From: Acidimicrobiales bacterium | GTDB lineage: Bacteria; Actinomycetota; Acidimicrobiia; Acidimicrobiales; AC-9 | DNA: 46,177 nucleotides | Reading direction: 5' to 3' | Assembly (NCBI GenBank): GCA_036270875.1 | Contig: DATBBR010000075.1 | Span: forward strand, 1-46,177 | Part shown: positions 1-46,177 of the stretch, one piece after another | Layout: the number at the start of each line of letters is the position of its first letter | How positions within the stretch are numbered: the first letter of the stretch is position 1 | Notes under the pieces: generated by a model | What the model was told of the DNA's origin: nothing | Seen by the model: only the letters and a program-made list of their open reading frames with translations | Database searches by the model: none | Translations under genes and position numbers: made by a program

Positions 1-887
1 AGGGCGCCACCGTGATCCCCCACGTCCGGGGAACGGCACCCGGGCTCGTCTGCCCCGTGGGCCACAAGGTCATCTACGCCGTGCCGGGAGTGCCGCACGA
101 GATGATGGAGATGGCCGAGCGGGCCGTCATCCCCGACCTGCAGGCCCGAGCCGGTGCGGCAGCGGTCATCCTCAGCCGCACCCTGCGTTCCTGGGGCCTG
201 TCCGAATCCATGCTGGCCGAGATGGTGGGGCCCCGCCTGACCGCCCTCGACGAGGCGGGCGGGAACCCGACCATCGCCTTCCTGGCCAGCGGGATCGAGG
301 GGATCAAGGTCCGCATCACGGCCAAGGCGGCGAACGAGGCGGATGCCCGGGCACTGCTGGACGCCGAGGAGGCCGAGATTCGGACGCTGCTGGGCGAGAC
401 GGTGTTCGGGGTCGACGAGATGTCGATGGAGCACGCCGTGGGGGCGCTGCTCGAGGAGCGCGGGCTCACCCTCGGACTGGCAGAGTCCGTCACCGGCGGG
501 CTGGTGGCGTCGAGGCTGGTGAACGTCCCCGGTGCGAGCGCCTGGCTGCGGGGCTCGGTCGTCGTCTACGACACGGCCGTCAAGCGCGACCTGTTGGGTG
601 TGGGCGACGGACCGGCGGTGAGCGAGCAGACGGCGCGGGAGATGGCCGCCGGGGCGCGCCGGGTCCTGGGAAGCGACGTCGGCCTGGCCGTCACGGGTGT
701 CGCCGGCCCGACGCCGCAGGACGGCGTGGCCGTCGGCACCGTGTGGTGCGGGCTGGCCGGTCCCGGTCCGTCCCTCGAGGCCGTGCGGATGCAGCTTCCC
801 GGCGATCGGGAGCGCGTCCGGCAGTTCGCCGCCATCTCCGTGCTCGACGTGCTGCGCCGGCGGATGCTCGAGCCGGCGCCCGCCTGA
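1..887 (+). CDS. cinA: CinA, competence/damage-inducible protein with C-terminal NMN deamidase domain (5' end missing)
   Basis: The reading frame is open from base 3, so the gene begins upstream of the window; about 294 C-terminal codons are present. The visible part starts in the MoeA/MogA-like domain (GTAPG loop, then VPHEM as in the usual PG-P-EM motif). It ends in the PncC-type domain, seen as LAESVTGG, VSEQTA and the AVTGVAGP block. In this family the C-terminal domain deamidates nicotinamide mononucleotide in pyridine-nucleotide salvage, and the N-terminal domain hydrolyses ADP-ribose in some members. Expected full length is about 410-430 residues. The next gene begins 14 bases after the stop and thpR and recA follow, a grouping like the cinA-ligT-recA operons known from Deinococcus. 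Confidence 0.93.
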   Translation, partial: GATVIPHVRGTAPGLVCPVGHKVIYAVPGVPHEMMEMAERAVIPDLQARAGAAAVILSRTLRSWGLSESMLAEMVGPRLTALDEAGGNPTIAFLASGIEGIKVRITAKAANEADARALLDAEEAEIRTLLGETVFGVDEMSMEHAVGALLEERGLTLGLAESVTGGLVASRLVNVPGASAWLRGSVVVYDTAVKRDLLGVGDGPAVSEQTAREMAAGARRVLGSDVGLAVTGVAGPTPQDGVAVGTVWCGLAGPGPSLEAVRMQLPGDRERVRQFAAISVLDVLRRRMLEPAPA

Positions 888-901
888 GGGGCTGTCATCT
901 G

Positions 902-1786
902 ATGGAGACGACGTACCTCGAGCACCTGACGGACGACGACCTGGGGCTGTTGTCGAGCGCTCACCGCTCGGCGACCGGCGAGATGCTCGGGGTCGCCGGG
1001 CTCCGGGGCCGCCCGACGGCGGTCGAGGGTCTGCTCTCCCGACCGGAGGTGTTCGAGGCGGTCTTCGGCGTCGAGAAGGGGGCCGATCCCTTCATGCGGG
1101 GCTCGCCGTTCCTCGTCTTCGCCGTCGCCGTCCATCGCTGTGTGGAGGACCTCCGGCAGGCGGTGTTCGTGCCCGAGTGGCTGGGGCCGCGCCAGCGGGT
1201 GGCGGTGTTCGACGTCGAGGCGCTCCGCGACTTCCTCGCCGACCCGACACGGCGGTTCTTCCTGGTCGAGCTGCTGGCGTCGTACACGCACGTGGCCAGC
1301 GGCAGCTTCTGGGTGCAGACCCGTCGGGGCTGGCGACGTCGCCGCTTCAGCGAGCTCGACCCGGTGCGCCTGGCGTCGCTGTTGGAGGTCGTGCCCGAGG
1401 CCGAGCGAGTCGGCATCTACCGCCGCCTCGGTGATCTGGCCCTTTTCCTGACCGGCGTGTTCCCCGATCACACGGCAATGCGGGCCTTGGCGCCCATCGA
1501 CACAGCGCGGCTGCTCCGGGCGGCGCGCCTGGCTGCCGGGGCGGACGGACCACCCGGCGGACACGCCGAGTCGGTGGAGCCGGCGGGGCCGGTGGCCCTG
1601 CTGGAGCACCTCGGTCGCCGGTGGTACCGGCTGGCGTACGACACGGCGCCGTCGCCGACCGGAGCCATGCGGGTGGTGGGGGAGGTGGCGGAGCGCTTTC
1701 GGCAGGCTCGCCGGGTGCTCAACCTCGTCACCGACCGCCACCTCTTCGTGCTCCGCGATCGCTGGTTCTCGCCACCGACGGGGTGA
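902..1786 (+). CDS. conserved-looking protein of unknown function in the cinA-thpR-recA block
   Basis: I do not recognise this 294-residue protein. It starts at an ATG 14 bases after cinA, with a GAGGGG-type ribosome site about 11 bases upstream, and stops 3 bases before thpR, so the three genes are probably co-transcribed. The sequence looks soluble: no signal peptide and no clear membrane span. It is mostly helical by composition, with Leu/Arg-rich amphipathic segments, a basic RRGWRRRRF patch near residue 145 and a Gly/Pro/Glu-rich break near residues 217-230 that may separate two domains. No nucleotide-binding or metal motif stands out. A role in DNA repair or RNA processing is suggested only by its neighbours. 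The longer in-frame start at 743 lies inside cinA and is unlikely. Confidence 0.75.
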   Translation: METTYLEHLTDDDLGLLSSAHRSATGEMLGVAGLRGRPTAVEGLLSRPEVFEAVFGVEKGADPFMRGSPFLVFAVAVHRCVEDLRQAVFVPEWLGPRQRVAVFDVEALRDFLADPTRRFFLVELLASYTHVASGSFWVQTRRGWRRRRFSELDPVRLASLLEVVPEAERVGIYRRLGDLALFLTGVFPDHTAMRALAPIDTARLLRAARLAAGADGPPGGHAESVEPAGPVALLEHLGRRWYRLAYDTAPSPTGAMRVVGEVAERFRQARRVLNLVTDRHLFVLRDRWFSPPTG

Positions 1787-1789
1787 GTC

Positions 1790-2305
1790 GTGCGCCTGTT
1801 CGTCGCCGTGTGGCCGTCGCCGGACGTCCTCGACGTGCTGGGCGACCTGCCCCGACCCGAGACGCCGGGGGTGCGGTGGACGACGTCGGGGCAATGGCAC
1901 GTCACGCTGCGGTTCCTGGGCCAGGTGGCGGCCGTCGAGCTCGCCGAGGTGACCGATACCTTCGGCCGGATCGACGTGGGTTCGGCCAAGCCGGTGTCGG
2001 CCGAGATGGGGCCGGCGACGGCCTGCCTGGGGCGGGGCATCCTCCAGGTCCCGGTCCAGGGCCTCGACGAGCTGGCCCGGGCCACCGTGGAGGCCACCGC
2101 CGGCGTGGGCCAGCCTCCGGAGGACCGACCCTTCCACGGGCACCTGACGCTGGCCCGCGCCCGTGGGCGCAGGGGGGACCTGCGCCAGTTGCGGGGGACG
2201 CCCCTGGTCGCTCGCTGGAAGGTCGCCGAGCTGACCCTCGTCGCCAGTACCCCCCACCGGGAAGGGGCCCGGTACGACGTCGTGGCTTCCCTTCCCCTGG
2301 GTTGA
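1790..2305 (+). CDS. thpR: RNA 2',3'-cyclic phosphodiesterase (2H phosphoesterase, LigT family)
   Basis: The 171-residue protein has the two H-x-T/S-x motifs that define the 2H phosphoesterase fold: HVTL at residues 37-40 and HLTL at 118-121, each in the usual context (HVTLRFLG and HLTLARA). The family opens 2',3'-cyclic phosphates on RNA ends to 2'-phosphates and can ligate tRNA halves through a 2'-5' bond. Length is normal. The GTG start lies 3 bases after the preceding gene, with a GGGGTGAG stretch just upstream, so translation is probably coupled. recA follows after a 131-base gap that holds recA's own control sites. Members sit between cinA and recA in other bacteria, so a shared DNA/RNA-damage context is plausible but not shown here. 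Confidence 0.93.
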   Translation: MRLFVAVWPSPDVLDVLGDLPRPETPGVRWTTSGQWHVTLRFLGQVAAVELAEVTDTFGRIDVGSAKPVSAEMGPATACLGRGILQVPVQGLDELARATVEATAGVGQPPEDRPFHGHLTLARARGRRGDLRQLRGTPLVARWKVAELTLVASTPHREGARYDVVASLPLG

Positions 2306-2330
2306 GAAGCGGGCGCCCGAAATCCCTACC

Positions 2331-2344
2331 CGAACACGCGTTCG
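2331..2344. promoter_or_regulatory. LexA (SOS) box upstream of recA
   Basis: CGAACACGCGTTCG is a perfect inverted repeat and fits the Gram-positive/actinobacterial LexA consensus CGAAC-RNRY-GTTYS at every position. It lies 93 bases before the recA start. A possible -10 hexamer TACACT follows at 2349-2354. LexA is encoded in this window and has its own boxes of the same type, so direct repression of recA by LexA is the natural reading. Confidence 0.88.
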
Positions 2345-2375
2345 GAACTACACTTCTGGAGTTCCAACAGTGTGA

Positions 2376-2398
2376 TCGTCACACCCCATCCATAGGGT
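2376..2398 (+). promoter_or_regulatory. candidate PafBC-type (RecA-NDp) damage promoter of recA
   Basis: TCGTCACAC, eight bases, then TAGGGT reproduces the layout of the LexA-independent mycobacterial recA promoter, whose consensus is TTGTCRGTG-N8-TANNNT. The hexamer TCGTCA differs from TTGTCA at one base; the following three bases differ more. The predicted transcript would start near 2405, leaving a leader of about 30 bases with a GAGGGGA ribosome site before the GTG at 2437. The segment overlaps a 6-bp-arm inverted repeat, GTGTGA-TCG-TCACAC, at 2370-2384. This is a pattern match only; PafB and PafC are not in the window. Confidence 0.45.
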
Positions 2399-2436
2399 GA
2401 GGCCCGAATCAAGCCGCCACGACGAGAGGGGATCCG

Positions 2437-3486
2437 GTGGAACGTGACAAGGCGCTCGACATGGCGATCGGGCACGTCGAGAAGCAGTTCGGCAAGGGCT
2501 CGATCATGCGCATGGGCGAGCGGGCGGACATGGCCATCGAGTCCGTTCCCACCGGCGCCATGGCCCTCGACCTGGCCCTCGGCGTGGGTGGATTGCCCCG
2601 GGGCCGGATCGTCGAGCTCTACGGACCCGAGTCCTCGGGGAAGTCGACCTTGGCCATGCACGTGGTGGCCGAGGGGCAGCGCAACGGGGGCATCTGCGCC
2701 TACATCGACGCCGAGCACGCCATGGACCCGGTCTACGCCAAGGCCATCGGCGTCGACATCGACGAGCTGCTGATCTCCCAGCCCGACACCGGGGAGCAGG
2801 CGCTCGAGATCGCCGACATGCTCATCCGGTCGGGAGCCCTCGACGTGCTGGTCGTCGACTCGGTGGCGGCCCTCACCCCCCGAGCGGAGATCGAGGGAGA
2901 GATGGGCGACGCCCACGTCGGCCTCCAGGCCCGTCTCATGTCCCAGGCGCTGCGCAAGCTCACCGGGACCCTTAGCCGCTCGAACACCATCGCCATATTC
3001 ATCAATCAGCTGCGAGAGAAGATCGGGGTCGTCTACGGCTCACCTGAGGTGACCCCTGGCGGGCGGGCGCTGAAGTTCTACTCCTCGGTCCGCCTCGACA
3101 TCCGCAGGATCGAGTCCATCAAGGACGGCGGCGAGGTCATCGGCAACCGCACGCGGGTCAAGGTCGTGAAGAACAAGTGCTCGCCGCCTTTCAAATCCGC
3201 AGAGTTCGACATCATGTACGGCCGGGGCATCAGCCGGGAGGGGTCGGTCATCGACGTCGCCGTCGACCTGGGCATCGTGAAGAAGTCCGGAGCCTGGTAC
3301 ACCTACGAAGGCGAGCAGCTCGGCCAGGGGCGGGAGAACGCCAAGCAGTTCCTGTTGGAGAACGCCGAGTTGATGGTCGAGCTCAACGAGCGTGTCCGGC
3401 AACAGGTGGGAATGGGTTCGGGGTCTCAGGACGTTCCATTGGGGGCGCAGACCGAAGACGACGAGCCCATCTCACTGAAGGAATGA
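2437..3486 (+). CDS. recA: RecA recombinase
   Basis: The 349-residue protein is a full-length RecA: GPESSGKS Walker A at residues 63-70, the [10 protein letters not shown] block, [11 protein letters not shown] (Walker B), the NQLREKIGV segment and the conserved C-terminal region. RecA forms filaments on single-stranded DNA, drives strand exchange and triggers LexA self-cleavage. There is no intein, unlike recA of some mycobacteria. The GTG start has a GAGGGGA ribosome site. Transcription probably responds to DNA damage through the SOS box at 2331 and perhaps a second promoter at 2376. A perfect hairpin lies 48 bases after the stop. No recX follows, although recX sits behind recA in many actinobacteria; spoVS and miaB come next instead. 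Confidence 0.98.
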
Positions 3487-3533
3487 CCGGCGACAGGGTG
3501 ACGCTGGTCGAGGGTCGGGCTAGGGATCTCCCA

Positions 3534-3571
3534 GGGCCGGCCGCCGCTTTCCCCCCGGCGGCGGCCGGCCC
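3534..3571 (+). terminator. strong GC hairpin after recA
   Basis: Two perfect 14-base arms (3534-3547 and 3558-3571, starting GGGCCGGCC) enclose a 10-base loop. A C/T-rich stretch follows rather than a clean T run, as is usual for intrinsic terminators or transcript-end hairpins in high-GC genomes. It probably separates recA transcription from spoVS. Confidence 0.72.
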
Positions 3572-3681
3572 CCTCCCCTTCTGGCAGTAGCGACAGAAGG
3601 GAGAGTTGTCGAGGACGTCGAATCAGACGGTGGCGCGTGGCCGAACCACGATGTCCGCCGACGGTCCTGGCTGGGGGCAAC

Positions 3682-4011
3682 ATGGAAGTGCTGAAGGTCT
3701 CGAGCAAATCGAGTCCAAATGCTGTCGCAGGGGCGATGGCAAGCGTGCTCCGGCAGTCAGGCGCGGTCGAGGTGCAGGTCGTTGGCGCCGGCGCGCTCAA
3801 CCAGGCCATAAAGGCCATGGCCATCGCCCGAGGCTTCGTGATCTCGTCGGGCATCGACCTCATCTGCGTGCCGAACTTCGCCGACATCGAGATCGACGGG
3901 CAGAGCCGCACCGCCCTGCGGCTCCTGGTCGAGCACCGCGGCGGGGCCGACCAGTTGCCGCCCGCTGGCGAGGACGGCGAGGCCCTCGCCGTCGGGCAGG
4001 AGACGGAGTAG
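3682..4011 (+). CDS. spoVS: SpoVS family protein (stage V sporulation protein S)
   Basis: Residues 1-86 closely match the SpoVS family: MEVLKVSSKSSPN at the N terminus, then GAGALNQA, IARGFV and DLICVP. SpoVS is a small Alba-like fold implicated in nucleic-acid binding; in Bacillus it affects septation and spore coat formation. The start at 3682 was chosen because family members begin with M-E-(V/I)-LKVS; the in-frame ATG at 3637 would add 15 residues with no family counterpart. The protein is 109 residues, about 23 longer than the Bacillus protein, with an acidic, disordered-looking C-terminal tail. No other sporulation gene is visible in the window. It lies between the recA hairpin and miaB. 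Confidence 0.92.
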   Translation: MEVLKVSSKSSPNAVAGAMASVLRQSGAVEVQVVGAGALNQAIKAMAIARGFVISSGIDLICVPNFADIEIDGQSRTALRLLVEHRGGADQLPPAGEDGEALAVGQETE

Positions 4012-4038
4012 GGCGAAGCCGCGGAAATCCAGTGGGCC

Positions 4039-4044
4039 TATCCT
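4039..4044 (+). promoter_or_regulatory. leaderless-type -10 element of miaB
   Basis: TATCCT fits the TANNNT -10 consensus and ends exactly six bases before the GTG start of miaB, so transcription would begin at or next to the start codon. No Shine-Dalgarno sequence is present and no clear -35 is seen. Confidence 0.55.
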
Positions 4045-4050
4045 GGCCCG

Positions 4051-5571
4051 GTGACGCGGAAGTTCCACGTGCGCACCTTCGGGTGCCAGATGAACGAGCA
4101 CGACTCGGAGCGGCTGGCGGGGTTGCTCGAGACGGAGGGCATGGAGGCCACCGACGACGTCGCCGCCGCCGATGTCGTGGTCCTCAACACGTGCTGCATC
4201 AGGGAGAACGCCGACAACCGGCTCTACGGGCACCTGGGCCAGCTGAAGGCCGTCCGCGCCCGCCGGCCGGGCATGCAGATCGCCGTGGGTGGCTGTCTGG
4301 CCCAGAAGGACCGGGGCCTGGTCCAGCAGCGGGCCGACCAGGTCGACGTGGTGTTCGGGACCCACAACGTGGGCCGGCTGGCCGATCTGCTGCGCCAGGC
4401 CCGGCGCGAGGGCCCGGTCATGGAGATACTCGACGAGGCGCCAGCCGACGACAGTTCCTTGTTCCCCTCGGCGCTCCCGGTCCGTCGACAGCTGGCCCAC
4501 GCCGCGTGGGTCACAATCCAGATCGGCTGCGACAACAGCTGTGCCTTCTGCATCGTGCCTGCCGTGCGGGGCCGGGAGGTCAGCCGCCCGTTCGGCGACG
4601 TGGTGGCCGAGGTGGAGCACCTCGCCCGGGCGGGCACGGTGGAGGTCACCCTCCTGGGCCAGAACGTCAACTCCTACGGGCGGGACATCACCATGGCCCT
4701 GCGCTCGGACGACCACGTCGCAGGCTCGGGCGGCGGTGATGGGGCAGAGCCGGCCCCAGAGGCCGGCTCGACGACATGGCAGGCGGGGCGGGCCTGGGCA
4801 GAGGCCGGCGCGCCGCGGGCCCGTCCGCTGTTCGCCGACCTGCTGCGGGCGGTGGGCGCCGTCCCCGGGATCAGGCGCGTCCGCTATACGAGCCCCCATC
4901 CCAAGGACCTGCGGCCCGAGACCATCGCCGCCATGGCCGAGGTGGGCGCGGTGTGCGAGCACCTGCACCTCCCGCTGCAGTCGGGAAGCGATCGCGTACT
5001 GGCCGCCATGCGTCGGGGCTACACCGCGGGTCGGTACCTCGACCGCCTGGCCGCCGCCCGGGCGGCCATCCCGGACCTCGCCGTGACGACCGACATCATC
5101 GTCGGCTTCCCCGGTGAGACCGACCGCGACTTCGACCGCACCCTCGAGGTGGTCGCCGAGGCCGAGTACGACAGCGCGTACACATTCCTGTTCTCACCCC
5201 GACCGGGCACGCGGGCGGCGGCCATGACCGACGAGGCGGTGCCGGCCGAGGTCGCGGCCGAGCGCTTCGCCCAGCTGCGGGTGGTCGTCGAGCGCTCGGC
5301 GCTGGCGAAGCACCGCGGCCGAATCGGTCGGACCGAGGAGGTGCTCATCGAAGGGCCGAGCAAGCGCGATCCCGACGTCATCTCGGGTCGCACCAGGCAG
5401 AACAAGCTCGTCCACTTCCCCACGCCCGGCAGCCGATCGGAGGCGCCGCTGGCGGCGGGCACCCTGGCCCGGGTGCGGGTCACCACGGCGGCACCCCACC
5501 ACCTCGGCGGCGAGCTGGTCGCGGTGACCGGTCGAGCGCGCCGGGCGCGCATCCCGGTCAGGGCCGGCTGA
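4051..5571 (+). CDS. miaB: tRNA-2-methylthio-N6-dimethylallyladenosine synthase MiaB
   Basis: MiaB is a radical SAM enzyme that adds the methylthio group to i6A at tRNA position 37, acting after MiaA, which is also in this window. The N-terminal UPF0004 domain has its cluster cysteines (C12 in TFGCQMNE, C48 in NTC, C82 in GGC). The radical SAM CxxxCxxC is C160, C164 and C167 (CDNSCAFC), followed by GQNVNSYG. The C-terminal TRAM domain is recognisable. At 506 residues it is long because of an insert at about residues 214-257, rich in Gly, Ala and Glu, placed between NVNSYGRD and PLFADLLR. The DNA for the insert contains a 9-bp-arm palindrome at 4747-4769. It is convergent with the aldehyde dehydrogenase gene. 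Confidence 0.95.
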   Translation: MTRKFHVRTFGCQMNEHDSERLAGLLETEGMEATDDVAAADVVVLNTCCIRENADNRLYGHLGQLKAVRARRPGMQIAVGGCLAQKDRGLVQQRADQVDVVFGTHNVGRLADLLRQARREGPVMEILDEAPADDSSLFPSALPVRRQLAHAAWVTIQIGCDNSCAFCIVPAVRGREVSRPFGDVVAEVEHLARAGTVEVTLLGQNVNSYGRDITMALRSDDHVAGSGGGDGAEPAPEAGSTTWQAGRAWAEAGAPRARPLFADLLRAVGAVPGIRRVRYTSPHPKDLRPETIAAMAEVGAVCEHLHLPLQSGSDRVLAAMRRGYTAGRYLDRLAAARAAIPDLAVTTDIIVGFPGETDRDFDRTLEVVAEAEYDSAYTFLFSPRPGTRAAAMTDEAVPAEVAAERFAQLRVVVERSALAKHRGRIGRTEEVLIEGPSKRDPDVISGRTRQNKLVHFPTPGSRSEAPLAAGTLARVRVTTAAPHHLGGELVAVTGRARRARIPVRAG

Positions 5572-5592
5572 CGGGCTGACCGCCCCCGGCCC

Positions 5593-7146
5593 TCAGGTCG
5601 GTGGGTAGCGCTGGTAGTCCGGGAAGTGCCCGAAGAGGCGCTCCCCCGGTGGCCCCTCGGTGACCGCTTGCACCAGGTACTCGCCGCCCACGAAGGCACC
5701 CTTCCACGACGCCCCTCGGCCGCCGAACGGCTCGTCGCGGTCGCCGCGGGATCGGGGCTTGTTCACGCCGACCTTGAACGACTGGAGCTCGGCGGCCAGC
5801 TTGTTGGCGACCTCGGCGTCGTCGCAGGCGATCGACGCCACCAGGGCCCCGTTGGAGACGTTCATCGCCGCCAGCAGCTCTGCCGGCGTGTCCACAACGA
5901 CCAGGGTGTCGATGGGCCCGAAGGGCTCGGCGTGGTACAAGGCCGAGCTCCGGGGCGGGTCGAAGATGGCGACCGGCGGCACGTAGGCCGACGTGTCCTG
6001 ATCGGCCACGAAGTGGCCCCGGGTGGTCGGTCCCCGGTACAGGGGGACGCCGCCGCGGTCGATGGCCTCCTCCACGTCGGCGGCCAGCTCTGTCGCCTTC
6101 CCGGCGGTGATGAGCGGGCCGAAGTCGAGGTCGGGAAGCGGGTCGCCGGGATCGCCCACGGCCAGCGGATTGCCGAACTCCAGGGAGTCCAGCACCGGCA
6201 GGAGAGTGGCGAGGAACTCGTCGAAGAGCGACCGCTGCACGACGTAGCGGGGGTAGGCGGTGCACCGCTGCTTGGCGTACTCGAAGCCCTTGCGCAGGTG
6301 GACGGCGAGGCCCTCCCAGTCGGAGAACTGCCAGATGCCCCAGGCGTTGAGCCCTTCCTGCTCCAGCATGTGGCGCTTGTCGGTGCGCACGAGCTCGGAG
6401 ACGATCTGTCCGCCCGCCTCCCGGCCACCGACGAAGGCGAGGCACCCGATCTCCGGCGACCGCACCAGCACCGGGGACAGAAGGCCGCCGGACCCGCTCA
6501 CCAGGGTCACGGGCAGCCCCGCCCGCCGGGCCAGGGCCAGGGCCAGGGTGAGGGTGGAGACGCCGCCGTCGGTCGGCGCCTTGGCGATGCAGGCGTTGCC
6601 CGCCAGGGCCTGGACGAACATGGCGTGCACCAGCACCGACAGCGGATAGTTCCACGAGGCGATGTTGGACACCGGACCGTAGAGCGGCCGGCGCCCCTCG
6701 AGCATCGGCGTGATGTTGTCGACGTACCAGGTCACCCCGGAGATCGTGCGATCCACCTCGACGATGGACTGCCGGAAGGGCTTGCCGACCTCCCACACGA
6801 GGAGCAGGGCGAGGAGCTCGCGGTGGGCCTCGAGAGCCTCGACGGCGTCCCTGACCCGTTGTCGTCGCTCGTCGAGGGGGACGACGGCCCACGCCCGGTG
6901 GTCGGCCACGGCCGCCCGCAGGGCCTCCTCGGCCTCCTCGGGCTCGAGCATCGGCGGCCCGGCGATGGCGGTGCCGTCGATGGACGACACCGAGCGGAGG
7001 GCGGTGCCGCTCTCACGCCACTCGCCCCCCCAGAGGTTGCGGACTCCGTCGGGACCGAACGCCTCAGGGGCGATGGCCCGACAGCGGTCATAGACCTCGG
7101 ACCACCTGGTGCCGGGCTTGATCTGAAGGGTCTGATCGGACTGCAC
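5593..7146 (-). CDS. aldehyde dehydrogenase superfamily protein (substrate unknown)
   Basis: The 517-residue protein has the layout of an NAD(P)-dependent aldehyde dehydrogenase. A WNYPL segment sits in the cofactor pocket, followed by a lysine in IAKAPTDGG where most members have KPSE. Next come FVGGREAG in place of the usual FTGS-x-EVG, a glutamate in LEQEGLNAW, and the catalytic cysteine in KQRCTA 33 residues later, which is close to normal spacing. PFGP and the C-terminal motifs are also present. It oxidises an aldehyde to an acid or acyl product, but the altered LELGG and KPSE boxes mean I cannot name the substrate. The start is a GTG. It stands alone on the minus strand, convergent with miaB and divergent from miaA. 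Confidence 0.88.
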   Translation of the reverse strand: MQSDQTLQIKPGTRWSEVYDRCRAIAPEAFGPDGVRNLWGGEWRESGTALRSVSSIDGTAIAGPPMLEPEEAEEALRAAVADHRAWAVVPLDERRQRVRDAVEALEAHRELLALLLVWEVGKPFRQSIVEVDRTISGVTWYVDNITPMLEGRRPLYGPVSNIASWNYPLSVLVHAMFVQALAGNACIAKAPTDGGVSTLTLALALARRAGLPVTLVSGSGGLLSPVLVRSPEIGCLAFVGGREAGGQIVSELVRTDKRHMLEQEGLNAWGIWQFSDWEGLAVHLRKGFEYAKQRCTAYPRYVVQRSLFDEFLATLLPVLDSLEFGNPLAVGDPGDPLPDLDFGPLITAGKATELAADVEEAIDRGGVPLYRGPTTRGHFVADQDTSAYVPPVAIFDPPRSSALYHAEPFGPIDTLVVVDTPAELLAAMNVSNGALVASIACDDAEVANKLAAELQSFKVGVNKPRSRGDRDEPFGGRGASWKGAFVGGEYLVQAVTEGPPGERLFGHFPDYQRYPPT

Positions 7147-7204
7147 CGCGTCATGGTGACACGCGAGACAGGCCTCGGTCGCACCCGATCCGACGGCGCC
7201 CGAC

Positions 7205-7210
7205 TACCTT
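7205..7210 (+). promoter_or_regulatory. candidate -10 element of miaA
   Basis: TACCTT fits TANNNT and ends ten bases before the ATG of miaA, giving a leader of only a few bases. It lies in the 74-base gap between the divergent aldehyde dehydrogenase and miaA genes. No Shine-Dalgarno sequence is seen before miaA. Confidence 0.4.
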
Positions 7211-7220
7211 GGGATCCGAC

Positions 7221-8189
7221 ATGACAGCGGCGCCCGAGCCGAGTGGCCGGCACCTGGCCCTTGTGGGCACGACCGCCTCCGGCAAGTCAGCGGTGGCGTT
7301 CGAGATCGCCCGGCGCCGGCCCGACATCGAGCTGGTGTCCGTCGACTCCATGTGCGTGTACCGCGGCATGGACGTCGGGACGGCCAAGCCCACGCCAGCC
7401 CAGCGGGCCGAGGTTCCTCATCATCTGCTCGACCTGGCCGACCCGTCGGAGGACTACTCGGTGAGCCGGTTCCAGGCCGCGGCGCGCGACGTCCTGGACG
7501 GCATCGAGGCGCGAGGTCATCGCGCCCTGCTCGTCGGCGGCACCGGCCTCTACCTCCAGGCCGTGGTCGACGATCTCGAGCTGCCGGGCCAGTGGCCCGA
7601 GGTCGCCGCCGAGCTGGAGGCCGAGGCGGACCGCCCGGGTGGCGTCGGTACCCTGCATGCCCGCCTGGCCGACCTCGATCCCGTGGCGGCGCATCGGATG
7701 GGGCCGTCGAACCGCCGGCGGGTCGTCCGGGCGCTGGAGGTGACCCTCGGCAGCGGACGGAGGTTCTCCTCGTTCGGACCGGGACTGGCCGCCTATCCCT
7801 CTTCGCGGTTCACCCTCGTCGGGCTGCGGCTGCCGGCACCCGTGGTGGCCAGACGCATCGAGGAGCGGTTCCTGGCTCAGTTGGGTGACGGCTTTCTCCA
7901 GGAGGTGCGAATCCTCGCCGACAGACCAGAGGGGCTGTCGCGGACCGCCCGCCAGGCCCTCGGCTACCGCGAGCTGCTCGGCCATGTTGAACGGGGCGTG
8001 CCGCTGGACGAGGCGACAGCCGACGGCATCCGCCGGACGCGGTCGTTCGCCCGGCGGCAGCGGGCGTGGTTCCGGCGCGATCCGCGCATCGCGTGGATCG
8101 ACCCCGTCGATCCCGGCGGCGACGCCAATCCGCTCGCCGTGATCCCCACCCTGCTGGGACACTGGATCCGATGCCCGTCCTCCGCCTGA
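7221..8189 (+). CDS. miaA: tRNA dimethylallyltransferase MiaA
   Basis: MiaA transfers a dimethylallyl group to N6 of A37 in tRNAs reading U-starting codons; MiaB then adds the methylthio group. The 322-residue protein has the P-loop GTTASGKS at residues 16-23, the SVDSMCVYRGMDVGTAKP block with the substrate-binding DS, LVGGTGLYLQA, and the C-terminal RRQRAWFRRD region that contacts tRNA. The ATG at 7221 was preferred to the in-frame TTG at 7209. The last 19 bases overlap dapF, which starts a tightly packed run miaA-dapF-hflX-dapC. This order is common in actinobacteria, so these genes probably share a transcript. Confidence 0.96.
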   Translation: MTAAPEPSGRHLALVGTTASGKSAVAFEIARRRPDIELVSVDSMCVYRGMDVGTAKPTPAQRAEVPHHLLDLADPSEDYSVSRFQAAARDVLDGIEARGHRALLVGGTGLYLQAVVDDLELPGQWPEVAAELEAEADRPGGVGTLHARLADLDPVAAHRMGPSNRRRVVRALEVTLGSGRRFSSFGPGLAAYPSSRFTLVGLRLPAPVVARRIEERFLAQLGDGFLQEVRILADRPEGLSRTARQALGYRELLGHVERGVPLDEATADGIRRTRSFARRQRAWFRRDPRIAWIDPVDPGGDANPLAVIPTLLGHWIRCPSSA

Positions 8190-8998
8190 CCAAGCACCAT
8201 GGCCAGGGGAACGACTTCCTCGTGCTGCTGGACCCGGACGGCCGCCAGCCGCTCGACGCCGCGCTGGCGCGCTTCGTGTGCGATCGCCACGGGGGCGTGG
8301 GGGCGGACGGGCTGATTCGCGCCACGCGGGCCGAGCCCGGCAATGACGGCGCCGTGCTGCGCATGGAGCTGCGCAACGCCGACGGCGGCGTCGCCGAGAT
8401 GAGTGGCAACGGTGTCCGCTGCCTGGCCCAGGCGGCGGTCGACGCACACCTGGCCAAGGGACCCGTGTTCGTCATCCGCACGCTTGCCGGTCCCCGAACG
8501 CTGACGGTCGGCCCTGGCCAGGGGATGGGCACGATGCAGGTGAGCGTCGACATGGGTGGGGCCGAGCTGGGTGCCGAGGACGACGATCAGGCCGTCGAGA
8601 AGCTGCTTCCCGACGGGGACTGGCGGGCCCGCACGGTGAGCGTCGGCAACCCCCACCTGGTGCTGCTCGGCCCCAATCTCGACGGCGTCGACGTGGCCCG
8701 CACGGGATCCGCGGCCCAGGACGCCTACGCCGACGGCATCAACGTCGAGCTCGTCGCCCCCGGTCCGGCACCTGGAGAGCTGGTCCTGCGGGTCTGGGAG
8801 CGGGGAGTGGGCGAGACGCTGGCGTGCGGCACCGGCAGCTGCGCGGCCGCGGCGGCAGCTCGGGCGTGGGGGGTCGTCGGCGACCGGGTGCTGGTGCACA
8901 ACCCGGGCGGCACGCTCGAGGTCGGTCTGAACGGTCGCGGGGTCATGCTTGCAGGCCTCGTGCGGCGCATCTGCACCGTCGAGGTGGAGGTTCCTTGA
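8171..8998 (+). CDS. dapF: diaminopimelate epimerase
   Basis: DapF converts LL-diaminopimelate to meso-diaminopimelate, the precursor of lysine and of the peptidoglycan stem peptide. Both catalytic cysteines are present: C84 in SGNGVRC and C219 in ACGTGSC, the two signatures of this cofactor-free epimerase. The 275-residue length is normal. The ATG at 8171 lies inside the end of miaA, and the TGA stop overlaps the TTG start of hflX, so translation is probably coupled. With dapC, dapD and dapE just downstream the succinylase route to meso-DAP is nearly complete here, and the MurE in this window carries the DNPR motif typical of meso-DAP-adding enzymes. Confidence 0.96.
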   Translation: MPVLRLTKHHGQGNDFLVLLDPDGRQPLDAALARFVCDRHGGVGADGLIRATRAEPGNDGAVLRMELRNADGGVAEMSGNGVRCLAQAAVDAHLAKGPVFVIRTLAGPRTLTVGPGQGMGTMQVSVDMGGAELGAEDDDQAVEKLLPDGDWRARTVSVGNPHLVLLGPNLDGVDVARTGSAAQDAYADGINVELVAPGPAPGELVLRVWERGVGETLACGTGSCAAAAAARAWGVVGDRVLVHNPGGTLEVGLNGRGVMLAGLVRRICTVEVEVP

Positions 8999-10278
8999 GC
9001 CTCATCGAGCGCAGCTTCAGGGAGCGGATCGTGATGGTCGGCGTGGCGCTGCCACCTACCGGCGTGGCCGAGGCCGAGGCCAGCCTGGACGAGCTGGCAC
9101 TGCTCGTCGACACGGCCGGCGCCGACGAGGCGGCTCGCGTCCTCCAGCGGCGCGACGCCCCCGATCCTGCGACCTATGTCGGCAAGGGCAAGGCGGAGGA
9201 GCTGCACCGACTGTCGGAGACCGTCGACGCTGACACGGTGGTGTTCGACGACGAGCTGACCCCGGCACAGCAGCGCAACCTCGAGCGCATCCTCGGGCGC
9301 ACCGCCATCGACCGCACCGCCGTGATCCTCGACATCTTCGCCCAGAACGCCCACACCCAGGAGGGCAAGGCCCAGGTCGAGCTGGCGCTGCTGCGCTACC
9401 GGCTGCCGAGGCTGCGAGGCAAGGGAAAGGCGCTCAGCCAGCAGGCGGGTGGGATCGGCACCCGCGGCCCCGGCGAGACGCAGCTGGAGGTGGACCGCCG
9501 TCGTCTCGTGCGCAGGATGACCCGCCTCGAGGCCGACCTCAGGCAGCTGTCGCGGACCCGCCGCACGCAGCGTCGGTCCCGTCAGCGGTCGCGGCGGCGC
9601 TCGATCTCGCTGGTGGGTTACACCAACGCCGGCAAGTCCACCTTGCTCAACCGGCTCACCGACGCGGGCGTGTTGGTCGAGGACCGCCTGTTCGCCACCC
9701 TCGATCCCCGCACCCGCCGGCTGGACCTGCCGGGGGGCGAGCAGGTCCTGTGCTCCGACACGGTGGGTTTCGTGCGCAAGCTGCCGCACCAGCTGGTGGA
9801 GGCCTTTCGCTCCACCCTGGAGGTGGTGTCCGAGTCGGACCTCCTGGTGCACGTCGTCGACGGGGACGCGCCAGATCCCGAGGCGCAGATCGATGCCGTG
9901 CGGACGGTGCTGGCCGAGATCGGTGCCGGGGAGGTGCCCGAGCTCCTTGCCTTCAACAAGGTGGACGTGGCGCCGGCCGCGGACAAGCTGGCGGGGACGC
10001 ACCAGGGATCGGTGGCCATCTCCTCGCTCACCGGCGCCGGCGTCGACGATCTGCTGACGGCCGTGCGTGATCGGCTGCGGTCGCTGTCGCGGCCGATCGA
10101 GCTGGTCGTGCCTTACAGCCGGGGCGACGTGGTCGCCGCCATCCATCGCGAGGCCGAGGTCCTCGTCGAGTCGCATGAGGAGTCGGCCACCCGGCTGCGG
10201 GCCCGCCTCGATCCCGCCGAGGCGGGCCGCTTCGGCGAGTTCCTGGTCGATGCCGACCGGGAGGACGACCTCTCGTGA
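8995..10278 (+). CDS. hflX: ribosome-associated GTPase HflX
   Basis: HflX is a GTPase that binds the 50S subunit and splits stalled or hibernating ribosomes. The 427-residue protein has the N-terminal HflX domain (YVGKGKAEE, FDDELTPAQQRNLE, and the Gly-rich IGTRGPGETQLE signature), a basic helical linker and the G domain. The G domain contains GYTNAGKS (G1), DTVGFVRKLPH (G3) and NKVD (G4). I place the start at the TTG at 8995, which overlaps the dapF stop and has GGAGG four bases upstream; GTG or ATG codons at 9031-9036 are the alternatives. The stop overlaps the GTG of dapC. Confidence 0.94.
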   Translation: MSLIERSFRERIVMVGVALPPTGVAEAEASLDELALLVDTAGADEAARVLQRRDAPDPATYVGKGKAEELHRLSETVDADTVVFDDELTPAQQRNLERILGRTAIDRTAVILDIFAQNAHTQEGKAQVELALLRYRLPRLRGKGKALSQQAGGIGTRGPGETQLEVDRRRLVRRMTRLEADLRQLSRTRRTQRRSRQRSRRRSISLVGYTNAGKSTLLNRLTDAGVLVEDRLFATLDPRTRRLDLPGGEQVLCSDTVGFVRKLPHQLVEAFRSTLEVVSESDLLVHVVDGDAPDPEAQIDAVRTVLAEIGAGEVPELLAFNKVDVAPAADKLAGTHQGSVAISSLTGAGVDDLLTAVRDRLRSLSRPIELVVPYSRGDVVAAIHREAEVLVESHEESATRLRARLDPAEAGRFGEFLVDADREDDLS

Positions 10279-11402
10279 CGGCGGGCTTCCAGCCTCCGGT
10301 GTACCCCTACGAGCGCCTCGCCAGCGCCCGGGCGAAGGCTGACGCCCACGAGGGCGGGGTCGTCGACCTGTCAGTCGGCACGCCCGGCGATCCACCGCCG
10401 CCGGCCGCGGTGGCCGCCCTGTCCTCGTCGGGGACCGAGCGGGGATACCCGATGTCGGTGGGCAGCCCGCGGTACCGGGGGGCGGCCAGGGACTGGATGG
10501 CCAGGCGGTTCGGTGTCGAGGTTCCCGTCGAGGCGGTCGCCGCCTGTGTCGGGACCAAGGAGCTGGTCGCCACCCTGCCCCAGTGGCTGCGGCTGCGGAC
10601 CCCGGATCGCGACACGGTGCTGCACCCGGGCGTGGCCTACCCCACCTACGAGATGGGCGCCGTCCTGGCCGGCTGCCGGTCCGTTGCGGTCCCCGTCGAC
10701 GACGACTGGCGCCTCGACCTGAGCGCCATCGACGAGGCCGACGCCGATCGGGCCCTGGGCCTCTGGGTCAACAGCCCGGCCAACCCGACCGGGGCGGTGC
10801 ACGACCTGGTGGCGGCGGCGGCCTGGGGACGGGCGCGGGGTGTGCCGGTGCTCAGCGACGAGTGCTACGCCGAGCTCACCTGGGAGGGCCGGCCACGGAC
10901 AATCCTCGAGGATGGCCTCGACGGCGTCATCGCCGTCCATTCCCTGTCGAAGCGCTCGAACCTGGCCGGCTTGCGGGCCGGCTTCTACGCCGGGGACCCG
11001 GCCCTCGTGCACTACCTGTCGGAAGTGCGCAAGCACGCCGGGATGATCGTGGCCGGCCCCGTCCAGGCGGCCGCCGCGCTCGCGCTCGACGACGACGACC
11101 ACGCCTCGGAGCAGCGCGAGCGGTATCGGGAGCGGTTGGAGCGCTTTCGGTACATCCTCGCCGCCATCGGGGTCGCGGTGTCACCTCCGGCTGGCGGGCT
11201 GTATCTGTGGGCGCCGGCCCCGGGAGACGGCCAGCCCGCGACCAGGTCGTGGGCGTTCACCGAGCGACTGGCCGCCGACGGCGGTGCCCTGGTCAGCCCG
11301 GGAGACCTCTACGGGTCGCAGGGAGCGGGTCACGTGCGGGTCGCCCTGGTGCAGCCCACCGAGCGCCTCGACCTTGTGGCCCGTCGCCTCGGCGCCGGGT
11401 GA
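10275..11402 (+). CDS. dapC: succinyldiaminopimelate aminotransferase (DapC, actinobacterial type)
   Basis: This is a fold-type I PLP aminotransferase of 375 residues. It has the NSPANPTG loop, the DECYAEL segment (PLP ring partner Asp) and SLSKRSNLAGLRAG with the PLP lysine. The sequence resembles actinobacterial DapC. That enzyme converts N-succinyl-2-amino-6-ketopimelate to N-succinyl-LL-diaminopimelate. The location supports this: dapD, the preceding step, and dapE, the following step, are the next two genes. The GTG start overlaps the hflX stop by four bases. The exact substrate is inferred from sequence and context, since related aminotransferases differ in specificity. Confidence 0.88.
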   Translation: MTAGFQPPVYPYERLASARAKADAHEGGVVDLSVGTPGDPPPPAAVAALSSSGTERGYPMSVGSPRYRGAARDWMARRFGVEVPVEAVAACVGTKELVATLPQWLRLRTPDRDTVLHPGVAYPTYEMGAVLAGCRSVAVPVDDDWRLDLSAIDEADADRALGLWVNSPANPTGAVHDLVAAAAWGRARGVPVLSDECYAELTWEGRPRTILEDGLDGVIAVHSLSKRSNLAGLRAGFYAGDPALVHYLSEVRKHAGMIVAGPVQAAAALALDDDDHASEQRERYRERLERFRYILAAIGVAVSPPAGGLYLWAPAPGDGQPATRSWAFTERLAADGGALVSPGDLYGSQGAGHVRVALVQPTERLDLVARRLGAG

Positions 11403-11431
11403 CCACGCCGGGCGCGGGCAGCAGCGCTGAG

Positions 11432-11437
11432 TAGGGT
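11432..11437 (+). promoter_or_regulatory. leaderless-type -10 element of dapD
   Basis: TAGGGT (TANNNT) ends eight bases before the dapD ATG in the 43-base gap after dapC. No Shine-Dalgarno sequence is visible, which fits a leaderless transcript starting at dapD. Confidence 0.5.
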
Positions 11438-11445
11438 CGCGGCCA

Positions 11446-12270
11446 ATGGCGGACCTCCAAGCCAACATCGACGAGCTGTGGGAGCGCCGGGACGCGCTGG
11501 GCCCGGATGACCGCGACGCACTGGCGACGGTGCGCCAGGCGATCGACCTGCTCGACACCGGGGAAGCTCGCGTCGCCGAAGTCGCCGGTGACGGCGACGT
11601 GGTCGTCCATCAGTGGCTGAAGCGGGCCATCCTGCTTCTCTTCCGGCTCTCGGCCATGGAGACCGTCGAGCTCGGGCCCTTCGAGTACGCGGACCGGATC
11701 CCCCTGAAGCGGCGTTTCGCAGCCGCCGGTGTCCGCGTCGTCCCCGGCGCCTCGGCGCGGTGGGGCTCCTTCCTCGATCGGGGCGTGGTCCTCATGCCCA
11801 GCTACGTGAACATCGGCGCCCGGGTGGGAGCCGGGACCATGGTCGACACCTGGGCGACGGTGGGCTCGTGCGCCCAGATCGGCACCAACGTGCACCTCTC
11901 TGGAGGTGTCGGCATCGGCGGCGTGCTCGAGCCGGCCCAGGCGGCACCGGTTGTGGTGGAGGACGAGGCGATGGTGGGCAGCCGCTGCATGGTGACCCAG
12001 GGGGCCCGCATCGGGCGCGGCGCGGTGCTTGGGGAGGGCGTGATCCTCAATCCCTCGATCCCGGTGATCGACGCCGAGACGGGCGCCGAGGTCGGGCGGG
12101 GCGTCGTGCCGCCGTGGAGCGTGGCCATCAGCGCCTCTCGACCTCGCCGGTATCCCGGTGGGGAGTTCTTCATCCCGTGCGTGCTGGTGATCAAGCGGCT
12201 CACCGAGGGCGAGCGGCACGACAAGTCCCGGCTCAACGACGTGCTCCGCGACCACGGCGTCTCGGTATGA
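11446..12270 (+). CDS. dapD: tetrahydrodipicolinate N-succinyltransferase, E. coli-type DapD
   Basis: DapD transfers succinyl from succinyl-CoA to tetrahydrodipicolinate, the first step of the succinylase branch. The 274-residue protein has a helical N-terminal domain with the HQWLKRA block and a left-handed beta-helix of hexapeptide repeats (MPSYVNIGARV, MVDTWATVGSCAQIG, NVHLSGGVGIGGVLEP). These blocks match E. coli DapD almost word for word, and the length is the same. The DapD usual in mycobacteria and streptomycetes is a distinct, longer type of roughly 315-330 residues. The gene is followed by dapE after 40 bases. The function is secure; the type is unexpected for this background. Confidence 0.95.
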   Translation: MADLQANIDELWERRDALGPDDRDALATVRQAIDLLDTGEARVAEVAGDGDVVVHQWLKRAILLLFRLSAMETVELGPFEYADRIPLKRRFAAAGVRVVPGASARWGSFLDRGVVLMPSYVNIGARVGAGTMVDTWATVGSCAQIGTNVHLSGGVGIGGVLEPAQAAPVVVEDEAMVGSRCMVTQGARIGRGAVLGEGVILNPSIPVIDAETGAEVGRGVVPPWSVAISASRPRRYPGGEFFIPCVLVIKRLTEGERHDKSRLNDVLRDHGVSV

Positions 12271-12310
12271 GCGTGCCCGTCCGGTTGGCAGCCCGGCCGT
12301 CGGCGCCGCG

Positions 12311-13381
12311 GTGAGGGACCTCCTCGCCCGCAGCGCCGAGCTGGTCGACATCCCCTCTGTCAGCCACGACGAGGCCGTCATCGCCGAGCGTGTCGAGGCT
12401 TTGCTGAAGGAGGCGCCCTGGCTCCAGGTCGATCGGATCGCCAACACGGTGGTGGCTCGGACCCAGCTGGGTCGAGCGCAGCGGCTGCTCCTCGCTGGTC
12501 ATCTCGACACCGTGCCGCCCAACGGCAACCAGGGCGCGCGGGTCGAGGGCGAGACCTTGTGGGGGCTCGGCGCCACCGACATGAAGGGCGGGCTGGCCGT
12601 GCTGTGCGAGCTGGCGGTGACCGAGGCCGATCCTTCCGTGGATGTGACCTACGTGCTCTACGAGTGCGAGGAGGTCGATCAGCGCCACAACGGCCTCAGC
12701 CTGCTGCGCGCCGATCGTCCGGACCTGCTGGCTGCCGACGCCGCCGTCCTCGCTGAACCGACGGGCGGCCGGGTCGAGGCGGGCTGCCAAGGCACGATGC
12801 GGGTCGCCCTGACACTGGTGGGGGAGCGCGCCCACACCGCTCGACCCTGGATGGGCGAGAACGCGGTCCACCGCCTGGCGCCGGTGCTGGCCCTGGTCGC
12901 CGGGTACCAGGAGCGCCGACCCGTCATCGACGGGTGTGAGTTCCGCGAGTCGCTCCAGGCCGTGGGCGTCGAGGGATCGGTCGCCCCCAACGTGGTCCCG
13001 GATCGGGCCCGGCTGGTGCTCAATCACCGCTTCGCGCCCGACCGCGACGTCGAGGAGGCGCTCGCGTCGCTGCGCGATCTGCTGGCCCCCGCTCTCGACT
13101 CCGCCGCCGGCGACACCATCGAGGTGGAGTCCGTCTCCAACCCGGCGCCTCCTGCCCTCGGCCATCCGCTTCTGGCTGGGCTGGTCGAGCGGTCGGGCCT
13201 GCCACCGCGGGCGAAGCTGGGCTGGACCGACGTCGCCTTCTTCAGCGCCGTGGGCGTGCCGGCGACGAACTTCGGGCCGGGCGATTCGGCCCTGGCCCAT
13301 ACCGCGACCGAGCGGGTGGCCCGCGAGGACCTCGAGTCCGTCTACGGCGCGCTGCGGTCGGTCGTGCGGGGAGCCCCGTAG
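12311..13381 (+). CDS. dapE: succinyl-diaminopimelate desuccinylase
   Basis: DapE removes succinate from N-succinyl-LL-diaminopimelate to give LL-diaminopimelate, which DapF then epimerises. This M20 zinc peptidase-family protein of 356 residues shows the metal and catalytic motifs in order: GHLDTVP, GATDMKGG, the ECEEVD glutamates, AEPT, and a late histidine in GDSALAH. The lid domain between them includes ERAHTARPW. Its GTG start lies 40 bases after dapD. Assignment to DapE rather than another M20 hydrolase rests on sequence resemblance and on position behind dapC and dapD. Confidence 0.93.
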   Translation: MRDLLARSAELVDIPSVSHDEAVIAERVEALLKEAPWLQVDRIANTVVARTQLGRAQRLLLAGHLDTVPPNGNQGARVEGETLWGLGATDMKGGLAVLCELAVTEADPSVDVTYVLYECEEVDQRHNGLSLLRADRPDLLAADAAVLAEPTGGRVEAGCQGTMRVALTLVGERAHTARPWMGENAVHRLAPVLALVAGYQERRPVIDGCEFRESLQAVGVEGSVAPNVVPDRARLVLNHRFAPDRDVEEALASLRDLLAPALDSAAGDTIEVESVSNPAPPALGHPLLAGLVERSGLPPRAKLGWTDVAFFSAVGVPATNFGPGDSALAHTATERVAREDLESVYGALRSVVRGAP

Positions 13382-13416
13382 ACTGACGGGTCCGCCCATG
13401 GAATGGAGGATCGTTC

Positions 13417-13878
13417 GTGGCAATCGAGGTCGGCCAGGAGGCCCCGGATTTCGAGCTCAGCGAGGGCCGCAACAAGGTGAAGCTGTCGGATTTCCGCGGC
13501 AAGGAGAACGTGGTGCTCGTCTTCTACCCGTTCACCTTCACCGGCGTCTGCCAAGGCGAGCTGTGCGAGCTGCGCGATGACCTTTCGTCATTCCAGACCG
13601 CGAACGCGCAGCTCCTCGCCGTCTCCTGTGACAGCCCCTTCGCCCAGGCTCGGTGGGCCGAGGAGCAGGGCTTCGGGTTCCCGGTGCTGGGCGACTTCTG
13701 GCCCCACGGTGCCGTGGCCCGGGCCTACGGAGTGTTCAACGAGGCCCTGGGCTGCGCGGACCGGGCGACGTTCGTGATCGACAAGACCGGCACCGTCGTG
13801 GCCACCTTCGCGTCCCCGGAGATGCTCACGCCGCGCAACCGCGCCGACTACGAGGCGGCCCTGGCCAAGCTGTCGTGA
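13417..13878 (+). CDS. peroxiredoxin of the AhpE/BCP type
   Basis: The 153-residue thioredoxin-fold protein has the peroxidatic motif P-x3-T-x2-C at residues 38-45 (PFTFTGVC), which reduces hydrogen peroxide or organic peroxides. The surrounding CQGELCELRD resembles mycobacterial AhpE. AhpE is normally a one-cysteine enzyme, whereas this protein has a second cysteine at residue 50, the position of the resolving cysteine in E. coli BCP. A BCP-like intramolecular disulfide is therefore possible. The GTG start has a clear GGAGG ribosome site. It is convergent with lexA, and a short 14-bp-period repeat fills the gap. Confidence 0.93.
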   Translation: MAIEVGQEAPDFELSEGRNKVKLSDFRGKENVVLVFYPFTFTGVCQGELCELRDDLSSFQTANAQLLAVSCDSPFAQARWAEEQGFGFPVLGDFWPHGAVARAYGVFNEALGCADRATFVIDKTGTVVATFASPEMLTPRNRADYEAALAKLS

Positions 13879-13885
13879 TCCGGCC

Positions 13886-13927
13886 CTCCTGACCCGGGTC
13901 TCCTGACCCGGCTCTCCTGATTGGGGG
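13886..13927. repeat. 14-bp tandem repeat between the peroxiredoxin gene and lexA
   Basis: Three units with a 14-base period begin at 13886, 13900 and 13914: CTCCTGACCCGGGT, CTCCTGACCCGGCT, and a third that keeps CTCCTGA and then diverges. The repeat lies between two convergent genes. A similar 14-base period containing GACCCGGG occurs on the other side of lexA (14783-14827). Function is unknown. Confidence 0.75.
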
Positions 13928-13931
13928 CCGG

Positions 13932-14564
13932 TTAGAGCCGGCGGAGGACGGTCACCACCTTGCCGTAGACGGTCACCTCGGCCGCGTCGTGCTCGAGCGG
14001 CTCGTAGTCAGGGTTGGCGGGCCGGAGCACCACCTTGCGCCCCCGGCGGCTGTAGAACTTCACGGTGGCGTCGCCATCGGGGAGGCCGGCGGCGACGATG
14101 TCGCCCCGCTCGACCTCGGGCTGCTGGCGCACCACGACGTAGTCGCCGTCGAGGATCCCGGCGCCCACCATCGAGTCGCCGCGCACCTTGAGCATGAACA
14201 GGGTGCCGGTCCCGGTGAAGTCCTGGGGGAGGGGCATGAGGTCCTCGACGTTCTCCTGGGCGAGCACGTCGGTTCCGGCGGCCACCTCTCCGACCAGGGG
14301 CACGTGCCGCACCGGCCGGCTGGCCAGCGCCGCCCCCGAGGAGGGGTCGTAGCTGACCGTGATGGCGCGGGGCTTGGTCGGGTCGCGCTGCAGGAAGCCC
14401 TGGCGCTGGAGCGTGGCCAGGTGGGCGTGGACAGTCGACGACGAGTTGAGGCCCACGGCCTCGCCGATCTCGCGCACCGACGGTGGATAGCCGCGCTCCT
14501 GGAGCCGCTCGGCGATGAAGTCGAGGATCTCCCGCCGCTTGCCGCTGAGCATCGCCTCGGGCAT
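13932..14564 (-). CDS. lexA: LexA, SOS-response repressor
   Basis: The 210-residue protein has the LexA winged helix (PSVREIGEAVGLNSSSTV, about residues 28-45) and a C-terminal S24 latent protease domain. The self-cleavage site is A96-G97 (EVAAGTD), with catalytic S131 (GDSM) and K169 (ATVKF). When RecA filaments form, LexA cuts itself and its targets are switched on. The ATG at 14564 has GGAGGAG about nine bases upstream; the frame stays open much further upstream but that part is not coding. Its promoter (candidate TACCCT -10 at 14672-14667) is bracketed by two SOS boxes, so it is probably autoregulated. It diverges from the LysM gene, as in Bacillus, Corynebacterium and Mycobacterium. Confidence 0.97.
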   Translation of the reverse strand: MPEAMLSGKRREILDFIAERLQERGYPPSVREIGEAVGLNSSSTVHAHLATLQRQGFLQRDPTKPRAITVSYDPSSGAALASRPVRHVPLVGEVAAGTDVLAQENVEDLMPLPQDFTGTGTLFMLKVRGDSMVGAGILDGDYVVVRQQPEVERGDIVAAGLPDGDATVKFYSRRGRKVVLRPANPDYEPLEHDAAEVTVYGKVVTVLRRL

Positions 14565-14651
14565 TGTCTCGCTCTCCTCCCCGTCGGCCCGTCCAGCGGG
14601 CACCGTTCCCGTGGAATCTCCCTGCGACCGGGCCCGCATCGGACCCGGCGT

Positions 14652-14665
14652 CGAACGTGCGTTCC
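14652..14665. promoter_or_regulatory. SOS box 1, lexA promoter start-site region
   Basis: CGAACGTGCGTTCC matches CGAAC-RNRY-GTTYC at all defined positions. It lies just downstream of the candidate lexA -10 (TACCCT on the minus strand at 14672-14667), covering the expected transcription start. Confidence 0.8.
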
Positions 14666-14692
14666 CAGGGTACCAGGGCCGTCGTGCGGGGG

Positions 14693-14706
14693 GAAACATC
14701 TGTTCG
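14693..14706. promoter_or_regulatory. SOS box 2 (degenerate), lexA -35 region
   Basis: GAAACATCTGTTCG keeps the right half-site GTTCG but has two changes in the left half and one in the spacer. It overlaps the expected -35 region of the lexA promoter. Its position between better boxes, 41 bases centre to centre from box 1 and 29 from box 3, suggests a weak operator. Confidence 0.45.
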
Positions 14707-14721
14707 ACCGCCGCTTGACAA

Positions 14722-14735
14722 CGAACAGACGTTCG
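14722..14735. promoter_or_regulatory. SOS box 3, inside the LysM-gene promoter
   Basis: CGAACAGACGTTCG fits the consensus fully and has perfectly inverted CGAAC/GTTCG arms. It begins two bases after a perfect -35 hexamer TTGACA (14715-14720) on the plus strand, and a weaker -10, TCTGCT, lies at 14739-14744. LexA bound here would block the promoter of the LysM gene. Confidence 0.85.
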
Positions 14736-14754
14736 TGATCTGCTGGATGGCAGG

Positions 14755-14768
14755 AGAACAGGTGTTCG
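14755..14768. promoter_or_regulatory. SOS box 4, just downstream of the LysM-gene promoter
   Basis: AGAACAGGTGTTCG differs from the consensus only at the first base. It lies 33 bases centre to centre from box 3 and just beyond the expected transcription start of the LysM gene. Confidence 0.65.
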
Positions 14769-14782
14769 AGTCACGGCAGGCG

Positions 14783-14827
14783 ACGAGACCCGGGCGCCGA
14801 GACCCGGGCGACGAGACCCGGGCGACG
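14783..14827. repeat. 14-bp tandem repeat in the LysM-gene leader
   Basis: Three near-identical 14-base units (ACGAGACCCGGGCG with one A/C change) begin at 14783, 14797 and 14811, followed by ACG. They lie between SOS box 4 and the LysM start codon, within the predicted untranslated leader. Each unit contains the self-complementary CCCGGG, so alternative hairpins are possible. Confidence 0.8.
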
Positions 14828-14855
14828 TGAACCGATCGAGCAGAAGCGAGCGAGC

Positions 14856-15287
14856 ATGGCCGCCATTGCCTACCCCCTCCCACGGGACCGTGCCGGCGCT
14901 CGCCAGCCCGTGCGGCCGCCCGAGCCGCGCCGGCTGGCCGGCGCCGAGCCCATCGATCGCCGACGCCGCCGCCCCCCCAGTCCGGCGGCGCGGCGAAGGG
15001 CCACGATCCGGCGTCGGCTGACGGCCATCGCGTTCGTCGTGGGGCTGGTGCTGGTCATCCGGCCCCTCGTCCTGCCCGGGGGCGATCCCCTCGTCGTCCC
15101 CGGGCGGGCGACGCCAGCCGCGGCCGCCGCCGGCACCCGGACCTACATTGTCCAGCCGGGCGACACGCTGTGGAGCATCGCCCGTCACCTGCACCCCGAC
15201 CAAGACCCGCGGCCCCTGGTGGATCAGCTGTCCACACAGGTCCCGGGGGGCTCCCTCCAGGCCGGTCAGCGCGTCGTGCTGCCCTGA
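14856..15287 (+). CDS. membrane-anchored LysM protein, probable SOS cell-division suppressor (YneA/DivS/ChiZ-like)
   Basis: The 143-residue protein has a basic, Pro/Arg-rich cytoplasmic N terminus (1-54), one membrane span at about residues 55-74, a short Ala-rich linker and a single LysM domain at about 95-142 ([13 protein letters not shown]). LysM binds peptidoglycan glycan, so the domain should lie outside the membrane. Small LysM proteins divergent from lexA are SOS-induced division inhibitors in Bacillus (YneA) and Corynebacterium (DivS); the mycobacterial Rv2719c (ChiZ) occupies the same place. Sequence similarity among them is low, so the assignment rests on architecture, synteny with lexA and nrdR, and the SOS boxes at 14722 and 14755. 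No strong ribosome site is visible before the ATG. Confidence 0.85.
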
Positions 15288-15364
15288 TCTCGCCGTCGGC
15301 CGCGACGGCGGCCAGTGTCGCTGGGACGCACCAGAGACACGACGCGCCGGCGAAGTTGGAGCGA

Positions 15365-15370
15365 TAGCGT
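15365..15370 (+). promoter_or_regulatory. leaderless-type -10 element of nrdR
   Basis: TAGCGT (TANNNT) ends eight bases before the nrdR ATG at 15379. No Shine-Dalgarno sequence is visible in between, which fits leaderless transcription. Confidence 0.5.
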
Positions 15371-15378
15371 CCGCGCCT

Positions 15379-15849
15379 ATGCGCTGTCCGATGTGCTCGA
15401 GCCTCGAGGACCGGGTGGTGGACTCGCGCTTGGCCGACGACGGCACGGCCATCCGCCGCCGGCGCGAGTGTGCGAGCTGCGGGCGCCGGTTCACGACCTT
15501 CGAGCGCATCGAGGAGGCGGCGCCGATGGTCGTCAAGCGATCGGGCGACCGGGAGCCGTTCGAGCGCTCCAAGGTGGTCGCCGGCGTGCGGGCGGCCACC
15601 AAGAACCGGCCCGTGAGCGGCGAAGCCATGGACGCCCTGGCCGGCGAGGTCGAGGAGGCCATGCGACTGCTCGGTCCGGAGCTGACCAGCCAGCAGATCG
15701 GCGTCGCTGTCCTCGACCGGCTTCGCCGTCTGGACGAGGTGGCGTACCTGCGCTTTGCCAGCGTGTACAAGGGCTTCGAGGACGTGGGTGATTTCGAGCG
15801 GGAGGTCGGCTTGCTGAGCAAGGCGACCGAGCCCAAGCGGCGAGTGTGA
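15379..15849 (+). CDS. nrdR: transcriptional repressor NrdR
   Basis: NrdR represses ribonucleotide reductase genes when dATP is plentiful. The 156-residue protein has the N-terminal zinc ribbon (MRCPMC and CASC, four cysteines), the following [10 protein letters not shown] block, and an ATP-cone domain ([16 protein letters not shown] onward). Length is normal. The ATG at 15379 was chosen because the family begins M-(R/H)-CP-x-C; the longer in-frame starts lie inside the LysM gene region. nrdR follows lexA and the LysM gene in other actinobacteria too. The stop lies 12 bases before the phosphofructokinase gene. No NrdR box was recognised in this window. Confidence 0.96.
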
Positions 15850-15861
15850 GGAGGTAGGCCG

Positions 15862-16893
15862 ATGCGAGTCGGCGTGCTGACGGGTGGGGGCGACTGCCCG
15901 GGCCTGAACGCGGTGATCCGGGCCGTGGTTCGCAAGGGCGAGGTGGCCTACAGAGACGGGTTCGTCGGCATCGCCGACGGCTGGCGAGGCGCGATCGAGG
16001 GCCGCACGCTGCAGCTGGACGTGGAGCGGTGCCGAGGGATCCTTCCCCGAGGGGGGACCATCCTCGGCACCTCGCGCACCAACCCCTTCAAGGTCGACGG
16101 CGGCGTGGCCGGCGTGCGCGAGACCGTGGCGGACCACGCCCTGGACGCCGTGGTTGCCATCGGGGGCGAGGACACCCTCGGGGTCGCCCATCGCCTCTCA
16201 GGTGAGGGTCTGTCGATCGTCGGGGTGCCCAAGACGATCGACAACGATCTGTCTGCGACGGAGGTGACCTTCGGCTTTCACACCGCCGTGCAGATCGCGA
16301 CCGACGCCATCGACCGCCTCCACACCACGGCGGAATCGCACGACCGGGTCATCGTCTGCGAGGTGATGGGCCGACATGCGGGATGGATCGCGACCTACGC
16401 CGGCATCGCCGGCGGCGCCGCCGAGATCCTGGTCCCCGAGGAACCGTTCGACATCGACGCCGTGTGCGAGAGCCTCAAGCGGCGCCATCAGAAGGGTCGG
16501 TTCGCCTCCATAGTGGTCGTCGCCGAGGGGGCGAAGCCCGAGGAGGGCACGCTGCAGCTGGCGTCGTCGTCGGTCGACCAGTTCGGCCACGAGCGCCTGG
16601 GGGGCATCGGCAACCTGCTCGCCGAGGAGATCGAACGGCGCACGGGCTTCGAGTCCAGAGTGACGATCCTCGGCCACGTGCAGCGCGGCGGCACGCCCAC
16701 GGCCTACGACCGGGTCCTGGCGACCCGCTTTGGTGTGGCGGCCATCGATGCCGTCCATGCCGGGGCGTTCGACACCATGGTGGCCCTCCGAGCGGACGCC
16801 ATCGTCCGAGTCCCGTTGGCCGAGGCGCTGGCCGAGCTCAAGACGGTCGACGAGCAGCTCGTCCGGGACGTCGCCGAGGTCTTCTTCGAGTGA
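15862..16893 (+). CDS. 6-phosphofructokinase, probably pyrophosphate-dependent
   Basis: The 343-residue protein has the PfkA fold: GVLTGGGDCPGLNAVI at the phosphate-donor site, GTSRTNP, GGEDTLG at residues 101-107, PKTIDNDL at 123-130 and MGRHAGWIA. The residues that distinguish donors are Asp104 (in GGED) and Lys124 (in PKTIDND). ATP enzymes such as E. coli PfkA have Gly at both positions, whereas PPi-dependent enzymes such as that of Amycolatopsis methanolica have Asp and Lys. The sequence as a whole also resembles the Amycolatopsis enzyme. It would phosphorylate fructose 6-phosphate with PPi, a reversible step usable in glycolysis and gluconeogenesis. A strong GAGGAGGT ribosome site precedes the ATG. 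Confidence 0.92.
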   Translation: MRVGVLTGGGDCPGLNAVIRAVVRKGEVAYRDGFVGIADGWRGAIEGRTLQLDVERCRGILPRGGTILGTSRTNPFKVDGGVAGVRETVADHALDAVVAIGGEDTLGVAHRLSGEGLSIVGVPKTIDNDLSATEVTFGFHTAVQIATDAIDRLHTTAESHDRVIVCEVMGRHAGWIATYAGIAGGAAEILVPEEPFDIDAVCESLKRRHQKGRFASIVVVAEGAKPEEGTLQLASSSVDQFGHERLGGIGNLLAEEIERRTGFESRVTILGHVQRGGTPTAYDRVLATRFGVAAIDAVHAGAFDTMVALRADAIVRVPLAEALAELKTVDEQLVRDVAEVFFE

Positions 16894-16907
16894 GGCGGGC
16901 CGCGCGC

Positions 16908-17783
16908 TCAGCCCGGAGTGTCCAGGGGAGCGCTCCGGGCGCCGGCCTCGACGAGCAGCGCTCGTAGGCGAGCCGCCAGCTCGGGGGCGGCGGCCAGCGT
17001 CATCGATCCCGACGGCGGTCCACCCTCGAGGTCGCCAACCCACGCGCCCGACTCCCCGGCGACGAGGGCACCCGCGGCCCAGTCCCAGGGTTGGAGCCCG
17101 GCTTCGAAGAAGGCGTCGAGGCGCCCGGCCGCGACCCAGCACAGATCCAGGGCGGCGGCGCCCGCTCGGCGGATGTCGCGAACGACCGGGAGGACGCGGG
17201 TGAGGACCTCGGCCTGGCGGGCGCGCAGAGTGGCGTCGTAGTTGAAGCCGGTCCCGACCAACGCGTCCCCCAGCGGCGGCGATGCGTCGAGCTGCAATGG
17301 CCTCCGGCCGTCTTCCGCGGCCGGCGACCTTCCCCCCTGCGGGTCAGGCCCGCCATCAGCGCCGGGACTCGAGATCCAGGCCCCAACACCTCGCATGGCG
17401 ACGAAGGTCTCGTCATGCGACGGATCGTGGACGACGCCCGCGGCGACGCGACCGTCGATCTCGGCGGCGATCGACACGGCGAAGGCGGGCCACGCGTAGA
17501 GGTAGTTGGTCGTCCCGTCGAGGGGGTCGACGATCCAGCGGACTCCTGTGCTGCCCTCCTGTCGGGCGCCCTCTTCGGCGAGGATGGCGTCCCTCGGCCG
17601 TTGGCGGTGGAGCGACGCGGCGATGAGGGACTCGCTGGCGAGGTCCATCTCGGTGACCATGTCGGTGCGGGAGGATTTCGTGCGGACGCTCGTCCGGCTC
17701 CGGTGAAGGCCGTCGAGGAGCAGATCGCCGGCCGATCGGGCCACGGCCACGGCCATCTGGAGGAGCTCGTCGAGGTCCGCCAT
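16908..17783 (-). CDS. inositol monophosphatase-family phosphatase
   Basis: The protein has the metal-binding motifs of the family in order: a glutamate in [18 protein letters not shown], and the late WDWAAGALV. Members dephosphorylate inositol 1-phosphate, fructose 1,6-bisphosphate, histidinol phosphate or PAP; motifs alone do not decide between these. I chose the ATG at 17783 (291 residues) because TAGACC, a near-match to a -10 element, lies six bases upstream; a GTG at 17789 would add two residues. A Gly/Pro/Asp-rich insert is seen at about residues 138-160. It converges with the phosphofructokinase gene, 14 bases away, and diverges from the threonine aldolase gene. Confidence 0.9.
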
Positions 17784-17866
17784 GTCCACGGTCTAGCGCG
17801 GGCGGGCGCGGTCCGTGACGGGGCGCGCACCACCCGGCGCCGGCCCGGGGGCTGCGCCGCCGGCGA

Positions 17867-17872
17867 TACCCT
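17867..17872 (+). promoter_or_regulatory. leaderless-type -10 element of the threonine aldolase gene
   Basis: TACCCT (TANNNT) ends seven bases before the ATG at 17880, with no Shine-Dalgarno sequence between. This is classic leaderless spacing. Confidence 0.55.
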
Positions 17873-17879
17873 GGCTCCG

Positions 17880-18899
17880 ATGCGCGACGGGCTGGTCGAT
17901 CTCCGCTCCGACACGGTGACCCGTCCCACGCCCGAGATGCGCCGTGCCATGGCCGGGGCCGAGGTGGGCGACGACGTCTACCGGGAGGACCCGACGGTCA
18001 ACGCCCTGGAGGCGGCGTTCGCGGCGCGCGTCGGCAAGGAGGCCGCCTTGTTCGTCCCCTCGGGGACCATGGGCAACCAGGTGGCGCTGCGGGTGCTCGC
18101 CGAGCCGGCGACCATCGTCGTCGCCGGCCGCCGCCAGCACGTGGTCGTGCACGAGCACGGGGGCGGTGCGCGCAACGCCGGCATCCAGTTCCACACCGTG
18201 GACGACGACCGTGGCCTGCTGTCAGAAGACGACGTGGCCTGGGCGCTCGAGGCCGCCGAGCATCACCAGCCCCGGGTCGGCATGGTCGCGGTGGAGAACA
18301 CCCACATGCACGCCGGCGGACGCCCCTGGTCGCTGGAGGCGCTCGAGTCGGTGGCGCTCGCCGCCCGGGGACTCCCCCTGCACATGGACGGGGCCCGCCT
18401 GTTCAACGCGGAGGTGGCGACGGGCATCCCGGCGGGCGCGTTCGCGCGGCATGTGACGACGGTGATGTCGTGCCTGTCGAAGGGCCTCTGTGCGCCGGTC
18501 GGCTCGATGCTCGCCGGTAGCGAGGACGTGATTGGCGCGGCACGGGCCGAACGGGCCCGCCTCGGCGGGGGGATGCGCCAGGCCGGTGTCATCGCGGCTG
18601 CCGGCCTGGTGGCGCTGGAGCGCATGGTCGAGCGGTTGGCCGACGACCACCGGCGGGCGGCGCGCCTGGCCGGGGCCGTGGCCGAGCGTTGGCCTGACGC
18701 CGGGTGCGACGCGTCCCAGGCGCCGACCAACATCGTGATCTTCCGTCACGATCGACCCGAGCTCCTGCTGGACCACCTCCGATCGGAGGGCGTGCTCGCC
18801 GGTACCGTCGCCCCCCGGACGGTGCGCCTGATGACCCACCACGATGTCGACGACGACGGGATCGAGCGCGCCGCCAAGGCGCTGTCGAGCGCGCCGTAG
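17880..18899 (+). CDS. ltaE: low-specificity L-threonine aldolase (fold-type I PLP enzyme)
   Basis: The enzyme cleaves L-threonine or L-allo-threonine to glycine and acetaldehyde. The 339-residue protein shows the family start [37 protein letters not shown], a HMDGARLFN segment (PLP-binding Asp) and [13 protein letters not shown] with the PLP lysine. Length is typical. The ATG at 17880 fits both the family N terminus and the -10 element just upstream; the frame stays open upstream but is not coding. The PIG-L gene follows 86 bases after the stop and has its own -10 element, so the two genes are probably separate transcripts. Confidence 0.95.
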
Positions 18900-18971
18900 G
18901 GCGCGGCGCCGGACCGTCGTCTGAGCCCGAGGCGGGCCGGCCTCATCGCCGTGACGAGCCCGCCTCCTGGC

Positions 18972-18977
18972 TACGCT
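18972..18977 (+). promoter_or_regulatory. leaderless-type -10 element of the PIG-L gene
   Basis: TACGCT (TANNNT) ends eight bases before the ATG at 18986. No ribosome site is visible. The segment lies in the 86-base gap after the threonine aldolase gene. Confidence 0.5.
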
Positions 18978-18985
18978 CGCCTGGG

Positions 18986-19696
18986 ATGGCCGAGATGGTC
19001 CGTGAGGCACCGTCGAGCGTGCTTGCCTGCTATGCGCATCCCGACGATCCCGAGGTCTCGTGCGGCGGCACCCTGGCTCGTTGGAGCGCCGCCGGGTCCG
19101 AGGTGCACACGGTCGTGTGCACCAGCGGCGACAAGGGCTCGTCGGACCCGGCGACCGATCCGGCCGAGCTGGTGTCCCGCCGGGCGGAAGAGGTGGCGGC
19201 CGCGGCCAGCCTCGTCGGCCTCACCGGTCACCATCTGCTCGGTCACCCCGACGGCGAGCTCGAGAACGGGCCCGACCTGCGGCGCGAGCTGGTGGCAATG
19301 GTTCGGGAGGTGCGCCCCCAGGTCGTCGTGTGCCCGGACCCCCAGGCGGTCATGTTCGGGCAGGACTACTACAACCATCTGGACCACCGCGTCGTCGGCT
19401 GGGCCACCCTCGATGCCGTGGCTCCCGCCGCTGCCCTGCCGTTGTACTTCCCCGAGACCGGACCCCCGCACCAGGTCGAGGTGGTCTATCTCTCGGGCAC
19501 GCTCGAGCCGGACGTGTGGGTCGACGTCTCGGCCACGTTGGACGTCAAGCTCGAGGCGGTGCTGTGCCACCGCAGCCAGCTGACCGAGACCGGGGAGTGG
19601 CTGCGCACGGTCATCCGGGAGCGGGCCGAGGAGAGCGGTCGTCAGGCCGGGGTGCGCTACGCCGAGGGATTCCGCCGGCTGCGCCTGACCGGCTGA
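18986..19696 (+). CDS. PIG-L family zinc deacetylase (LmbE-like)
   Basis: The 236-residue protein has the family's N-terminal zinc motif AHPDD at residues 17-21 and a distal H-x2-H (NHLDHR) that completes the metal site. PIG-L enzymes remove acetyl or other acyl groups from N-acylated sugars and related compounds. In actinobacteria the group includes MshB and Mca of mycothiol metabolism, but I see nothing that assigns this protein to either. The start at 18986 is supported by the -10 element upstream and places AHPDD near the N terminus as usual. The Nudix gene follows 77 bases after the stop. Confidence 0.93.
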   Translation: MAEMVREAPSSVLACYAHPDDPEVSCGGTLARWSAAGSEVHTVVCTSGDKGSSDPATDPAELVSRRAEEVAAAASLVGLTGHHLLGHPDGELENGPDLRRELVAMVREVRPQVVVCPDPQAVMFGQDYYNHLDHRVVGWATLDAVAPAAALPLYFPETGPPHQVEVVYLSGTLEPDVWVDVSATLDVKLEAVLCHRSQLTETGEWLRTVIRERAEESGRQAGVRYAEGFRRLRLTG

Positions 19697-19773
19697 CAAC
19701 CGAGCCACGGGCCGCAGAGCCGCTGCGGCAGGGCGGCCGGCGGCGGCCCGGCTCGGGAGGGCAGAATGCTTCT

Positions 19774-20295
19774 GTGCGTGAGTGGTTGGTGGCCGGTGGA
19801 CTGGTCGAGAACCAGGACGGCCTCCTGCTGGTCCAGAACCGTCGGCGTGACGGATCACTTGACTGGTCCCCCCCCGGCGGCGTGGTCGACGTGGGCGAGG
19901 GGGAGTCGGTCCGAGGCGGCCTCACCCGGGAGGTGGACGAGGAGACGGGGCTCGTTGTCGACGAGTGGGCCGGACCCGTGTACCAGGTCGAGGCGAGGGC
20001 CGAACGCCTGGGGTGGCTGTTGCGCGTCGAGGTGCACCTGGCCGTGTCGTACTCGGGGGAGCTGGTCGTCAACGATCCCGACGGGATCGTGGTCGATGCC
20101 CGCTTCGTGCCTTGGGCCGCCGCCGAGCTCCATCTCGAGGGGTGTCGGCCCTGGGTGGCCGAGCCGCTGGTCGCCTGGCTCGCCGAGCGACAGCCGGCCG
20201 GCGAGGCCGGCCCCGGTCCCGGGAGGGGGGACCGTTCCTACCGCTACCGCCTCGAAGGCGACGACGCCCGTTGTCTCGAGGTGGTCCGGCTGTGA
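19774..20295 (+). CDS. Nudix hydrolase family protein
   Basis: The 173-residue protein has a recognisable Nudix box: PPGG at residues 33-36, then GEGE, and REVDEETGL at 52-60, which holds the metal-binding glutamates. The gap between the first Gly-x5-Glu part and REV is two residues longer than the standard GX5EX7REUXEEXGU. Nudix enzymes hydrolyse nucleoside diphosphates linked to another group; the substrate here cannot be read from sequence. The GTG at 19774 follows a GGGAGGG stretch about 13 bases upstream. The stop overlaps the start of the DNA polymerase IV gene by four bases, so a nucleotide-sanitising role beside a translesion polymerase is possible but unproven. Confidence 0.88.
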   Translation: MREWLVAGGLVENQDGLLLVQNRRRDGSLDWSPPGGVVDVGEGESVRGGLTREVDEETGLVVDEWAGPVYQVEARAERLGWLLRVEVHLAVSYSGELVVNDPDGIVVDARFVPWAAAELHLEGCRPWVAEPLVAWLAERQPAGEAGPGPGRGDRSYRYRLEGDDARCLEVVRL

Positions 20296-21599
20296 CCCGT
20301 CCGGTGGCCGAGCAGCTCGACGCGCCCCACCTCGACATCCTGCACCTCGACATGGACGCCTTCTACGCTGCGGTCGAGATCCTCGATGACCCCGACCTCG
20401 CAGGCCGCCCGGTCATCGTCGGCGGGTCGGGGACGCGCGGTGTGGTCGCCTCCTGCTCCTACGAGGCCCGGGCCTACGGTGTCCGTTCGGCCATGCCGTC
20501 GGTCCAGGCCAGCCGCCTGTGCCCGCAGGCGGTGTTCCTGCCCGGGAGGTTCGACGTCTACGCCGCCGTCAGCCATCGGCTGCACGAGGTGCTGACCTCG
20601 TTCACGCCGCTGGTCGAGGGAATCGGGCTCGACGAGGCCTTCCTCGACGTGCGGGGCGCCCGCCGGCTGTTCGGATCGGGGACCGACATCGCGCACGCCG
20701 TCCGCGGGCGGGTCCATGACGAGGTCGGCCTCTGGTCGTCGGTCGGGGTGGCCCGATCGAAGCTGCTGGCCAAGCTGGCGTCCAGGGCGGCCAAGCCGGC
20801 CCCGACCCCCGCCGGGCCCCGATCTGGCGCGGGCGTCGTGGCTGTCGAGCCCGACGCCGAGCTCGGCTTTCTCCACCCGCTGCCGGTGTCCGCGTTGTGG
20901 GGTGTCGGTCCCGTGACCGCCGCCCGGCTCACCCGGCTGGGCGTGTCGACCGTGGGCGATCTGGCGTCCGTCCCCGTGGAGACCCTCGTCATCACCGTGG
21001 GTCAGGCGGTGGGTCGCCAGCTGCACGAGCTGGCTTGGGCCCGTGACCCCCGATCGGTCGAGCCGGACCGCGACGTGAAGTCGGTCGGGCACGAGGAGAC
21101 CTACGCCCACGACGACCACGACGCGGTCAGCCTGCGCCGTCAGGTGGTCCGGATGTCGGACGCGGTGGCAGCCCGATTGCGGGGCGGTGACAAGGCGGGC
21201 CGTACGGTGACGCTGAAGGTGCGCTTCGGCGACATGTCCACGATCACCCGCTCGCACAGCCTCGTCGACCCGGTGGATCAGGGCCCGGTCATCGCCAGGG
21301 TGGCGTCCGACCTGCTCAGCGCCGTGGACGTGCGGCCCGGGGTTCGCCTGCTGGGGGTGAGCGTCTCGGGGCTGACCGGAGCGTCAGACCGGGGAGCCCA
21401 GCAGCTCACCTTCGGTGACCTCGGCGAGGGGTCCCGCGGTCGGGACAGCGCCGCGTCAGGAGCCCTCGACGCCGTCCGAGCGCGGTTCGGGAGCGAGGCC
21501 CTGGGCCCCGCCTCGCTCGCCGGTCCAGATGGGGTCGACATCAAGCGGAAGGGAGACACCCAGTGGGGCCCCCGGTCCGGACAGCCCGGCTCCGGCTAG
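20292..21599 (+). CDS. dinB: DNA polymerase IV (Y-family, translesion)
   Basis: The 435-residue protein has the Y-family catalytic carboxylates in HLDMDAFYAAVE (near residue 18) and GIGLDEAFLDV. It also has the SYEARAYGVRSAMP block, the thumb helix-hairpin-helix (LWGVGPVTAARLTRLG) and a little-finger domain. A QQLTF segment near the C terminus resembles a beta-clamp-binding motif. Pol IV copies past damaged bases with low fidelity. Although recA and lexA here have SOS boxes, I see none upstream of this gene; it is translationally coupled to the Nudix gene by a GTGA overlap, so damage induction is not evident. A GC hairpin follows. Confidence 0.95.
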   Translation: MTRPVAEQLDAPHLDILHLDMDAFYAAVEILDDPDLAGRPVIVGGSGTRGVVASCSYEARAYGVRSAMPSVQASRLCPQAVFLPGRFDVYAAVSHRLHEVLTSFTPLVEGIGLDEAFLDVRGARRLFGSGTDIAHAVRGRVHDEVGLWSSVGVARSKLLAKLASRAAKPAPTPAGPRSGAGVVAVEPDAELGFLHPLPVSALWGVGPVTAARLTRLGVSTVGDLASVPVETLVITVGQAVGRQLHELAWARDPRSVEPDRDVKSVGHEETYAHDDHDAVSLRRQVVRMSDAVAARLRGGDKAGRTVTLKVRFGDMSTITRSHSLVDPVDQGPVIARVASDLLSAVDVRPGVRLLGVSVSGLTGASDRGAQQLTFGDLGEGSRGRDSAASGALDAVRARFGSEALGPASLAGPDGVDIKRKGDTQWGPRSGQPGSG

Positions 21600-21624
21600 A
21601 TCACGGCGCCGTGGCTTCAGCGCA

Positions 21625-21659
21625 CCTGGGCCCCACCGGCTTGGCTGGGGGGGTCCAGG
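21625..21659 (+). terminator. candidate hairpin after dinB
   Basis: Ten-base arms CCTGGGCCCC (21625-21634) and GGGGTCCAGG (21650-21659) pair with one G-U-type position around a 15-base loop. There is no T tract. It lies in the 156-base gap before the DUF3040 gene. The rest of the gap holds a small GCGTT/AACGC inverted repeat at 21678-21692 and a G-rich ribosome-site region. Confidence 0.45.
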
Positions 21660-21755
21660 GTCCGGTGCGGCCACATCGCGTTGTTGTAACGCAGCCGCTG
21701 CGCGAAGATTGAGGACGAGAAGACACCGACGTCCAGGGGTGGCAAGGGGGCGGTA

Positions 21756-22130
21756 GTGCCGCTTTCCGAGGAAGAGCAGCGGATCCTTCACGAGATCGAG
21801 CGCAACTTCTACGAGCACGATCCGGATTTCGCGGCTCGGGTTCGGCGGGAGACCGTGTACCGCCACGCCGGCCGCAACTGCAAGTGGTCGGCTCTCGCCT
21901 TCCTCGGCGGCCTCGCCATCCTCGTGGTCTGGTTCTCGACGTCGTTGCTGCTCGGGCTCCTGGGCTTTTTCATCATGCTGTTCTCGGCCATCTACTTCGA
22001 GCGCAATCTCCGCAACATGGGTCGGGCGGGCTGGCAGCAGGTGACGAAGTCGGTGCGGGCCCAGGGGCTGTCGGAGACGCTGGGAGACACCCAGCGCCGT
22101 CTCCGCGAGCGGTTCAAGCGAAGCGACTGA
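21756..22130 (+). CDS. DUF3040 membrane protein
   Basis: The 124-residue protein begins PLSEEEQRILHEIER, the hallmark of DUF3040, a family found mainly in actinobacteria and of unknown function. The soluble N terminus is acidic and helical. Two adjacent hydrophobic segments follow at about residues 46-60 and 62-78, then a basic cytoplasmic-looking tail. The GTG start follows a G-rich stretch that includes AAGGGGG. In mycobacteria a DUF3040 gene lies between a dinB-type gene region and the division cluster, so this neighbourhood is typical. The gene is convergent with the transglutaminase gene. Confidence 0.92.
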   Translation: MPLSEEEQRILHEIERNFYEHDPDFAARVRRETVYRHAGRNCKWSALAFLGGLAILVVWFSTSLLLGLLGFFIMLFSAIYFERNLRNMGRAGWQQVTKSVRAQGLSETLGDTQRRLRERFKRSD

Positions 22131-22188
22131 CAAAGCGCCGCGCCCCAGCCGCCCCGCACTCAACTGGGTCCGACCGGGAAGGCCCGGG

Positions 22189-24630
22189 CTAGGAGACGGA
22201 TGCTGTTGACCGACGGCTCCGCGAGCCGTCACCCGTCCCGGCCCCACCGTTGCCGCCCCGCCGTTGACGCGGGCGCCAACCCGGTTGACGATCGGGGTCA
22301 CGGCTCTTCCACTCGCCGTCCCGCCTGCCGAGGGGGAGCAGCTGGCGAGGATCGAGGCGCCAGCGCAGTCGTTGCCACCGGGTCGCCCGCTTCCAGACGG
22401 CGCCCTCGATCACCGCGGCGGCGACGACAGACCGCGTGACCATCTCTGTGTCCGGCGTGCCCTCGGCGTAGCTGGCCACGCTCGCGTCTCCGGCTAGCGC
22501 CGAGAGCGCGGGAGGCACCTCCGTGGGTGCGACGGGGGATCGGGCGGCGCGCCGGGCGTGCTCCTGGAGGGTCTCCGACGGCCGTCGCCCGGCTCCCATG
22601 AGGGCCAGGGAGTCGGCAGCTTCGGACCACGCCACCATGACGCGCTCGGCGCCGCGCGCCGCAGCGCGACGGCGCAGTCGTCGTCGCCGGGCGATCAGGG
22701 GGATGCCGACAACCCACGCCAGAGCCAGGGCGACGACGATCACCGCCGCCGTGACGCCGGCGACCGGGAAGCCGCCGCCATGGTGGGCTGTCGGTCCGGC
22801 GTGCACGAGGTTGGGGGAGGGCTTCGGCGCGACGGGTGGGGCCGGCGCGGGAGACGGGGGCGCGGCCGCGGCGCCGGGGGTGGTCTGCGCCGGGGTGTCG
22901 ACGGGGCCGGCCTGGGCGGCAGCCACGCCGGTGTAGGCCTCCGCGCCCGGCTCGCCCCGTCCGGGTGTGGGCTCGAAGCTGACCCACCCGTACCGGCCCA
23001 GGAGAACCTCGGGCCAGGCGTGGGCGTTCAGGGCTCGGACGTGGTACTGGCCGTCGGACTCCAGCTGCCCAGGGGTGAAGCCGACGGCGACCCGAGTCGG
23101 CAGCCCGACCGACCGGGCCATCACCGCGAACGTGCCGGCGAACTGCTCGCAGTAGCCCTGTCGGGCCGAGAGGAAGCGCAGCATGGCGTTGTCGTCGTGA
23201 CCGGGCGGGACGCTCAAGCTGTACCGGAAGTTGTCACGGAACCAGTTCTGCAGGGCGAGCGACTTCCCGTAGTCGGATCCCTGGTCCCGCACGATCTGCG
23301 CCGCCGTCTGGCGGATGGAGTCCGGAATGCCATTCGGAAGGGTCAAGTAGTGGGCGACGTCGGTGCCGGCCGGAGCCGCTCCGTCCTGGGCCAGCTCGGC
23401 CCCGTCGAGACGCGGAATGTCCGAGGTCACCTGATAGGTCAGCCCGTCGGGGGTGGCCGATGGAGTGATGATGCTGCCCGACTCGGGGTTGTAGCTGGCG
23501 CCCGGGAGACCGATCAGGCGACTCGGCCGATAGGCGGCCGGCGCCCAGACGCTGGCCAGGTTCGAGATGCTGAAGGCCTGCTTCACTCCGGGCGCCACGC
23601 CGGGAGGTGCGGCGGCGGCCGACGACGGCAGCTCGGTGCTGGCTGACCGGTAGGACTGGTTGGCCGACCAGATGGCGCCGTCGAAGCTGTCGAGAGAGGT
23701 GAGTCGCCAGTAGGTCCGGGTCGTCGAGGCGACGGTGAACAGCTCGACGTCGGCTGGCTTCACGAGCTGGGACCGGATGTCGACCAGCGGACTGATGGTG
23801 GTGCGCTGGCTGGGTCCCGGTTGGGTCAGGTGGCGGAGATCCAGGGCCGCCGCAGCGCGGGCGCCGGGCAGATTTGGACCCACGATGAGGGCCGCGGCCA
23901 CGGCGACGACGCCGAGCGTGGCGCCCCCGCGGAGCAGCGGGGTCAGGCCCCGGCCGGCCCGGCTCGTCAGCCAGGGCATGGTGGACGCCTGCCGGCTGCT
24001 CTCGGCGACGAGCACGAAGCCGATCAGGGCGGCCAGGTAGATGGAGACGGCCAGTGTCCGTCCCCGTGAGGTGCCCAGGGCGGCGGTGTAGATGAACAGA
24101 GCGAGGGAGGGCACCACGGCCTCGAAGGTCGAGCGGTGGCGAAAGGCCGCCCAGTCCGCCAGCACGGCCAGGATGCCAACGATCAGCACCGAGCCCAGGA
24201 GGAAGCCGGCCGTCACTGGCGCGGGGGTGGTGAGCTCCTGCAGCTGTTGGTGGGCCTGGGCGAGCTGGGAGCTGAACTCGTGGAAGGTGGTGGCCGAGGG
24301 CAGTCCGGCCACGGTGGTGTGGGGAAGCGCGACCCATGTGGTCACGACGAGGATGCCGGCGGCGGAAAGGAGGAGGGCGGCCACGGTGCCGAGGCCGAGC
24401 CGGCGCCAGAGCCAGGCCAAGGCGTGGGCGGCGATGGCGGCGCCCACCACCGGACCGAGGTAGGAGGTGCTGTTGAACAGCCGGCCCATACCCGCGCCGG
24501 TGACCACGGTGAGAATGGCGAGGGCCACCGTGGTCGGAATGGACGCCATCGCCGACGAGCGGACCGTCTCCGCCCCTGGCGGGGCGGTGCGCCGCGGTTG
24601 GCGCGGCGCAGTCGGACGCGACGCGGTCAC
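22189..24630 (-). CDS. transglutaminase-like membrane protein (TgpA-type)
   Basis: The 813-residue protein has an N-terminal block of hydrophobic helices (roughly residues 30-250), a large extracytoplasmic region with a transglutaminase-like domain, a Pro/Ala-rich linker and a final membrane span near residue 630 before a basic C-terminal domain. The catalytic triad is C494 (QGYCEQFA), H537 (NAHAWPEV) and an acidic residue at 553. In TgpA of Pseudomonas the third residue is Asp in FDPTP; here it is Glu in FEPTP. The GTG start overlaps the DUF58 stop, and moxR, DUF58 and this gene form an operon seen in many bacteria. The substrate is unknown; a cell-envelope or secreted-protein role is likely. 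Confidence 0.9.
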   Translation of the reverse strand: MTASRPTAPRQPRRTAPPGAETVRSSAMASIPTTVALAILTVVTGAGMGRLFNSTSYLGPVVGAAIAAHALAWLWRRLGLGTVAALLLSAAGILVVTTWVALPHTTVAGLPSATTFHEFSSQLAQAHQQLQELTTPAPVTAGFLLGSVLIVGILAVLADWAAFRHRSTFEAVVPSLALFIYTAALGTSRGRTLAVSIYLAALIGFVLVAESSRQASTMPWLTSRAGRGLTPLLRGGATLGVVAVAAALIVGPNLPGARAAAALDLRHLTQPGPSQRTTISPLVDIRSQLVKPADVELFTVASTTRTYWRLTSLDSFDGAIWSANQSYRSASTELPSSAAAAPPGVAPGVKQAFSISNLASVWAPAAYRPSRLIGLPGASYNPESGSIITPSATPDGLTYQVTSDIPRLDGAELAQDGAAPAGTDVAHYLTLPNGIPDSIRQTAAQIVRDQGSDYGKSLALQNWFRDNFRYSLSVPPGHDDNAMLRFLSARQGYCEQFAGTFAVMARSVGLPTRVAVGFTPGQLESDGQYHVRALNAHAWPEVLLGRYGWVSFEPTPGRGEPGAEAYTGVAAAQAGPVDTPAQTTPGAAAAPPSPAPAPPVAPKPSPNLVHAGPTAHHGGGFPVAGVTAAVIVVALALAWVVGIPLIARRRRLRRRAAARGAERVMVAWSEAADSLALMGAGRRPSETLQEHARRAARSPVAPTEVPPALSALAGDASVASYAEGTPDTEMVTRSVVAAAVIEGAVWKRATRWQRLRWRLDPRQLLPLGRRDGEWKSRDPDRQPGWRPRQRRGGNGGAGTGDGSRSRRSTASVS

Positions 24631-25850
24631 CGCCGCCCCCCGTAGGTCCCGGCCAGGGGCCGGTTGCGTCCGAGCGCCTCGGACCAGGCCGTGGCGAAAG
24701 GCCGCCCCGCGGTCACCCGGATGGGCATGACGGGTCCGGGCATGGGCCGCCGGGTCCCCCCGCGGGTCATCGCCCCGTCCGGCGCGGCGTCGTCGATCAC
24801 GACCACCATCACCGTCGGGAAGCTGCTGCGGAGCCTGGCGATGCGCTCCAGATCGGTATCGGTGGCAAGCGACGTCGTCACCACCACGAGCGCCCCTCCT
24901 CCGGGAGCGCGGCTGAGGACCCCTAGCTCGTTCAGCAGGCTCCCCGATGATGTCATGCGGACCTCGGCCAACCGTTCGAGCACCGCTTCCACGTGGGCCC
25001 GGCCGGCGGCGAACCCGGAATCGGTGCCGTCGGTGGCCAACAGCCGGACGAGGGCGTGACCGGGCGACACCGAGCTCACCACGCTGGCCGCGGCCGACAC
25101 GGCCAGCTCGAGCGACTCCGGTGCATGCACCGCCTTGCGCAGGTCGAGCAGGACGCTTGCCCGCCCCTGCCAAGGCATCTCCTCCTGGCGGATCATGAGG
25201 TCGTCGAGTCGGGCGGTCGACGGCCAGTGGACCCGGCGCAGGTCGTCGCCGACCTGGTAGGCCCGCAGTGCGTAGAAGTCCTCGCCCCGTCGGCTGAGGA
25301 AGGAGCGGTGGTCGGCGCCGGCGCGCGGGTCGTCACCCTGGGTGTGCGGGGGCGGCGGGATCTTGTCGATCCTCGGGTACACGACAAGACGGGTCGCGGG
25401 CGCCCCCTTCAACCACAGTGAGGCCAGGCGGAACGGGTCGCCCAGCTGTAGCGCCAAGGGGCCGAGCCCGAAGACCCCCCGCTGCTCGGTTGGGACCCGG
25501 TAGGCGGCCCTCCCCGAGTCACCCGCGCCGAGCGGCGGCACGAGGAAGCGGGCGACCCGCTTGCCGCCGTCGAAGGGATCCGAGGCGACGAGGGTGGGTG
25601 AGCGCCGCCAGGCCACGTTGCGCACGGCGAGCTGGACGAGGCTGGTCCCTCCAGCGTGGATGTGCGACGGGTGGAGCGTGCGGGCCACCTCGAGCTGGCA
25701 GCGCAGGACGTGGACGTAGATCACGGCGCCGATCACCAGGGTGAGGCCCGCAGCCCCCAGCACGTAGAGCTCGACCATGCCGACCAACCGGCCGGCCAGC
25801 ATCGAGACGAGGGAGCCGACTGCGATCAGCCAGCCGCGGCGAGTCGGCAC
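24627..25850 (-). CDS. DUF58 domain-containing protein
   Basis: The 407-residue protein has two hydrophobic segments at the N terminus (about residues 8-50). The DUF58 signature FYALRAYQVGDDLRRVHW follows, with STARLDDLM just after, ahead of a von Willebrand A-like region (SVLLDLRKA onward). DUF58 proteins pair with MoxR AAA+ ATPases and are thought to be their partners in assembling or activating envelope complexes. It starts with GTG 18 bases after the moxR stop and overlaps the transglutaminase gene by four bases, so the three are probably made together. The metal-site motif DxSxS of true vWA domains is changed here (DLRKA), which is common in DUF58. Confidence 0.92.
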   Translation of the reverse strand: MPTRRGWLIAVGSLVSMLAGRLVGMVELYVLGAAGLTLVIGAVIYVHVLRCQLEVARTLHPSHIHAGGTSLVQLAVRNVAWRRSPTLVASDPFDGGKRVARFLVPPLGAGDSGRAAYRVPTEQRGVFGLGPLALQLGDPFRLASLWLKGAPATRLVVYPRIDKIPPPPHTQGDDPRAGADHRSFLSRRGEDFYALRAYQVGDDLRRVHWPSTARLDDLMIRQEEMPWQGRASVLLDLRKAVHAPESLELAVSAAASVVSSVSPGHALVRLLATDGTDSGFAAGRAHVEAVLERLAEVRMTSSGSLLNELGVLSRAPGGGALVVVTTSLATDTDLERIARLRSSFPTVMVVVIDDAAPDGAMTRGGTRRPMPGPVMPIRVTAGRPFATAWSEALGRNRPLAGTYGGRR

Positions 25851-25868
25851 CCCGTCGGGCCCTGTGCC

Positions 25869-26852
25869 CTATCCCTGGGCCGCCCGGCCGGTGGGCACGG
25901 GCACCGACGCCAGGATCTCCTCGAGGGCGTCCTCGGGACCGAGACCGCCGACCGAGGCGTCCGGAGCCAGGGCCAGACGGTGGCTCAGCACCGGCCTGGC
26001 CAGCGACTTCACGTCGTCGGGAGTGACGTAGTCCCTCCCTTGGGCGGCCGCCCACGCCCGCGCCGCCCGCTGCAGGGCCAGGGCGGCGCGCGGCGACATC
26101 CCGAGGGCGAGGCTCGGGTGGGCGCGGGTGGCGGCGGCGAGGTCGACGATGTAGCCCTTGAGGGCGGGAGCGACGAAGACGGCGTGGGCCTGGGCGACCA
26201 TGTCGGCCACGTCGGTCTCGTCGGCCACCGGATGGAGGTGGCTGATGACGTTCCCGGAGCCGTGGGCGTCGAGCATGGTGATCTCGGCGTGCCGCCCCGG
26301 GTAGCCCATGTGGGCCCGCATCAGGAAGCGGTCGACCTGGCTCTCGGGCAGGGGATAGGTGCCCTCGTGCTCGATCGGGTTCTGGGTGGCGATCACCATG
26401 AACGGCGCGGGCAGCCGGTAGGTATTGGCATCGACGGTGACCTGGTGCTCCTCCATGGCCTCGAGCAGGGCCGACTGGGTTTTCGGGGAGGCCCGGTTGA
26501 TCTCGTCACCCAGCACGATGTTGGCGAACACCCCGCCGGGGCGGAAGTCGAAGCTGCCGTTGGCCCGGTTGTAGACGTTGACCCCCGTGACGTCGGAGGG
26601 CAGGAGGTCGGGGGTGAACTGGATCCGCTGCCACTGGAGGTCGAGCGAGGTGGCGAGGGCCTTGGCCAGGCTGGTCTTGCCGACGCCGGGCACGTCCTCG
26701 ATGAGGAGATGGCCCTCGGCGACGAGGCAGACAAGGGCCAGGCGGACGGCCTCGTCCTTGCCCTGGATGACCCGCTCGACGTTGTCGACGATGCCCTCGA
26801 AGCAACCGATGAAGTCGAAGGCTCGGCGCGTGGCGGTCCGTTCGGTCGCCAC
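25869..26852 (-). CDS. MoxR-family AAA+ ATPase
   Basis: The 327-residue protein has the AAA_3 ATPase core: Walker A in EDVPGVGKTS, Walker B in VLGDEINRASPKTQ, ATQNPIEHEGTYPLPE (sensor 1 region), DRF and the C-terminal lid. MoxR ATPases act as chaperones for vWA-domain partners, here probably the DUF58 protein encoded next. The GTG start at 26852 has GGAGGA eight bases upstream. It is the first gene of the moxR-DUF58-transglutaminase operon and diverges from the ROK kinase gene; the 92-base gap between them should hold promoters for both. Confidence 0.95.
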   Translation of the reverse strand: MATERTATRRAFDFIGCFEGIVDNVERVIQGKDEAVRLALVCLVAEGHLLIEDVPGVGKTSLAKALATSLDLQWQRIQFTPDLLPSDVTGVNVYNRANGSFDFRPGGVFANIVLGDEINRASPKTQSALLEAMEEHQVTVDANTYRLPAPFMVIATQNPIEHEGTYPLPESQVDRFLMRAHMGYPGRHAEITMLDAHGSGNVISHLHPVADETDVADMVAQAHAVFVAPALKGYIVDLAAATRAHPSLALGMSPRAALALQRAARAWAAAQGRDYVTPDDVKSLARPVLSHRLALAPDASVGGLGPEDALEEILASVPVPTGRAAQG

Positions 26853-26932
26853 GCTCTAGGTCCTCCCGCGCCGCGTCATCGAGAAACGAGCCTACTAACG
26901 GGCGAGGCCCCCTCGTCAGCGGGGTCGACGGT

Positions 26933-26938
26933 TAGCGT
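26933..26938 (+). promoter_or_regulatory. leaderless-type -10 element of the ROK kinase gene
   Basis: TAGCGT (TANNNT) ends six bases before the GTG start at 26945. There is no ribosome site. This is the closest spacing in the window to the actinobacterial leaderless pattern, together with miaB. Confidence 0.58.
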
Positions 26939-26944
26939 GGGCCG

Positions 26945-27838
26945 GTGGAGCTCTGCCTGGCCGTCGACATCGGCGGCACCAAGCTGGCGGCCGGGCTGAT
27001 CGGGACCGACGCACGGGTCCTGACCGAGGAGATCATCCCCACGCCGACGGTCCACGACCCCGAAGAGCTGTTCGCGGCCACGGCGGGCCTCGTCGGCCGG
27101 GTCGCGGCGACCGGCGGGCGCCGGCCGGTCGTCTGTGGTGTCGGGTGCGGGGGTCCGATGCGCCGCGGCGGCGAAGAGGTGTCGCCGCTCAACATCCCCG
27201 CCTGGCGCCGGTTCCCGTTGCGCCGCCGCCTGGCCGAGACCTGTGCTCTGCCCACCTTCGTCGACAATGACGCCAAAGCCCTGGCCCTCGGTGAAGGGTG
27301 GGCGGGGGCCGCTGCGGGGCGGTCCAACTTCCTCGCCATGGTGGTCTCGACCGGGGTCGGCGGTGGGATCGTGCTCGACGGACGCCTGCTCGACGGCGCC
27401 GACGGCAACGCCGGTCACATTGGTCATGTGATCGTGACGCCGGGAGGCCGGCCGTGCGTCTGCGGGGGACGCGGCTGTCTGGAGGCCGAGGCTTCGGGCA
27501 CCGCCATCGAGGCCATGACCGGTCGATCCGCGCGCCTAGCCGGGTCCCACGTGGCGGTCCGTGCCGGCACCCTGGTGGGCCAGGCGGTGGCCTCGGTCGT
27601 CAATCTCCTCGACCTCGAGCTCGTCGTCGTGGCCGGTTCGGTCGCGCTGGGGTTCGGGGCTCCGTTCTTTGCCGCGGCCCAGGCCGAGCTCGACTCGTTG
27701 GCGCGGCTCGACTTCTCGGTCGGGACGCGGATCGTTCCCGCCGGCCTCGGAGCGGCCGGACCGCTCGTAGGCGCAGGCGCCGTCGGGTGGCGTGGCCTGG
27801 AACGCCTACCGGCCTTCGGCGGGGTCGTGGCGCCGTGA
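26945..27838 (+). CDS. ROK-family sugar kinase (probable glucokinase)
   Basis: The 297-residue protein starts with the phosphate-binding DIGGTKLAAG and has the ROK signature STGVGGGIV with NAGHIGH after it. The zinc site CVCGGRGCLE follows, all usual for active ROK kinases rather than ROK repressors; no N-terminal DNA-binding helix is present. Many actinobacterial glucokinases belong to this group, so glucose phosphorylation is likely, but fructose or N-acetylhexosamine kinases look similar. The pyrophosphate-type phosphofructokinase in the window could act downstream. The stop overlaps the start of the next small gene by four bases. Confidence 0.92.
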   Translation: MELCLAVDIGGTKLAAGLIGTDARVLTEEIIPTPTVHDPEELFAATAGLVGRVAATGGRRPVVCGVGCGGPMRRGGEEVSPLNIPAWRRFPLRRRLAETCALPTFVDNDAKALALGEGWAGAAAGRSNFLAMVVSTGVGGGIVLDGRLLDGADGNAGHIGHVIVTPGGRPCVCGGRGCLEAEASGTAIEAMTGRSARLAGSHVAVRAGTLVGQAVASVVNLLDLELVVVAGSVALGFGAPFFAAAQAELDSLARLDFSVGTRIVPAGLGAAGPLVGAGAVGWRGLERLPAFGGVVAP

Positions 27839-28083
27839 TCCCCCGGCATGCGACGGCTGCTGTCCTGGTGAGGCCGGCGCTCTGGTGGACAGTGGTGATC
27901 CAGGTGGCCGTGCTCGCCCGCCCGGGCTGGTGGAAGCGGTGGCCTCCGATCCCGCTCCCGGACCCGGGCTACCTCCGGTTCCGGCTCGAGACGGCCTACG
28001 GCGACCCCGAGGCAAAGATCGAGGCCGACGATGTCGTCGAGTACCTGGCCTGGTGCCGCGAAGCGAGGGTCGCAGCGCGCTAG
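27835..28083 (+). CDS. small conserved Trp-rich protein of unknown function
   Basis: The 82-residue protein starts at a GTG that overlaps the ROK kinase stop by four bases, a strong sign of real, coupled translation. It reads RPALWWTVV, then LARPGWWKRWPPIPLPD, then YLRFRLETAYGD and DDVVEYLAWCRE. I have seen this pattern in small actinobacterial hypothetical proteins but know no function. There is no signal peptide; the hydrophobic stretch at residues 16-28 is short, and the tryptophan-rich basic centre could lie on a membrane or bind a partner. The C-terminal acidic helix looks soluble. Confidence 0.75.
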   Translation: MIPRHATAAVLVRPALWWTVVIQVAVLARPGWWKRWPPIPLPDPGYLRFRLETAYGDPEAKIEADDVVEYLAWCREARVAAR

Positions 28084-28095
28084 CCTCTCGCGGCG

Positions 28096-28173
28096 ATGCC
28101 CTTGCCACCACCACCATGGGCCCCTGCCCGGCGCGCCGGCGACGGTCGCCAGGGTCGGGGCGCGGTGGCCTAG
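28096..28173 (+). CDS. possible 25-residue Pro-rich leader ORF before the HNH gene (speculative)
   Basis: An ATG nine bases after a TANNNT hexamer (TAGCCT, 28081-28086) opens a 25-codon frame, MPLPPPPWAPARRAG and onward, that stops nine bases before the HNH start. Four consecutive proline codons near the start could slow ribosomes, as in leader peptides. Such a short frame can occur by chance in GC-rich DNA, so this is weak. Confidence 0.2.
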   Translation: MPLPPPPWAPARRAGDGRQGRGAVA

Positions 28174-28182
28174 CCGGCGGGG

Positions 28183-28704
28183 ATGGTGGCGGTGACGCGT
28201 GCTCTGGTGCTGAATGCCACCTTCGAGCCGCTGTCCATCGTCCCGTCGCGCCGTGCGCTGATGCTGCTCCTCGACGAGAAGGCCGAGCTGATCCACTCCA
28301 CCGAGCGTCACTTTCGGGCGGCGCGCGTGGCGTTCCCCGAGCCCTCGGTCGTGCGGTTGGCCCGCTACGTGCGGGTGCCGTACCAGAGCCGGGTCGCCCT
28401 CAACCGCCGGGCTGTGTTCGCGCGCGACGGCCACCGATGCCAGTACTGCGGTGCGGCGGCGGAGAACATCGATCACGTCGTTCCCCGTAGCCGGGGTGGC
28501 ACCCACACCTGGGACAATGTCGTCGCCGCCTGCCGGCGCTGCAACACCCGCAAGGAGGACCGCCTCGTCCACGAGGTCGGTCTGACCCTCCGTCGGGCGC
28601 CAGCGCAGCCACGCGAGCGGGTGTGGTTCCTCGTGGCGACAGGGGGGCTGCGTCCCGACTGGGAGCCGTACCTCGGGTCGGCCTCCCTGTCGGCGTCGGC
28701 GTAG
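28183..28704 (+). CDS. HNH endonuclease family protein
   Basis: The 173-residue protein has a conserved N-terminal domain (ALVLNATFEPLSIV, then RRALMLLLDEKAE) and a C-terminal HNH nuclease domain. In the latter CQYCG supplies the first zinc pair, IDHVVPRSRGG the catalytic histidine, WDNVV the asparagine, and CRRCN the second zinc pair with RK after. This type is very common in actinobacteria and cyanobacteria as a chromosomal, non-mobile gene, and its natural role is not established. The ATG at 28183 follows GGCGGGG; GTG codons at 28189 and 28192 are alternatives. It lies between the small Trp-rich gene and the lipoate-ligase gene, all on the same strand. Confidence 0.92.
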   Translation: MVAVTRALVLNATFEPLSIVPSRRALMLLLDEKAELIHSTERHFRAARVAFPEPSVVRLARYVRVPYQSRVALNRRAVFARDGHRCQYCGAAAENIDHVVPRSRGGTHTWDNVVAACRRCNTRKEDRLVHEVGLTLRRAPAQPRERVWFLVATGGLRPDWEPYLGSASLSASA

Positions 28705-28720
28705 CCTCGCCGACCGGTCC

Positions 28721-29410
28721 GTGCCCGCTGGCGCGGCCACGCCGCCGTGGAGCGTCGTCGAGCTCGCCGGCAGCGCCGGCGAGCTGCACCACCGGGACCG
28801 GGTGAACGCGCCGCGCACGGTGACGCTCTGTCGCGTGAGCCGCCCCGCCCTCGTGCTCGGCAGCACCCAACCCGACGGCGATGTCGACCACTCCCGCGCC
28901 GCCTCGTCCGGGCTGGAGGTCGTCCGGCGCCGGAGTGGGGGAGGAGCGGTGCTCGTCGAACCCGGCGCCCTCGCCTGGGTCGAGGTCTCCGTCTCCAGCG
29001 ATGACCCACTCTGGGTGGGCGACGTTGGGCGGGCCTTCTGGTGGCTGGGACAGGCATGGGCCGACGCCCTCACCGCGCTCGGCGTGGACGGAGCGGACGT
29101 GCATCGCGGCCCGGCGGTCACGACCGCCTGGTCGGCGAAGGTGTGCTTCGCCGGGACCGGCGCAGGCGAGGTCACGGTGCAGGGTCGCAAGGTCGTCGGG
29201 ATGGCCCAGCGCCGGACGCGGGCTGGCGCTGCCTTCCAATGCGCGGCCCTGCTCCGGTGGGACGCGGCCCGGCTCCTCGAGGTGCTCGACCTCTCTGAGA
29301 CGGAGCGGGCCGAGGGCGCCGTGACACTCGGCACCGCCGCGGCCGGCCTCGGCCCGGCGCGGCGCGTCGTCGACATCGAGCGGAGCCTCATCGAGCACCT
29401 CCCGTCCTGA
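28721..29410 (+). CDS. lipoate-protein ligase A / octanoyltransferase family protein
   Basis: The 229-residue protein has the biotin/lipoate-ligase (BPL_LplA_LipB) fold. Its marks are the arginine-glycine loop VVRRRSGGGAVLVEPG, which binds the acyl-adenylate, and GRKVVGMAQRRT with the lysine that activates the carboxylate in LplA. Members transfer lipoate or octanoate to the lipoyl domains of 2-oxoacid dehydrogenases and GcvH. It is shorter than E. coli LplA (about 338 residues), lacking the C-terminal accessory domain, so it may be an octanoyltransferase or need a partner. No lipA or lipB is nearby. The GTG at 28721 is the best start in frame. Confidence 0.85.
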   Translation: MPAGAATPPWSVVELAGSAGELHHRDRVNAPRTVTLCRVSRPALVLGSTQPDGDVDHSRAASSGLEVVRRRSGGGAVLVEPGALAWVEVSVSSDDPLWVGDVGRAFWWLGQAWADALTALGVDGADVHRGPAVTTAWSAKVCFAGTGAGEVTVQGRKVVGMAQRRTRAGAAFQCAALLRWDAARLLEVLDLSETERAEGAVTLGTAAAGLGPARRVVDIERSLIEHLPS

Positions 29411-29443
29411 TCGGCCGGGCGTGATCCCTCCACTTCGCGCCAC

Positions 29444-29457
29444 CGCGCCATGGCGCG
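29444..29457. repeat. 14-bp perfect palindrome after the lipoate-ligase gene
   Basis: CGCGCCATGGCGCG is perfectly self-complementary and lies 34 bases after the stop codon at 29410. It could be part of a transcript end or simply GC-rich sequence. It opens a 396-base non-coding stretch (29411-29806). Confidence 0.5.
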
Positions 29458-29470
29458 TCCGGGGTTTGGT

Positions 29471-29546
29471 CGCGTTCCACCTTTTGTCGAAATGGGCCGT
29501 AGCGCCGGTGCGTGCTGCGCCCTCTTTCGACCAAAGGTGGAACGCG
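29471..29546. repeat. 22-bp near-perfect inverted repeat element
   Basis: Left arm 29471-29492 begins CGCGTTCCACC and right arm 29525-29546 ends GGTGGAACGCG; they pair over 22 bases with one mismatch around a 32-base loop. The arms contain TTTNGTCGAAA, which is AT-richer than the surroundings, and a third TTTGGTCG copy lies at 29465-29472. No gene overlaps it. It could be a mobile REP/MITE-like element, a transcript-end structure or a paired protein-binding site. Confidence 0.8.
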
Positions 29547-29585
29547 CGGTGTAGATGCCGAGCCGCCCCGCTGGCGCCTCGTGTT

Positions 29586-29606
29586 GCTCGGCGGTGACCG
29601 CCGAGC
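29586..29606. repeat. 21-base palindrome in the pre-dcw region
   Basis: GCTCGGCGGT and ACCGCCGAGC are perfect 10-base arms around one central base. The arms are too close for a full RNA hairpin without losing the inner pairs, but eight pairs with a small loop would form. It may be a protein-binding site or a transcript end. Confidence 0.55.
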
Positions 29607-29659
29607 CCCTGCATCCACCAATCCTCGGGCCTCGCGCGTCAGGGTGGATTCGCTTTGGC

Positions 29660-29678
29660 GCCGGCCAGGGAGGCCGGC
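29660..29678. terminator. small GC hairpin before the dcw promoter
   Basis: Arms GCCGGCC (29660-29666) and GGCCGGC (29672-29678) enclose a five-base loop. There is no T tract. With the two upstream repeats it may stop read-through into the dcw promoter about 35 bases further on. Confidence 0.4.
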
Positions 29679-29712
29679 CGGAGGGATCCAGAGCGAGTGG
29701 TGCCCCATGGTG

Positions 29713-29741
29713 TTGACGAAGGGAGGGAGGGGGCGTACGGT
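29713..29741 (+). promoter_or_regulatory. sigma-A-type promoter of the dcw cluster
   Basis: TTGACG at 29713-29718, a 17-base spacer and TACGGT at 29736-29741 form one of the best housekeeping-type promoters in the window. Transcription should start near 29748, about 60 bases before mraZ. The downstream edge touches the 10-bp repeats described next. Confidence 0.7.
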
Positions 29742-29769
29742 GGCGGGTAGTGGAGTGAAAGGGAGGGTC
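29740..29769 (+). promoter_or_regulatory. candidate MraZ box (10-bp direct repeats)
   Basis: GTGGCGGGTA, GTGGAGTGAA and AGGGAGGGTC follow each other without a gap, sharing a (G/A)(T/G)GG-x-G core every 10 bases. MraZ is known to bind three or four short G-rich direct repeats with about 10-base spacing just before its own gene, for example TGGGN repeats with five-base spacers in E. coli. The position over the expected transcription start fits autorepression of the cluster. Confidence 0.6.
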
Positions 29770-29806
29770 CTCAGGGTTTTGGGGAGTGTCGTGGGAGCGA
29801 TCACCA

Positions 29807-30238
29807 ATGGCCAGATTCTTCGGCAGGTTCGAGCACGGCCTCGACGCCAAGGGGCGGGTGATCCTTCCGGCCAAATTTCGGGTGCACTTCGAGCACGGTG
29901 GCTACCTGAGCCAATACCACGACGGATGCCTGGCCCTGTGGACCCCAGACGAGTTCGAGAAGCAGATGATCGGCATGCAACAGAGCGCCAGCGAGGGTCC
30001 CGGTCAGCGCAACCTGGCCCGCGTGTGGGCCTCCGGCTCGCACGAGGTGGAGATCGACCGGCAGGGTCGGATGGCCATACCGGCGCATCTCCGGGACTTC
30101 GCCGGTCTCGACGGCGACGTGCTGGTGCACGGCGCCATCGACCGGGTGGAGCTCTGGAACCCAGGTGCGTGGGACCAGCGAGTGAAGCCGATGGAACGGC
30201 GGCTCACGGAGGGAGACAGCGAGCCAGTCTCCGGCTGA
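29807..30238 (+). CDS. mraZ: transcriptional regulator MraZ
   Basis: The 143-residue protein has two SpoVT/AbrB-like repeats, each with the DxxGR signature: LDAKGRVILPAKFR near residues 11-24 and IDRQGRMAIPAHLR near 77-90. MraZ forms a ring-shaped oligomer, binds repeats upstream of its own gene and represses the dcw cluster; it is also found in the nucleoid. The ATG at 29807 has GGGAG about ten bases upstream and gives the family N terminus M-(A/F)-x-F-G-x-(F/Y). It is the first gene of the division and cell-wall cluster. A 191-base gap follows before rsmH. Confidence 0.96.
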   Translation: MARFFGRFEHGLDAKGRVILPAKFRVHFEHGGYLSQYHDGCLALWTPDEFEKQMIGMQQSASEGPGQRNLARVWASGSHEVEIDRQGRMAIPAHLRDFAGLDGDVLVHGAIDRVELWNPGAWDQRVKPMERRLTEGDSEPVSG

Positions 30239-30429
30239 CACCGGCGGCACGGTACGGCTCGCAACGAGAGGAAACGGAGATCACACCACACGACACAGCA
30301 CCCGACACCAGTTCCTGGCTCATGCGCAGCCCCTCGATTGGCGAGGTGGAAGACCCCTACTCCGCCCACTTCCATCCCGGTCGATTGGGGAGACAACCCG
30401 ACGGCGTCTTGCCGGTCGAGGGGCTGCAG

Positions 30430-31380
30430 ATGAGCCGGGCGTTCGAGCATCGACCGGCCATGACCGGCGAGGTGGTGTCACTGCTCGCCCCGGTGCCCTC
30501 CGGCGTCATCGTCGACGCCACGGTGGGTGGGGGTGGTCACGCCCAGGCGATCCTGGACGCCCACCCCCGACTCACCGTGCTGGGGATCGATCGAGATCCA
30601 GTGGCCGTTGCCGCGGCGTCGGACGCCCTCGCCCCGTACGGGGAACGCGCCCTCGTTCGTCAGGCTCGGTTCGATCGACTCAGTGAGGTCGTCGACGAGG
30701 TCGGGCTGGCGCCGATATCGGGCGTGCTCTTCGACCTGGGTGTGAGCTCGGCTCAGCTCGACGACGGGGCTCGAGGGTTCTCCTACCGTCACGACGCTCC
30801 ACTCGACATGCGCATGGACCCCGGCGAGGTCCGCACCGCGGCCGACGTCGTGAACGGGCTTCCCGAGGCCGAGCTGGCCCGGCTGCTCGCGGCCAACGGC
30901 GAAGGACGGTTTGCTCGTCGCATCGCTGCCGCCATCGTGGCTGCTCGCCCCGTCGAGACGACGGGGCAGCTGGCCGACGTGGCGAGAGACGCGATTCCCG
31001 CTCCGGCCCGCCGCCGCGGCGGTCACCCCGCCAAGCGGGTCTTCCAGGCCGTTCGCATCGAGGTCAATGCCGAGCTCGACGCGCTGGACCGGGCCCTCGA
31101 CGCGGCCATCGATCTGCTCGTTCCCGGCGGACGCTGTCTCGTGCTCTCCTACCACTCGGGAGAGGACCGCCTCGTCAAGGGCCGCTTCGCCGAGGCGGTC
31201 ACCGGCGGTTGCACGTGCCCGCCGGGGCTTCCCTGCGTCTGCGGTGCTCGCCCTCGCGGTCGCCTGGTGGGGCGAGGGGCGCGACGGCCGGCTGTGGCGG
31301 AGGTGGAGGCCAACCCCCGGGCTGGCAGCGCCCGCCTCCGGGCCCTCGAGCGTCTCGACGACAGCGAGTCGGGCTCGTGA
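30430..31380 (+). CDS. rsmH: 16S rRNA (cytosine-1402 N4)-methyltransferase RsmH
   Basis: RsmH methylates N4 of C1402 in the ribosomal P site. The 316-residue protein has the family N terminus (FEHRPAMTGEVV), the SAM-binding loop DATVGGGGHA, GIDRDP, FDLGVSS, the LDMRMD block and the C-terminal SYHSGEDRLVK segment, with a small Cys-rich GGCTCPPGLPCVCG loop as in the family. The ATG at 30430 was chosen for its length match with E. coli (313 residues) and a GAGGGG ribosome site six bases upstream. An in-frame ATG at 30322 would add 36 residues, and longer N termini are known in mycobacteria. It overlaps the ftsL-like gene by four bases. Confidence 0.95.
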   Translation: MSRAFEHRPAMTGEVVSLLAPVPSGVIVDATVGGGGHAQAILDAHPRLTVLGIDRDPVAVAAASDALAPYGERALVRQARFDRLSEVVDEVGLAPISGVLFDLGVSSAQLDDGARGFSYRHDAPLDMRMDPGEVRTAADVVNGLPEAELARLLAANGEGRFARRIAAAIVAARPVETTGQLADVARDAIPAPARRRGGHPAKRVFQAVRIEVNAELDALDRALDAAIDLLVPGGRCLVLSYHSGEDRLVKGRFAEAVTGGCTCPPGLPCVCGARPRGRLVGRGARRPAVAEVEANPRAGSARLRALERLDDSESGS

Positions 31381-31991
31381 CGGTCAGCCAGGGCGACAGT
31401 GTGATCACGTTCCCACGCCCGGCCCGGGAGGCCGGCCTGGGAGGAGCCCCGGCCCCGGACCCACGACCGGGGCGGGCACCTCTGCGGATCCTTCCGACCG
31501 AGCACCTCGGGCGGAAGGCCCGTCGTCGTCGAGCTCGGCTCACCCTGACGGTCGCGGCGTCCTTGGTGGCGGGCTCATTGCTCGGCGTGGTCGCCATCAA
31601 CGTCATGATCGCCCAGGACCAGCTGCGGCTCGATCGGCTGGATGCGCAGCGGAACGCCGCTCTGGCCCAGCGCGGCCAGCTCCAGCTTCAGTTGGCTCAA
31701 CTCCAGTCGCCGGCGCGGATCGTCGCCCAGGCTGAGCAGCGCCTCGGCATGGTGGTGCCCTCGAGGTTGACCTACCTCTCGGGCAGCGGGGCGCCCGTGC
31801 AGACCACTGGCAGCGGTGCGGTCCCGCCGCCGCTGCCGGCCCCCTCGCCTCCAGCCGCCAGCCCCACTTCCCCGGCCGCCGGCGCGCCGGCACCGGCGGG
31901 ACCGTCCCCACCTCCCGGCCCAGCCCGCGCCGGGCCAGCTTCGCCCCCGTCCACCACTCCCTCCACGGTCTCGGGCTCCTCGCACCGGTGA
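31377..31991 (+). CDS. FtsL-like septum protein
   Basis: The 204-residue protein has a disordered, Pro/Arg-rich cytoplasmic N terminus and one membrane span at about residues 54-78. A periplasm-side helix rich in heptad Leu/Gln (DQLRLDRLDAQRNAAL, then QLQLAQLQSP) follows and ends in the IVAQAEQRLGMVVP block typical of FtsL/DivIC proteins. The C-terminal 60 residues are almost only Pro, Ala, Ser and Gly. Position between rsmH and ftsI is the standard place for ftsL, which links FtsQ and FtsI/FtsW in the divisome. Both ends overlap neighbours in GTGA form. Sequence alone is weak for this family; context makes the call. Confidence 0.85.
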   Translation: MTVSQGDSVITFPRPAREAGLGGAPAPDPRPGRAPLRILPTEHLGRKARRRRARLTLTVAASLVAGSLLGVVAINVMIAQDQLRLDRLDAQRNAALAQRGQLQLQLAQLQSPARIVAQAEQRLGMVVPSRLTYLSGSGAPVQTTGSGAVPPPLPAPSPPAASPTSPAAGAPAPAGPSPPPGPARAGPASPPSTTPSTVSGSSHR

Positions 31992-33946
31992 GCCCGGGTC
32001 CCACGGTGCGAGAGGCTGGTCCACGGGAGCGACCGGCCGCCAGGAACGGCAGGACCGGCAGACCGACCCAGTCGAGGGGCCAACCCGGTAGGTCCGCCGG
32101 CGCGGACGGCGTCGGCCCTGCGATCCGGTCGATTCAGCGCACCCGCCCACCGAAGCGGACGGCGACGCATGGCCGGCGCCTGGCGGTGATGTTTCTGGTG
32201 ATGGCCCTTCTGGTCGTGGCTGTCGTGGCCCGCCTGATGTACGTCCAGGGCATCTCGGCTGGGCGGTACGCGGCCGTCGGCCAGGCCCAGCTCCTCCACA
32301 CCGTGACCGTCCCGGCCCTGCGGGGCCCGGTCGTCGACCGCAACGGCGAGCCGCTGGCCATGTCCGTCATCCAGACGACCATCGTCGCCGATCCCCATCA
32401 GGTCTCGGACCCGAGAGCCGAGGCCGCGGCCCTGGCGCCCATCCTCGGCGCGGACCCCGCCAACCTCCAGCAGCAGCTGAGCCAGAACGCGGGCTTCGTC
32501 TACCTGGCCCGAGCAGTACCTGACGACATCGCCTCCAAGGTCAAGGCGTTGCGCCTCCCCGGGCTCACCTTCCTCCCAGAGCCCAAGCGCTTTCTGCCCC
32601 AGGGCAACCTGGCCGGGTCGGTCATCGGCCAGGTCGGGACCGACGGGCACGGCCTGGGGGGCGTCGAGTACCAGAAGGACCGGCAGCTGGCGGGCCACGC
32701 CGGCAGCACCGTGGTCGAACGGGACCCCAACGGCAGGCAGCTCCCCGGGGGGCGCGTCGTGCAGTCGGCCCAGCCCGGCCAGGGGTTGGTGCTGACCATC
32801 GACCGCTCACTGCAGTTCGACGCCGAGCAGGCCCTCAGCAACGAGATCGTGACGTCCAACGCACGGGGCGGCATCGCCGTCGTCATGGACTCGCACAGCG
32901 GCGAGATCCTCGCCATGGCCAACATGGTGGCCGGCGCCAACGGCGCGCCTCCGGGGCAGGCGCCCAACAACAGCGCGCTGACGAACGTCTACGAGCCAGG
33001 CTCGGTCACCAAGGTCGTCACCATCGGTGGGGCCCTCCAGAACCACGTCGTGACTCCGGACCAGCGCTTCTCGGTGCCCGACACGGTGCGGGTGGCGGGC
33101 TCGACGTTCCACGACGCTGAGGGCCATTCGACGCAGTCGATGTCGGTCTCCGACATCCTGGCTCAGTCGTCGAACGTGGGCACCATCGGGATCGCCCAGC
33201 AGCTCGGCAAGGACCAGCTCGCCTCCTACCTCAGGGCCTTCGGCCTGGGCAAGCGGACCGGGCTCGGCTTTCCCGGCGAGTCGGCGGGCCTGCTGCTGGA
33301 CCCGGCGCACGAGTCTGGTACCGATATCGCGACCGTGCCGATCGGCCAGGGCGAGGCGGTGACCGCGGTGCAGATGCTCGATGCCTACAACGCGGTGGCC
33401 AACGGAGGGAACTTCGTGCCGCCCCGCTTGGTACAGGCGACCATCGGCCCGGATGGGACCCAGCACGCCGCGTCGATGCAGCAGCCGCACCGCATCATCT
33501 CTTCGGGCACCGCCCAGCAGCTGACAACCATGCTGCAACAGGTCGTGCAGTCGGGGACAGGGACGACGGCTGCCCTTACGGGCTACTCGGTGGCCGGCAA
33601 GACGGGCACCGCCCAGAAGCCCCTCGAGAACGGGCGGGGCTATCAGCCAGGTGCCTACATGGCCACATTCGTCGGGTTCGTGCCGGCCCAGCGCCCCGCC
33701 CTCACGGCCATCGTGGTGCTGGACCAGCCGACGCCGATCTTCGGCGGGGTGGTCGCCGCCCCCGTCTTCGCCCAGATCGCCCAGTACGACCTGCGCCGGC
33801 TCGGGGTCCCGCCCGCGGCGCCCCAGGCACTCCCGGCGCCCGCGCAGCCGGCCCCCCCGGTGCCGTCAGCAGGGAACGCCAACAGGCCGCCGACGAGCCC
33901 GCCCACTACGCTCGCCGGGTCAAGTACGACCAGACACACGCAGTAG
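31988..33946 (+). CDS. ftsI: peptidoglycan transpeptidase FtsI / PBP3 (class B penicillin-binding protein)
   Basis: The 652-residue protein has a basic N-terminal tail, one membrane span at about 64-84, the class B dimerisation domain (RGPVVDRNGEPLA onward) and the transpeptidase domain. The active-site motifs are S339-V-T-K342 (EPGSVTK), S394-S-N396 and K538-T-G540. It cross-links septal peptidoglycan in partnership with FtsW. There is no PASTA domain; the C terminus is a Pro/Ala-rich tail. The GTG start overlaps the ftsL-like stop by four bases. murE begins 22 bases after the stop, the only sizeable gap between rsmH and murB. Confidence 0.95.
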   Translation: MSPGPTVREAGPRERPAARNGRTGRPTQSRGQPGRSAGADGVGPAIRSIQRTRPPKRTATHGRRLAVMFLVMALLVVAVVARLMYVQGISAGRYAAVGQAQLLHTVTVPALRGPVVDRNGEPLAMSVIQTTIVADPHQVSDPRAEAAALAPILGADPANLQQQLSQNAGFVYLARAVPDDIASKVKALRLPGLTFLPEPKRFLPQGNLAGSVIGQVGTDGHGLGGVEYQKDRQLAGHAGSTVVERDPNGRQLPGGRVVQSAQPGQGLVLTIDRSLQFDAEQALSNEIVTSNARGGIAVVMDSHSGEILAMANMVAGANGAPPGQAPNNSALTNVYEPGSVTKVVTIGGALQNHVVTPDQRFSVPDTVRVAGSTFHDAEGHSTQSMSVSDILAQSSNVGTIGIAQQLGKDQLASYLRAFGLGKRTGLGFPGESAGLLLDPAHESGTDIATVPIGQGEAVTAVQMLDAYNAVANGGNFVPPRLVQATIGPDGTQHAASMQQPHRIISSGTAQQLTTMLQQVVQSGTGTTAALTGYSVAGKTGTAQKPLENGRGYQPGAYMATFVGFVPAQRPALTAIVVLDQPTPIFGGVVAAPVFAQIAQYDLRRLGVPPAAPQALPAPAQPAPPVPSAGNANRPPTSPPTTLAGSSTTRHTQ

Positions 33947-33968
33947 TCAGATAAGGATCGTCGGGCCC

Positions 33969-35387
33969 GTGCGACTCGATCGACTACTCGGGCAGGTCGA
34001 CGTGGTGGAGACCCGAGGGGATCCAGCTCGCGTCGATGTGCGCGACATCGTCTTCAACACGGCCGAGGTGGTTCCCGGGGCGCTGTACTGTTGCCTCCCC
34101 GGCGACCGGTTCGACGGCCACGACTTCGCGCCGGAGGCCGTGGCTGCGGGCGCGCCGGCGCTGCTGTGCGAGCGCCTGCTCCCGCTCGATGTCGTGCAGG
34201 TCTGTGTGGGCGCTGGCCAGGCGCGGGCGGCAATGGCCCAGGTCGCGGCGGCCTTTCATGGCCATCCGGCTGACAGCCTTCGCGTCGTTGGTGTTACCGG
34301 CACGAACGGCAAGACCACGGTCACCCATCTACTCAAGGCGGTCTGCGAGGCGAATGGTTGGCCGACCGCGGTGGTGGGAACTCTCGACGGCGGGCTCACG
34401 ACGCCCGACGCACCGTCGGTGCAACGTAGCCTCGCGTCCTACCGGGACGCGGGGCAGGTGGCCGTGGCCATGGAGGTCTCGTCGCATGCGTTGATCCAGC
34501 GCCGGGTCGATGCCATCCGTTTCGTCGTGGCCGTCTTCACCAACCTGAGTCAGGACCACCTCGACTACCACCGCACCATGGACGCGTACTTCTCGGCCAA
34601 GTCTCTGCTGTTCACACCGGCGCGTACGGACACGGGAGTCGTCAATGCCGACGACCCCTGGGGTCGTCGGCTGCTCGAGTCGGCGCCGATCGGCCTTCGG
34701 TCCTTCTCCCTGGCCGACGCCGATGAGCTCGAGGTGGGGGCGGTCGGAAGCACCTTCCGCTGGGAGGGGAGACCTGTAACCCTCAACCTCAGCGGAAGGT
34801 TCAACGTTGCCAATGCTCTCGCTGCTGCCACCGCGGCCCGCCAGATGGGGATCGATCCTGGCGTGGTGGCCGAGGGGTTGTCGGCGGTACGGGGTGTTCC
34901 CGGTCGTTTCGAGATGGTGGAGGCGGGGCAGTCCTTCAAGGCCGTGGTCGACTACGCCCACACCCCGAGCGCACTCGAGCAGGCGCTGACGGCCGCCCGC
35001 CACGCCGCCCAGCCTGAGGGGCGGGTGCTCGTGGTGTTCGGTTGCGGCGGGGATCGCGACCGCCACAAGCGGCCCGACATGGGGCGGATCGCAACGACGC
35101 TGGCGGACCTGGCCGTGCTCACCTCGGACAACCCTCGCAGCGAGGACCCGATGGCGATCATCGCCGAGGTGCGGGGCGGGGTCGACCGTCGTGATCGGCT
35201 GGTCGTCGAGCCCGACCGGGCGGCGGCAATCGCACTGGCCGTCTCCTCGGCCCGGCCCGGGGACGTCGTGGTGGTCGCCGGCAAGGGACACGAGACCGGG
35301 CAGCGGATCGGCGAGCGCACGATCGATTTCGACGATCGCGTGGTCACGAGATCCGCCATCGAGGACACGGCCGGGGCTCGGCGGTGA
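33969..35387 (+). CDS. murE: UDP-MurNAc-tripeptide synthetase MurE (probably meso-DAP adding)
   Basis: MurE adds the third residue to UDP-MurNAc-L-Ala-D-Glu. The 472-residue protein has the Mur ligase ATP loop GTNGKT at residues 111-116, the lysine expected to be carbamylated (K211 in FSAKSLLF), the central HxxxN-type motifs and DNPR at 387-390. DNPR marks enzymes that use meso-diaminopimelate; lysine-adding MurE has a different motif. The dap genes in this window agree. The GTG at 33969 has an AAGGA about 11 bases upstream; the frame is open further upstream into ftsI but that is not coding. The stop overlaps mraY by four bases, leaving no room for the murF usually found here. Confidence 0.96.
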   Translation: MRLDRLLGQVDVVETRGDPARVDVRDIVFNTAEVVPGALYCCLPGDRFDGHDFAPEAVAAGAPALLCERLLPLDVVQVCVGAGQARAAMAQVAAAFHGHPADSLRVVGVTGTNGKTTVTHLLKAVCEANGWPTAVVGTLDGGLTTPDAPSVQRSLASYRDAGQVAVAMEVSSHALIQRRVDAIRFVVAVFTNLSQDHLDYHRTMDAYFSAKSLLFTPARTDTGVVNADDPWGRRLLESAPIGLRSFSLADADELEVGAVGSTFRWEGRPVTLNLSGRFNVANALAAATAARQMGIDPGVVAEGLSAVRGVPGRFEMVEAGQSFKAVVDYAHTPSALEQALTAARHAAQPEGRVLVVFGCGGDRDRHKRPDMGRIATTLADLAVLTSDNPRSEDPMAIIAEVRGGVDRRDRLVVEPDRAAAIALAVSSARPGDVVVVAGKGHETGQRIGERTIDFDDRVVTRSAIEDTAGARR

Positions 35388-36418
35388 TCTCGCTCCTCGT
35401 CGCCGGGGCCACCGCCCTGCTCGTCGCCGGCCTGGGGACGCCGCTCTTGATCCGGTGGCTGGCAAGCAGGGGCATCGGCCAGCAGATCCGCGACGACGGT
35501 CCCCTCGGCCACGTCACCAAGGCGGGCACTCCGACCATGGGGGGACTGGCCATCGTCGCGGCCGTCTTCGCCGGTTACGTCGTGGGCCACGCCCGCATCG
35601 GGACCGTGTTCTCGGTGTCGGGGTTGGTGGTGATGCTCGCCCTTGGGGGAGGCGCGGCGGTTGGGCTCGCCGACGACTGGATCAAGGTGAGCCGCCATCG
35701 CAGCCTCGGGCTCAACAAGCGGACCAAGCTCGCCGGCCAGCTGGCTGTGGCCGTGGCCTTCGCCGTCGTGGCCCTGCGCTGGAGCGGCGTCAGCACCAAC
35801 CTCTCCTTCACCCGCTCGAGCTCGCCGGGGCTGGCCCTTGGAAGCGTGGGCTGGGCCGTGCTGGCTGTGTTGTTGCTGATCGGTTCGGCCAACGCGGTCA
35901 ACCTCACCGACGGGCTGGACGGGCTGGCCGCCGGCTCGGCGGTCTTTGCCTTCGCGACGCTCGCCGTGATCGGCTACTGGCAGTTCCGCCACACGTTCAT
36001 CTATCACGTGCCCCAGGGCCTCGACCTGGCCCTGGCGGCGATGGCGTTGACGGGAGCATGTGCCGGCTTCTTGTGGTGGAACGCCGCCCCGGCGCGCATC
36101 TTCATGGGCGACACGGGATCGCTTGCGATCGGCGCCGGCCTGGCGGGCCTGTGCCTCCAGATGAACCTGGTGCTGCTCCTCCCGGTCATCGCGGGCCTGT
36201 TCGTGATGGTGACGCTGTCGGTGATCATCCAGGTGGCGAGCTACCGGCTGTTCCATCGCCGCGTCTTCCGCATGGCGCCGCTGCACCACCACTTCGAGCT
36301 GTTGGGTTGGCCAGAGACGACAGTCATCGTGCGGTTCTGGATCCTCGCCGGGGTGTGCACCGCCTTGGCCCTCGGGCTCTTCTATGCCGACTTCCTGTCG
36401 CTCGGCTTGGTCAGCTGA
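35384..36418 (+). CDS. mraY: phospho-MurNAc-pentapeptide transferase MraY
   Basis: MraY moves phospho-MurNAc-pentapeptide from UDP onto undecaprenyl phosphate, making lipid I in the inner leaflet of the membrane. The 344-residue protein is made of about ten hydrophobic helices. It has the signature segments KAGTPTMGG, GLADDWIKV (the catalytic DD), NLTDGLDGLA and FMGDTGSLAIG, and the late HHHFEL loop (PLHHHFELLGW). It starts at a GTG overlapping the murE stop and ends with a TGATG overlap into murD, so translation is coupled on both sides. It needs the pentapeptide that MurF makes, yet murF is not in the cluster. Confidence 0.97.
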   Translation: MISLLVAGATALLVAGLGTPLLIRWLASRGIGQQIRDDGPLGHVTKAGTPTMGGLAIVAAVFAGYVVGHARIGTVFSVSGLVVMLALGGGAAVGLADDWIKVSRHRSLGLNKRTKLAGQLAVAVAFAVVALRWSGVSTNLSFTRSSSPGLALGSVGWAVLAVLLLIGSANAVNLTDGLDGLAAGSAVFAFATLAVIGYWQFRHTFIYHVPQGLDLALAAMALTGACAGFLWWNAAPARIFMGDTGSLAIGAGLAGLCLQMNLVLLLPVIAGLFVMVTLSVIIQVASYRLFHRRVFRMAPLHHHFELLGWPETTVIVRFWILAGVCTALALGLFYADFLSLGLVS

Positions 36419-37767
36419 TGACGGGACCGGAGGGGTCAGCGGACCCTGAGCCCCGCGCCAGCGCGCTGGTGGTGGGATTCGCCGTCACCGGCGAGGCCGT
36501 GGCCCGGCGACTCACGAGAGACGGCAGGCGCGTCATCGCCGTCGACGATCACCCCGACGAGGCGGTGCGCAAGCGGGCGGCCAACCTCGAGATCGAGCTC
36601 GTCGAGGCGCCGTCGACCGAGACCCTCTCCGAGCTGGCTGCCAGTGCTGCGCTCGTGGTCGTCAGCCCCGGTGTCCCGGCTCATCACCCGGTGTTCGGTC
36701 TCGGCGGCCGGGCCCACGTGGTGAGCGAGGTGGAGATGGCGGCCCGTTGGGCGAAAGCTCCCATCGTGGCGGTGACGGGGACCAACGGCAAGACGACGGT
36801 GACCACGCTGGTGAGCCGCATGCTGGTCGAGTCGGGGGTGCGGGCGTTGGTCGCGGGGAACATCGGTGTCCCGCTCGCCGACGCCGTGGACGGTGACGCC
36901 GAGGTGCTCGTGGTCGAGGTGTCTTCGTTCCAGCTCGCCTTCACCGAGCGGTTCCGCCCGAGCGTGGCCGTGTGGCTGAACGTGGCCGAGAACCACCTCG
37001 ACTGGCACCCGACGCTTGCTCACTACGTGGACTCGAAGGCTCGAGTCTGGGCCAACCAGCGGAGCGGCGACGTCGCCGTGGCCAACGCCGAGGACCCTGT
37101 GGTGATGGCTGCGGCCGCGTCCGCACCGGTTCCGGTCATCACGTTCGGCCGGGCCGAGGGGAGCTACCACCTCGAGGGCGGAGCCCTGGTCACGCCGACC
37201 GGCGAGAGAATCGTCGGGACCGAGGAGCTGCCCAGGTCGTTTCCGCACGATCTGGTCAATGCCCTCGCCGCCTCGGCGGGGGCGCTGGCGGCGGGCGCGA
37301 GCCTCGACGGCTGCCGTGCCGCGCTGCGGACGTTCGCGGGGCTCCCCCACCGGCTCGAGCTGGTGGGGGAGTCTGGTGGGGTGCGCTACCTCGACGACTC
37401 GAAGGCGACGACCCCCGCTGCCGTCCTCGCCGCCCTGTCCGGGCTCGACTCGGTGGTGCTGATCGCCGGTGGGCGGAACAAGGGTCTGCGACTGGACTCA
37501 TTGCGGGATGGCGCCGACCGGGTGCGCGCCGTCGTCGCCATCGGCGAGGCGATCCCCCAGGTCGAGGCGGCCTTCGCGGGAGCGTCGCCGGTCGTGACAG
37601 CGACGTCGATGGACGAGGCGGTGGGTCTCGCCGGCGATCTCGCCCGCCCGGGAGACTCGGTGGTGCTCTCGCCCGGTTGTGCCTCCTTCGACTGGTACCG
37701 GTCCTACAGCGAGCGCGGTGCCGATTTCGCCCGAGCGGTGCGGGCCCGCACCGAAGGCGCCCGGTGA
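36418..37767 (+). CDS. murD: UDP-MurNAc-L-alanine:D-glutamate ligase MurD
   Basis: MurD adds D-glutamate to UDP-MurNAc-L-Ala. The 449-residue protein has an N-terminal nucleotide-fold domain (VVGFAVTGEAVA), the ATP loop TGTNGKTT at about 120-127, EVSSFQL, NVAENHLDWH with the following YVDSKARV lysine region, and the C-terminal LDDSKATTPAA and SPGCASFDWY blocks that are diagnostic for MurD. The ATG overlaps the last base of the mraY stop and the TGA overlaps the ftsW start. Order mraY-murD-ftsW-murG-murC is the standard dcw arrangement. Confidence 0.97.
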   Translation: MTGPEGSADPEPRASALVVGFAVTGEAVARRLTRDGRRVIAVDDHPDEAVRKRAANLEIELVEAPSTETLSELAASAALVVVSPGVPAHHPVFGLGGRAHVVSEVEMAARWAKAPIVAVTGTNGKTTVTTLVSRMLVESGVRALVAGNIGVPLADAVDGDAEVLVVEVSSFQLAFTERFRPSVAVWLNVAENHLDWHPTLAHYVDSKARVWANQRSGDVAVANAEDPVVMAAAASAPVPVITFGRAEGSYHLEGGALVTPTGERIVGTEELPRSFPHDLVNALAASAGALAAGASLDGCRAALRTFAGLPHRLELVGESGGVRYLDDSKATTPAAVLAALSGLDSVVLIAGGRNKGLRLDSLRDGADRVRAVVAIGEAIPQVEAAFAGASPVVTATSMDEAVGLAGDLARPGDSVVLSPGCASFDWYRSYSERGADFARAVRARTEGAR

Positions 37768-39134
37768 GCCGGCCCTCGAGGACCATCGCCCGCTTCTCGT
37801 CGCCCCGGGCTTCCTCGGCAGCGACGGCTCGTGGGGCCCGCGTCGCCGTGGTCGATGCAGACGAGGGTCGGGGGACCGGCGTGCCCCAGTCTGCTCAGGG
37901 CGGGCTGAGACGGTCGGGTACGTTCGTCGGCCTTGTGGCCGTCGTCAGCGTGCTCACCGTGATGGGCCTCGTGATGGTGCTGTCGTCATCGTCGGTACAG
38001 GCGATACGCCAGTACGGGTCGCCCTGGGTGTACTTCGAGCGCCAGGTCCTGTGGGTCGCCGTGGGCAGCGCGGTGCTGGTCGTGTGCGCCAAGGTCGACT
38101 ACCGGTTCTGGAAACGGTTCAGCGGCCCCCTGGTGGGCCTCGCCCTGGTGCTCCTCGTCCTGGTGCTCATCCCAGGAGTGGGCGTGCTCGTCGACGGATC
38201 GAGTCGCTGGGTCGGGACAGGGTCGTTCCGGATCCAGCCGTCGGAGCTCATGAAGCTGGCCCTGGTGTTGTTCGGAGCCGACCTGCTCGCACGTCGGGCA
38301 GGACGGACCAGGCAGTGGGCGATGGCAGTGCGGCCCCTGATCATCGTGTTCTTCCTCGCCGGCCTGCTGGTGATGAAGCAACCCGACATGGGGACCACGT
38401 TGGTGCTGGCCAGCATTGCCTTCGGGCTGCTGTTCGCGGCCGGCACGCGCATGCGAACGCTCGCAGCCCTGTTCACGGTCAGCGCCGCGGGCGCGTTCCT
38501 CCTCAGCATCGCCGAGCCCTACCGGCGCGCCCGGCTGCTGTCCTTTCTCGACCCGTGGGCCCACCGGTCCGACCAGGGCTACCAGGTCGTCCAGTCGCTC
38601 GTCGGCTTGGGCTCCGGCCACCTCTGGGGGGTGGGCCTCGGTGCCAGCCGGGCGAAGTGGGGCTTTCTTCCCAACGCCCACACCGACTTCATCTTCGCCA
38701 TCATCGGCGAGGAGCTAGGCCTGATCGGAAGCCTCCTCGTCGTCGGCCTCTTCGGGGCGCTGGCCTTTCTCGGGGTCCGCACCGCGGCCCGGGCACCAGA
38801 CCGGTTCGGCCGCTTCCTCGCCATTGGCATCACGTGTTGGATCGTGAGCCAGGCGTTCATCAATATCGGTGCCGTGATCGGTTTACTGCCGGTGACCGGC
38901 CTACCGTTGCCGTTCGTCTCCTTCGGCGGATCGTCGCTGGTGATCGTCATGGCCGCGACAGGCCTCCTGTTGAGCGTGGCGGCGCGAGAGCGGCCCGTGC
39001 CGAGCGCCGCCGGTCTGATCGAGACCACGGTGGGGTCGGGGGGCGACGGACCGGACCGTCTCGCCGGCCCCGGCGTGCTGCGCGCCCGGCGGGCGCGCGC
39101 CCGGCGGGCCACGCCCACGCGCGTCGCGCCGTGA
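37764..39134 (+). CDS. ftsW: FtsW, septal peptidoglycan glycosyltransferase (SEDS family)
   Basis: FtsW polymerises lipid II into glycan strands at the septum together with FtsI. The 456-residue protein has a long basic cytoplasmic N terminus (about 50 residues) followed by about ten membrane helices. SEDS signatures include WVGTGSFRIQPSELMKLAL, KQPDMGTT, DQGYQVVQSL, LPNAHTDFIFAIIGEELG and the final LPFVSFGGSS. The C-terminal tail is Arg-rich and cytoplasmic. The GTG overlaps the murD stop; the stop overlaps the murG GTG. The first 50 residues are poorly conserved, so a later start is possible, although the GTGA overlap favours this one. Confidence 0.96.
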   Translation: MSRPSRTIARFSSPRASSAATARGARVAVVDADEGRGTGVPQSAQGGLRRSGTFVGLVAVVSVLTVMGLVMVLSSSSVQAIRQYGSPWVYFERQVLWVAVGSAVLVVCAKVDYRFWKRFSGPLVGLALVLLVLVLIPGVGVLVDGSSRWVGTGSFRIQPSELMKLALVLFGADLLARRAGRTRQWAMAVRPLIIVFFLAGLLVMKQPDMGTTLVLASIAFGLLFAAGTRMRTLAALFTVSAAGAFLLSIAEPYRRARLLSFLDPWAHRSDQGYQVVQSLVGLGSGHLWGVGLGASRAKWGFLPNAHTDFIFAIIGEELGLIGSLLVVGLFGALAFLGVRTAARAPDRFGRFLAIGITCWIVSQAFINIGAVIGLLPVTGLPLPFVSFGGSSLVIVMAATGLLLSVAARERPVPSAAGLIETTVGSGGDGPDRLAGPGVLRARRARARRATPTRVAP

Positions 39135-40321
39135 CCCTTGATCCCGTGGGCACCGACTCGTCCCCGCGTCCCGTGTCGGAGGTCGCCACGTCGACGTTCG
39201 CCATGGTGGCCGGCGGCGGGACTGCGGGGCACGTCCTGCCTGCACTCGCCGTCGGCCGGGCCCTGGTGGACCGCGGGCATCCCGCGGGAACCATCCACTA
39301 TGTCGGCTCCCGGCGAGGCATCGAGGCTCGTCTCGTCCCCGCTGCGGGGTTCGAGGTCACCCTGTTGCCCGGCCGCGGCATCCAGCGACGTCTCAGCCGC
39401 GCCAACCTGGAGGCCGTTCCCGGCCTCGCTGCAGCCGTTGCCCGATCGGTCCGCCTGGTGGCCAGACGCCGGCCTGCCATCGTCCTCTCGGTCGGTGGCT
39501 ACGCCGGTTTGCCCGCGGCGCTGGCTGCGGTGGCGCTGCGCATACCGCTGATCGTGGCCGAGTCGAACGCCGTGCCGGGCGCCGCCAATCGCCTGGCGGG
39601 CAGGTTCGCGGTCGCCTCGGCCGTCGCCTTCGAGGGCACGGCCCTGCCGCGAGCGGTGGTGACGGGCAACCCGGTGCGGCCCGAGGTGCTCGCTGTCGAC
39701 CGCTCGCCGACGGGTCGCCAGGCTGCCCGGGACGAGCTGGGCCTACCGACCGACCGGCAGGTCGTCGCCGTCTTCGGCGGATCGCTCGGTGCGCTGCGGA
39801 TCAACGAGGCCACCCTGCAGCTGGTCGGGGCGTGGGCCGCCCGTCAGGACGTGACCGTCTACCACATCGTCGGGCGTCGGGACTGGCCTGAGCTGTCGGC
39901 GAGAGCGGCGGCGCTCGGGCTCGACCCGGCGCTCTATCGCCCGGTGGAGTACGAGGACCGCATGCCGACGCTCTACGCCGCCGCCGACCTCGCGGTGTGT
40001 CGGGCGGGGGCCACATCGGTCGCCGAGCTGACGGTGGTGGGCCTGCCGGCGATCCTGGTGCCGCTGCCGGGCGCGCCGGGTGATCACCAGACGGCCAATG
40101 CCCGTCGGGTCGCTGAGGCGGGAGCCGCCGTGAGCGTGGCCGACGGCGACTGCAACGCGGTGCGGCTGGCGGCAGAGATCGACGGCCTTCTGAGCGACCG
40201 GGACCGCCTGGTGGAGGTGAGCCGGCGGGCCCGCCAGGTCGGACGCCCCCGTGCGGCCGAGGAGGTCGCCACCCTCGTCGAGATGCACGCCCGCCCGGCC
40301 CCGGGAAGCGGCCGTCGGTGA
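39131..40321 (+). CDS. murG: MurG, undecaprenyl-PP-MurNAc-pentapeptide GlcNAc transferase
   Basis: MurG converts lipid I to lipid II on the inner face of the membrane. The 396-residue GT-B fold protein has the GGGTAGHVLPALA loop, VGSRRGIEARLVP, LSVGGYAGLPA, the ESNAVPGAANR block, GNPVRPEV, GGSLGALRIN and the UDP-binding CRAGATSVAELT, followed by PGAPGDHQTANA. The N terminus before the first loop is about 25 residues and little conserved; the GTG at 39131 is kept because it overlaps the ftsW stop by four bases. The stop overlaps murC in the same way. Confidence 0.97.
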   Translation: MTLDPVGTDSSPRPVSEVATSTFAMVAGGGTAGHVLPALAVGRALVDRGHPAGTIHYVGSRRGIEARLVPAAGFEVTLLPGRGIQRRLSRANLEAVPGLAAAVARSVRLVARRRPAIVLSVGGYAGLPAALAAVALRIPLIVAESNAVPGAANRLAGRFAVASAVAFEGTALPRAVVTGNPVRPEVLAVDRSPTGRQAARDELGLPTDRQVVAVFGGSLGALRINEATLQLVGAWAARQDVTVYHIVGRRDWPELSARAAALGLDPALYRPVEYEDRMPTLYAAADLAVCRAGATSVAELTVVGLPAILVPLPGAPGDHQTANARRVAEAGAAVSVADGDCNAVRLAAEIDGLLSDRDRLVEVSRRARQVGRPRAAEEVATLVEMHARPAPGSGRR

Positions 40322-41700
40322 CCGACGGCACGGCCTTCGACCTGCGCGCGCGGCGACGCATCCATCTGGTCGGCATCGGTGGCGCCGGCATGAGCGCGAT
40401 CGCCACGGTACTTGCGGCGATGGGTCATACGGTCACCGGCAGCGACCTCAGGACGTCGCTCGCCCTCGAGCGTCTTGCCGCCGCCGGGGCACAGGTGTCG
40501 GTCGGTCATCGGGCCGAGAACCTGGGAAGCCCCGACGTGGTCGCGGTCTCGAGCGCGGTGCCCAGCTCGAACCCCGAGGTGGCCGCGGCCCGCGAGCGCG
40601 GCATACCGGTGCTGAGCAGGGCTCAGATCCTGGCCGCGGTCGTCGACACCAGGCGAACGGTCGCGGTGGCGGGGACACACGGAAAGACGACCTGCTGCTC
40701 GATGCTCGCTCTGGTGCTGGTCGAGGCGGGCCTGCGCCCATCGTTCATCGTCGGCGGCGAGCTCAACGAGATCGGCACGGGAGCTGTCTGGGACGAGGGC
40801 GAGTGGCTGGCCGTGGAAGCCGACGAGAGCGACGGCACCTTCCTGCAGATCACACCCGACGTTGCGCTCGTCACCAACGTCGAGCCTGATCACATCGAGC
40901 ACTACGGGTCGTTCGAGGCCCTGGTGAGGGCGTTCGAGACATTTCTGACCGAGGCGCCCGGCGCCAGGGTCGTGTGCGCCGACGACCCGGTCGCGGCCCG
41001 CCTCGGCGCCCAGGTGGGAGCGATCAGCTATGGCACGGCGCCGACGGCAACGTATCGAATGGTCGACATGGAGGGTCGCCGGAGCAGCATCAGCTTCTCC
41101 CTGGAGCACGAGGGGCGGCGCCTGGGCCGGCTCGAGCTGCCGGTGCCCGGGCTGCACAACGCCACCAACGCCGCCGGGGCGGTCGTGACCGCCCTCGCCA
41201 TGGGCGCAGACATGGACGCTGCGCAGCGAGCGCTGGCTCGCTTCACCGGCGTCGCCCGCCGCTTTCAGTTCCGCGGCGACCAGGGAGGGGTGACGTTCGT
41301 CGACGACTATGCCCACCTGCCCGGTGAGGTGGTGGCGACGCTGGCGGCGGCCCGGAGCGGGGGGTGGCGGCGGATCGTGTGCGTATTCCAGCCCCACCGG
41401 TACTCGCGCACGGCGAGCCTGTGGCGCGACTTCGCAGACGCGTTCGACGGGGCCGACATCCTGATCGTCACTGACGTGTACCCGGCAGGGGAGCGGCCTC
41501 GTCCTGGCGTGTCGGGTCTGCTCGTGGTGCAGGCAGTGCGGGACGCCCACCCCGCTCAGCAGGTCGTCTACGTGCCCACTCGGGCCGCCGTGCTGGCCGA
41601 GCTGCGCCGGATCCTCGAACCGGGGGACCTGTGCCTCACGCTGGGTGCGGGTGACCTCACATCTCTTCCCGACGAGCTGCTCGTCGACGCCGCGTGGTAG
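40318..41700 (+). CDS. murC: UDP-MurNAc:L-alanine ligase MurC
   Basis: MurC adds the first residue, L-alanine, to UDP-MurNAc. The 460-residue protein has the N-terminal GIGGAGMSAIA dinucleotide-like fold, SSAVP, the ATP loop GTHGKTT at 119-125, the VGGELNEIG block, EADESDGTFL, NVEPDHIEHYGSF and the C-terminal DDYAHLPGEV segment. All of these are MurC-specific forms of the Mur ligase motifs. DDYAHLPGEV replaces the DDYAHHPxE usual in many species; the second histidine is Leu here. The GTG overlaps the murG stop, and the stop lies inside the first codons of murB (7-base overlap). Confidence 0.96.
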   Translation: MTDGTAFDLRARRRIHLVGIGGAGMSAIATVLAAMGHTVTGSDLRTSLALERLAAAGAQVSVGHRAENLGSPDVVAVSSAVPSSNPEVAAARERGIPVLSRAQILAAVVDTRRTVAVAGTHGKTTCCSMLALVLVEAGLRPSFIVGGELNEIGTGAVWDEGEWLAVEADESDGTFLQITPDVALVTNVEPDHIEHYGSFEALVRAFETFLTEAPGARVVCADDPVAARLGAQVGAISYGTAPTATYRMVDMEGRRSSISFSLEHEGRRLGRLELPVPGLHNATNAAGAVVTALAMGADMDAAQRALARFTGVARRFQFRGDQGGVTFVDDYAHLPGEVVATLAAARSGGWRRIVCVFQPHRYSRTASLWRDFADAFDGADILIVTDVYPAGERPRPGVSGLLVVQAVRDAHPAQQVVYVPTRAAVLAELRRILEPGDLCLTLGAGDLTSLPDELLVDAAW

Positions 41701-42638
41701 ACAGCGGCGCCCGCTGGCGCGCTGCCGTCGAGCGGGCTGCCGCTGTTCTCGGCGCCCGGGGAGAGCGCGATCGACCGATCGGGCCAATGACCACGTACCG
41801 GGTCGGAGGACGAGCGGCGCTGGCGCTCGAGATCGAGGACGCCGACGATCTGCGGCTGGCCCGCGAGGCGGTGAGCTCAACCGGGGTGCCGGTGCTGGTC
41901 GTGGGCAAGGGCTCCAACCTCCTGGTCGCCGACGCCGGGTTCCCCGGGCTGGTGGTGACCCTGGGCGAGTCCTTCTCGACGATCGAGATGGAGGGGAACC
42001 GGGTCCGAGCCGGTGCCGGCGTCGGACTGCCCGTGCTGGCCCGCCGATCGGCTCGGGCCGGCCTGACCGGCCTCGAATGGGCCGTGGGCGTGCCCGGATC
42101 GGTCGGAGGAGCGGTGCGCATGAACGCGGGCGGACATGGCTCGGAGACGAGCGAGCGCCTCGAGCGCATCTGCTTCGCCGATCTCCACGGCGGGGAGGAC
42201 GGGGTCGCGGACGTCGATCGGCTCGACTATTCCTACCGCCACTCGAGCGTGGCTCCGCACCACGTGGTCCTGTGGGCCGAGTTCGCCGTAGCGACCGGTG
42301 ACGCGTCGTCATCGGAGGCGGAGATCGCCGAGATCGTCCGGTGGCGGCGACAGCACCAGCCGGGCGGTCAGAACGCGGGCTCGGTCTTCACCAACCCGCC
42401 TGGCGACTCCGCCGGTCGTCTCATCGACGCCGCCGGGCTGAAGGGTCACCGCATCGGCTCGGCATGCGTGTCGACCAAGCACGCCAACTTCTTCCAAGCC
42501 GATCCCGGCGGCTCCGCCGATGACGTAAGGGCCCTGGTCGACGAGGTTCGTCGTGTCGTCGCCGAACGCCTCGGCGTGCGGCTGGAGACCGAGCTCAGGT
42601 TGATCGGCTTCCGACCCTCAACCTCAACGTCAACCTGA
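41694..42638 (+). CDS. murB: UDP-N-acetylenolpyruvoylglucosamine reductase MurB
   Basis: MurB reduces UDP-GlcNAc-enolpyruvate to UDP-MurNAc using NADPH and bound FAD. The 314-residue protein has the FAD-binding TTYRVGG and LVVGKGSNLLVAD segments, GLEWAVGVPGSVGGAV, the YSYRHS arginine region, NAGSVFTNP with the catalytic serine, and a C-terminal LETELRLIG glutamate. Length and missing loops suggest the type II form, shorter than E. coli MurB. The GTG at 41694 overlaps the end of murC. The last codons (STSTST) and the stop fall inside a run of six-base repeats at 42617-42658. In mycobacteria murB is elsewhere; here it is part of the cluster. Confidence 0.95.
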   Translation: MVDSGARWRAAVERAAAVLGARGERDRPIGPMTTYRVGGRAALALEIEDADDLRLAREAVSSTGVPVLVVGKGSNLLVADAGFPGLVVTLGESFSTIEMEGNRVRAGAGVGLPVLARRSARAGLTGLEWAVGVPGSVGGAVRMNAGGHGSETSERLERICFADLHGGEDGVADVDRLDYSYRHSSVAPHHVVLWAEFAVATGDASSSEAEIAEIVRWRRQHQPGGQNAGSVFTNPPGDSAGRLIDAAGLKGHRIGSACVSTKHANFFQADPGGSADDVRALVDEVRRVVAERLGVRLETELRLIGFRPSTSTST

Positions 42639-42658
42639 GCTTGAGCCAGAGCCAGAGC
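42617..42658. repeat. hexanucleotide repeat spanning the murB stop codon
   Basis: Seven six-base units run in phase: CTCAAC twice, GTCAAC, CTGAGC, TTGAGC, then CAGAGC twice. The murB TGA lies in the fourth unit. Such slippage-prone repeats can change length, which could shift the murB C terminus. The CTCAA and TTGAG units are complementary, so a small hairpin is also possible. Confidence 0.75.
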
Positions 42659-42741
42659 TCCCAGCCCGAACCGTCCGCCGTCGACCTCCACCTGACGGTG
42701 ACGTCGAAGGTCGGGCCCTCGGCAGGCTCGACCCTGAGCGG

Positions 42742-43623
42742 ATGGGAACCACGCGGATGGGATCCCGGCCAGCGGTCGGGCGGCGTGAGAGGGTGGCGGG
42801 CGTGACCGGGCTGCGCTCCAGGCCTGTCAGCTCCCTGCCGAGGCCCCGCATGGATCCCCGCATCCGCCAGCGCCGGTCCGCCGTAAGGCGGCTGGAGGGC
42901 CAGCGCCGGCTGCGGATCGTGCTCGCCGTGCTCGTCTGCACGGCGGTGACGGGCGCGGCCCTCGGCGTCCTGCACTCGCCCCTGTTGAGCGTGGGTCACG
43001 TGAGCGTGTCCGGCGATCGTCACACCAGCCGTCAAGCGGTGCTGCGCGCCACCGGGCTCGATCGCCATCGGCTGATGGTCGACGTCGACACGGGCCGGCT
43101 GGCCCGGCGCCTGGACGCGCTGCCCTGGGTGGCGCGGGCGACTGTGGCCCGCAACTGGCCTTCCACGGTCGGCATCTCGTTGCACGAGCGCGTCCCGGCT
43201 GCCCTGGTGACCGCGGCGAACGGCGACTGGGCGGTCACCGACGGCGCCGGCCGGGTCCTCGCCCGCGCGACCGGGGCGGCGCCGTCTCCCCCTCCGGCGC
43301 TCGGCACCGCGCTGCCAACGCTGCACGGGGTCGCGCAGCTTCCGGCGCTGGGAGCCACGCTGCCCGCGCCGGCGGACCCAGCGCTCAGGGTGTTGACCGC
43401 CCTCCAGCGTCCGCTGGTGGGCCAGGTCAGCTCTGTCGACGTCCTTCCTGACGGAGAGGTCGCCCTCACCTTGATGCCCGGCGTCGTCGTGCAGCTGGGC
43501 GATGCCGAGCAGCTTCAGCAGAAGCTGATGGCGACCCTGGCCCTGTTGTCCCAGGTGAGGCCGGCGAGCCTGCGAACGATCGACGTGCGCGTGCCCGAGG
43601 CACCGGCCCTCACGCATGGATGA
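42742..43623 (+). CDS. ftsQ: cell-division protein FtsQ
   Basis: FtsQ is a bitopic membrane protein that links early and late divisome parts. The 293-residue protein has an Arg-rich cytoplasmic N terminus, one membrane span at about residues 54-72 and a POTRA domain beginning VGHVSVSGDRHTS. The FtsQ/DivIB region follows, with LPWVARATVARNWPSTVGISLHER across the POTRA-beta boundary and a final beta-rich segment. The ATG at 42742 is the first in frame; ATG 42757 and GTG 42802 are alternatives because the N-terminal tail is not conserved. A gap of 103 bases separates it from murB, so it may have its own start signals. Confidence 0.92.
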   Translation: MGTTRMGSRPAVGRRERVAGVTGLRSRPVSSLPRPRMDPRIRQRRSAVRRLEGQRRLRIVLAVLVCTAVTGAALGVLHSPLLSVGHVSVSGDRHTSRQAVLRATGLDRHRLMVDVDTGRLARRLDALPWVARATVARNWPSTVGISLHERVPAALVTAANGDWAVTDGAGRVLARATGAAPSPPPALGTALPTLHGVAQLPALGATLPAPADPALRVLTALQRPLVGQVSSVDVLPDGEVALTLMPGVVVQLGDAEQLQQKLMATLALLSQVRPASLRTIDVRVPEAPALTHG

Positions 43624-43996
43624 CCGGCGTCGACGGATGGGAGCCGCGCCGACGGTGTCGCCCTGTGCCTCATCCTCACCCTGACGGATGCGCGCGCCGC
43701 GCCTGACGATTACCCAAAAGATGTCTTGACCGCGCACTGATGCCGGCCGTATCGTCTCTGCCGGCTTGGGATTTCACACGGGAGTCTCGAGCTGCCGTCG
43801 AGGTAGAGGATGAGGTCGAGGCGGGCGGCAATCGCACGGTCGGGAACATGCGCTCGAGCCCTGGTGGGCGGGCGTGCTGTGCACGAGTGAGGCGTCAGTC
43901 GACCCCAGCCCCATCCCCGTCGGGGGAGGCTGGATAGTGAACAGCGACGACACGGCGCATTCCGCGCAGTGCACACTCACGGGAGGCGAACAGCCT
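43624..43996 (+). other. 373-base gap between ftsQ and ftsZ
   Basis: Apart from the promoter at 43726-43755 and the ribosome site GGGAGGCG before ftsZ, I see no gene here. A GTG at 43874 opens a frame into ftsZ that would add 41 residues, but these do not resemble any FtsZ N terminus. The resulting leader of about 230 bases is long and could hold control signals that I cannot recognise. Confidence 0.6.
43726..43755 (+). promoter_or_regulatory. sigma-A-type promoter for ftsZ
   Basis: TTGACC at 43726-43731, an 18-base spacer and TATCGT at 43750-43755 form a good housekeeping promoter in the ftsQ-ftsZ gap. Transcription would start near 43762, giving ftsZ a leader of about 235 bases. Extra ftsZ promoters in this gap are known in other actinobacteria. 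Confidence 0.65.
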
Positions 43997-45097
43997 ATGG
44001 CGGGGCCAGCGCAGAACTACATTGCCGTGATCAAGGTTGTCGGCATCGGCGGCGGCGGCGTGAACGCGGTGAACCGCATGATCGACGCCGGTCTGAAGGG
44101 TGTCGAGTTCATCGCCGTCAACACCGACGCCCAGGCGCTCCTCATGAGCGACGCCGACGTCAAGCTGGACATCGGACGGCAGCTGACGAGGGGCCTGGGC
44201 GCAGGCAGCGATCCCGAGATCGGCCACGAGGCCGCCGAGGAGCACGCCGAGGAGATCGAGGAGGTGCTCAAGGGCGCCGACATGGTGTTCATCACGGCCG
44301 GCAAGGGCGGGGGCACCGGGACCGGCGGTGCCCCGGTCGTGGCCGAGATCGCCAAGGGTGTCGGCGCGTTGACGATAGGGGTTGTCACGCGACCCTTCTC
44401 GTTCGAGGGGCGGCGGCGGGCGGTCCAGGCCGAGCAGGGCATCCAGCGGTTGAAGGAGAAGGTCGACACGCTGATCATCATCCCCAACGACCGCCTGCTC
44501 ACGGTCTCGAATGACAAGACGTCGATGGTCAACGCCTTCAAGATGGCGGACGAGGTGCTCCTTCAAGGGGTGCAAGGGATCACCGACCTGATCACCACGC
44601 CAGGCCTGATCAACACCGACTTCGCCGATGTGAAGATGATCATGCGCAACGCCGGCACCGCGATCATGGGCATCGGCAACGCCACCGGAGACGGGCGCGC
44701 CGTGAACGCGGCGCGCGGCGCCATCACCAGCCCCCTGCTGGAGGCGTCGATCGAAGGCGCCCGTGGCATCCTGCTCCAGATCGCCGGCGGCCCCGATCTC
44801 GGTCTGTTCGAGGTCAACGAGGCGGCCGAGATCATCCACGGTGTGGCCCACCCCGACGCCAACATCATCTTCGGCAGCGTCGTCGACGACGCCATGGGCG
44901 AAGAAGTGCGGGTGACCGTGATCGCCGCCGGCTTCGAGCGATGGGACGAGGGCGCTCCTATCCGCGAGGAGCCTGCCCGCGGGCTCGGGCTCGACCGCAG
45001 CGGGGAGGACGGGCTGGCCGTGGGCGAGCTCGGCGAATCCGACGAGGGGCTGAGACTGGAGGACGACGACTTCGACGTGCCGTCCTTCCTCAAGTGA
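43997..45097 (+). CDS. ftsZ: cell-division GTPase FtsZ
   Basis: FtsZ assembles the cytokinetic ring. The 366-residue protein has the [14 protein letters not shown] nucleotide loop, the tubulin signature GGGTGTG at residues 104-110, the T7 loop NTDFADVK with the catalytic Asp, a short acidic linker and the C-terminal peptide [10 protein letters not shown] that docks membrane and Z-ring partners. The ATG at 43997 was chosen because the family starts close to the N-Y-x-A-VIKVVG block and GGGAGGCG lies about seven bases upstream. The linker is only about 40 residues, much shorter than in many actinobacteria. No ftsA is present, as in other actinobacteria, so SepF or FtsW/Q must tether the ring. 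Confidence 0.98.
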
Positions 45098-45122
45098 GCA
45101 AGACACGGCCCTGAGCGACGCG

Positions 45123-45797
45123 GTGAGGTTCACCGCCGCCCCGGTCATAGCTCGATGGACGGGGCGGCCCGACGGCGATCTCGGACCGGTCCCCGCTGGC
45201 GACAGGGCGGGTGGGACCGCGCTCGAGCGGCGCCGCCGGGCACTGGTCGACCGGCCGTGGAGCTGGGTCACCCAGGTGCACGGCGCCGATGTCGTGGTGG
45301 TGCGCGATCCCGATCACCGGGGAGGCGCCCAGGGCGATGCCCTCGTGAGCGATCACCCCGGGGCCTGCCTGGCCGTGTTCACCGCCGACTGCGCCCCGAT
45401 CGCCCTGGCCAGCCCGGAAGGCGTGGTCGGCGCTGTTCACGGCGGCTGGCGGGGCCTGACGGCCGGGGTCGTCGGCAGCGCCGCTGGGGCCATGCGCGCC
45501 CTCGGCGCCACCCGGATCGAGGCCGCCCTCGGGCCGTGCATCCACGCGGAGTGCTACGAGTTCTCGCCCGGCGACCTGGACCTGGTGGCTGCCCAGCTCG
45601 GCCCCGCGGTGCAGGCCCGCACGGCCACGGGTCGGCCCGCGCTCGACCTTCCCGAAGCTGTCCGGGCATCCCTGCGGGCGGCCGGCGTCGAGCTGGTAAC
45701 CGACGAGGACGTCTGCACGGCCTGCTCTCCGGCGCACTTCTCCTACCGGGCCCGAGGGGAGCGCCAGCGCATGGCGCTCGTGGTATGGCCGGCTTAG
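45123..45797 (+). CDS. pgeF: peptidoglycan editing factor PgeF / multicopper-like purine nucleosidase (YfiH family)
   Basis: The 224-residue protein belongs to the family formerly called laccase-domain proteins. Zinc and catalytic residues are visible in QVHGADVVVV, FTADCAPIAL (Cys), AVHGGWRGL (His), GPCIHAECYEF and the C-terminal CTACSP segment. Characterised members deaminate or phosphorylyse adenosine, and E. coli PgeF keeps L-serine out of the peptidoglycan stem by removing misloaded UDP-MurNAc-L-Ser. Location between ftsZ and yggS is the standard actinobacterial order. The GTG at 45123 lies 25 bases after ftsZ without a strong ribosome site. The 3' end overlaps yggS by 13 bases. Confidence 0.92.
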   Translation: MRFTAAPVIARWTGRPDGDLGPVPAGDRAGGTALERRRRALVDRPWSWVTQVHGADVVVVRDPDHRGGAQGDALVSDHPGACLAVFTADCAPIALASPEGVVGAVHGGWRGLTAGVVGSAAGAMRALGATRIEAALGPCIHAECYEFSPGDLDLVAAQLGPAVQARTATGRPALDLPEAVRASLRAAGVELVTDEDVCTACSPAHFSYRARGERQRMALVVWPA

Positions 45798-46177
45798 CCG
45801 AGGGCAGTCCCGACCGCACGGCCGGTGTCGCCGCGCAGGTGAAGGATCGCCTGGACGCGCTCCGCCGCCGCATCTCCGAGGCGGGCGGGGATCCGACCGG
45901 GGTGACGATCGTCGGGGTGACGAAGACGTTCGGCCCGGAGGTGGTGCGAGCGGCGGTGGCAGCCGGCCTGCGCGACCTCGGTGAGAGCTACGCGGGGGAG
46001 CTTCTGGGCAAGGCGGCCGCCGCCGCGGCGGAGGGTCTCGCCCCCCGCTGGCACTTCATCGGGGCCATCCAGCGCAACAAGGTTCGGTCGCTAGCGCCGC
46101 TTGTGCACCTCTGGCACGGGGTCGCGCGCGCCAGCGAGGGCGCAGAGATCGCACGCTGGTCTCCTGGCGCGGCGGTG
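45785..46177 (+). CDS. YggS-family PLP homeostasis protein (3' end missing)
   Basis: 131 codons are present before the window ends; the full protein would be about 230 residues. The ATG at 45785 lies inside the end of pgeF. The PLP lysine is in VTIVGVTKTF, followed by VRAAVAAGLRDLGESY, and WHFIGAIQRNK is the conserved strand of the barrel. YggS proteins bind PLP without a known reaction and balance vitamin B6 and amino-acid pools. The motif after the lysine reads GESYAGEL, where most members have GENxxQE, so the protein is somewhat divergent. In actinobacteria sepF normally comes next. Confidence 0.9.
   Translation, partial: MAGLAEGSPDRTAGVAAQVKDRLDALRRRISEAGGDPTGVTIVGVTKTFGPEVVRAAVAAGLRDLGESYAGELLGKAAAAAAEGLAPRWHFIGAIQRNKVRSLAPLVHLWHGVARASEGAEIARWSPGAAV

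Follow-up and report, generated by a model that had tools for sequence, protein, structure and literature searches.

The 291-base gap between lexA and a gene for a small LysM protein in an Acidimicrobiales bacterium is, in our reading, a LexA-controlled divergent SOS switch in which each promoter is served by two operators, to which we assign a probability of roughly 0.8. What is observed directly are the sites themselves, their conservation, and their association with the LysM gene and with promoter elements. The gap lies within the window, by which we mean the whole stretch of DNA that was analyzed (46,177 nucleotides), and the features on which the argument draws are as follows.

13932..14564, minus strand: lexA, SOS repressor, 210 amino acids (TIGR00498 equivalog, 222 bits; cut-off 111)
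14652..14665: LexA box 1, CGAACGTGCGTTCC, over the predicted lexA start
14667..14672, minus strand: candidate lexA −10, TACCCT, placed by comparison with relatives
14690..14695, minus strand: candidate lexA −35, TTCCCC (TTGnnn in relatives), overlapping box 2
14693..14706: LexA box 2, GAAACATCTGTTCG, which reads CAAACnnnnGTTCG in relatives
14715..14720, plus strand: LysM-gene −35, TTGACA, directly before box 3
14722..14735: LexA box 3, CGAACAGACGTTCG, within the −35/−10 spacer of the LysM promoter
14739..14744, plus strand: candidate weak LysM-gene −10, TCTGCT, spacer 18, from sequence inspection
14755..14768: LexA box 4, AGAACAGGTGTTCG, just past the predicted LysM start point (near 14751)
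14856..15287, plus strand: LysM gene, 143 amino acids, candidate SOS division inhibitor (PF01476, 27.1 bits; cut-off 20.9)
15379..15849, plus strand: nrdR (TIGR00244, 162 bits), downstream of the LysM gene and possibly cotranscribed with it

In a profile search, the lexA product carries both the LexA_DNA_bind and the Peptidase_S24 domains above their curated cut-offs; its closest named relatives come from Acidimicrobiales and other Actinomycetota MAGs, and lexA was found in 55 of 59 relatives. The initial annotation of this DNA had claimed four SOS-box-like sites between lexA and the LysM gene, and all four are present exactly where it placed them. Measured against the box consensus CGAAC-N4-GTTCG (a 14-mer with the 12-base core GAAC-N4-GTTC), box 3 is a full match and box 4 has one mismatch with a perfect core, as had been described. 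Box 1, also presented as a full match, is one with respect to the core but departs from the 14-mer at one position, and box 2 has two mismatches. Such a concentration of sites is well above chance, by shuffles as well as by genome counts. Among 3000 dinucleotide-preserving shuffles of the gap, two contained at least four sites at two or fewer mismatches, and none contained at least three sites at one mismatch or fewer. When the 2.99 Mb genome was searched with the exact core pattern rather than a PWM, 25 sites were found, compared with 10 for a reversed control pattern; three of the 25 fall within 115 bp in this gap, and any other two are separated by more than 6 kb.

Conservation within the genus is concentrated on the boxes. 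Three species, that of the window and two congeners, agree at 55 of 56 positions within the boxes (14/14, 14/14, 13/14, and 14/14 for boxes 1 to 4), compared with 40 of 61 positions in the inter-box spacers and 27 of 174 in the leaders on either side (15/87 and 12/87), both of which have diverged. For the wider comparison, the lexA upstream regions of relatives were reduced to 171 non-redundant loci; a LysM gene is present at 138 of these and is divergent from lexA in every one. At least three boxes with no more than one mismatch occur at 117 of the 138 loci with the LysM gene and at 4 of 27 loci without it, most of the latter carrying exactly one box (Fisher p 2e-10 for box number against LysM presence in a smaller locus set), in counts that are not independent, as the loci share descent. 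The reversed control pattern appears in the comparison loci at 0.006 sites per 400 bp. Since arrays of three or more boxes are found mainly where the LysM gene is, boxes 3 and 4 go with that gene and boxes 1 and 2 with lexA. At four loci (L017, L023, L035, and L039) the lexA pair and the LysM pair lie far apart with their internal spacing kept, and the integrity of each pair despite the larger gap is direct evidence for two boxes per promoter, bearing out the 2 + 2 split between divergent promoters that had been proposed at the outset.

The same comparison gives the reach of each box, with the qualification that box 2 was chosen in the distance counts for boxes 1, 3, and 4 by the TT at its −35, a rule that misses exceptions: among loci with a box 2 promoter, 49 of 94 in the order and 2 of 33 elsewhere in the phylum have a box on the lexA side, 36–52 bp from box 2; a box 20–38 bp beyond box 3 is present at 84 of 88 order loci. 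A box 1 so placed is mainly characteristic of the order. Boxes 2 and 4, on whose conservation in relatives the original proposal had been made to depend, are both conserved, and box 2 is the most widespread of the four. The boxes recur at the same gene in relatives, and their identification as LexA operators is supported by sequence and conservation together.

Box 2 had been called degenerate, which is right insofar as it has two mismatches, but the term falls short, because in relatives the mismatch appears to be the −35 of lexA. The CAAACnnnnGTTCG form of the box occurs in 119 of the 171 lexA upstream regions (the mirror form in 21), and its altered half ends in TTG when read on the lexA strand. 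At 58 of 70 loci, a spacing of exactly 17 nt separates TAnnnT from the hexamer at the box 2 edge, against about 0.9 expected from shuffles. An earlier tally of box 2 mismatches was circular, having required TT at the −35, and an unbiased count was used in its place: TAnnnT at exactly N17 accompanies 101 of 125 CAAAC boxes versus 5 of 299 CGAAC boxes. The CAAAC mismatch usual in relatives is best explained by these bases serving as the −35 of lexA. Placing the promoter in this way agrees with the earlier suggestion that boxes 1 and 2 cover the lexA start and −35, and the predicted start (~14660) falls inside box 1. The window genus has GAA in place of the usual CAA (box 2 GAAAC, −35 TTCCCC); a weaker lexA promoter is predicted from this change, with a box 2/−35 pair weaker than in relatives.

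Two further arrangements were seen at lexA loci of relatives. At 26 loci (e.g., L034, L071, L072, and L154) a CGTACnnnnGTTCG box lies exactly 24 bp from the CAAAC box 2, its mismatch coinciding with the lexA −10 (TACGnT) as the CAAAC mismatch does with the −35. At 46 of the 171 loci (e.g., L027, L043, L045, L046, L050, and L052) LexA boxes stand end to end as two or three tandem units, repeating every 15 bp exactly. A 15-bp period would set adjacent LexA dimers on nearly opposite faces of the DNA, and lattice-like binding of LexA on such arrays is possible.

On the LysM side, TTGA(C/T/A) stands 0–2 nt ahead of a box in 71 of the 75 such cases found in relatives, and box 3 therefore fills the spacer of the LysM promoter. 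Relatives show little conservation of the −10 and a weak preference for a spacer of 17–18. These positions fit the initial placement of box 3 between a perfect TTGACA and a weak −10, with box 4 just past the start. A generic sigma-70 scan called no promoter on either the lexA or the LysM side, so both candidate promoters rest on comparison with relatives; a generic terminator scan found nothing. RNA structure in the LysM leader showed no excess stability (z −0.17). The leader also contains a 14-base tandem repeat, GGCGACGAGACCCG, in 3.5 copies (14779–14827), which did not show up in the two aligned congeners.

An argument from helical phasing, also advanced in the initial annotation, fared less well. 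The center spacings of 41, 29, and 33 bases are correct for the window, but the helical phases they imply are not conserved in relatives, in which spacings run from 38 to 51 between boxes 1 and 2 and from 22 to 36 between boxes 3 and 4. For a 10.5-bp turn, Rayleigh R of the three spacings is 0.18 (boxes 1–2), 0.24, and 0.16 (boxes 3–4). Spacings thus spread over every helical phase, which leaves the argument unsupported, and helical phasing of the boxes was rejected.

Two alternative readings concern the boxes themselves. Lone boxes with two mismatches are frequent (51 within the window), as would be expected if the four were chance palindromes of a GC-rich gap; the shuffles, the genome counts, the conservation in the genus, and the recurrence across the order all oppose this, and conservation refutes it, so we give it practically no credence. 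The other alternative accepts the operators but holds that only boxes 2 and 3 function, one per promoter, with boxes 1 and 4 auxiliary or decaying. The scarcity of box 1 outside the order speaks for it, since most loci there would then manage with one lexA operator, and so does the lexA gene of Mycobacterium tuberculosis, which has a sole functional box according to PMC8151990. Boxes 1 and 4 are nevertheless identical at 14/14 positions in the genus even though the leaders have been lost, and nearly all order loci (the 84 of 88 above) have box 4 or a counterpart of it beyond box 3. We consider a single operator per promoter unlikely and retain the reading with two.

A third alternative accepts the LexA control and concerns what it acts upon, namely that the LysM protein serves in wall remodeling or envelope stress and does not inhibit division. 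The LysM fold is a general means of binding peptidoglycan, wall hydrolase activity has been ascribed to ChiZ (PMC3989709), and this Acidimicrobiales clade is without a known division phenotype, all of which would suit such a role. However, the size of the protein, its single membrane helix, its Arg-rich tail, and its place divergent from lexA all fit YneA/ChiZ, and no catalytic domain was recognized in it by profile search. A wall-remodeling or envelope-stress role is thus a minority possibility that we rate as rather doubtful, and the protein is probably a division brake, by analogy with those families. The short protein has the YneA/ChiZ-type layout attributed to it earlier, with a short cytoplasmic tail, one membrane helix, and a LysM domain. 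In an AlphaFold model, an Arg/Pro-rich, low-confidence, unstructured tail precedes a helix at residues 43–72, predicted to be the membrane helix, and a LysM domain at residues 95–142 with a beta-alpha-alpha-beta fold; the top structural matches of the model are LysM domains (weak E-values, probability near 1). The Arg-rich tail would place the tail itself in the cytoplasm and the LysM domain outside. All 24 aligned members match the LysM profile, and the gene keeps its location beside lexA, under LexA boxes and divergent, at the 138 loci already mentioned. YneA blocks division by means of its membrane helix and LysM domain, and its peptidoglycan-binding residues D46 and T47 are needed for activity (PMC13396833). 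The Asp and Thr of the GDT motif here correspond to these two residues, and the motif is kept in the order alignment, with G102 and D103 invariant and T104 nearly so. In LysM proteins of the order, the cytoplasmic tail is variable apart from a conserved MxA(I/V) start and a conserved RRR cluster ahead of the membrane helix; the two features may possibly form an interaction or turnover signal.

Many relatives appear to add a second damage input at the LysM gene. A motif for RecA-independent damage response, tTGTCRgtg-N8-TAnnnT (PMC5656591), is the PafBC promoter (PMC8223512). Upstream of the LysM gene, TGTYACACC occurs at 48 of the 138 LysM loci (0 for two control patterns), and nAnnnT follows TGTYACAC after exactly 8 nt in 44 of those 48, the combined motif standing directly ahead of the gene (e.g., L024, L091, L095, and L098). 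Genome-wide, TGTYACAC-N8-nAnnnT is found ahead of genes assigned by eye from sequence as radA, uvrD-like helicases, sbcD, lhr, recB-like nucleases, and HNH genes. In some genomes (G004 and G020) the TGTYACAC motif occurs about 20–30 times, often 6–7 nt ahead of the start codon of a repair gene, a leaderless arrangement. PafBC/RecA-NDp promoters share the layout and the position ahead of repair genes genome-wide; they differ in having gtg after TGTCR where the LysM relatives have CAC, and PafBC binding to the latter is putative. WYL-domain pairs resembling pafB-pafC were found, and one relative from the phylum (L117) has the canonical TTGTCGGTG-N8-TATCCT ahead of a LysM-like divergent gene.

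Within the window, recA (2437–3486) has a perfect LexA box at 2331–2344 and a PafBC/RecA-NDp-like site at 2378–2398, GTCACACCCCATCCATAGGGT, which can also be read as GTCACACC-N7-TAGGGT or TGTCACAC-N8-TAnnnT. Dual control of recA by a LexA box and a PafBC/RecA-NDp promoter is known from mycobacteria. The recA site is the sole exact match in the window to a TGTC-type motif followed by N8-TAnnnT, and a search of positions 14560–14860 for this motif found none, so that the LysM gene of the window lacks a promoter of the PafBC-dependent type. It seems from the comparison that in many relatives the division brake is coupled both to LexA and to a PafBC-like promoter, as two damage inputs, and that the window genus keeps only LexA at the LysM gene.

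By analogy with known families, LexA would bind this gap, DNA damage would induce both genes, and the LysM protein would inhibit division. LexA dimers would occupy two operators at each promoter: on the lexA side box 2, which overlaps the −35, and box 1, over the start point; on the LysM side box 3, in the −35/−10 spacer, and box 4, just past the start. As long as LexA is intact, both genes would be off. RecA on single-stranded DNA would lead to LexA self-cleavage and release both, and fresh LexA would bring repression back; in the meantime the membrane LysM protein would delay septal wall synthesis until repair is finished.

Little work exists on SOS control in Acidimicrobiia, and a full-text search for literature on LexA and SOS in the class returned just one review, on an unrelated subject. 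The comparison yields an order-wide operator map of the core SOS switch and offers an explanation of a degenerate operator as a promoter element. What is new besides is that a third of the LysM relatives also have a PafBC-like promoter, which the window genus lacks at its LysM gene although recA in the window has one. A broader picture for Actinomycetota can be sketched, which we hold tentatively and at somewhat less than even odds: lexA operators would be dual-coded (CAAAC as −35 and, in one Acidimicrobiales group, CGTAC as −10, 24 bp away), some would form 15-bp arrays, and a composite LexA array would control the LysM brake, often joined by a PafBC-like promoter that acts as a separate damage input. 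If dual coding is true, operator strength and promoter strength would be unable to evolve separately.

Comparable arrangements are known from other bacteria. In Bacillus subtilis, yneA likewise encodes an SOS-induced TM-LysM division inhibitor near lexA (PMC13396833, PMC3989709), but it belongs to another phylum and its likeness to the LysM protein rests on the LysM domain. Corynebacterium glutamicum has an SOS-induced division suppressor, DivS, encoded near lexA, although DivS and YneA are not significantly homologous (PMC3989709). The closest parallel in layout is that of M. tuberculosis, for which PMC8151990 (citing Dullaghan 2002) describes four SOS boxes ahead of lexA: one serves lexA, and the other three, along with a PafBC motif, govern the divergent operon (printed as Rv2019c-Rv2017c in one passage, which we take as a misprint for Rv2719c-Rv2717c). 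The lexA/Rv2719c (chiZ) region thus shares with the window four boxes, a small membrane LysM gene near lexA, and a divergent operon, and it differs in dividing its boxes 1 + 3 with a PafBC motif, whereas the window has 2 + 2 and a LysM gene without a PafBC-like motif. Rv2718c we take to be nrdR. With four boxes already known in M. tuberculosis, the window represents a 2 + 2 variant and not a new kind of system.
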